Assembly (NCBI GenBank): GCA_015485495.1
Contig: WFTL01000107.1
Span: 1-35,383 of the forward strand
Direction: 5' to 3'
DNA from: Planctomycetaceae bacterium
Lineage (GTDB): Bacteria; Planctomycetota; Planctomycetia; Planctomycetales; Planctomycetaceae
DNA length: 35,383 nt
Shown: positions 1-35,383 of the stretch, piece after piece
How positions within the stretch are numbered: the stretch's first letter is position 1
Layout of the letters: each line of letters starts with the position of its first letter
Made by a program: the position numbers and the translations under genes
Notes under the pieces: generated by a model
The model's input: only the letters and a program-made list of their open reading frames with translations
What the model was told of the DNA's origin: nothing
The model's database searches: none

Positions 1-612
1 CTTCGGCAGATGCTGCTGCGGGACGATGTGTACCTGATCGGCTGTCGAAACAGAGATCGCCGCGACCTGGCCCGGCAGGCGGTCGTCACCGCCACAAGCT
101 GTGCTGCTGACATGGATGTCCGGCAGGTGATATCCGGGCAGACACGCTGCGTCCACGGACCGCGAGGAGCAGCCTTCGAACGGTCGTTTCCGGGCATCCA
201 TCGCTGGATGTCCGACCCGGCCGATGGTTTTCCGGCAGCAGTTCAGCTCGACTGGCCGCAGCCGATTTCCGTGAACACGATTCAGCTTGTATTCGATACC
301 GGACTGCATCGCCATCTGACACTCAGCCATCACGACGGTTACACAGCCCGGATGTGCTGGGGCCGCTCGCAGCCGGAGACGGTCCGTGATTATTCGATCG
401 ACGCGCTCAGCGGAACAGCCTGGATTCGCCTAGTCGATGTGCAGGAAAACTATCAGCGGCTGCGCCGTCACCGGCTGTCGTCTCCTGTTACGGTTCAGTC
501 CCTTCGAATCACCGTCCGATCAACGGCCGGTCTGGACCACGCACGGATCTGCGAAATCCGAGTGGAGGCACCAGATGCTGAACCGGAATTCAGCGGCCGG
601 CATTCCGCCTGA
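1..612 (+). CDS. C-terminal part of an FAD-dependent oxidoreductase (5' end outside window)
   Basis: The reading frame is open from base 1 (it begins Leu-Arg-Gln before the first Met at base 10), so the gene starts upstream and only its last ~203 residues are visible. The visible part resembles the tail of large planctomycete FAD-dependent oxidoreductases: a segment ending the oxidoreductase region (LLRDDVYLIG, then DRRDLARQA), followed by a discoidin-like beta domain with the phrases WPQPISVNTIQLVFDTGLHR, LTLSHHDGY, PETVRDYSID and ENYQRLRRHR. The FAD-binding Rossmann domain is not in view, so the enzymatic class rests on family resemblance of the tail. The tail probably binds a ligand or mediates contacts; its substrate cannot be read. 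The frame ends at a TGA, and about 900 bp without a gene follow. Confidence 0.7.
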   Translation, partial: LRQMLLRDDVYLIGCRNRDRRDLARQAVVTATSCAADMDVRQVISGQTRCVHGPRGAAFERSFPGIHRWMSDPADGFPAAVQLDWPQPISVNTIQLVFDTGLHRHLTLSHHDGYTARMCWGRSQPETVRDYSIDALSGTAWIRLVDVQENYQRLRRHRLSSPVTVQSLRITVRSTAGLDHARICEIRVEAPDAEPEFSGRHSA

Positions 613-694
613 TTCCGGATGTTCCTGTACGGTTCAGGTTGCGCGAATTTCCGATCGACACGCCGCTTATCGTCTGCACACGGTGAACTGCAGT

Positions 695-850
695 CCGCAG
701 GCCGGACCCAGGAGCGGAGCAAGGCCGAACCGGCAGTCCCGAAGGCGCTGGAACGTAATCACATGAAGGATTGCCGAACAACGCTGCATTTTCTCAGTGT
801 GCGCAACTCTGTGTCCTCTGTGTCCTCTGTGGCTCAGTGGCTCAGTGAGA
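695..850. repeat. Dispersed intergenic repeat, copy A
   Basis: This copy aligns with 35236-35377 at the other end of the window. The first 42 bases align without gaps at 36 identities (695-736 against 35236-35277). The 14-mer atcacatgaaggat is identical in both (758-771 and 35300-35313), acgctgc-ttttct recurs at 781-794 and 35324-35337, and both end near tgtggctca (828-836 and 35362-35370). Both copies lie in non-coding DNA, which argues for a genome-wide interspersed element and not a conserved gene. Confidence 0.7.
807..847. repeat. Short tandem repeat (9-mer then 8-mer units)
   Basis: Inside repeat copy A, the 9-mer ctctgtgtc occurs twice in tandem from 807 and a third partial unit follows (ctctgtg). 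After that the 8-mer ggctcagt occurs twice (831-846). Copy B at the right end has only one version of this segment, so the tandem expansion is specific to copy A. Confidence 0.7.
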
Positions 851-1468
851 AGCAAACGACATGCATCCGGACGGAAACGATCGTTTCGTACTCGCCGGGT
901 CAAATAGAACGATCCAGCACCATAAAGGAATCTCTTACAGAGCCGCGGAGGCGCAGCGTTCGGCAGGCAGGCGTCAGGGCTTTCGATGACAGGGTATGCA
1001 GGCGGAACGGCACAAGCTGTCCGGTTGGTGCGCGGGTGATCGTTGTCACCGAAGGGCTCGCCCCCCTTCCGCAGTGATGGAGAAGCTGCCCGCAGAAGCG
1101 ATCCGGCAGTCCGCGATCACGATGGAACGACCTGTCAGCACGAAGGAGCAGCCCTCAGATGCCGAATCGGGGGTGCACGATCGCTGAGCGGCCATGCCGG
1201 CTGCGTGGGCGTCGCGACACACCGGTTCGACGCGCGGGCCTGCGGCCCTGCGGTGAAATGTTCGCGTTGTGCCGATGGCCGAAATGTATGCGATCGGTGC
1301 ACGACAACCGGCAGTTCGCCGTGCGCATACACACTCTCATAACGCCTGGTACAGAAAATGGGGGGTACTTCAACACCGTGCGCGTCCCTGCCTGGACCGT
1401 AACGTCGGGTTCGATCGAAGCACCTGGCTGCGGAAAACGGGAGCCAGGGGTTGTGACAGCGATGGATG

Positions 1469-1490
1469 CCGGACGCTCACGCGTTTCCGG
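1469..1490 (-). terminator. Possible terminator hairpin after the FtsK operon
   Basis: Read on the minus strand, 23 bp past the stop of the FtsK-like gene, ccgg-aa-acgc-gtga-gcgt-ccgg can fold into a two-part stem with a bulge and a four-base loop. No U-tract follows, so intrinsic termination is uncertain; it could equally be an RNA-stabilising hairpin. Confidence 0.25.
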
Positions 1491-1513
1491 CCGACACCGG
1501 ATAGCGCCGGGAA

Positions 1514-4500
1514 TCACTCGATGCGGATGGATTCGATGTCCGGATCCGGACCGGAGTTTCCGGAGCGGCGGGCGGCGATTTCGCGGATCCAGTCGGCACC
1601 GGGCCAGGCGAAGGGGCGGAATTTTTCCACGCTGCCGGTTTCGTCCCGGTACAGCAGGGCCCGACCGGATCCCAGACCGGCGGCGGCCGGCGAATCCACC
1701 AGGCTGGCGGAATCCGTCTGATTCATTCGCAGCGCCACGCGATTCTCGAATTCCCTCAGCAGAGTTGCGGACAGCCAGCGGGTCACATTGCTGTAAGTGT
1801 CCGCCCAGATGACCACATGCAGGCCCACCAGAGGACCGCGGCGAATGAGGTCTCCCAGTTTCGTGGCCGTTGTCGCCTTCGCGGCATCTCCAAAACTTCC
1901 CAGACCGAATTCGTCGTCGTCGCGGCGGAGTTCCCGAAACTGTCCGATGTCGCGGATGATCAGCAGCCGTTCGGGACGCACCGCATGATCGGCCATCTGT
2001 TCCCGCCGTTCCAGCTCCGCCAGAAAATCATCGATCACCCCGGCTGTCGCGTCAGCGGCCGCCAGGCGGCACCCCGGGACCGCTCCGGAATCGACCAGAT
2101 CGTCGAAGCGTGCCAGAACATCGGGCTGTCGGATGCTGTGCAGCAGTGTGACGCCGGCTTCGGAACCGGCTGCTCCGCAGACACTGATCAGAATCATGGC
2201 CAGCATGCTGTCGATGGCTGTTTCGTCCTGTCCGACAAGCAGCAGATTCTGGCCTCCTGCACGCCGCAGCCGGACATGAACCGGACCGGCAATGGCCACT
2301 GGTTCTCCCAGCCAGACAGACGGCGGATCGAAACTCCGCCGGGTGGCATCGGGAGATCCCTGCAGGGCGGCCTGCAAAGGTCCACAGTGCTCCACCGCCG
2401 GCGGCACACTGCCTTCGAAAACGATCATCGGCCGTTCACCGGACGGAGCGCTGCGTTCGCGGAGCAGACGAATCCACTGTTCGCGTTCTTCGTCGTCCAG
2501 CCAGGCAATCTGAAACGGATGGTTGCCTTCCCGCAGGCCGTTGGCATCGTTGTAGATCGCTTCCCCCGGTCGTGTCAGCAGACGGGCGGCGGCGTTGTCT
2601 TCGCTGAGGATCAGATGGGCATCGCTTTCGCTGCACTGCAGGGCCACTCGCACAGCGACCTGTCCCAGTGTGCTGCGCGCCAGCGAGTAGGCGCCGCCGA
2701 GTGTCTGGGAACCAAGCATCACATGGATGCCGAATGCCCGCCCCTGTCGAATGAGGCGATCCAGCAGCAGAGACGCCCGTGAGGACACTCGATCTTCGGC
2801 CGTGAAGAATTCCTGGAACTCATCGATCAGCAGCAGCAGGCGGGGCATCGGTTCATCGGGAAAGGCCGTTCGGAACGACGGCACATCCTGGACGCCGCGG
2901 CTGCGAAACAGTTCGCCTCGTTCCTGCAGGACACCGTCCAGACGTTCCAGCACACTCAGCCCGAACTCCCGGTCGCTTTCAATGGCCACGACACGGGCAT
3001 GCGGCAGCCGCTCAGCAGCATACGTGCGGAATTCCACGCCCTTCTTGAAATCGATCAGCCAGAACTCGATTTCATCCGGGCTGTAGTGCAGGGCCAGGTT
3101 CGTCACCACGATGTGCAGAAACGTCGATTTGCCTGAACCCGTTTTCCCGGCCACCAGGACGTGCTGCGAAGTGCCTCGTCCCAGACGCAGAAACTGCAGC
3201 CGGGCCGCTCCGGCGCGACCGATGGGCAGGTCGATGCCGTCTGCCGTCGAGTGCGACCAGATGGCGTTCGGCGCGGGCGCGATCCGCCGAAAGCTGACTT
3301 CCACACGCCGCGCATCTTTGGACTGTTCACCCACAGCCCGAACCAGACGCACGGCCGCAGCCGGTTCCGGTTCCGCTTCTGCTTCGAACCGGATGCCCGA
3401 AAGCTGTTCGGAAGCCGGAAGGACCCGGCCGTCGGACACACGAAAGACCGTGCCATGTTCCCGAAGCTGTTCGACGTCGAATCCGGGCGGACTGCCGGTC
3501 GCGGGGTTCCATGCAGTCAGCGTGTGGACACCGCAGCGGGGGCCGCTGGTGAGGATCGACGACAGATGCCGTGCCGCGTCTTCAGACAGTCCGGCGGGGA
3601 AATCGGCGATGACGACGAAATGGTACGGCTCGGCGACTTCTCCGGCGGCAGCGTTGTATTCTTCAATGGTACGGAATTCGCTTCGCAGGTACGTCTGGAA
3701 CACATCTTCCATGTGTTCGGTGATGTTGCGGAGCTGACTGCGAATCTGCAGTTCATCGGTCCAGATACGGCTTTGAATGAGCAGTTCATCGAAGTCGGCC
3801 AGGTGCATCATGGCCGAGAAACTCTGCCCCAGCCCGACCGGATCGATGAGCGTCAGGCGAATGCGGCCGGGGGGAATGGTCAGCAGCAGTCTGAGGATCT
3901 GAGCCCGCAGAAAGCCGAGGGCCGTTTCCCGTCCGGCCGCATCGTGTTCCACGACGATCGATGTGTCTTCGGGAAACACCAGCACTGCCGGCATGTCGAC
4001 ACAAAGCTGACCGGAAGGCGAATGGTCCGCGGTTCCGGACGACAGGAAGGCATCCGGCGTCCGATCGTCGGGACTATCGGGAAGCCGGGGCAGGGCGACA
4101 AGAAAATCTCCGGGGGTGATGGCCCGGGGCATCACCTTCGACGCTGTCCATCGCTGTGCAGGAGGATCCGGCCAGCCGCGGGAGGATCCGACAGCGGCCC
4201 GCGCTGCCCGGGCCATCATGTGAACACGGTCCGCCTGCCGGGACCAGCATTCGGCCTGTTCGCGGATTTCCACCAGCGAAGCCTGAATGGTCTCATCGAA
4301 CTGACGACGGCATTCGGCCTGTTGTTCCTGCCGGGCCTGCTGCACATTCAGGCTGAGAGCCCGCAGGTTCTGCTGCAGCCGTTCATCGATCTGCTGCAGG
4401 TCCCGGGCGGCCTGTTCGTTCTGCTGCTTTTCGAATGCAGCACATTCGTCTTCGCAGTGCCGGCGCATCTGCTGCAGCCGTTCTTCCACGGCGGCCCGCT

Positions 4501-5560
4501 GCTTTCCGAACTGCTGTTCGATCTGACGTGTCTTCTTCTTTCTCCGGGAAGCCGCCTGCCGGCGCCATGTTTCGGCCGTGCGTTCGAGTTTGTTCAGAAG
4601 CTGTGCCGTTCGCTGATCGCGCACCTGTTTCAGGCTGAGCAGACTGCTGTATTTCTGCAGCATGGACTGAAAGTCGCTGCGCAGACGCGTCTGCACGACC
4701 AGAGTGCTGAGCACTGCGAAAAAGGCACCGGCCGCCAGACCGCTCACAACCACCACGATCAGCCAGGTCCAGCCGTCCGGTCCGGGGTCCGACCCCAGCA
4801 GACTCCGGAGCCGGTCTCCTTTCCAGATCGCCACAGGAACCATCGTCAGCACGGAACAGACAGCAGACAGCAGCCACAGGCGCGGTCCGCGAATCCACTG
4901 AGCCGGCAGGAAGGATTCCATGCGGGCCGCCTGAGCGAACAGGTCGTCACCGGTCTGCTGAATGGTGGCTGTCAGATCGGCCTGTTCACCGGTCCACGGC
5001 CGGGGAGGCGGATCGCGCCGTTCCGTTCCCGCGTGGCATTCATCCAGCCACTGCTGGGCCCGGCGAATGCGGTCTTCCAGACGTTTCAGGAGATCCTGGA
5101 TCGCCTGGTTCTGAAGCCGGCAGGTGTCCTTCTCACGTTCCAGCTCTCCGACCGGGCTGTCCACCGCCTCCTCATCCAGCACGGACTGCAGCACCCACAG
5201 TTCGTTCTTTTCCTGTTCCCGAATGCGGGCGATTTCTTCCTTCAGTTCCGATGTGATCTCCTGCAGAGTCTCCTGTTTCTCGCGTCGGAACGACTCCACC
5301 CGACTCCGGCAGTCCTGTTCGATGGCCTGACGTTCTGCCTGAGCGGCGTCGCGCAGCCGGGTCTGTTCCTTCTGCAGCCGGTCGGTGTGCCAGCGGTCGA
5401 TGACTTCCAGGTGCTCCTGCCGTTCCTGTTCCCGGGCGGCGATCTGTTTTTGCAGATCAACCACGCGGTCACGGGCTGCGCGGCAGGCGGCCACGCAGTC
5501 GGACAGCAGCATCAGCTGCCGGCTGAAGGATTCCGGAAACTCCTGTTCATCAGATTCCAT
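1514..5560 (-). CDS. FtsK/SpoIIIE-type membrane ATPase of a type VII secretion-like system (EssC/EccC-like)
   Basis: This is the probable motor of a WXG100 export system. Numbered from the Met at 5560 (1348 residues): a long coiled coil (~10-170), two membrane helices (~228-246 and 265-289), a second coiled coil (~300-445), then three FtsK-like lobes. Only the middle lobe has an intact ATPase site: Walker A GKTGSGKST at ~805-813 and Walker B LLLLIDEFQEF at ~908-918. The first lobe (~525-690) has EHDAAGRET and the third (~1100-1300) has VGQDETAID where a P-loop would be, so both look catalytically dead. Three lobes after a membrane anchor match EssC/EccC; the FHA domains of Firmicute EssC are replaced by a coiled coil. 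A longer start at 5662 would add 34 residues, but that segment is Pro/Cys-rich and unlike the rest, and neither start has a strong ribosome-binding site. It is the last gene of a four-gene operon. Confidence 0.85.
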   Translation of the reverse strand: MESDEQEFPESFSRQLMLLSDCVAACRAARDRVVDLQKQIAAREQERQEHLEVIDRWHTDRLQKEQTRLRDAAQAERQAIEQDCRSRVESFRREKQETLQEITSELKEEIARIREQEKNELWVLQSVLDEEAVDSPVGELEREKDTCRLQNQAIQDLLKRLEDRIRRAQQWLDECHAGTERRDPPPRPWTGEQADLTATIQQTGDDLFAQAARMESFLPAQWIRGPRLWLLSAVCSVLTMVPVAIWKGDRLRSLLGSDPGPDGWTWLIVVVVSGLAAGAFFAVLSTLVVQTRLRSDFQSMLQKYSSLLSLKQVRDQRTAQLLNKLERTAETWRRQAASRRKKKTRQIEQQFGKQRAAVEERLQQMRRHCEDECAAFEKQQNEQAARDLQQIDERLQQNLRALSLNVQQARQEQQAECRRQFDETIQASLVEIREQAECWSRQADRVHMMARAARAAVGSSRGWPDPPAQRWTASKVMPRAITPGDFLVALPRLPDSPDDRTPDAFLSSGTADHSPSGQLCVDMPAVLVFPEDTSIVVEHDAAGRETALGFLRAQILRLLLTIPPGRIRLTLIDPVGLGQSFSAMMHLADFDELLIQSRIWTDELQIRSQLRNITEHMEDVFQTYLRSEFRTIEEYNAAAGEVAEPYHFVVIADFPAGLSEDAARHLSSILTSGPRCGVHTLTAWNPATGSPPGFDVEQLREHGTVFRVSDGRVLPASEQLSGIRFEAEAEPEPAAAVRLVRAVGEQSKDARRVEVSFRRIAPAPNAIWSHSTADGIDLPIGRAGAARLQFLRLGRGTSQHVLVAGKTGSGKSTFLHIVVTNLALHYSPDEIEFWLIDFKKGVEFRTYAAERLPHARVVAIESDREFGLSVLERLDGVLQERGELFRSRGVQDVPSFRTAFPDEPMPRLLLLIDEFQEFFTAEDRVSSRASLLLDRLIRQGRAFGIHVMLGSQTLGGAYSLARSTLGQVAVRVALQCSESDAHLILSEDNAAARLLTRPGEAIYNDANGLREGNHPFQIAWLDDEEREQWIRLLRERSAPSGERPMIVFEGSVPPAVEHCGPLQAALQGSPDATRRSFDPPSVWLGEPVAIAGPVHVRLRRAGGQNLLLVGQDETAIDSMLAMILISVCGAAGSEAGVTLLHSIRQPDVLARFDDLVDSGAVPGCRLAAADATAGVIDDFLAELERREQMADHAVRPERLLIIRDIGQFRELRRDDDEFGLGSFGDAAKATTATKLGDLIRRGPLVGLHVVIWADTYSNVTRWLSATLLREFENRVALRMNQTDSASLVDSPAAAGLGSGRALLYRDETGSVEKFRPFAWPGADWIREIAARRSGNSGPDPDIESIRIE

Positions 5561-5692
5561 CGTGCTGTCCGCGTACGGGTCGGTTCGACAGACCGGTTTC
5601 TGTGTCGGAAAAGAACTTTTGGAATGAGGCGGCACGCTGCAGCCCGCCTGACGAATCGGCATGCAGCAGACGCATTGCCGCGGGGTCTGCTT

Positions 5693-5944
5693 TCAGAATA
5701 CATCCTCTCCCAGTTCCCGGCGATGAGCACATTCTCGTTGAGCCTTTCCCATGACCTGAGCCGTGCGGCTGACGGCATCCAGAAGCAGCGCCACCTGACT
5801 GTGCAGCGGTTTCAGATACTCTTCTTCCACAGTGTGGCTGACCGGATCGGACCATTCTTCCTTCGTCGTCTGCCAGGCCTGTTCCAGTCGTTTCAGAGCG
5901 TCTTCCAGCCGTGCGGCCGGAGAAAGAAAATCGGCTCGGCGCAT
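5693..5944 (-). CDS. Small helical protein of the WXG100 operon, possibly WXG-like
   Basis: An 83-residue, charged, probably all-helical protein. Its start overlaps the stop of the upstream gene as TGATG (5942-5946), so translation is likely coupled. A longer reading frame in the same phase extends to 6421, but that upstream part overlaps the well-supported 217-residue gene and is Arg/Pro-rich, so the Met at 5944 is preferred. The sequence contains EQAWQTTKEEWSDPVSHTVE followed by EEYLKPLHSQ. The central Trp-Ser-Asp between two helices recalls the WXG turn, but the match is too loose to assign the family. Position between the coiled-coil gene and the ATPase suggests a chaperone, substrate or structural partner. 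No named family is recognised. Confidence 0.7.
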   Translation of the reverse strand: MRRADFLSPAARLEDALKRLEQAWQTTKEEWSDPVSHTVEEEYLKPLHSQVALLLDAVSRTAQVMGKAQRECAHRRELGEDVF

Positions 5945-6597
5945 CAGTCGTCTCCTGAACGGGTGGATGAAGGGGAATTCGGGCTTCTGTCGGCAGGCGT
6001 TCCGGAATCCTGCTGAGGTTCCGGGCCGGATTCGGTCGTGCGGCCGTCGCCGTCCTGCCGTTCCGTCCAGGCGGCCGGATCGCCGAAATCCAGCCGGTCC
6101 GGAGACCAGGACGGCAGCCGCACGCGGCTGTAGCTGTCGATGCGGTCGGCGGACTGCTGCAGCAGAGCGATCAGACGGGGCAGGTCGCGTTCGAGTGCCT
6201 GCATGAGCTGAGACGCGCGGCCCTGGTATTCTTCGGCCTCCTGACGGGCCTGGATCGACCAGTGTCGAATGACTCCGATCTGCCTGCGGGCGAATTCGAG
6301 CTGCTGTTTCCAGTACTGAACGTTTTTCTGTTCTTCGTAGCAGGTCGGACGGAAGTCTCCCACGCGGCGCATGCGGCACTGGTGCAGCAGAACGCGGGCT
6401 TCGGCGAAACGCCGATCGCACAGTTCGATTTCCCGTTTCCAGAACCCGGGTCGGTCCCGTTCGATCCAGCCGATGATGCGGCTGATTTCCATTTCGATCT
6501 GGGTCAGGCAGATGCGGGCTTCTTCACGAAACTGCACCACGGCCGCGGCGAATGTCCGCAGTGCATCGAGCGATCTGATATGGGCGGATTCCGACAT
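5944..6597 (-). CDS. Coiled-coil protein of the WXG100/FtsK operon
   Basis: 217 residues. The first ~155 are predicted long amphipathic helices rich in Arg, Glu and Gln, with several Trp, such as IIGWIERDRP, FWKREIEL and QYWKQQLEFA. A linker (about 155-175) with VRLPSWSPDRLDFGDPAAW follows, and then a disordered acidic Ser/Pro/Asp tail. There is no signal peptide and no membrane segment. The start at 6597 lies 11 bp after the WXG100 gene stop, and the stop overlaps the next start as TGATG. No known family is recognised. Operon position and helical content suggest a substrate, a chaperone or a cytosolic adaptor of the ATPase; this is inference. Confidence 0.75.
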   Translation of the reverse strand: MSESAHIRSLDALRTFAAAVVQFREEARICLTQIEMEISRIIGWIERDRPGFWKREIELCDRRFAEARVLLHQCRMRRVGDFRPTCYEEQKNVQYWKQQLEFARRQIGVIRHWSIQARQEAEEYQGRASQLMQALERDLPRLIALLQQSADRIDSYSRVRLPSWSPDRLDFGDPAAWTERQDGDGRTTESGPEPQQDSGTPADRSPNSPSSTRSGDD

Positions 6598-6608
6598 CGT
6601 ATCAGGCC

Positions 6609-6881
6609 CTACTGCTGCTGCAGATATTCTTCGATGAGCTGGGCCTTGCGGACCAGATACGGGATGTAGGCTTCGTTCATTTCCACGAAACGGCTGAGTG
6701 CTTTCAGGCTCTGCCGAAAATCTTCAGAAAACTTCTGATGTTCCTGGTCGCGCCACGTCTGCGAAAGCGTGTTGAGCTGCCCGCCGATCATGGCGGATTT
6801 TTCGCTGAGTTCTTCGTTGAAGCGTCGCAGAGCCTGAGCGAATCGCCGCAGTTCTGCGGGATCGACAATCGCCTGAGTCAT
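6609..6881 (-). CDS. WXG100-family protein (Esx-like type VII substrate)
   Basis: 90 residues, the usual WXG100 size, with helix-turn-helix composition and a central Trp at residue 43 in the turn (QTWRDQEHQKF). WRD stands in place of the canonical WXG, a common variation. The start at 6881 is chosen because GAGGAA lies about 6-7 bases upstream; the longer frame to 6935 adds 18 residues without a good site. The C-terminus (LVRKAQLIEEYLQQQ) carries no clear YxxxD/E export signal in the usual spacing. It is the first gene of the operon ending with the FtsK-like ATPase, which is the strongest support for a type VII-like role. Family knowledge: such proteins dimerise as four-helix bundles and are exported by EssC/EccC ATPases. 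Confidence 0.85.
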   Translation of the reverse strand: MTQAIVDPAELRRFAQALRRFNEELSEKSAMIGGQLNTLSQTWRDQEHQKFSEDFRQSLKALSRFVEMNEAYIPYLVRKAQLIEEYLQQQ

Positions 6882-7003
6882 CCCGGATTCCTCATACCGC
6901 ACCGTGGTCCGTCCATTCGTTCCGTATCCATACAAACGAATTTCGGCACGTGTGGTAAGCCGGAAATGCGGCCGGTTCGGCAGGAATCAGAAATTCGGTC
7001 CGG

Positions 7004-8464
7004 TCAGGTGGACGCTGCCATCCGGAATCCAGGCGGCTCGGCCGCGCCGACGGCCGGACGACCATGGTCCCGCCGGCGGATGAGATCCAGAGCGGCCAGG
7101 CGATAGGCTTCGGCCAGTGTGGGAAAATTGAAAATGCTGTCGGCCAGGGCATCCACCGTCATTCCGGCCGTCAGAGCCATCTGCCCCGGATGAATGAGTT
7201 CCGCGGCGCCTTCTCCGGCAATCTGCACCCCCAGAATCCGAGAACCATGCTCGTCGGCCACCAGCCGCAGCAGTCCTTCCGAAGATGCCATGATGTGCGC
7301 CCGGGCCAGACGGTCGAACGGCACGGTGGCCGTCATGACGTCACGGGACTGTTCCGCAGCCTGCTGTTCGGTCAGTCCGACCGTGGCGATTTCGGGAATC
7401 GTATAGATCCCGATCGGGATCACAGGACCGGCCGGAAGGTTCCTGCCGGTCAGAGCATGACAGGCGGCCTGCCGTCCCTGTTCCATGGAAGTGGATGCCA
7501 GGGCCGGTGGTCCGATCGCATCACCCACGGCATAGATGTGCGGCACATTCGTGCGGCAGCAGTCATCGACGGCCAGGAGGCCCCGATCCGTGACAGACAG
7601 CCCCGCGTTCTCGATGTTCAGCAGATCCAGACAGGCCACGCGTCCCTGAGCGATGAGAGCTTTGTCGGCGGAAACGGTTTCACCGGATTCCAGCGTCACC
7701 TGCACCGAGCTGATGCCGTCCCAGCACACGGACCGCACCGGACAGCCGCCCCGAAACGTCCCTCCGGCCGCCTGGAACCGGCTGAGAAACACGCGGACGA
7801 GGTCCGGTTCGAGAAATCCCAGAGGAGCAGCGGATCTGTCGATGAGCGTCACCTGCACGCCCAGAGCAGCGAATGTCGACGCGTATTCGCAGGCGATGAC
7901 ACCGCCGCCCACGATGGCCAGAGACCGCGGCAGATAGGTCATGGCCAGAATGGAATCGCTGTCGAGAATGTTTTCATGATCCACCTCGATGTGATCCGGA
8001 TGACGGGGGCGTGAACCGGTGGCGATGATGATGGATTCCCCGGTCACTTCGCGTATCCGGCCGTGCACGTCGGTGACGGCGATGCGATGAGTCGACACGA
8101 AACCGGCCTGACCACTGATCGTTTCGATGCCCGCGGCATCCAGTTCCTGACGAGCGGCTTCGTGATGGGCATGAACCACCTGATCCAGACGAGTCATCAG
8201 ACTGGCCATGGCCAGGCGGCTGTCGTGGCTGATATCGCACACGCCTCCGCTGCGACGCCGCAGGGCACTGAGCACGACGGACGTTTCCCGGAGTGTCTTG
8301 CTGGGGATCGTTCCGTAACGAACGCAGGCACCACCGACCTGGCGGTCCCGTTCCACCACCAGCACACGGGCTCCGTGGCCGGCTGCTTCCAGAGCGGCAT
8401 TGCGGCCGGCCGGACCGCTGCCGATCACGACCACATCGTACATCGTTCCGGCGGCAATCATCAT
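7004..8464 (-). CDS. sthA: Soluble pyridine nucleotide transhydrogenase (Si-specific NAD(P)+ transhydrogenase)
   Basis: A 486-residue flavoprotein disulfide reductase-family enzyme. It has the FAD-binding motif VVVIGSGPAG near residues 11-20, a second Rossmann fold for NAD(P) (AIVGGGVIACEYAS, ~182-195), the GD-containing FAD motif (IYAVGDAIG) and a C-terminal dimerisation domain. The region that holds the redox disulfide in lipoamide dehydrogenases reads GGACVRYGTIPSKTLRE: one Cys (47), with Tyr-Gly-Thr where the second Cys would fall. This pattern and the TIPSKTLRE phrase are characteristic of SthA/UdhA, which moves hydride between NADPH and NAD+. The start at 8464 overlaps the HDOD gene stop as ATGA and has GGGAC upstream; the internal Met at 8443 is a possible alternative. 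A dihydrolipoamide dehydrogenase-like oxidoreductase of other function is the main alternative. Confidence 0.88.
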   Translation of the reverse strand: MMIAAGTMYDVVVIGSGPAGRNAALEAAGHGARVLVVERDRQVGGACVRYGTIPSKTLRETSVVLSALRRRSGGVCDISHDSRLAMASLMTRLDQVVHAHHEAARQELDAAGIETISGQAGFVSTHRIAVTDVHGRIREVTGESIIIATGSRPRHPDHIEVDHENILDSDSILAMTYLPRSLAIVGGGVIACEYASTFAALGVQVTLIDRSAAPLGFLEPDLVRVFLSRFQAAGGTFRGGCPVRSVCWDGISSVQVTLESGETVSADKALIAQGRVACLDLLNIENAGLSVTDRGLLAVDDCCRTNVPHIYAVGDAIGPPALASTSMEQGRQAACHALTGRNLPAGPVIPIGIYTIPEIATVGLTEQQAAEQSRDVMTATVPFDRLARAHIMASSEGLLRLVADEHGSRILGVQIAGEGAAELIHPGQMALTAGMTVDALADSIFNFPTLAEAYRLAALDLIRRRDHGRPAVGAAEPPGFRMAAST

Positions 8465-9315
8465 ATTGTCCCGACCCAGGTAATGATTTCATCGCGCCGT
8501 GCGGCCACCGGTGCCAGGTCGTTCGGGTACAGGCTGAGCACATCGAGCATCGGGTGATCGATCTGTTCGGGCCATTCTTCCGGACGGTTCAGAGCCAGTT
8601 TCGCCAGATCGATGGCCAGATTCAGAACGGCGGCCTGCTGCACGTAGTCTCCGGCTTCCAGCGGCGTATGCTGATGCTCGATGGTCGCAGCCAGACGTTC
8701 CGGCAGATCCCAGGACAGAACCAGACGACGGGCCATGGGGATCCGAAACTGTTCGGCCGCTTCCCGAACGGCATCGTCGGAAGCGCCGGCTTCGCGCATT
8801 CCGAGGTCGATCAGGGCCTGCAGCAGAACAGGACGTCCCACATCATGCATGAGACCGCACAGGAAGGCGTCTTCCACGTTGATCCGACGGACGCGGGCGA
8901 TTTCCTGAGAAAACGCGGCGGTTGCCAGAGATCGGTCGAACGACTGACGGACATCGTCTTCAAACCCGTCCACATGAAACACTTCGCTCTGACAGGAAAT
9001 CATCATGACGACTTCGCGAATGCACAGCAGTCCCAGCCGTGCCACGGCCTGCTGAATCGACGTGACCGTCTGTCCGCAGGTGTAGCGGACGGAATTGGCG
9101 GTCCGCAGCAGATGACCGGTCAGCGACTGATCGCGGCGCAACAGTTCGATGATCTCCGCCGGATCGCAGTTCACATCAGACGTCAGTTCCATCAGGCGGA
9201 CGGAGACTTCCGGAAGCAGGGGCAAAGAGACGCTGTCGGAAGACAGCAGCTGTTCCGCAGCGCGGGCGCAGTCGGATTCCGGCGGCAGAGTCCGCTCAAT
9301 CACTTGTTTCACCAT
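8461..9315 (-). CDS. HDOD domain protein
   Basis: 284 residues with a single HDOD domain, the signalling relative of HD phosphohydrolases. Visible landmarks are LPLLPEVSVRLMEL (31-44), the region IIELLRRDQSLTGHLLRTANS (55-75, quoted as family pattern), AVARLGLLCIREVVM, and an HD pair in LMHDVGRPVL (157-158). The metal-binding set of a true HD-GYP is not complete, so a catalytic role is unlikely; the family usually acts as a scaffold in signalling or stress control. No response-regulator or GGDEF domain is attached. The start at 9315 is preceded by GAAGG. The gene overlaps sthA by ATGA, so redox and signalling functions are translated together. Confidence 0.85.
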   Translation of the reverse strand: MVKQVIERTLPPESDCARAAEQLLSSDSVSLPLLPEVSVRLMELTSDVNCDPAEIIELLRRDQSLTGHLLRTANSVRYTCGQTVTSIQQAVARLGLLCIREVVMMISCQSEVFHVDGFEDDVRQSFDRSLATAAFSQEIARVRRINVEDAFLCGLMHDVGRPVLLQALIDLGMREAGASDDAVREAAEQFRIPMARRLVLSWDLPERLAATIEHQHTPLEAGDYVQQAAVLNLAIDLAKLALNRPEEWPEQIDHPMLDVLSLYPNDLAPVAARRDEIITWVGTI

Positions 9316-9728
9316 GACGACGTGTCCTTCAGTCCACTCAGTCCGGTTGTCTCGGTGATGCCCGGCCCGCTCAGCCGGCCGATGCGGCTGCGGGCAGAAA
9401 ACACATCACCACGACACAGCCAGTCCGGGCCGTCGAAAAGTCCTCCCGACCCGGATCAGCGAACCGCTGTTTCCCGGACAGGAAACGGCCCGGATGGAAC
9501 GATCGGGAGTGCACCGGCCGACTTGCGACATCCCGGCCGGAAGTCCGGATCCGTTTCGACACCGGGACCGGTTTTACCGGTCGACTCGCTTGTATCAGCC
9601 GTCTGAGGCCTTTCATGATGGGGGCATGCCAGCACTTCGGGCGCTGCTGCAGCGCAGGATGCCGGCGTCCTGAAGCGGCGACGGAACCGTCCGTCCCCGG
9701 TGTCCCTGCCATCTGCCGGAGCCCCCTC
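9316..9728. other. Divergent intergenic region, 413 bp
   Basis: It separates the HDOD gene (minus) and the exported FAH-fold gene (plus), so both promoters should lie here. No convincing coding sequence is seen; short Arg/Pro-rich frames are rejected. A perfect palindrome at 9566-9582 is the only clear structure. No confident -35/-10 pair could be assigned. Confidence 0.5.
9566..9582. promoter_or_regulatory. Palindrome, possible operator or hairpin
   Basis: gaccgg-tttta-ccggtc is a perfect 6-bp inverted repeat around a 5-base AT-rich centre, about 145 bp upstream of the FAH-fold gene start. A dimeric regulator site or an RNA hairpin are both possible; there is no second copy near by to support an operator. 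Confidence 0.25.
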
Positions 9729-10574
9729 ATGCGGCTGCCTCTGCACACTGCTGTCTTCACTCTGTTTCTGATCACGGCGGCCCTCTGTTCGGCCGACGAC
9801 CCGAAAACGTTCGTCCGGTTCCGTCACGAAGGAACGACGGCCTGGGGACTGGTGAAGGGAGACATGGTGCACCGCATCCACGGCAGCATCTACGGCGACT
9901 GGTCAGAAAGCGATGCCCGCATACCGCTCAGCAGCGTCACGATTCTGACACCGACGGAGCCCACTCAGGTCTTCGCCATGGCCGGCAATTATCGCAGTCA
10001 TCTGAACGAGGGACCGATTCCGGAAAAATTCCGGACTCCGCAGCCGTTTTTGAAAACCACCTCCTGTCTGATTCCGCACGGTGCTCCCATCGTCCTGCCG
10101 GCCGATTCTTCCCAGGTGCACTATGAAGCGGAAATGGTCGTGGTGATCGGCCGCGTGTGTCGGGATGTGTCCGAAGAGGACGCACTGGAATATGTTCTGG
10201 GTGTCACGGCGGGAAACGACGTGAGCGAGCGTGTCTGGCAGAACGACGCCGACCGGAAGGATGTTCAGTGGTGGCGTGCCAAGGGATCCGACACATTCGG
10301 ACCGGTGGGGCCGTATCTTCTGACGGGCATCGACTACGACGATCTTCGCCTGCGTCTGGTTCTGAACGGCGAAACGAAGCAGGAAGAATCCACGAGTCGA
10401 CTGATACACGACGTGGCCAGCACGGTCAGTTTCATCAGTCAGTACGTGACGCTGCACCCGGGAGACCTCATTTTCACCGGAACGCCGGGACGCACCGGTG
10501 CCCTGCACGACGGCGACACAGTCGAAGTGCATCTGAACGACATGATTCTTTCGAATCCCGTCCGGTCGGAATGA
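9729..10574 (+). CDS. Fumarylacetoacetate hydrolase-fold protein with signal peptide
   Basis: 281 residues of the FAH/hydratase-decarboxylase family. The metal ligands are visible as HYEAE (Glu133, Glu135) and GNDVSER (Asp164), with KGSDTFGPVGPYL (185-197) and HPGDLIFTGTPGRTG completing the family core. These enzymes cleave C-C or hydrate C=C bonds of 2-oxo acids using Mg or Mn; the substrate cannot be read. The start at 9729 is chosen because GGAG lies 7 bases upstream and because the protein then begins with a typical signal peptide (MRLPLHTAVFTLFLITAALC, then Ser-Ala-Asp). An earlier Met at 9615 would add a Cys-rich extension without a site. Export is unusual for this normally cytosolic family. 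It converges with the next gene with 22 bp between the stops. Confidence 0.85.
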   Translation: MRLPLHTAVFTLFLITAALCSADDPKTFVRFRHEGTTAWGLVKGDMVHRIHGSIYGDWSESDARIPLSSVTILTPTEPTQVFAMAGNYRSHLNEGPIPEKFRTPQPFLKTTSCLIPHGAPIVLPADSSQVHYEAEMVVVIGRVCRDVSEEDALEYVLGVTAGNDVSERVWQNDADRKDVQWWRAKGSDTFGPVGPYLLTGIDYDDLRLRLVLNGETKQEESTSRLIHDVASTVSFISQYVTLHPGDLIFTGTPGRTGALHDGDTVEVHLNDMILSNPVRSE

Positions 10575-10596
10575 CGGTCGCAGAAGCGGGCGCGGT

Positions 10597-11835
10597 TCAG
10601 GACAGTCCCGTCACCGCCCCGTGCGAATCATACACAATGGTCACGGTCGCCCCGCCGGCATCCAGACTGCGGCGGCCGGCTTCCAGAATGGCTGTCACCG
10701 GCCGCGTCGTGTGGACGGTAGCCAGTGTGTCATCGAAATCTTCCGGATTCCGATCACCGCGGCGAATCGCGTCGGCCGCTTCGATGAACGCGGCGATGCT
10801 GCGATACCCATAGGTCTGCTGACCGGAAAAGAAACCGGCCGCATCGGGCGTGTACTTCATGAACAGCGGGTTCAGGGAAACCAGACCTTCCGGGTCTGTG
10901 GCCATCGTGTAGCCCCGGTGGGCCTGATCCATGACGATTTCTCCGTTGTGGGCCTGCCAGAAGAAACGCTGCTGAGAATGGACGTCGGCCGGAGGCGCGA
11001 TCCAGGATGCCGTGTACACCGCGGTGGCCCGGTTTCCGGAGGGAACGTTTTCCCAGTCGACCAGCAGGGTGATGCTGTCTTCCGTATCGATGCCGCGGGT
11101 TCGGGCCCGGCCGTCGGCGGCAGACGCCCGGATGCGCAGCGGCCGCGCGGAATTTCCGGCCGCCCACACATGAAAGTCCACGTGGTGGGAATTCAGGTAC
11201 CAGCTGATGTCGCTGCCGGTGCCGGCCCAGGAACGGAACGTGTCGAGCTGTGAACACGGCTGACTCATGTAGGACTGAAACAGGCTGAATTCTCCCAGAG
11301 AACGAATGCGGTCGCGGGCATCCGCATACATGGGATCCCGGCGCTTGTGGACTTCCACCGCCACCAGCACGCCGTGTTCCCGGGCGGCCAGAGCCAGCCT
11401 GTGGTGTTCTTCCAGAGATTTGACGAGGGGCTTGGCGACCAGGACATGGCAGCCGTGCTGAACGGCTGCCATGGCGATGGCTGCGTGCGTGTCGTCGGGA
11501 GTGAATACCGTGACAACATCTCCCAGCCGCATGGTGTTCAAAGCAGCCTTCCAGGCGTGCGGATCATTCTCGACATCGTCCGCGGGAAACGTGTCGCACG
11601 AAAGATCCATCTCCCGATAGACGTCTCCGATATGCGTCTGCAGATGCCGCCGAATGTCGGGAAACTTCGTCCCGCACCTTCCGGCCATGGCCAGCCGTCC
11701 CACACGTCCGCGCCGCCGCAGGTCCATCAGTGTCAGGGCGACCACCCCGGCCCGTTTGTCGGCCGCTCCTGTTCCTCCGGGAACAAATCCGGTCGTGTAT
11801 TCTCCCGTACCGATCATGAGAACATCAACGGTCAT
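10597..11835 (-). CDS. Gfo/Idh/MocA-family NAD(P)-dependent oxidoreductase
   Basis: 412 residues. The N-terminal Rossmann fold begins DVLMIGTGEY, and the family Lys sits in VAKPLVKS, where most members have EKP. A C-terminal alpha/beta domain follows, including WYLNSHHVDFHVWAAG, which supplies likely active-site His residues. These enzymes act on sugars, inositols or related polyols; the substrate is unknown. The start at 11835 is supported by AGGAG 6 bases upstream (caggagaatcgcATG). A longer frame to 12093 runs through the tandem repeat region and is rejected. The first glycine motif is atypical (GTGEYTTGF), with a long insertion after it. No signal peptide is present, unlike many planctomycete Gfo/Idh proteins. 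Confidence 0.85.
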   Translation of the reverse strand: MTVDVLMIGTGEYTTGFVPGGTGAADKRAGVVALTLMDLRRRGRVGRLAMAGRCGTKFPDIRRHLQTHIGDVYREMDLSCDTFPADDVENDPHAWKAALNTMRLGDVVTVFTPDDTHAAIAMAAVQHGCHVLVAKPLVKSLEEHHRLALAAREHGVLVAVEVHKRRDPMYADARDRIRSLGEFSLFQSYMSQPCSQLDTFRSWAGTGSDISWYLNSHHVDFHVWAAGNSARPLRIRASAADGRARTRGIDTEDSITLLVDWENVPSGNRATAVYTASWIAPPADVHSQQRFFWQAHNGEIVMDQAHRGYTMATDPEGLVSLNPLFMKYTPDAAGFFSGQQTYGYRSIAAFIEAADAIRRGDRNPEDFDDTLATVHTTRPVTAILEAGRRSLDAGGATVTIVYDSHGAVTGLS

Positions 11836-11928
11836 GCGATTCTCCTGCGGGGTGTCCGCGGCAGCTCGCCCCTGGCGGCGGTTCGACGAATTGCGCACAA
11901 CGCAGCACAGCCGTGCAGACGGACTCGA

Positions 11929-11996
11929 CCGGCCCCATGCCGGCCCCATGCCGGACCCATGCCGGACGCTGGTGCCGGACCCTGGTGCCGGACGCT
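11929..11996. repeat. Composite short tandem repeat
   Basis: Three 11-base units (ccggccccatg twice, then ccggacccatg; 11929-11961) run directly into two 13-base units (ccggacgctggtg, ccggaccctggtg; 11962-11987) and a partial ccggacgct. All units share the ccgg start. It lies about 90 bp upstream of the Gfo/Idh start, between that gene and the acyltransferase gene, and may vary in copy number between strains. Confidence 0.75.
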
Positions 11997-12111
11997 CAAT
12001 CGACCGGACCGGCCTGTGAGGGCATGGCTGCCGGCGAAGCGCCCGCCGGACAGGCGGCGTTCCGCAGCATGCACCAGACGGCCCCTTCAGCACGGCGGAG
12101 TCGTTCCGCAG

Positions 12112-12690
12112 TCAGGTTCGTTCGGCGCGAATTCCCAGTTTTCCTTCGAAGAATTTTTTGATGACCTTCAGATCGGCCGCATAGTCGCCGGTGGGATAGA
12201 ACGGTTCGCTGATCTCCACGATTTTCGTGGCCGCATCCAGTCCGGCCATCACGATGGGAACCCTGGCAGCCACGGCGATGTGGTAGAATCCGGATTTCCA
12301 TTCCCGCACTTTGCTGCGTGTTCCTTCCGGTGTGATGACCAGTTCCAGATGGTCGCGGCGTTCGTATTCCTGCCGCATCTGTTCGACCGTGTTGCAGGAT
12401 TTCCGCCGATCGATGGAAATGCCGCCGAGCCAGCGCATGAACCCGCCGATGACCGGAGGAAACAGGGTGTGTTTGCCGATCCACCGGGACTGGATTTTCA
12501 GACAGAAACAGACCGAGAGCATCAGCGGGAAATCCCAGTTGCTTGTGTGCGGGCCGGCCACATAGACGCACTTGTCCAGATTGGGGCGTCCCCCGACGAT
12601 CTTCCAGCCGGCCAGCCACTGCCCGGTCCGAAACAGCAGGCGGGCGATCGGAGTGATGACAGGCGTATTGAAGATCGTACGTGACAGCAT
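12112..12690 (-). CDS. 1-acylglycerol-3-phosphate acyltransferase-like protein (PlsC family)
   Basis: 192 residues with the lysophospholipid acyltransferase motifs in order: HTSNWD (H48-D53, the HX4D catalytic pair), GKHTLF (72-77), GGISIDR (89-95) and TPEGTRS (120-126). It would transfer an acyl group onto a lysophospholipid or similar acceptor at the inner face of the membrane. The N-terminal 30 residues are hydrophobic enough for membrane association, but no clear full helix is present. It is shorter than typical PlsC (about 240 residues) and resembles the compact acyltransferases of planctomycetes and proteobacteria. ATG at 12690 is preferred; a GTG at 12702 would add four residues. It follows the MaoC gene by 32 bp, so co-transcription is likely. 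Confidence 0.85.
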   Translation of the reverse strand: MLSRTIFNTPVITPIARLLFRTGQWLAGWKIVGGRPNLDKCVYVAGPHTSNWDFPLMLSVCFCLKIQSRWIGKHTLFPPVIGGFMRWLGGISIDRRKSCNTVEQMRQEYERRDHLELVITPEGTRSKVREWKSGFYHIAVAARVPIVMAGLDAATKIVEISEPFYPTGDYAADLKVIKKFFEGKLGIRAERT

Positions 12691-12722
12691 GGCAGGCGGC
12701 ACTGATGCCGGTTTCGGTCGTT

Positions 12723-13184
12723 TCAGCCCTGATACAGCGTCAGCATGCGGTACAGAATCGACGGTTTGTCACTGCCGACGATGTGCAGCGCCACGGAAGT
12801 TTTGACCAGCGTACCGGATTCCTTCCGGACGGCTCCCAGAAGCCGTGACTTCGCATGCACCTGCGAACCGGCGGGAACGGGCAGAATGAAACGCAGGGAA
12901 TCCGCGCCGTAATTGACCACATTGCGGTGCCCCGTGATGGGGACCTGACCGCGCACCAGATGCGGCAGCAGACTCAAAGACAAAAACCCGTGGGCGATCG
13001 TCGTTCCGAACGGGCCGTCTGCCGCCTTCTGTTCATCCACATGAATCCACTGATGATCCCGCGTGATGTCGGCGAACCGGTTGATCATATCCTGCGTGAT
13101 TTCGACCGCCGGTCCGAAGGCACCGTAATCGTCACCGGCCGCCGCATTGATCGCGTCGATGTCGTCGTACGGAATTTCTGTCAT
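12723..13184 (-). CDS. MaoC-like hydratase/dehydratase
   Basis: 153 residues with a single hot-dog fold. The MaoC/R-hydratase active-site pattern is visible: FADITRDHQWIHVDE, with Asp and His at the usual spacing, then GPFGTTIAHGFLSLSLLP. Members hydrate trans-2-enoyl-CoA to (R)-3-hydroxyacyl-CoA; NodN-like relatives have the same pattern. The start at 13184 has AGGTGG about 8 bases upstream; a GTG at 13196 is possible. The adjacent acyltransferase gene fits a lipid or fatty-acid context. It is divergent from the HtrA-like gene with 294 bp between the starts. Confidence 0.85.
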   Translation of the reverse strand: MTEIPYDDIDAINAAAGDDYGAFGPAVEITQDMINRFADITRDHQWIHVDEQKAADGPFGTTIAHGFLSLSLLPHLVRGQVPITGHRNVVNYGADSLRFILPVPAGSQVHAKSRLLGAVRKESGTLVKTSVALHIVGSDKPSILYRMLTLYQG

Positions 13185-13478
13185 CCTGCTCGCCACCTGG
13201 GGTACGAAGAATCCGGCCGTTCAATGAGAGGCTCATTTTCGTTTTCTCCAAAACCGGTGTTTCTGTCAACTCGTCGGCTCCCGACAGCCAAAGGATGTCC
13301 TGAACCGCTTCGAAACGGAGCAGACGTTCGCACCGGCCGGATGAACCGGCAGGATCCGATCATCTGCGGCGGGAACTTTTCATCGCGCCTTACGCGGAAC
13401 GGTTCCCGTCACTAGACTGACGCGGTCGTCCCGCGAAAGCCGGGCGGGGAAGTCCGAGTTTCACCTGAGTCGATCTGT

Positions 13479-15506
13479 ATGAAGCCTGTTCGGGTCGTTT
13501 TCGCTGTCGCCGTGCTGCATGCCGCCATCGGGCGAGGTGCCGGGGATCTGGACACTGCCGTCCAGGAAGCCGTGCGGTCGGTGCAGCCATCCGTGGTACG
13601 GCTTCATCTGGCCGGAGTTCCGGATCGCAGCGGACAGCTCACAGCCCGCACCACGACCGGAGTGGTGGTTTCGGAAACGGGTGACATCATCACCAGCAGC
13701 TTCGGTTTCTCAGACGTCCGGACGGACGTGATCGTGGAAACCTCATCCGGACAGCGGCATGCCGCCCGTGTGGTCGCTCAGGATCATCTTCGGAAGCTGG
13801 TGCTGCTGCACTGCGAAGCGGATGATCTGACTGTTCCCGTCTGGGCGGACAGCGAACCGGAAGTGGGCACCTGGGCGGTGGCTGTCGGCCGTTTCTATCC
13901 ATCGCCCCTGCCGTCCGCGGCGCTGGGCATCATCAGCGCCCGGAATCGCATTGATGGAATGGCCCTGCAGACCGATGCCCGGGTGTCTCCCGTGAACTAC
14001 GGCGGACCTCTTGTGGGGCTGGATGGCCAGGTATTCGGAATCCTGGTGCCTCTGGCGCCAGGCAGCCCGACAGACGGCGTGAGTGCCGGAGTGCGGTGGT
14101 ACGATTCGGGAATCGCCTTCGCCATTCCGGCGGCCGACGTGCACCGCACCATCGAACGCCTCCGTTCCGGAAAGGATCGCCGGCACGGACAGGCGGGGTT
14201 TCGCCTCGCCTCCACCAACCCGCTGACCGAACAGGTGCTCGTGGAATCCGTGATTCCGCAGTCTCCGGCCGCGGAGGCCGGGATTCGTCCGGGAGACCGG
14301 ATTGCCGCGGTCAACGGACGGCCGGTTCCGCGAGTGGGCGTCATGGAAAGTTTCCTGCGGCGCACCGCAGCAGGAGAAAGTCTGCGGCTGACTGTTGAGC
14401 GGAACGATCAGGTTCAGGAGATCACTGTTTCTCTGGTGGACAGGCTGCCCCATCCGGCCCCCGGCTGGCTGGGACTGATTGTTCTGGACGATGGGGAATC
14501 ACAGACCGGTCGGGCCGATCCTGATGGCGGCGACAGCCCCGAAACCACCCCGGCCAGGTCGGCTTCGAAACAGGATGCCGCTGCGCCCGGTGACGCGAAT
14601 CCGGCCGACCGCCCGCACCAGGGTGTCCGGGTGGCCGTACTGCCGGATTCGCCTGCCGCTCGGGCCGGACTGCCGCCCCGCTGTCGGATCATCACCGTGA
14701 ATGGACGTGCCGCCACCGGTTCCGTGATCCTGCAGCGACTGCTGCACCGCATTCCGTCCGGAAAACGGTATACGGTGCAGTATGTTTCGGACGAATCGGA
14801 CCGCACGGATCCGCAGTCGGTGCCGATCACCGCGGAACCGCGGCAGACATCCCGACTGATGAAGCGGGCTGACGACGTCAGCCGGCTCCTTCTGACCGGC
14901 TCCGACGTTTCCTGGAAGCTCACGACCTGGGATGCGGCTTCGGACATCGATATCCGCATGCTGGTTCCGGAAGACAGACCGCCGGGCCTGCATCCGGGAG
15001 TGATCATCTTTCTGTCGGCGCAGGCTCCGAAAAAGGACCGGCCGGTCCGTCGCTGGCGGGCTGTGTGCGAGCAGCAGGAACTGATTTTCGTGGAAGTTCG
15101 TTCCGGCAGCGCGGAACCCGTGACCGATCCGGTCCTGATCGGTCGGGTTCTGACCGACCTGGCTGCCGGAGGACTGTCCATCGACCAGGAACGGATCGCG
15201 CTGATCACAGATGCCGGACATGCCGACTTCACAACGCGTCTGCTGCGTGATCCGCGACTGTCGATTCTGCGAAACGCCGTGTATCTCAACTGTCATCCCG
15301 TCGTCGCCGGTGCCTCGCTGGAGGCGTTCGACAGCAAACAGGCAGCCGTTCTGCTGTCCGGAACGGCCGATGATGCGCAATCGCAGGCGCTGCGACAGTC
15401 CGCTGTGGATGCCCTCACCGACGCCGGTGCGGATGTCGTGACGGTCAGCTCCCCTGAGCTGGCTCAGCAGACGGCGCGCTGGCTGCTGACCAGGAAGATT
15501 CGATGA
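13479..15506 (+). CDS. HtrA/DegP-like pseudoprotease with two PDZ domains and a C-terminal alpha/beta domain
   Basis: 675 residues with a signal peptide (MKPVRVVFAVAVLHAAIGRG). A trypsin-like domain (~25-220) is followed by PDZ1 (~250-320, SPAAEAGIRPGDRIAAVNGR), a linker, PDZ2 (~380-450, SPAARAGLPPRCRIITVNGR) and an alpha/beta domain (~460-675) of no certain family. Aligned by eye to DegP, all three catalytic residues are replaced: the His of TNNHV falls at Phe75 (ITSSFGF), the Asp of SDIAL at Lys106 (RKLVLL), and the Ser of GNSGG at Tyr174 (VNYGGPL). The fold-defining phrases (TTGVVVSETGDI, ALQTDARV, SGIAFAIPAAD) are preserved, so it is probably a folded binding or sensing protein of the periplasm. 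Its stop overlaps the uppP start as ATGA. Confidence 0.85.
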   Translation: MKPVRVVFAVAVLHAAIGRGAGDLDTAVQEAVRSVQPSVVRLHLAGVPDRSGQLTARTTTGVVVSETGDIITSSFGFSDVRTDVIVETSSGQRHAARVVAQDHLRKLVLLHCEADDLTVPVWADSEPEVGTWAVAVGRFYPSPLPSAALGIISARNRIDGMALQTDARVSPVNYGGPLVGLDGQVFGILVPLAPGSPTDGVSAGVRWYDSGIAFAIPAADVHRTIERLRSGKDRRHGQAGFRLASTNPLTEQVLVESVIPQSPAAEAGIRPGDRIAAVNGRPVPRVGVMESFLRRTAAGESLRLTVERNDQVQEITVSLVDRLPHPAPGWLGLIVLDDGESQTGRADPDGGDSPETTPARSASKQDAAAPGDANPADRPHQGVRVAVLPDSPAARAGLPPRCRIITVNGRAATGSVILQRLLHRIPSGKRYTVQYVSDESDRTDPQSVPITAEPRQTSRLMKRADDVSRLLLTGSDVSWKLTTWDAASDIDIRMLVPEDRPPGLHPGVIIFLSAQAPKKDRPVRRWRAVCEQQELIFVEVRSGSAEPVTDPVLIGRVLTDLAAGGLSIDQERIALITDAGHADFTTRLLRDPRLSILRNAVYLNCHPVVAGASLEAFDSKQAAVLLSGTADDAQSQALRQSAVDALTDAGADVVTVSSPELAQQTARWLLTRKIR

Positions 15507-16297
15507 CAGACTGGGTGCAGGCGCTGTGTCTGGGACTGGTTCAGGGGATCGCCGAGTTTCTGCCGATCAGTTCTTCAGGTCATCTCACACTTCTGACAGC
15601 CCTCATGCGGACCGGCGGCAGGCACACCTTCGCTCCGGAATCGGCCGCTCTGACCATCGCGCTGCACTTCGGCACTCTGCTGTCCATCGTCACCATTTAT
15701 CGCCGGGACATTCCATCGGTGATCCGCGATGGATACCAGCTTCTTTCCGTCATTGTCGCCACGATTCCGGTGGGCGTGGTCGGTCTGCTGTTTCACGATC
15801 GCATCCGAACCGTCTTCGGCACCCCTCTGCTCATCGGATTCGCTCTGACAGCCACAGCCGGTCTGCTGCTGACCGGCCGCCGGTTTCAGCGGCCTGATGG
15901 CGACACGCGGCCGATGAATCTGCGGTCGGCCGTGGTGATCGGCCTGTTTCAGGCGGCGGCCGTCGTTCCCGGAATCTCGCGGTCGGGAAGCACGATTGCG
16001 GCCGGGCTGATCTGTGGTCTGTCGCGTCAGGAGGCAGCCCGCTTCTCCTTTTTGGCGGCGATTCCGGCCATCGGAGGGGCATCGCTGGTGGCGGCGCGAG
16101 ACCTGCTGACCGGTCAGGCGCAGTTCAGTCTGCATCCGGCTGCCGTGCTGCTTGGCACGGTCACGGCTTTCGTCACGGGAACCGCATCGCTGTCGTGGCT
16201 GCTGCGCATCGTGGCATCCGACCGACTGCACTGGTTCGCCGGTTACTGTTCAGCCGTCGGACTGATCACGATTCTGTGGCAGACCCTGTCCGGATGA
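15503..16297 (+). CDS. uppP: Undecaprenyl-diphosphatase
   Basis: 264 residues, a multi-pass membrane protein of the UppP/BacA family. The two signature regions are QGIAEFLPISSSGHL (14-28, the conserved Glu and Ser cluster) and PGISRSGSTIAAGL (~154-167, with the catalytic Arg). It dephosphorylates undecaprenyl diphosphate to recycle the lipid carrier for envelope polymers, and its loss or overexpression affects bacitracin sensitivity in other bacteria. The start at 15503 overlaps the stop of the HtrA-like gene as ATGA, so translation is likely coupled. Its 3' end overlaps the convergent giant gene by 48 bp. Confidence 0.93.
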   Translation: MTDWVQALCLGLVQGIAEFLPISSSGHLTLLTALMRTGGRHTFAPESAALTIALHFGTLLSIVTIYRRDIPSVIRDGYQLLSVIVATIPVGVVGLLFHDRIRTVFGTPLLIGFALTATAGLLLTGRRFQRPDGDTRPMNLRSAVVIGLFQAAAVVPGISRSGSTIAAGLICGLSRQEAARFSFLAAIPAIGGASLVAARDLLTGQAQFSLHPAAVLLGTVTAFVTGTASLSWLLRIVASDRLHWFAGYCSAVGLITILWQTLSG

Positions 16298-19200
16298 ATC
16301 GCCGCCTTCATTCGTCTCGCCGGGCATCAGGATGGTCGAAATGGTGTGAGCTGCTTTTCCGGCGGGCGGACGCCGAAGGAACCGGCGGCCGGCCGCTGCC
16401 GTCCCGACAACAGCAGCCGTCAGCAGCGACAGCCACTGGGGCCACTGAAGACGTCGCCGGCACTGTACCAATGCCGGAGCCGTTTCCGTGATCTGACAGA
16501 CCGTCGATGTGTCCCGGAGCAGCCGGCTGACGAGAAGTTCCGTCCCGATGCCGGAGGCAGGGCCATCCGCCAGGGCGCCCCCTGCGGCCTCCGGCTCGCC
16601 TGCGGCGGCCGGCCGCCCGGGTTCTGTTCCCGGCGACGGCAGCAGCCCGTTCATGGCGGCAGACAGGGTGGAACCGGTCACCACAGACAGTCCTTCTCCA
16701 GGAAGCCACTGTTCTTCACGCGGCGCATCGAGAACCACGAAGTGCGATTCCTGGTCGGTGCGGACCTGAGGAATCCGGAACGGACGCGGCTGAAACAGAA
16801 GGCCAGGACGGAAGGTTTCCCGGGACCATTCGATGATCAGCCACTGGATGTCGCGTTCGCGGGTCACCACCAGCGATTCGCCGGGAACCGTCCAGGGAAT
16901 GCTGCGGCCATCGACTCGGCACACGGTCACGTGCCATTCTCCCGGAATCCGCATCCGGGCTTCCAGGGCCGCACCGAAATCGATCAGCACGGCCGTCGTC
17001 CCCCTCAGCAGACTGCCCGATCCCCACAGCCGGGTCACGGTGACGATACGCCGCACATTCCGGACGGCGGCCGTCCCCGACGGCTCCGGTTCCTGCTGAC
17101 GTGTCACGATGACGGTCCCGGCATCGCCGTTCAGCCGCACGTCGCCGCGGAGGTCGAGAAATCCGACAGGCAGGCGGTGGGAATCGAGAAATGCTTCTTC
17201 GCGCAGCCAGTTTCCGGTGCGTTCGTCGCTGCGGGAAGCGCGGTACCCGCGTACGGTGTCGATGGTCAGTTCGGGAGACAGCGACGGAAGCGGAAGGTTC
17301 CATTCGTCGCCGGCCGGCTGTGGGCGCATCCCGGTCAGCAGCAGCAGCGCCTCCTGTCCCGGCTGCAGAGGATCCGGCAGCGGGTGCGATCCGGTGACGG
17401 GAAGTTCCTGGACCTGGGCATCAGCAATCCATTCCATCCGTTCGCAGTGGAATCCTTCCGGCAGGGTCAGTTCGGGACGCCAGACCTGGTCACCGGCCTG
17501 CACGCGAACGGCCACATCGAATACCGGACCGGATGCATGCGATCGCTGCAGAACGACCGCATCCGCCCGGACTCCCCGCAGCGGGCGGGTTCGGATGATG
17601 AGAGGTTCCGTGACGCTGCGCACGTCGATCGCCACCGGCACCGATGTCAGCGGCAGCCCGGCCGCAGGAAGCAGGTCTTCGATGTCGGCATCACCGGGGT
17701 CCAGCAGCAGGGCGCTGGCCGTGCCGGCGGCCGACAGCAGAAGTTCCGAACCTGCAGCACGCACTCCCTCTGCTTCGATGACGCGGTACACGGCTGTGCC
17801 GGCATCGACGGGCAGAACACCGTGGATCCGGATCTGCAGGCTGCCCGTGACGCCTTCTTCCAGTGTCAGCAGAAGATTCCCGGCTCCGACAGACCATGAC
17901 CGAAGGCGGTTCGTCGAACCGGAAAGCACTTCGATTTCGTCGATCTTCAGTTCCGGAGGAATCCGGAATGCCTGTCGAAACAACTGCAGGCCCGCGATTT
18001 CCAGATCGCACTGACAGGTCACATCCAGAGAATCCACTCCCACCAGCACCGTCTGTGTCAGGCTGACTGTTCTTTGCAGCGGGCGCAGAAGCAGTTCCAG
18101 ACGCACATCGCTGTGCACATTCTGCAGGTCGAAAAACTGATCGGCGGCCGTCAGCCCCGACAGCTTCAGATCCTGTTCTCCCGGAACAATGCTCTCCGGC
18201 CGCTGCTCGGGCGGGCCCAGAACCCGAACGGCAAACGGATCGGGAGTCCGGACAGCCAGCAGCCGGCTTTCCGCCCGGCAGCCGCGCGGAGGCTGCCAGG
18301 CGGCGGCCGGCAGAACCCGCTGAGGATGAATTCCGGACACTTCGGACGTCCAGATCATACGGAATCCATCCAGAGGACGGCTGTTCTGAATGATGAGCCA
18401 CTCCCCGCCAGAATGAAACGGCAGGGACTGTCCGTCCTTCGTGCGGCAGGAAACCGCCTGGAATCCAGGAACAGCCGGAATCTGAATTTCTCGAAACGGT
18501 TCTTCGGCCGGATTCAGGGGAGTCAGCCCATAATCACACGTCAGACGCGTGGCGCTGTCCGTCAGTTCTGCCAGGCAGGTGATGTTCGCAGCAGCGGTTA
18601 CGGGAACCTGTACATCCGGCGCCGGACGGACCGTTTTTCGAAGCACCAGACGCACCGGACCGGCTCCGTACAGTTCGGGAAACGTCCACAGCCGCCCGTC
18701 TTCGGATTCGGCAGAAAATTCCTGCCCGCTGCTTTCGACTGTCACCTGATCCGCGGAGTCTCCGCCGCTGTGGACCGTGATCCGGGCCCGCGGCGACCAG
18801 GGCATCGGCAGGCGCATGGCGACCCGATCCGGACCGGATTCTGTTTCCGTCAGCAGCGTGTACTGCAGTTCCAGGGACTGCCACTCTGATGGAGATTCGT
18901 TTTCAGAACCGTTTTCCCCTTCTGTTTCAGACGGAACCGCGAACCGGCGGACATCGATCACCGCCTGGCCGCGGTGATTGCGGGTGGGCGCCACAGCCTG
19001 TCCGTTGATCCGGCACAGACGCAGTGTCGAAGCATCCAGAGGCAGAACGAATGAGCCGGTCTCTGCCAGACGATCATGCAGCAGAGTCACGGTGATGTCC
19101 GTCTGAACGGCTGCCTGGGGCCGAACGTGCACGGCGGCGGCTGAATCGGTCACGACAACAGCGGCATCCGGCTGCTCAGGACGCTGCAGTTCCGCAAGAA

Positions 19201-22200
19201 TGTCCTGACGCACGTAGATCGTGGTGGTCTCTTCGCGACCATCATCGGCCACGAGAAAAGGCGGCGCCGAAGAAGGAAACGGCGCCTGACCGGTTGTCAG
19301 AACAGACAGGACCGCCAGAACGACAGCAGCGGCAGATTCCGATCCGGCAGACCGTTTCACGGAGCGCTGACGGAAGACATGAAGAAACCAGCGGCCGGTC
19401 GGCCGTCCCAGTGCCGTGATCAGGATTCCTGTGCACATTCCGGCCGATGCCCACGCCGCTTCCGCAGCGGACAGAAGCGACAGGAGCAGGGCGGCGGTCA
19501 GAAGCAGAACCCACAGCAGGTCGGTTCGGGAACGCAGGGATGTCAGCAGCACCACGGTGGCCAGACAGGCTGTCAGTGCGAAGCCTTTCAGAATCCGCTG
19601 CGACAGAAACCGGGCCGACAGGACATACGGACCGGATTCCGAACGGACAACCCGCGGCAAAGCTTCTTCGGCCAGACGCCATCGCAGAAGGAAATGACGG
19701 ACCGGACCGGGCAGTGGTCCGGAGGTCTCCGAATCAGCGTGGCTGCCGGACAGAACCCGGGCAGCCGCCGCAATCGATCTGCTGCTGTCCGCCGGGCCGG
19801 CCGGCAGAAGATCGGCATCGGGCAGCAGAATCCACCGGTCCAGCCGGTGGCTTCCGTCTGCTTCGATCAGCGGCACGGGAATCTGCACTTCCCGGCGCAG
19901 CCATCCGTTCAAAGCGATCTTCGCGGACCAGACGATCTGCACACGGCAGACCGTGCGGTCGGACGGCAGCGGGATCTGCATGCGGCCGTCTGTCCGGGGA
20001 GCCCACACGGGATGCCCGTCGATGAACACCGATGCCGCCGACACGTGGGAATCCGGATGCTGCGGCCCGGTGTCCGCCTTTGCACGGACTGATTCCCGGG
20101 GAGCCCAGTGCACGCTGAGAAAGTCGGCCGATCCGGATCGGCTGACGATCAGATCAGCAAAACAGTCGCACCGACCTGCCGCACGGCCGGCGTCGGGAAG
20201 ACACAGAATCGTCCCGCGCACGGCCAGCCGGGACCGGGAAGGTCCGGACGATGCCACTCGCACGTGGTACGGACCGGCCGGATGCGGCAGCGGCACAGTG
20301 GTTCCCGGATTGAGCAGAACCGACTCGCCTCCGGATTCTTCGTCGATGGCAACCAGTTCGAACCCTGGATTCGCGTCCTGTCCGGAACCGCCGCTTCCTG
20401 CCACGATGCGCACACTGCCGACCCCCGAGAACACGGGCACCGCAGCCGGCATCTGCGGCAGGATGTCGCGGTTCACGGAAAGTTCAAAGACAGCGGTTCG
20501 CTGTTCCTGCACGGCCGAAGGCAGACTCAGCAGCCAGTCCTGAACTCCCTGGACCGGATCCCTCCCGATCCGCACCAGACGAGCTCCCGGAGCGGCGCTG
20601 CTGAGCCGAACGTCCACCCCGTCCGGAAAGGAAACGGACACGGTGCGGGGCAGGCTGTCCGCAGATTCCAGCGTGATGCGAATCGACTCAGACAGCCGAT
20701 CCGAACTCGCCCGCACCTGATACACGACATCGACCTGCGAGAGCACCGGACGTTCGGCCGTTGATGACCGGGATTCCGGCTGCAGCGTGCCCACACGGGT
20801 CAGCCACAGTCCGTCCGTTCGCAGTTCGGCCGCATCGATCCAGGGAAACTGCCGCACCATCACGGCAATGATGTCTTCGATTCGCTGAGGGTTCAGAGAC
20901 TGTGGAATACGCACGGCCGGCGATGCCAGGACATACATGCCGTCCGCACGGTAGCGCGGGTTGGACATCACCGGTGCCGACAGTGTGTCCCCGGGGATTC
21001 TGCGAGTCGATCGAAAGCGGATGCGCAGCCGGCTCGGCTGATTGCGTGTCGAAAAGGTGCGCAAAGCCACATGCAGCGTCTGACTGCCCGATGTCAGACC
21101 GCGCCGCGTGATGAAGTACACCGGCTGCAGACTGCGCATGTCGGTCACTTCCGTCGGCTGCCATGCTTCCGACAGCACCCAGCTCACGTCGTACAGTCGT
21201 CCGCTGTCCGGTTCCAGTTCCACATAGACCGTCAGGTCGGGCGATGTGGCATCGGCGCGATGGACCAGCAGCCGCTGTCGCACCATTGCCTGTGCCTTCA
21301 CCACCTGAACCCGGGCGCGGGCAGCCGCCGCGAACCGAACCAGCTCGATCACCTGGTCTCCCGTGGACGACGCATAACGGACGTCCTTCTGATAGATCCC
21401 GTCCAGATGAAGACTCCGCACGGCCAGATCACGGGCGACCACCAGACGCAGGGCCGCTGCCTGGACGGGCAGGTCCATCGGGCGGCCCTGTCGGATCAGG
21501 CGGATGCCAACCGGCGGAAGCGGCAGCGCGACCGGATCCGTCTTCGGCCCGTTATCCGCCATGTGGATGGAAATCCGGTTCCCGGTCTGACCATCCCGTC
21601 GCACAATGAGACGCCGTTCGTCGGTGTCTCGTTCGACCGTCAGAGGGCCGAATTCTCCCGCCACGTGAACAATCGTGCCTGTATCCGGCATTGGAATGGA
21701 CACGACATCGCCCGGTTCTGCCGGCGGCAGCCGGATTTCCCAGTGACTGTCCACAGACTTCGGAAACACACGAAATTCCGCATCCACGCGCCAGGCCCGT
21801 TCGGCTGTCGGATGACGGGATGTTCCTGTTTTCCGGACGCATTCCAGCATCATCGCGCCGCCGTTTCCGTAAACATCCCACAGGATGCCCTCGGCCCGTT
21901 CGGACTGCGTGACGACGGCATCCGAATTTCGGCACGACAGCGTCACGTCCTTCGGTGTTTTCAGCTGCAGATGCGTCACGGCCGCTTCCGGAAGCCGTAT
22001 GTCGAATTCTGCTCCACCCTCTGTCGGACGGCCCTCAAACGACCAGGTTCCGCCGACTGTGTCGGTCGGTTCGGACACGATCAGAGCCAGACGGCCGTCC
22101 GCCAGCGAAGCAGACGGGACCGGCCGACCATCGACATGAAACTGCAGATCCTGCAGCCCGCAGTGTCCCAGAACCACGCAGCGGTCTCCGGCCGCCGTCT

Positions 22201-22633
22201 CGATCTGCAGTTCCAGTGTTCCGTTGATCAGACCGGTTCCCTGCAGTTCGGCGAAATAGTCTGCCCGGCGGAGGGACGGAATTTTATCGGTCACCGATTC
22301 TGTCGACTGCCGCATCAGCAGGTCCCTCAGTGCATCGGCCGTCAGGGGGACGTAACGGCCGGCCGCCACTTCTTCCCGAATGGTTTGCACAGGCACTCTG
22401 GACATCGCATCCGAAGCCGCTTCGACGGACGATTCGTCCGGGACGGTGCCGGCCGGCTGAGCGGACACGGCAGCGATGGATCCCGGCCGGACAGCCTCCG
22501 CCAGCACAATCAGCAGGAAAACGCGGGCCGCGAACAGCATTCGGCTGCCTGCCGGATGCGTTCTGTGGATGCGGCCCCCATGTGTCGGGGCAGCAGGATG
22601 ACGACGACTGCTGGCAGCGTGCTCGGTTGTCAT
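16250..22633 (-). CDS. Giant membrane/exported protein, 2127 residues, function unknown
   Basis: No known family is recognised. A hydrophobic signal or anchor lies at ~33-50. An extracytoplasmic region follows to ~1010, then a central cluster of membrane helices (~1015-1032, 1040-1075, 1100-1118), a second long beta-rich region (~1125-2065) and a last helix (~2067-2083) before a short charged tail. Repeating phrases have the form of a beta strand, Pro, a turn, then another strand: VSVSFPDGVDVRLSS (665-679), IQIPAVPGFQAVSCR (1383-1397), FRIPPELKIDEIEVL (1556-1570) and LTLPEGFHCERMEWI (1722-1736). This suggests tandem beta-sandwich modules. The two halves may be a duplication. The start at 22633 overlaps the stop of the upstream gene as TGATG, so the two giants are made together. 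A surface or envelope role is inferred from the topology only. Confidence 0.85.
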   Translation of the reverse strand: MTTEHAASSRRHPAAPTHGGRIHRTHPAGSRMLFAARVFLLIVLAEAVRPGSIAAVSAQPAGTVPDESSVEAASDAMSRVPVQTIREEVAAGRYVPLTADALRDLLMRQSTESVTDKIPSLRRADYFAELQGTGLINGTLELQIETAAGDRCVVLGHCGLQDLQFHVDGRPVPSASLADGRLALIVSEPTDTVGGTWSFEGRPTEGGAEFDIRLPEAAVTHLQLKTPKDVTLSCRNSDAVVTQSERAEGILWDVYGNGGAMMLECVRKTGTSRHPTAERAWRVDAEFRVFPKSVDSHWEIRLPPAEPGDVVSIPMPDTGTIVHVAGEFGPLTVERDTDERRLIVRRDGQTGNRISIHMADNGPKTDPVALPLPPVGIRLIRQGRPMDLPVQAAALRLVVARDLAVRSLHLDGIYQKDVRYASSTGDQVIELVRFAAAARARVQVVKAQAMVRQRLLVHRADATSPDLTVYVELEPDSGRLYDVSWVLSEAWQPTEVTDMRSLQPVYFITRRGLTSGSQTLHVALRTFSTRNQPSRLRIRFRSTRRIPGDTLSAPVMSNPRYRADGMYVLASPAVRIPQSLNPQRIEDIIAVMVRQFPWIDAAELRTDGLWLTRVGTLQPESRSSTAERPVLSQVDVVYQVRASSDRLSESIRITLESADSLPRTVSVSFPDGVDVRLSSAAPGARLVRIGRDPVQGVQDWLLSLPSAVQEQRTAVFELSVNRDILPQMPAAVPVFSGVGSVRIVAGSGGSGQDANPGFELVAIDEESGGESVLLNPGTTVPLPHPAGPYHVRVASSGPSRSRLAVRGTILCLPDAGRAAGRCDCFADLIVSRSGSADFLSVHWAPRESVRAKADTGPQHPDSHVSAASVFIDGHPVWAPRTDGRMQIPLPSDRTVCRVQIVWSAKIALNGWLRREVQIPVPLIEADGSHRLDRWILLPDADLLPAGPADSSRSIAAAARVLSGSHADSETSGPLPGPVRHFLLRWRLAEEALPRVVRSESGPYVLSARFLSQRILKGFALTACLATVVLLTSLRSRTDLLWVLLLTAALLLSLLSAAEAAWASAGMCTGILITALGRPTGRWFLHVFRQRSVKRSAGSESAAAVVLAVLSVLTTGQAPFPSSAPPFLVADDGREETTTIYVRQDILAELQRPEQPDAAVVVTDSAAAVHVRPQAAVQTDITVTLLHDRLAETGSFVLPLDASTLRLCRINGQAVAPTRNHRGQAVIDVRRFAVPSETEGENGSENESPSEWQSLELQYTLLTETESGPDRVAMRLPMPWSPRARITVHSGGDSADQVTVESSGQEFSAESEDGRLWTFPELYGAGPVRLVLRKTVRPAPDVQVPVTAAANITCLAELTDSATRLTCDYGLTPLNPAEEPFREIQIPAVPGFQAVSCRTKDGQSLPFHSGGEWLIIQNSRPLDGFRMIWTSEVSGIHPQRVLPAAAWQPPRGCRAESRLLAVRTPDPFAVRVLGPPEQRPESIVPGEQDLKLSGLTAADQFFDLQNVHSDVRLELLLRPLQRTVSLTQTVLVGVDSLDVTCQCDLEIAGLQLFRQAFRIPPELKIDEIEVLSGSTNRLRSWSVGAGNLLLTLEEGVTGSLQIRIHGVLPVDAGTAVYRVIEAEGVRAAGSELLLSAAGTASALLLDPGDADIEDLLPAAGLPLTSVPVAIDVRSVTEPLIIRTRPLRGVRADAVVLQRSHASGPVFDVAVRVQAGDQVWRPELTLPEGFHCERMEWIADAQVQELPVTGSHPLPDPLQPGQEALLLLTGMRPQPAGDEWNLPLPSLSPELTIDTVRGYRASRSDERTGNWLREEAFLDSHRLPVGFLDLRGDVRLNGDAGTVIVTRQQEPEPSGTAAVRNVRRIVTVTRLWGSGSLLRGTTAVLIDFGAALEARMRIPGEWHVTVCRVDGRSIPWTVPGESLVVTRERDIQWLIIEWSRETFRPGLLFQPRPFRIPQVRTDQESHFVVLDAPREEQWLPGEGLSVVTGSTLSAAMNGLLPSPGTEPGRPAAAGEPEAAGGALADGPASGIGTELLVSRLLRDTSTVCQITETAPALVQCRRRLQWPQWLSLLTAAVVGTAAAGRRFLRRPPAGKAAHTISTILMPGETNEGGDSSGQGLPQNRDQSDG

Positions 22634-25600
22634 CAGACTGCCGACTCCGAAACGGCTGCTGCAGACGAAACACGGTCTGCTGCCCCTTCTGCGGAAGAAG
22701 CAGATTCCGAAGAAGAAGACGGATCGGTCGCTTCGCGCCGGTGCGCCGGGACGAAAATCGAACCTCCTGCATCAGATCGCCGATACCGGCGACGGCGGCG
22801 GTCCTGACGACGCAGCCCCCAGGCGGTCAGTGACAGGGCGGCCGCAGGCAGACCGGGCAGCAGCAGACCGGAAAAACGGGGCGGCACAACAAACACCAGC
22901 GCCAGGATGGTCAGGGCCACCGTGATCAGCGCCGTGACGAATCGAGGCTGCGTCCACAGAAACACCACATACAACAGCAGTCCCAGGGCGGCCGCGGCCA
23001 GCCAGCCGGCCGTTCGGGCTGATGTGAGAACCCGCAGTCGACCGGTTTCGGCACTGGTCATGCACAGCAGGGCCGGGGCGGTTTCCACGATGGGAGATTC
23101 GAATTCCTTCCAGAAGGCACTGCGCACATCGTCCGGCAGTCCGGCCACGGCCGATCGCGCGGCATCGCGTACGGATCGCCCGTTTCCTGTCAGCCGGTCG
23201 GATGTCCGCAGCCATCGATAAAAGGTCGAAGGCGGATCATTCAGCGGTGTCAGATTCAGATCCCGATCGGCACACACGATCCACACGGCCGTGAGCCACG
23301 GTGGAGCTTCGAACAGAACCGGCCGATCGATGTCGGCAATGGACACCAGATGATGATGCGGCTGCCGGTCTGTCTGAGAGGTCACGCTGACACGAACGAC
23401 CGATCCGTTCGCCACGGGGCCGATCCGGATTCGCCACAGTTCCGACCGGCCGCCGTCCAGCGGGATGCGGTCGAAATCAGCGCTGTCGACCTGAAACCCA
23501 TCGACCAGAACAGAACGCACGACGGTTCCGGCTGCGGCCCGGAACAGCACATGACGGGGAACCTGAGAATACATGGCGGTGGTGGTCGAAATCACCGCTT
23601 CCTCAGACACCTCGCTGCGCACAAGAATCACGTCCGGATGACTGTCCTGCCGACGTCGGATCAGGCCGGACACATCGATGGCGACGCCGGGCCGAAATTC
23701 GGACACCTGCCAGGCCGCGGCGAATTCTTCTGAAAACACCTGACGCCAGTCCGCATCGGCGGCCACGCGCAGCAGATGCGGGTCCTGAGTGCCGATGCGA
23801 ATCGACTGCAGTCCCTGCGACGGCAGGACCAGCGGCAGCATCTGAACATCGGTTTCATTCTGAGGAGTCCACTGGTAATCCACCTGGACGGTCAGCCGCC
23901 GGCGGGCGCCTTCCGGCAGGGCCCACACGGTTTCCGTACCTGCTGTGCGGCCCTGTGTCAGAGGCACCGGGCTGCCGACCGGACGCACCGTGGGAACCAC
24001 GTCGTCGGGAATTGTCAGTCGCAGCTCCGTCAGATCGCGGTGCCGCACGCTGATGTCGAACCGGGCAGAAACATGGATGCTGTCCGGTACGGAGGCCGGT
24101 TCCAGAAGAAAGACGGCCGCTGCTGAGATTTCCTGAGTCTGGCGCGTCTGCTGCAGCCGCACACGGCTGCCCGATTCATTCACCAGCCACGAAGTCACCC
24201 GGTCCTGTTCGCCGGAAGCATTCAGCCGCCGGGGCGGAATCATCAGAAACGGACTCTGACCGTCCGGCCGGGTCAGCCGCAAAGAATAGTCATCGGATTC
24301 CAGAAGGGTGACCGTCGTGGAATGCTGAGTCGATGCGGGGATGTCCGGCAGATGAAACTCGCAGATGCCGTCGGTGTCCTGAACGGAACTGCAGAACGCT
24401 TCGAATTCCACGATGAACTGTCCCGGCTGACGGCCGCGCAGATCGACATGGATTTCATTCGGATCGCTGTCGTCAGCCGTCAGCACCTGCTGTTCGCCTT
24501 CATCGGTCAGCAGACGTGTCGATCCCCGCTGAATCTGCCATCCGGATTCCTGATACTGCGGCCAGCGAATCAGAACATCATCCAGCGATCCCCGACTGAC
24601 GTTGACGGGGAACTGAGCCAGCATCCTCAGGGCCTGCCCGTCTGTGGAAATCGTCAGATGAGGTTCCACGCCGAAATAGGCATCGATTTCACTGACCGTA
24701 AGCTGCAGACTCGAACGGGCCGAAATGAGACTGTAGGCGTTGACGGCATAGCGGGCGTCTCCCGGAGCATCGACGGAAATCCGCCGCGTGAGAACCCCCG
24801 GAACCGCATCCACCGCCAGCCCGCGCGGAATGAGAATCCGGACGCGGGCCGATTCATCATCCACGCGGGACAGATCCGGCACGGCCACGGTGAGCGTACG
24901 GGAATCGGCCGACACGGGAATGCCCAGATTGAACTTCAGCGTCACATCGCCCCGAACCGGTTCGCGAAACGGGATCGTGGCGGACGTCAGAGACGCATCC
25001 ACCTGCACATCGCCGGGCCGTACGATCGAATCGCCATTGGCATCATAACCGGTGATCTGCACGTCCGCATAACCGCCCGGCAGACGCACATCGATTCGGC
25101 GAATCGTGCCGCCGTCGATGCGAATGTCCTGCGAACAGGTCAGGGCGGCCGGACTGGTGCGCAGGTCGAGCTGCATGTCGGCCGGACGGACGGCCCGGAT
25201 GACAGTCGCGGTGCTGCCGGCCGTCTCCTGCACCTGCCAGCTGATCTGAGTGTCCTGCTGCAGGCCGCTGATGAAGATCGTGGTGGAATCCGCTTCGGCC
25301 GTCACAACAGGACGGATGGCGGCGTTCGATGTCACGTCCGGACCGATGACGTGCGGTACCGTGAGCTGCAGGTCCGAAATCACGGCCACCTGCGATGTGG
25401 CATCGACAGGCAGCAGGACGCGCAGTCGCTGCCGTCCGGATTCGGTCGTGCGAATTTCTCCCAGAAGAGACAGTTTCAGTTCATACCGCCCTGCGCCGCG
25501 AACATACCAGGGACGATCTTCCGAAACGTTGCCGACAAAACGGGACCGACCGCCTGTCGCGGGACTTTCCTGAAAACGGCGAATCTGCCACCCGGGAAAA

Positions 25601-25992
25601 CGAATCGGGATGCGATGCCACTGCTTTCCACTGTCCGCTTCCGGCGTCTGCGATTCCGGAACGACAACGGTGAGCGTCACGTCCATGTCCACATGCTCAT
25701 CCGTAATCTGACGGGCCGTCATGTGGATGCTGGAAATCGACACCTGTCCGACACCTGGCGGATCGGCCGGAGCTGTCAGAAGTTTCTCCAGACGACCGGA
25801 TTCCGGCAGCCGGGGCCCCAGATACGTTTCCTGGCCGTTTTCGTCCCGCAGGTACAGTCCGGGACGGGGACTGCCTGCGTCCGCATCGGCCGCGGCGCTG
25901 TCGTCCTGCGCAGCACACGCCCCCGATGCGAAAAGCATCACCAGAAGGAAGACGGTGAACAGTCCGGGCACACGGCCGGCAACCGGTTTCAT
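22633..25992 (-). CDS. Large exported protein with C-terminal membrane helices, function unknown
   Basis: 1119 residues with a clear signal peptide (GLFTVFLLVMLFASGACA, then AQDD). A beta-rich extracytoplasmic region of about 960 residues follows, and at 994-1060 a block of two or three membrane helices with a basic stop-transfer (RRQDRRRRRYRR) and a Ser/Ala-rich tail. Motifs shared in style with the downstream 2127-residue protein include IDVRLPGGYADVQITGYDAN and LRLTIPDDVVPTVRPVG. The C-terminal anchor would leave the beta region outside the cytoplasm. It lies 111 bp downstream of an inositol-monophosphatase-family gene on the same strand. No enzyme motif or named domain is recognised. Confidence 0.85.
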   Translation of the reverse strand: MKPVAGRVPGLFTVFLLVMLFASGACAAQDDSAAADADAGSPRPGLYLRDENGQETYLGPRLPESGRLEKLLTAPADPPGVGQVSISSIHMTARQITDEHVDMDVTLTVVVPESQTPEADSGKQWHRIPIRFPGWQIRRFQESPATGGRSRFVGNVSEDRPWYVRGAGRYELKLSLLGEIRTTESGRQRLRVLLPVDATSQVAVISDLQLTVPHVIGPDVTSNAAIRPVVTAEADSTTIFISGLQQDTQISWQVQETAGSTATVIRAVRPADMQLDLRTSPAALTCSQDIRIDGGTIRRIDVRLPGGYADVQITGYDANGDSIVRPGDVQVDASLTSATIPFREPVRGDVTLKFNLGIPVSADSRTLTVAVPDLSRVDDESARVRILIPRGLAVDAVPGVLTRRISVDAPGDARYAVNAYSLISARSSLQLTVSEIDAYFGVEPHLTISTDGQALRMLAQFPVNVSRGSLDDVLIRWPQYQESGWQIQRGSTRLLTDEGEQQVLTADDSDPNEIHVDLRGRQPGQFIVEFEAFCSSVQDTDGICEFHLPDIPASTQHSTTVTLLESDDYSLRLTRPDGQSPFLMIPPRRLNASGEQDRVTSWLVNESGSRVRLQQTRQTQEISAAAVFLLEPASVPDSIHVSARFDISVRHRDLTELRLTIPDDVVPTVRPVGSPVPLTQGRTAGTETVWALPEGARRRLTVQVDYQWTPQNETDVQMLPLVLPSQGLQSIRIGTQDPHLLRVAADADWRQVFSEEFAAAWQVSEFRPGVAIDVSGLIRRRQDSHPDVILVRSEVSEEAVISTTTAMYSQVPRHVLFRAAAGTVVRSVLVDGFQVDSADFDRIPLDGGRSELWRIRIGPVANGSVVRVSVTSQTDRQPHHHLVSIADIDRPVLFEAPPWLTAVWIVCADRDLNLTPLNDPPSTFYRWLRTSDRLTGNGRSVRDAARSAVAGLPDDVRSAFWKEFESPIVETAPALLCMTSAETGRLRVLTSARTAGWLAAAALGLLLYVVFLWTQPRFVTALITVALTILALVFVVPPRFSGLLLPGLPAAALSLTAWGLRRQDRRRRRYRRSDAGGSIFVPAHRREATDPSSSSESASSAEGAADRVSSAAAVSESAV

Positions 25993-26103
25993 AAGGCCGT
26001 TTTCTCAGCAGAAACGCAGCGGAACAGAACGAAGACCGCTCGCATCTGTTCATCCTACGGCGCCGGACAGGCCTGGAGAAGAGTTCCCGCGGGAGTCGAC
26101 CTG

Positions 26104-26898
26104 TCAGGCCAGTACGTCTGTAAGAGCTGTCTGCACTGCATCAGTGCACGCGGCCAGGAGCGATGGGCGGAAAATGTCGATCGTCCCGCCGCTGAGATCT
26201 GTGACGATTCCGCCGGCCTCCTGGACCAGCAGCACGCCGGCGGCCACGTCCCAGGGATTCAGACTGGTGGACCAGAACACGTCGATCCGTCCGCAGGCGA
26301 CCCCGGCCAGATTGAGAGCCGCGGATCCGCTTCGCTGAACGGTCTGCAGGTGCTGCAGAGCCGTGAGGAACCGCTGAATCGCCCGATCGTCCGGTCCGGC
26401 CCCCACCGGCAGACTGGCCATGCCCATCGCCCGGGACAGGACCGTTTCACCGCTCGTCCGAACCGGCGTTCCGTTCAGAAACGCCCCGCCGCCGGCCGTC
26501 GCGGTGTAGGTCTCATCATGGCAGGGATCGTGGATGACTCCGGCCTGCAGCCGGCCGTCGACCTGAAGCGCAATCGACACCGCGTAGTAGGGAAACCCGT
26601 GCACATAGTTGGATGTCCCGTCGAGCGGATCGATGATCCAGTAGGAACGTGAGTCGGCCGCTTCTTCCTGAAGCCCTTCTTCTCCAAGAAATCCATGGTC
26701 CGGAAAGCGGCTGTGAATCAGATCGCGAATCGCCTGCTGAGATGCTTCGTCCGCTTCGGTGACCAGATTGGCCCGGCTTTTTTCCCGCACCGAAAACCGG
26801 CCGCGCCAGTCCTGAAGAATCTGTCCGCCCGTCTGTGCTGCATCAACGGCCGTCTGCAGCCACGCAGACAGATCCTCCGGTGCGAATGCTTCAGCCAT
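26104..26898 (-). CDS. Inositol-1-monophosphatase family protein (SuhB-like)
   Basis: 264 residues with all hallmark motifs of the lithium-sensitive phosphatase family: EADEASQQAI, FLGEEG (metal-binding Glu), IIDPLDGTSNYVHGFP (metal-binding Asp-Pro-x-Asp-Gly-Thr) and LNPWDVAAG near the C-terminus (second metal Asp). It would hydrolyse inositol phosphate or a related sugar phosphate or nucleotide in a Mg-dependent way. The start at 26898 is chosen because AGGA lies 4 bases upstream; an earlier Met at 27012 adds an Arg-rich stretch without support. It is divergent from the Tad locus, with 291 bp between starts. Confidence 0.9.
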   Translation of the reverse strand: MAEAFAPEDLSAWLQTAVDAAQTGGQILQDWRGRFSVREKSRANLVTEADEASQQAIRDLIHSRFPDHGFLGEEGLQEEAADSRSYWIIDPLDGTSNYVHGFPYYAVSIALQVDGRLQAGVIHDPCHDETYTATAGGGAFLNGTPVRTSGETVLSRAMGMASLPVGAGPDDRAIQRFLTALQHLQTVQRSGSAALNLAGVACGRIDVFWSTSLNPWDVAAGVLLVQEAGGIVTDLSGGTIDIFRPSLLAACTDAVQTALTDVLA

Positions 26899-27189
26899 GC
26901 TTCCTGTTCTGCTCCGCCGATGGGGTTTCCGCCGATTTCCGACCGACACGATCCTGTTCGCCCGGGGGCTGTCCGGGAGGTCGTACCGGATCTGTGTCGT
27001 CTGACGAGTCACCGGATTCTGACGACCATTCGGAAAAACGCGAAGCGGCAGCCGGCGGATTGGCGAGAAAACCGATCAGTCGGCCGGCTTTTCGTTCCAG
27101 GATAAATCAGGAGCCTTCTGCTGCCGCCGCAGACGCACGTCACTTCCGGCGGTTTCCCGTCCCCATCGTTTTCCGCAGGCCTGAATCCC

Positions 27190-27744
27190 ATGACACTCAC
27201 GACAGCCCGGATCGTGTTTCTGGTCGCCGTGATCCTGTTCACGGCGGTGACGAGCTGGACCGACCTGAAATGGCGGCGGATCCCCAACAAAATCACCGTT
27301 CCCATGTGCCTGGCCGGATTCATCTGGCAGATCGTCTTTCATGGCGGGCCTGGTCTGCTCAGCGGCCTGTATGGATTCGCCATCGGCTTCGGCATTCTGT
27401 TCGTCCTGTGGATGATCGGATCGGCCGGAGGAGGGGATGTGAAGCTGCTGGGGGCACTGAGCGTCTGGCTGGGACCGGCACTGACTCTGAAGGTTCTTCT
27501 GGCCAGTCTGGTGTTCGTGATTGCCGGAACATTCGGACTTCTGGTCGGCAGCATGATGACGCGCGGCTGGCGCGCGACACGCCGCCGCTACGGCCGGGAC
27601 TCATCAGGCACCGCCCGCGAAGCGAAAGACGGGCATGCCGCCGAAACGTCTGCCGATCGGCAGAAGCGGCGTGTGATGGCGTTTGCAATGCCTGTGGCGC
27701 TTGCAACGTGGAGCGTCTTACTGTTGTTCCGGCAGCAGTGGTGA
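27190..27744 (+). CDS. cpaA: Prepilin peptidase of the Tad locus (A24 family, CpaA/TadV)
   Basis: 184 residues with about five hydrophobic helices. The two active-site Asp of A24 aspartic peptidases are visible: Asp25 in SWTDLKWRRIPN and Asp83 in SAGGGDVKLLGAL (GxGD motif). The enzyme cuts the leader of Flp-type pilins and pseudopilins at the inner membrane. It lacks the N-methyltransferase domain, as usual for TadV. A charged, probably cytosolic loop (~125-160) precedes the last helix and is longer than typical. It is the first gene of the Tad locus, with an AGG about 12 bases before the ATG. Confidence 0.88.
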   Translation: MTLTTARIVFLVAVILFTAVTSWTDLKWRRIPNKITVPMCLAGFIWQIVFHGGPGLLSGLYGFAIGFGILFVLWMIGSAGGGDVKLLGALSVWLGPALTLKVLLASLVFVIAGTFGLLVGSMMTRGWRATRRRYGRDSSGTAREAKDGHAAETSADRQKRRVMAFAMPVALATWSVLLLFRQQW

Positions 27745-27754
27745 TGCCGCCGCA

Positions 27755-27775
27755 GCCGAATTCTGTGGATTCGGC
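27755..27775. terminator. Hairpin in the cpaA-tadE spacer
   Basis: gccgaat-tctgtgg-attcggc is a perfect 7-bp inverted repeat with a 7-base loop, starting 11 bp after the prepilin peptidase stop. There is no T-run after it. It may act as an attenuator or RNA-stabilising structure between the peptidase and the rest of the locus. Confidence 0.3.
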
Positions 27776-27855
27776 CGTCGGCAGGCGCCGACACGGCAGA
27801 AAGGAGCTGCCCCCGGCCTGGAGACGGCCATCGGTTTTCAAATAAAGATGTTCTG

Positions 27856-28302
27856 ATGCAGCAGCCGCTTACGCATTCTTCAGCGAGAACCCGGCGGACC
27901 GGCGCCATTCTGTCGATGGAACTGGTTCTGGTCGTGCCGATTTTTCTGCTGCTGCTGTTCGCCATCGTGGAATTTTCGCTGCTGTCGTCCGCTCAGACAC
28001 GCATCGAAAACGCCGCACGGCACGGAGCCCGCCTGCTGTGCCTTTCCGATCAGGATCACGACGACGTCCGCGATGCCGTCCGAAAGATGCTGGGACAATT
28101 GTCTGTTCATGCCGCCATCGAGATCGAAGACGGAGGCCGCCCCGGGGACATCGTGCAGGTGCGGATCCGGGTCCCCATGCGGAATGCCACTCCCGATCTT
28201 CTGTGGATGACCGGTTTTTCCGTTCGTGACCGTTATCTGGCCGGTGCCGTGCCCATGGCCCGCGAACACGACACGGCAGCGTCCCGAATAGATCGATTGT
28301 GA
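27856..28302 (+). CDS. TadE-like pilus assembly protein
   Basis: 148 residues. A short basic N-terminus (RTRRTGAILSM) leads to the pseudopilin-like segment SMELVLVVPIFLLLLFAIVEF (positions ~20-40, with the conserved Glu), followed by a helix with QTRIENAARHGAR and a beta-rich periplasmic part. This is the standard TadE layout of a processed minor pseudopilin, and the upstream prepilin peptidase is its likely processor. The site before the ATG is weak. It lies 111 bp after cpaA. Confidence 0.85.
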   Translation: MQQPLTHSSARTRRTGAILSMELVLVVPIFLLLLFAIVEFSLLSSAQTRIENAARHGARLLCLSDQDHDDVRDAVRKMLGQLSVHAAIEIEDGGRPGDIVQVRIRVPMRNATPDLLWMTGFSVRDRYLAGAVPMAREHDTAASRIDRL

Positions 28303-28534
28303 CGCACCCGCCCGGATCGTCCGGTCCTTCCCTTCGATTCACCGGCATCTGCCCGCAGTTGTCCTGCAGACTCTGCCGAAAAAGTCAGACAGCCGAACCA
28401 TCCAGTCACCCAATTCAGACAGCAGGATCATCAGCGGACACGGATGCCCGACTGCCGAACCGATTCCCCGGCCCGCGGGCCGCGGAAATGTTCGGTGACC
28501 CTGACAGAAACTGTCCAGGTTCAGGAGACCCGTC

Positions 28535-29545
28535 GTGAAACTCACCCCGTGGATGCTGACCGTTGCCACCTTCATGATCATTGCCGCTCTGGCAGTCGGC
28601 TTTCTGTTCAAAAAACTGTTCGCGGAAGAACCACCGGCACCGGTGGCCGTGGAAGTTCGGACCGTGCCGATGCTGACGTCGCCCGTGGAAGCCGGCACGC
28701 GCATCGAAGAACGCCATCTGGGCAGCGGGCCGTGGGACGGAGACCTGACGCCCGATACGCTGCTCAGCCGAAACTCCATCATCGGCCGCATCGCCCGGCA
28801 GGACATCGAACCGGCCCGCCCGCTGAGCGCCTCCCTGTTTTATCCGGTTGGTGAACTGCCGCCGATCCGGCTGGCTCCGGGAACACGTGCCGTGTCCGTC
28901 AATCTCCGGGACAACACGGCGATGGTCAGCGGTCTGATCGGACAGGGCAGCTATGTCGATGTCTGGCTGACGATCGATGCCACACTGCCGGTCGAATCGG
29001 AAGATGCCGTCTACAGCCGACAGCGTCGGGACAGCCTGACGGTCAAACTGTTCGACGGCGTGAAAATCATCGCCATCAACGGACGCCTCAAAGGAACCAG
29101 CACAGGACGCGAAAGCGTTGTGACTCTGGAACTGGACGCCCGTCAGCAGGCCATCATGGTGGCAGCCCGCGACAAGGGCAGCATCACACTGACTGCCAAT
29201 CCGGAAGGTCCCGGTGCCGGCGGGCTCAGCGTGGACATGTCGGAAAACGATCGAGTCACCCTGCGGCAGGTTCTGGGAATCGAGGAACCGGATATGGTCC
29301 GCCCCTTCATGACGGAAAACTATCGGGGCACTCAAAGGTCGGTCAATGCGTACGACAAAGACGGACGACGGATCCGCGGCGGTCCGGTCGGCAATGTCGG
29401 ACTGCCCGCCGACGCCGGCAGCGGTGTCGATCTGCAGAGCAGGCCGGGGTTCTATCCTTCTTCCAGTTCTTCCGGCAGCCGCCTGCGCGCAGGACGGCCG
29501 GCTGATCGCAGCCGAATCAGCCGGGTTCCGAACGCCTCCCTGTAA
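28535..29545 (+). CDS. cpaB: Flp pilus assembly protein CpaB/RcpC
   Basis: 336 residues starting from a GTG at 28535 with AGGAG 7-8 bases upstream. A single membrane helix (~6-27) is followed by a SAF domain (VRTVPMLTSPVEAGTRIEER, ~41-60) and the RcpC region (LAPGTRAVSVNLRDNTAMVS, GSYVDVWLT). The Ser/Gly-rich C-terminal ~70 residues appear disordered. CpaB/RcpC normally sits in the periplasm and associates with the secretin; the secretin gene itself is not in this window. The preceding 232 bp contain no other gene. Confidence 0.88.
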   Translation: MKLTPWMLTVATFMIIAALAVGFLFKKLFAEEPPAPVAVEVRTVPMLTSPVEAGTRIEERHLGSGPWDGDLTPDTLLSRNSIIGRIARQDIEPARPLSASLFYPVGELPPIRLAPGTRAVSVNLRDNTAMVSGLIGQGSYVDVWLTIDATLPVESEDAVYSRQRRDSLTVKLFDGVKIIAINGRLKGTSTGRESVVTLELDARQQAIMVAARDKGSITLTANPEGPGAGGLSVDMSENDRVTLRQVLGIEEPDMVRPFMTENYRGTQRSVNAYDKDGRRIRGGPVGNVGLPADAGSGVDLQSRPGFYPSSSSSGSRLRAGRPADRSRISRVPNASL

Positions 29546-29641
29546 CGCCGGCCGCCATCCCCCCCGGAACGGCCGGGTTCGAAACGACCGGATGCGACGG
29601 TTGCTGCGTGGAACCCAGATCATCTTTCGGGCCTGAGACCT

Positions 29642-30874
29642 ATGACGCCAGTGCGAGTTCCCGTTCGCCGCAGCGGATCGGCCCGTTCGAAACGCCGTGG
29701 TCTTCTGACGGCCTGGAGCGCCATCGCTCTGGTGGCCGTGGGGTTGTGCGCGATCTATGCTGTCAATCTCGGCCTGATTTCCTGGACCCGCACCCGGGCC
29801 CAGGACTGCGCCGACGCGGCGGCTCTGGCCGCCTGCCGCGCTCTGCTGACCGACGATCTGCTGCTGCCGGATGTCTCTGCCGGCCACGTGGATGACCGAA
29901 TCCGGCGCTGCCGCCGTCAGGCCATGGCCGTGGCCCGGCTGTACCGCGATTCCGGCCGGATTCCCGAAGTGCGGCCGCATCATGTTCACGTCTGGCAGCG
30001 CGTTCACAACGCGGACCGAAACGTGTGGATCCCCCTGACCGATTCTGTCCGGCCCGATTCCGTTCAGGTTCAGGTGACCAATCGATCGACCCCGCAGGAT
30101 TCCTCCGGACGGCTGGCCGGAGCGGGCCTGTCGGGAATTTCACGCGCCATCATCGACTGCCGCGCTTCGGCATGGATCTGCGACCGCATCTGCGGATTTC
30201 AGACAGGTCCCGACATCGCCATTCCCATCGCTCCGCTGGCCATCCCCCAGACCGATGTCGGTGTGCTGGCGGGGACCTGGTCGGCCGTCGCCCCGCCTCC
30301 CGATTCCCCTTCCGGATCCACGGAACTCTCAGACACGACAGCCGACGATCGGTATTCCTGGGACAGCGAAACCGATTCGCTGAGCGATCATCCGGACGGG
30401 CTTTCCGAGCTGCTGCTGGCAGTGACGCGACGCACCGTGGAACCGGCTCCCGGATTTCTGCTTCCTGTGGAACTGTGCCCGGCTGCTGCCGGCACGACAC
30501 CGTTCGCCGATCGGCTGCGGTTCGGCCTGACTCATGAAGACACCACAGCCGCCGGCATCCGGCAGTTGTCATTCCCGCGCAGCGACGTGGCCCAGGCCAT
30601 CGGGACGGATGATTTCGACGCTCTGGAACGCGTTCTGACGGAGATCGTCGGACAGAAACGAATCTTCCCGCTGGTGCGGCTGGGGCGGCCCGGACCGAAC
30701 GCCGAACTGACCAGTGTCGTGGCTGCCCGGATTCTGGCGGCCGAACGAACCGGCCGCGACGAAATCCGGGTGCTGCTGCAGCCGACCGTCCTGAGCACCG
30801 CGTCAGCCGTCATCCGCTGCGACGGATCCGGAACGCCCAGCCGCTACGTCCGGCGCATCACACTGCTTCCGTGA
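29642..30874 (+). CDS. TadG-like pilus assembly protein
   Basis: 410 residues. A basic N-terminus (SARSKRRGLL) is followed by one membrane helix (AWSAIALVAVGLCAIYAVNL, ~24-43) and the TadG-type phrase RTRAQDCADAAALAACRAL, where the ADAAALA pattern after the helix is typical of TadE/G-like proteins. The remaining ~330 residues are a poorly conserved periplasmic region without the vWA domain of full-length TadG. The start is supported by frame only; a weak GAG lies upstream. Its place between cpaB and tadA supports the assignment. Confidence 0.75.
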   Translation: MTPVRVPVRRSGSARSKRRGLLTAWSAIALVAVGLCAIYAVNLGLISWTRTRAQDCADAAALAACRALLTDDLLLPDVSAGHVDDRIRRCRRQAMAVARLYRDSGRIPEVRPHHVHVWQRVHNADRNVWIPLTDSVRPDSVQVQVTNRSTPQDSSGRLAGAGLSGISRAIIDCRASAWICDRICGFQTGPDIAIPIAPLAIPQTDVGVLAGTWSAVAPPPDSPSGSTELSDTTADDRYSWDSETDSLSDHPDGLSELLLAVTRRTVEPAPGFLLPVELCPAAAGTTPFADRLRFGLTHEDTTAAGIRQLSFPRSDVAQAIGTDDFDALERVLTEIVGQKRIFPLVRLGRPGPNAELTSVVAARILAAERTGRDEIRVLLQPTVLSTASAVIRCDGSGTPSRYVRRITLLP

Positions 30875-31183
30875 CCGGCTTCGTTCCGTTTCCCGTCTGC
30901 ACAACCTGCCCAGTCCGCGCAACCGGCATCCGTCTGCGGACGCTCAGAACTGTCATACGGATCCTTCCGGGAGATCCGCATGATCAGGACGAACCGATCG
31001 CAGGACGGTCTTCTGAGATTCTGGCCGGATCGATGCGGCTGGATCGATACCGATCTATGACGCACTGCACTCAGCGCCGGACCGAATGATGACCGAAAAC
31101 ACGGCGCCGGCCTCAGGCATCGCAGTCACAGTCCGGTCACCGGTTTCGCCGCTGCACGCGGTTCTTTTCACCAGAGGACCTTC
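30875..31183. other. Spacer of 309 bp between tadG-like and tadA genes
   Basis: No coding sequence is supported. In particular no small Flp-type pilin, with its GxxxxE leader and hydrophobic helix, is present. An inverted repeat cggatc/gatccg (30958-30978, 9-base loop) is the only structure seen and could be a terminator-like or processing hairpin. A separate promoter for tadA-B-C is plausible but not identified. Confidence 0.45.
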
Positions 31184-32662
<1,479 letters not shown>

Positions 32663-32730
32663 GACACACACCGGCGGCCCCCGGCGCTGTCGACGTTTCT
32701 TCTTCCTTCCCTCAGTACAGACAACTTCCC

Positions 32731-33594
32731 ATGGTGACTCAGGCCCCTCATGCTGTCGTGATCGAGCCGCAGCCAGGTTTCGCGAAGATCCTGCGGGAAG
32801 ACGTGCGTTTTTCTGCGGGACCGGCGTCGAGTGCCGGCGATGCCGTCAACGGCTGGTTCGATCGACTCATGATGCAGTCGGGAATCCGGACATCGCCGAC
32901 CGCATGGCTCATGCTGTGCATTCTCTGCGGTGTGGCAGCGGGCGGCGGCATATTCGTTCTGATCGAATCGGTTCCTCTGGCTGTCCTGTCGGGGCTGACG
33001 GGCCTGGCCGCTCCCATCGTGGCCGCGATGGTGTTCCGCTCCCGGCGTCAGAAGAAGATTCGGGAACAGCTTCCGGAGGCAGCGGAAGAACTGGCGCGGG
33101 CGGCTCGCAGCGGACGCAATATCGAACGAGCTCTGCTGCTGGTGGCCGGAGACACACCGGCACCGCTGGGAGACGAACTGAGGCTGGTCGTGCGCCGCAT
33201 GGACATGGGCATCGATGTGGCATCGGCGGTTCATGATCTGCCCGAACGCACGGGCGTGACCACGCTGTCCATGCTGACCGCCGCCATCCGTCTCCACCAG
33301 GACACAGGGGGCGACCTGACGGCCGTTCTGGAACGCCTGGCCGCATCGGTCCGCGACCGGCTGCACTTCATCAGTCGGATGCGGGCGGCCACGATCGCCA
33401 GTCGGCTCGGAGCCCTGCTCATGCTCGGCATCCCGCCGCTGGTTGTCGCGTTCTACCTTTTCCAGGACCCGCAGTATCTCTCCCGACTCATGGCCTCCTT
33501 CTGGGGACGTCTGACATTCTGGACGGGGGTGGTGCTGCAGATTGCAGGCGGCCTGGCCGTCTTCCGTATCCTGCAGAAAACCGCGCGATTCTGA
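32731..33594 (+). CDS. tadB: Tad inner-membrane protein TadB (type II secretion F family)
   Basis: 287 residues. Two membrane helices (~57-78 and 82-102) are followed by a cytosolic T2SSF domain (~110-215: KIREQLPEAAEELARAARSG, RMDMGIDVASAVHDLPERTG, HQDTGGDLTAVLERLA) and two more helices (~226-244 and 262-280). TadB and TadC form the inner-membrane platform that the TadA ATPase drives. No clear ribosome-binding site precedes the ATG. The N-terminal ~45 residues lack homology and are shorter than in many TadB. Confidence 0.88.
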   Translation: MVTQAPHAVVIEPQPGFAKILREDVRFSAGPASSAGDAVNGWFDRLMMQSGIRTSPTAWLMLCILCGVAAGGGIFVLIESVPLAVLSGLTGLAAPIVAAMVFRSRRQKKIREQLPEAAEELARAARSGRNIERALLLVAGDTPAPLGDELRLVVRRMDMGIDVASAVHDLPERTGVTTLSMLTAAIRLHQDTGGDLTAVLERLAASVRDRLHFISRMRAATIASRLGALLMLGIPPLVVAFYLFQDPQYLSRLMASFWGRLTFWTGVVLQIAGGLAVFRILQKTARF

Positions 33595-33647
33595 TGACCG
33601 GCCGACCGGCCGTTTCGCCGGGCTGACTGATTTTTCCGGAGTCAATC

Positions 33648-34877
33648 ATGGAAATGTGGATTCTGATCGGCGTTGTCGCTGTCGCTGCCGCCGCCGGAAT
33701 CGTTCGTCTGGCGTCCGGACGTCTGAACAGGCGGCGCGTGCCGCTGGTTCTTCCGGAAACCGCCGAATCGCCGTCCGTCGGCGGGAAATCGGATGCCGAT
33801 GACGATTCCGAACACCTCTCCGTTTCCGATCCGTCGACAGCCGACGTGGAATCAACAGCCGCTTCGTCTGTGAAAACGGAACGTCCGGAAATGACCGACA
33901 CCCTCCATCAGAAGGGTTCCCCGGTTTCTGCATCCCGCATCCGCCCGTCGCTGTTCAGCCGCTTCGAGAGTCTGGTGGATTCTCAGAAGGAAGATGCTGC
34001 GACGCGTCTGAATCCGGAAGAACTGCCTCTGGATGACGAACAGCTTGTGTTCGGTTCCGCGACACCGGCTCTGGCGGAAATGCTGCCCGAATCCGCAGCG
34101 CGGCGGGCAAAACAGCGGCAGACGCTTCAGGCAGCCGGGTATTACGGACGCGGAGCCTGGCTGAACCTGAATGCCGTGCGGTTCCTGCTGGCCTTTGGAG
34201 GACTGATTCTGGCCGGACTGGGTCTTCTGGCCGTTCCTCCATCGCTCGAACCGTACCTGCTGGCTGCCGTCGTCGGACTGCCGCTGGTCGGCTGGGCCCT
34301 TCCGCCGCTGGTGGTGTCGTCGAAGGCCGCTTCCCGGCGGGGCGACATCGAACGAGGGCTCCCCGATGCCCTGGATATGCTCAACATGGGAGTCAGTCAG
34401 GGACTGACTGTGCAGTCGGCACTGAAGCGGATCCGTTCCGAAATCGCCTCCGCCCATCCCGCTCTGGCCGAAGAACTGCGACTCGTGACGCAGCAGGCCC
34501 AGGTCAGTTCTCTCAGTCAGGCGCTGAACGGTTTCTCCCGGCGAATCGATTCGCCGGAAGTCACATCGTTCACGTCGCTGCTGATTCAAAGCGAGGCAAC
34601 CGGGACGAGCATCTCGCGGGCTTTGACCGAATACAGCGACAGCATGCGCAGCACGATTCGCGAACGCGCCGACGCGCGGGCGAACGCCGCTTCCTTCAAA
34701 CTGCTGTTTCCGACCGTCCTGTGCCTCATGCCATCCGTGTTTCTGTTCCTGCTGGGACCGGCGGTGGTGCAGTTGAGCGACTTTGCCGGAAACACCGCCT
34801 CACAGCTTCTCGAAAACCGGGAAGCCGCTCTGAACACGCTCGACCAGGCCCCTCGGTTCACACCGCCCACACCGTAA
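33648..34877 (+). CDS. tadC: Tad inner-membrane protein TadC (type II secretion F family)
   Basis: 409 residues. An N-terminal helix (~4-20) is followed by a long acidic, low-complexity linker (~40-110), two membrane helices (~178-200 and 204-228), a T2SSF domain (RGLPDALDMLNMGVSQGLTV, LSQALNGFSRRIDSPEVTSF, LIQSEATGTSISRALTEYSD) and a final helix (~350-372, FPTVLCLMPSVFLFLLGPAV). GGAG lies about 7 bases before the ATG. It is the last recognisable gene of the locus here; the linker is longer than in typical TadC. Confidence 0.88.
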   Translation: MEMWILIGVVAVAAAAGIVRLASGRLNRRRVPLVLPETAESPSVGGKSDADDDSEHLSVSDPSTADVESTAASSVKTERPEMTDTLHQKGSPVSASRIRPSLFSRFESLVDSQKEDAATRLNPEELPLDDEQLVFGSATPALAEMLPESAARRAKQRQTLQAAGYYGRGAWLNLNAVRFLLAFGGLILAGLGLLAVPPSLEPYLLAAVVGLPLVGWALPPLVVSSKAASRRGDIERGLPDALDMLNMGVSQGLTVQSALKRIRSEIASAHPALAEELRLVTQQAQVSSLSQALNGFSRRIDSPEVTSFTSLLIQSEATGTSISRALTEYSDSMRSTIRERADARANAASFKLLFPTVLCLMPSVFLFLLGPAVVQLSDFAGNTASQLLENREAALNTLDQAPRFTPPTP

Positions 34878-34951
34878 CGGTCCGCCGCAGAAGCGGTCCC
34901 GGCCGGCAGACACTCCAGGCGTCGGCGGATTTCCATCTGAAGGGCAACACG

Positions 34952-34968
34952 CCTGAGAACAGCTCAGG
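34952..34968 (+). terminator. Possible terminator hairpin after tadC
   Basis: cctgag-aacag-ctcagg is a perfect 6-bp stem with a 5-base loop, 75 bp after the tadC stop. It is followed only by ttcgg, so it lacks a proper T-tract. Confidence 0.25.
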
Positions 34969-35171
34969 TTCGGCCAGAAGGGAGTCCGTCACCTTCCGTC
35001 CTTCACCGTCGGCGTGAGGCATGGGTGCGGCAACAGCGACGCACTTCAGGACAGACATGGACGTTGAGATCCCTCCGAAACTGACGTACGATGACTGCCT
35101 GCCAATTGCGTCCTGTCGTCAGAGTTCGGAATGACCGACAGGGCCGGTTGTGTGGCTCGGTGGGTTACGTC

Positions 35172-35229
35172 GGACGGGACAGAGCCCGTCCCTCCATCGG
35201 ACAGTGGAGGGCCCCGCTCCGTCGGGGCC
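35172..35229. repeat. Cluster of three adjacent hairpins
   Basis: Three inverted repeats run one into the next: ggacggg-acagag-cccgtcc (35172-35191), cctcca-tcggacag-tggagg (35191-35210) and ggccccg-ctccgt-cggggcc (35210-35229). The first and third have the same geometry (7-bp stem, 6-base loop). The phrase gacgggacagagcccgtccctcc resembles intergenic repeats seen in planctomycete genomes, from memory only. A further perfect 8-bp inverted repeat (gccggatc at 35242-35249, gatccggc at 35268-35275) lies inside repeat copy B just after. Confidence 0.75.
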
Positions 35230-35235
35230 GTCAGG

Positions 35236-35377
35236 CCGCAGGCCGGATCAAGGAGCGAAGCGACGCCGATCCGGCAGTTTTCAAAGTTCCTGACACGTCA
35301 TCACATGAAGGATCGCCCGGATGACGCTGCGTTTTCTTCGCCTGTGGAACTTTCCGGCCTTTGTGGCTCACTGAGAG
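35236..35377. repeat. Dispersed intergenic repeat, copy B
   Basis: This is the partner of 695-850 and is in the same orientation. It preserves the ccgcaggccgga start, the identical atcacatgaaggat core, acgctgc-ttttct and the tgtggctca end, but lacks the tandem 9-mers of copy A. The hairpin cluster immediately upstream is not present before copy A, so it is a separate element or was lost there. Confidence 0.7.
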
Positions 35378-35383
35378 CCGAAA

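What the first reader, a model, noticed from the sequence alone, without database searches (positions are those of the whole stretch)
1514..6881. Minimal type VII-like secretion operon with two uncharacterised helical partners
A WXG100 protein, a 217-residue coiled-coil protein, an 83-residue helical protein and a membrane FtsK-like ATPase are packed in one operon with an 11-bp gap and a TGATG overlap. None of the usual extra parts of Firmicute or actinobacterial systems (EsaA, EssA, EssB, EsaB, EccB, EccD, EccE, mycosin) is present. The two middle proteins match no family I recognise and may replace those parts or be the cargo. That would be a distinct, stripped-down export or contact system in a Gram-negative-type envelope.
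Basis: partly seen in the sequence, partly recalled or inferred. Interest (0 to 1): 0.72.

Follow-up and report, generated by a model that had tools for sequence, protein, structure and literature searches.

The report
Planctomycete compact type VII-like system
These planctomycete bacteria carry a stripped-down cousin of the type VII protein-export machine, one motor plus three helical hairpin proteins that are kept or lost as a set, and a plasmid relative in another bacterium sits beside a toxin, so it may be a tamed weapon turned to another use.

Summary
In detail: WXG100 protein (6609-6881), 217-aa protein (5944-6597), 83-aa protein (5693-5944) and membrane FtsK-type ATPase (1514-5560) lie in one minus-strand operon. 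The four families co-occur: of 113 good genomes of the order, 81 have all four, 32 none, none a partial set; in 44 of the 81 the genes lie in two to four places. The 83-aa protein is predicted as a second WXG100-type hairpin; both small proteins have W-x-D at the turn (74 of 74 and 90 of 90 rows). The 217-aa protein is a long hairpin, weakly related to middle proteins of ATPase cousins elsewhere; 2 of 91 distinct members end in an Imm33-like domain. A Helicobacter plasmid cousin holds a nuclease and a SUKH-type protein. YukD, YukC and EccB stayed below cut-off in 10 genomes. The ATPase falls outside EccC/EssC. A 2012 table footnote already records solo-WXG, three-domain-ATPase systems in planctomycetes, as mobile; here they look inherited. 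Best reading: an export motor with a tripartite hairpin client, like LXG-Lap1-Lap2, mostly without a toxin. Export is inferred.

The parts
6609..6881 (-). P0001, 90-aa WXG100-family protein (W-R-D at the turn); most conserved of the four (mean column identity 71% over 18 rows)
   Evidence: PDB profile search best hit HP0062, E 3.1e-8
6747..6755 (-). W43-R44-D45 turn motif of P0001
   Evidence: invariant in 18 of 18 rows; WxD in 74 of 74 distinct rows that reach the turn, 1 further row being cut off before it
5944..6597 (-). P0002, 217-aa protein: helices 10-76 and 87-158, then a low-confidence (probably disordered) tail; no Pfam, NCBIfam or PADLOC family
6340..6369 (-). hairpin tip of P0002 (residues 77-86), within the region aligned with cousins of other phyla
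   Evidence: the tip cysteine is lost in several distant copies
5693..5944 (-). P0003, 83-aa protein: helix-turn-helix, predicted second WXG100-type hairpin
5846..5854 (-). W31-S32-D33 at the predicted turn of P0003
   Evidence: W31 and D33 invariant in 19 of 19 rows; WxD in 90 of 90 distinct rows; turn at residues 31-32 in the model
1514..5560 (-). P0004, FtsK/SpoIIIE-type ATPase (ORF open to 5662; close homologues start near 5560): coiled-coil-like stretch, 2 TM, coiled-coil-like stretch, degenerate module, active module, degenerate module (modules and coiled coils read by eye from the alignment)
4823..4879 (-). first predicted transmembrane segment (residues 262-280 of the ORF)
   Evidence: hydropathy; two such segments in the N-terminal third in 18 and three in 1 of 19 planctomycete members
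4706..4762 (-). second predicted transmembrane segment (residues 301-319)
3125..3148 (-). Walker A GKTGSGKS of the middle module (residues 839-846)
   Evidence: K840 nearly invariant, G839 and 841-846 invariant in 19 rows
2804..2836 (-). Walker B region LLLIDEFQEFF (residues 943-953; D947, E948 invariant)

Best explanation
A planctomycete branch of a type VII-like export machine outside EccC/EssC. The motor (P0004) is held by two membrane helices and has one intact ATPase module between two degenerate ones (read from sequence). Its client is most likely a pre-assembled bundle of three hairpins: P0001 and P0003, two WXG100-type hairpins with a W-x-D turn, and P0002, a long hairpin (folds predicted; the complex is inferred). 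This mirrors the LXG-Lap1-Lap2 pre-secretion complex of Bacillota, in which two WXG100-like helpers bring a long helical domain to EssC. In a Helicobacter plasmid cousin the slot of P0002 holds a nuclease next to a SUKH-type (immunity-like) protein; in planctomycetes the hairpin mostly ends in a short tail, and in 2 of 91 members in an Imm33-like domain. So the machine probably moves the hairpin bundle itself across the inner membrane in a housekeeping or envelope role (inferred), and was probably derived from, or shares an ancestor with, a toxin-delivery version (inferred).
For: All-or-none presence: 81 of 113 good genomes with four genes, 0 partial, 32 none; 44 of 81 with genes in more than one place, and 6 of the 8 single-contig genomes that have the set (with the table). 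Phylum sample: P0002 in 37 and P0001 in 40 of 294 genomes, each in the same 22 of 155 good ones. P0003: turn at W-x-D; the ten best VIA rows are WXG100-type structures, Z 8.9 to 7.3; first five Foldseek rows Esx, best probability 0.92. P0001: best PDB relative HP0062, which has WRD and an FtsK/SpoIIIE neighbour according to PMC3397514 (passages). P0002 profile: the top four of 2685 sequences are middle proteins of four cousin loci, E 1.4e-5 to 4e-3, best decoy 0.035. Tree: cousins and planctomycetes one group 99/94; EccC/EssC another 99/97. Helicobacter locus: WXG100-like, WHH/colicin-DNase, SUKH, 77 aa, FtsK. Two P0002 members carry an Imm33-like domain over cut-off. LXG-Lap analogy: PMC9600955, passages. 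In T7SSb only the D1 Walker motifs are needed for translocation (PMC13355648, abstract), which suits a motor with one active module.
Against: No export, binding or localisation was tested. The P0003 fold match is not significant by Foldseek E-value (best 1.0), its Z is below the level the tool advises for helical bundles, its PDB profile search gave no WXG100 protein, and hhalign with P0001 gave probability 26% (E 0.0007), though in register at the W-x-D. The small proteins in the P0003 slot of Caballeronia and Helicobacter (76, 77 aa) have no tryptophan and no match to the P0003 profile. P0002's link to cousin proteins is weak: ranks 3 and 4 are barely ahead of two cousin WXG100 proteins (0.0046, 0.0072), rank 4 has a large composition correction, the Helicobacter nuclease is not among the hits, and its fold rows are generic long hairpins. 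No outer-membrane part and no further client is known. Losses may cluster by clade, so 113 genomes are not 113 independent observations.
Confidence: 0.5

Rival explanations
1. Not an export system: a membrane-anchored ATPase that remodels or senses something inside the cell, the hairpins being adaptors or regulators.
For: No effector or outer-membrane part found; the Caballeronia cousin sits among VWA, CARF, PP2C and kinase genes that look like an intracellular conflict cluster; three of the six cousin ATPases in the tree show no hydrophobic segment at the threshold used; P0001 is very conserved for a secreted protein.
Against: At least two membrane segments in 19 of 19 planctomycete motors; the nearest named profile is EccCa (110 bits, far under its cut-off of 509); WXG100 partners are exported in studied systems (PMC9600955 and PMC13355648, passages and abstract). 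The hydropathy threshold found only one segment in each known EssC/EccC row, where two are expected (recalled), so absence in cousins is inconclusive.
Confidence: 0.25
2. A toxin-delivery type VII-like system whose effectors are encoded elsewhere in the genome, or whose P0002 slot is only now and then armed.
For: A cousin carries a nuclease with a SUKH-type protein; 2 of 91 distinct planctomycete P0002 proteins end in an Imm33-like domain over cut-off (L194, L171); the four genes are often unlinked, so effectors could be too.
Against: Exactly one WXG100 over cut-off in 10 of 10 genomes; no toxin-like neighbour family recurs across the 121 loci, though this was judged by eye from the recurring clusters only; 88 of 91 distinct P0002 proteins have at most 80 residues after the matched hairpin.
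Confidence: 0.17
3. A canonical T7SS reduced or with its missing parts scattered in the genome.
For: Scattering of the four known genes is common; weak YukD matches below cut-off exist, best 18.5 bits against 27 in the window's genome.
Against: YukD, YukC, EccB below cut-off in 10 of 10 genomes (the EccB search passed its cut-off in none of the 14 control genomes, so it had no positive control); ATPase outside the EccC/EssC group.
Confidence: 0.05
4. A mobile or selfish element, as the 2012 footnote suggests.
For: Cousins on plasmids and the footnote in PMC3482391.
Against: In the order sample one copy per genome apart from G118, on the main contig in the 8 single-contig genomes; in 191 of 248 genomes of the class, with two copies in many genomes of family f2; no relative in viral contigs with the planctomycete profile; no plasmid match of P0002.
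Confidence: 0.03

Closest known systems
Solo-WXG systems with a three-domain YueA-like ATPase (Zhang et al. 2012, PMC3482391, Table 1 footnote 6; passages seen)
   Same: Planctomycetes named; WXG protein; [quoted passage not shown]
   Different: The footnote mentions no hairpin partner and no second WXG-like protein and calls the systems mobile; here four fixed parts, apparently inherited
HP0062 and its FtsK neighbour, Helicobacter pylori (PDB 3fx7; PMC3397514, passages seen)
   Same: Closest solved relative of P0001 by profile (E 3.1e-8) and best-ranked VIA row for P0003 (Z 8.9); W-R-D in the bend; gene cluster with an FtsK/SpoIIIE protein
   Different: Function unknown; its own locus was not examined here
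LXG-Lap1-Lap2 complexes of T7SSb (PMC9600955, passages seen)
   Same: One long helical domain plus two small WXG100-like helpers brought to an FtsK-type motor
   Different: No LXG, DUF3130 or DUF3958 family among the Pfam matches of the 24 P0002 or 19 P0003 members; usually no toxin or immunity domain; no EssB/EsaB over cut-off
T7SSa to T7SSj of Gram-positive bacteria (PMC11217815, abstract and passages seen)
   Same: FtsK-type ATPase plus WXG100 protein
   Different: ATPase outside the EccC/EssC group; no EsaB-like YukD over cut-off; Planctomycetota host

Membership tests
Type VII secretion system (T7SSa-j) | WXG100 protein | tested here: met
   P0001 29.5 bits, cut-off 27.3; 18 of 18 family members match Pfam WXG100 at E up to 0.1
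Type VII secretion system (T7SSa-j) | ATPase is an EccC/EssC orthologue | tested here: not met
   EccCa 110 bits against cut-off 509, EssC 74 against 778; separate group in the tree, whose root is for drawing only
Type VII secretion system (T7SSa-j) | four C-terminal NTPase modules | tested here: inconclusive
   three modules read by eye from the alignment; no structure of the ATPase was predicted
Type VII secretion system (T7SSa-j) | ubiquitin-like EsaB/YukD (TsxB) | tested here: not met
   0 of 10 genomes over cut-off, weaker matches in 4 of 10; controls rang in 4 of 14 genomes, B. subtilis among them, 1 over cut-off (which one is not stated)
Type VII secretion system (T7SSa-j) | EssB/YukC (T7SSb) | tested here: not met
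   0 of 10 genomes over cut-off, weaker matches in 4 of 10; controls rang in 5 of 14, B. subtilis among them, 1 over cut-off
Type VII secretion system (T7SSa-j) | EccB (T7SSa) | tested here: not met
   0 of 10 genomes over cut-off; no positive control among the 14 control genomes
Type VII secretion system (T7SSa-j) | EccD, EccE, mycosin, EsaA, EssA | not tested
Type VII secretion system (T7SSa-j) | WXG100 protein is secreted by the ATPase | not testable with these tools
   needs experiment
Solo-WXG / three-domain-ATPase group (Zhang 2012) | only the middle FtsK/HerA module active | tested here: met
   Walker A and B seen only in the middle of the three modules, by reading
Solo-WXG / three-domain-ATPase group (Zhang 2012) | mobile | tested here: not met
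   one copy per genome in the order apart from G118, wide presence in the class; this is the authors' surmise rather than a strict criterion
WXG100 superfamily (for P0003) | helix-turn-helix hairpin of about 80-100 aa with W in the turn | tested here: met
   predicted model and invariant W31; best structural rows WXG100-type
WXG100 superfamily (for P0003) | Pfam WXG100 match over cut-off | tested here: not met
   P0003 itself has no WXG100 match; 2 of 19 members match at E up to 0.1, best 5.5e-4
LXG-Lap carrier complexes | LXG, DUF3130 or DUF3958 domains | tested here: not met
   not among the Pfam families matched by the A4 or A2 members at E up to 0.1

The most novel reading that the evidence does not exclude
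A toxin-delivery machine of the W-x-D type was tamed early in planctomycete history and now exports or assembles a three-hairpin bundle as a structural or signalling part of the planctomycete envelope, for example in structures whose protein make-up is still unknown, such as the crateriform structures. A few members that still carry an Imm33-like domain on the hairpin would be relics of the older use.
Probability: 0.12. Interest if true: 0.88.

Novelty: new variant of a known kind. Interest (0 to 1): 0.62.

Why it matters
Type VII export is studied mostly in Gram-positive and mycobacterial cells. A four-part relative kept as a set across a large Gram-negative-type class gives a very small version in which the core steps (motor, hairpin clients) could be studied without the usual accessory parts. 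It also gives a function to test for two unnamed protein families and for the HP0062 group, and links a housekeeping-like system to a toxin-bearing plasmid cousin.

Tried and rejected
Canonical EccC/EssC membership (scores, tree): rejected. Further conserved partner genes: the families that recur most in 1154 neighbour ORFs of 121 loci look like abundant planctomycete ones (judged by eye and recall). Three need telling: a kinase-seeded cluster in 15 loci, 6 within 500 bases of the set, on both strands and two of them the same locus (a stricter motif search found kinases in 6 of 121 loci, one within 500 bases); an unnamed 326-aa family in 5 loci, 4 of them directly beside the ATPase on its strand; an unnamed 387-aa family in 5 loci, all within 300 bases on the same strand. 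None is general, so none was taken as a part. PADLOC hits of the ATPase cover mainly its FtsK/HerA-like module. PspA/Vipp1, SMC and similar rows for P0002 are the usual long-hairpin matches, Z under 13. MHC and other rows for the P0002 profile are taken as chance. Viral contigs: 62 pattern matches but no relative with the planctomycete profile; two single-protein scans empty; the mixed profile gave 37 loci, mostly short FtsK-like matches, of which four were read along with phage record L231, and one (L259) was used. L231, UNVERIFIED and unannotated, is probably bacterial DNA; it is a row of the tree but otherwise not relied on. A cysteine pair at the P0002 tip was first taken as a shared motif and dropped. 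The PD-(D/E)xK reading of the Caballeronia protein, the ParB-like reading of the Rhodococcus protein and the HELGH reading in L231 are by eye only; Pfam found no such domain.
Full report
WHAT IS THERE. On the minus strand, 6881 to 1514, four ORFs follow one another: P0001 (90 aa), P0002 (217 aa), P0003 (83 aa), P0004 (ORF 1382 aa; close homologues begin near Met35, so about 1348 aa from base 5560). The window is the whole of contig C107 of a 4.67-Mb genome. P0001 passes the Pfam WXG100 cut-off, P0004 the FtsK_SpoIIIE cut-off; P0002 matched nothing, and P0003 only one family far below its cut-off, in Pfam, NCBIfam and PADLOC.

CO-OCCURRENCE. In the same 120 genomes of the order, P0004 was found in 85 (E up to 1e-30), P0002 in 84, P0001 in 83 and P0003 in 85 (E up to 1e-3). 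Among the 113 genomes at least 90% complete and at most 5% contaminated each was found in 81. Placing all hits side by side (genes within 12 kb count as together): these 81 have all four, so 32 have none and no good genome has a partial set; the two partial sets (G099, G100) are in genomes of 88 and 89% completeness. Each gene is single copy except in G118, which has two P0001 and two P0002 hits. By genus the set is present in 30 of 47. In 37 of the 81 the four genes lie together; in 44 they lie in two to four places, in five split patterns. Draft assemblies can fake splits, but 6 of the 8 single-contig genomes with the set are split too (G001, G005, G007, G018, G033, G052; linked in G016, G061). 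Co-inheritance therefore does not rest on linkage. Relatedness of the genomes was not corrected for.

SPREAD. P0002 was found in 191 of 248 genomes of the class and in 37 of 294 of the phylum sample, P0001 in 40 of the same 294, each in the same 22 of 155 good genomes. The three genomes with P0001 but not P0002 are 86, 79 and 72% complete (G401, G407, G553). Named carriers of the ATPase, from the best 80 of at least 582 matches, include records titled Fuerstiella, Gemmatales, Pirellulaceae, Isosphaeraceae and Singulisphaera acidiphila DSM 18658. The order P1-P2-P3-P4 holds in most loci where the genes are linked, down to distant families (L243 is an exception). Many genomes of family f2 have two P0002 copies; one of them (G242) has a contig of the same length as the S. 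acidiphila record, so f2 is taken to be Isosphaeraceae (inference). There the second operon lacks a WXG100 gene beside it in the four second copies read (L232, L235, L236, L242).

THE THREE SMALL PROTEINS. P0001 is the most conserved (mean column identity 71%, against 48% P0003, 42% P0004, 38% P0002). The turn motif is W-x-D in 74 of 74 distinct P0001 rows that reach it (1 of 75 is cut off before it) and in 90 of 90 distinct P0003 rows (which replaces the looser count). P0003 is predicted as two helices with the turn at W31-S-D33, mean pLDDT 89.5. Its ten best VIA rows are WXG100-type proteins (Z 8.9 to 7.3), led by HP0062; Foldseek ranks Esx proteins in its first five rows but with E of 1 or more, best probability 0.92. 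The P0003 profile finds no WXG100 protein in the PDB by sequence, and hhalign against P0001 is weak (probability 26%, E 0.0007) though in register at the W-x-D. P0001's best solved relative is HP0062, E 3.1e-8, described as having WRD in the bend and an FtsK/SpoIIIE gene neighbour (PMC3397514, passages). P0002 is predicted as two helices of about 70 residues with a low-confidence tail, mean pLDDT 84.5; structure rows are generic long hairpins. Of 91 distinct P0002 proteins, 88 have at most 80 residues after the matched hairpin. One (L181) has a long low-complexity-looking tail, and two (L194, L171) end in an Imm33-like domain over the Pfam cut-off (32.7 and 43.5 bits, cut-off 27), a family named after immunity proteins of toxin systems.

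THE MOTOR. Only the middle module has Walker A and B motifs, invariant or nearly so in 19 rows. At least two hydrophobic segments lie in the N-terminal third in 19 of 19 planctomycete members (three in L246), with charged, coiled-coil-like stretches on both sides (and reading). A tree of the active module (35 rows) puts planctomycetes in one group (98/91) inside a larger group with plasmid, metagenome and one phage-record cousin (99/94), apart from EccC/EssC plus a Curtobacterium protein (99/97) and from FtsK-like rows (100/97). The root is for drawing only and long branches were flagged, so order within the cousin group is unsure.

COUSINS. Plasmids of Caballeronia (L226), Deinococcus (L227), two Rhodococcus (L228, L230) and Helicobacter (L229), and one IMG/VR contig (L259), hold related ATPases. 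Beside most lie WXG100-like proteins with W-x-D (Caballeronia 80.9, Helicobacter 51.3, Rhodococcus L228 37.6, Deinococcus 26.2 bits to the P0001 profile; L259 23.8) and a longer helical protein. Against a simple one-to-one picture: the 76- and 77-aa proteins before the ATPase in Caballeronia and Helicobacter have no tryptophan, and L230 shows no clear W-x-D protein. The P0002 profile, searched against 2685 sequences (1154 neighbour ORFs, 68 cousin-locus ORFs, 68 reversed, 1360 shuffled, 35 ATPase N-termini), ranks the middle proteins of L228, L227, L259 and L226 first to fourth (E 1.4e-5, 1.1e-4, 1.7e-3, 4e-3); two cousin WXG100 proteins follow closely (0.0046, 0.0072) and the best decoy is at 0.035. 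In Helicobacter the corresponding gene is a nuclease (Pfam WHH 44.6 bits, Colicin-DNase 36.4, both over cut-off) followed by a SUKH-type protein over cut-off; its N-terminal part was not recognised by the P0002 profile. Other C-terminal domains of cousin proteins were not identified by Pfam.

MISSING PARTS. In 10 genomes (G000, G056, G001, G005, G007, G016, G018, G033, G052, G061) YukD, YukC and EccB were below cut-off, with weak YukD matches in 4 of 10 (best 18.5 bits against 27, in the window's own genome), and exactly one WXG100 passed the cut-off in each. The EccB search had no positive control.

LITERATURE. Zhang et al. 2012 (PMC3482391, passages) note in a table footnote that planctomycetes and other lineages have solo WXG domains with a YueA-like ATPase of three FtsK/HerA domains, only the middle active, and call them mobile versions of T7SS; [quoted passage not shown] The 2024 survey of T7SS variants (PMC11217815, abstract and passages) covers Gram-positive bacteria. 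A 2017 planctomycete study looked at secretion systems I to VI (PMC5394234, passages); the Planctopirus limnophila essential-gene paper does not hold the words WXG100 or type VII in its main text (PMC10632474, term search). Searches combining type VII secretion, T7SS or WXG100 with planctomycete or related terms (one search listed 25 of 3,972) showed no title or abstract devoted to this system; only an open-access library was searched. Sutcliffe 2011 on WXG100 distribution is known here only by a title phrase searched in reference lists and recall, and may cover planctomycetes.

READING. The anatomy matches a motor plus a three-hairpin client, the arrangement proposed for LXG-Lap1-Lap2 (PMC9600955, passages). 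Shown: gene set, co-inheritance, motifs, grouping of the motor, three tested parts below cut-off. Predicted: folds of P0002 and P0003. Inferred: that the hairpins bind one another, that they are exported, and that a toxin-bearing version is ancestral or sister.

Noticed in passing
L194 3255-4310 and L171 1486-2520: Two P0002 proteins carry a C-terminal Imm33-like domain over the Pfam cut-off, an immunity-type domain fused to the hairpin.
   Followed up: partly
L232, L235, L236, L242: Second copy of the operon in Isosphaeraceae-type genomes lacks a WXG100 gene next to it, so two operons may share one WXG100 protein.
   Followed up: partly
P0004 C-terminus, window 1514-1540; alignment A3: After a variable linker many ATPase homologues end in a similar short acidic-hydrophobic tail, which looks like a docking motif.
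   Followed up: no
L226 4549-17984: Caballeronia plasmid cousin lies among VWA, CARF (DUF1887), PP2C, Ser/Thr kinase and AAA genes, which looks like a regulated conflict cluster rather than a plain secretion locus.
   Followed up: no
L259 5050-10883: IMG/VR contig with ATPase, three W-x-D proteins, a hairpin protein with a proline-rich tail and a 111-aa protein weakly like P0003; no toxin domain seen.
   Followed up: partly
L231 6322-7371: Unannotated phage-collection record: ATPase cousin followed by a protein with an N-terminal W-N-D hairpin and, by eye, an HELGH metallopeptidase-like motif.
   Followed up: no
genera g3 and g9 of the order sample: The listed genomes of g3 and g9, several of them single-contig and 99-100% complete, lack all four genes; useful natural deletions for comparison.
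   Followed up: no
window 807-831, 11929-11996, 32466-32539: Short tandem repeats: CTCTGTGTC 2.8 copies; GC-rich 11-26-base units; a 30-base unit 2.5 copies at 97% match.
   Followed up: no
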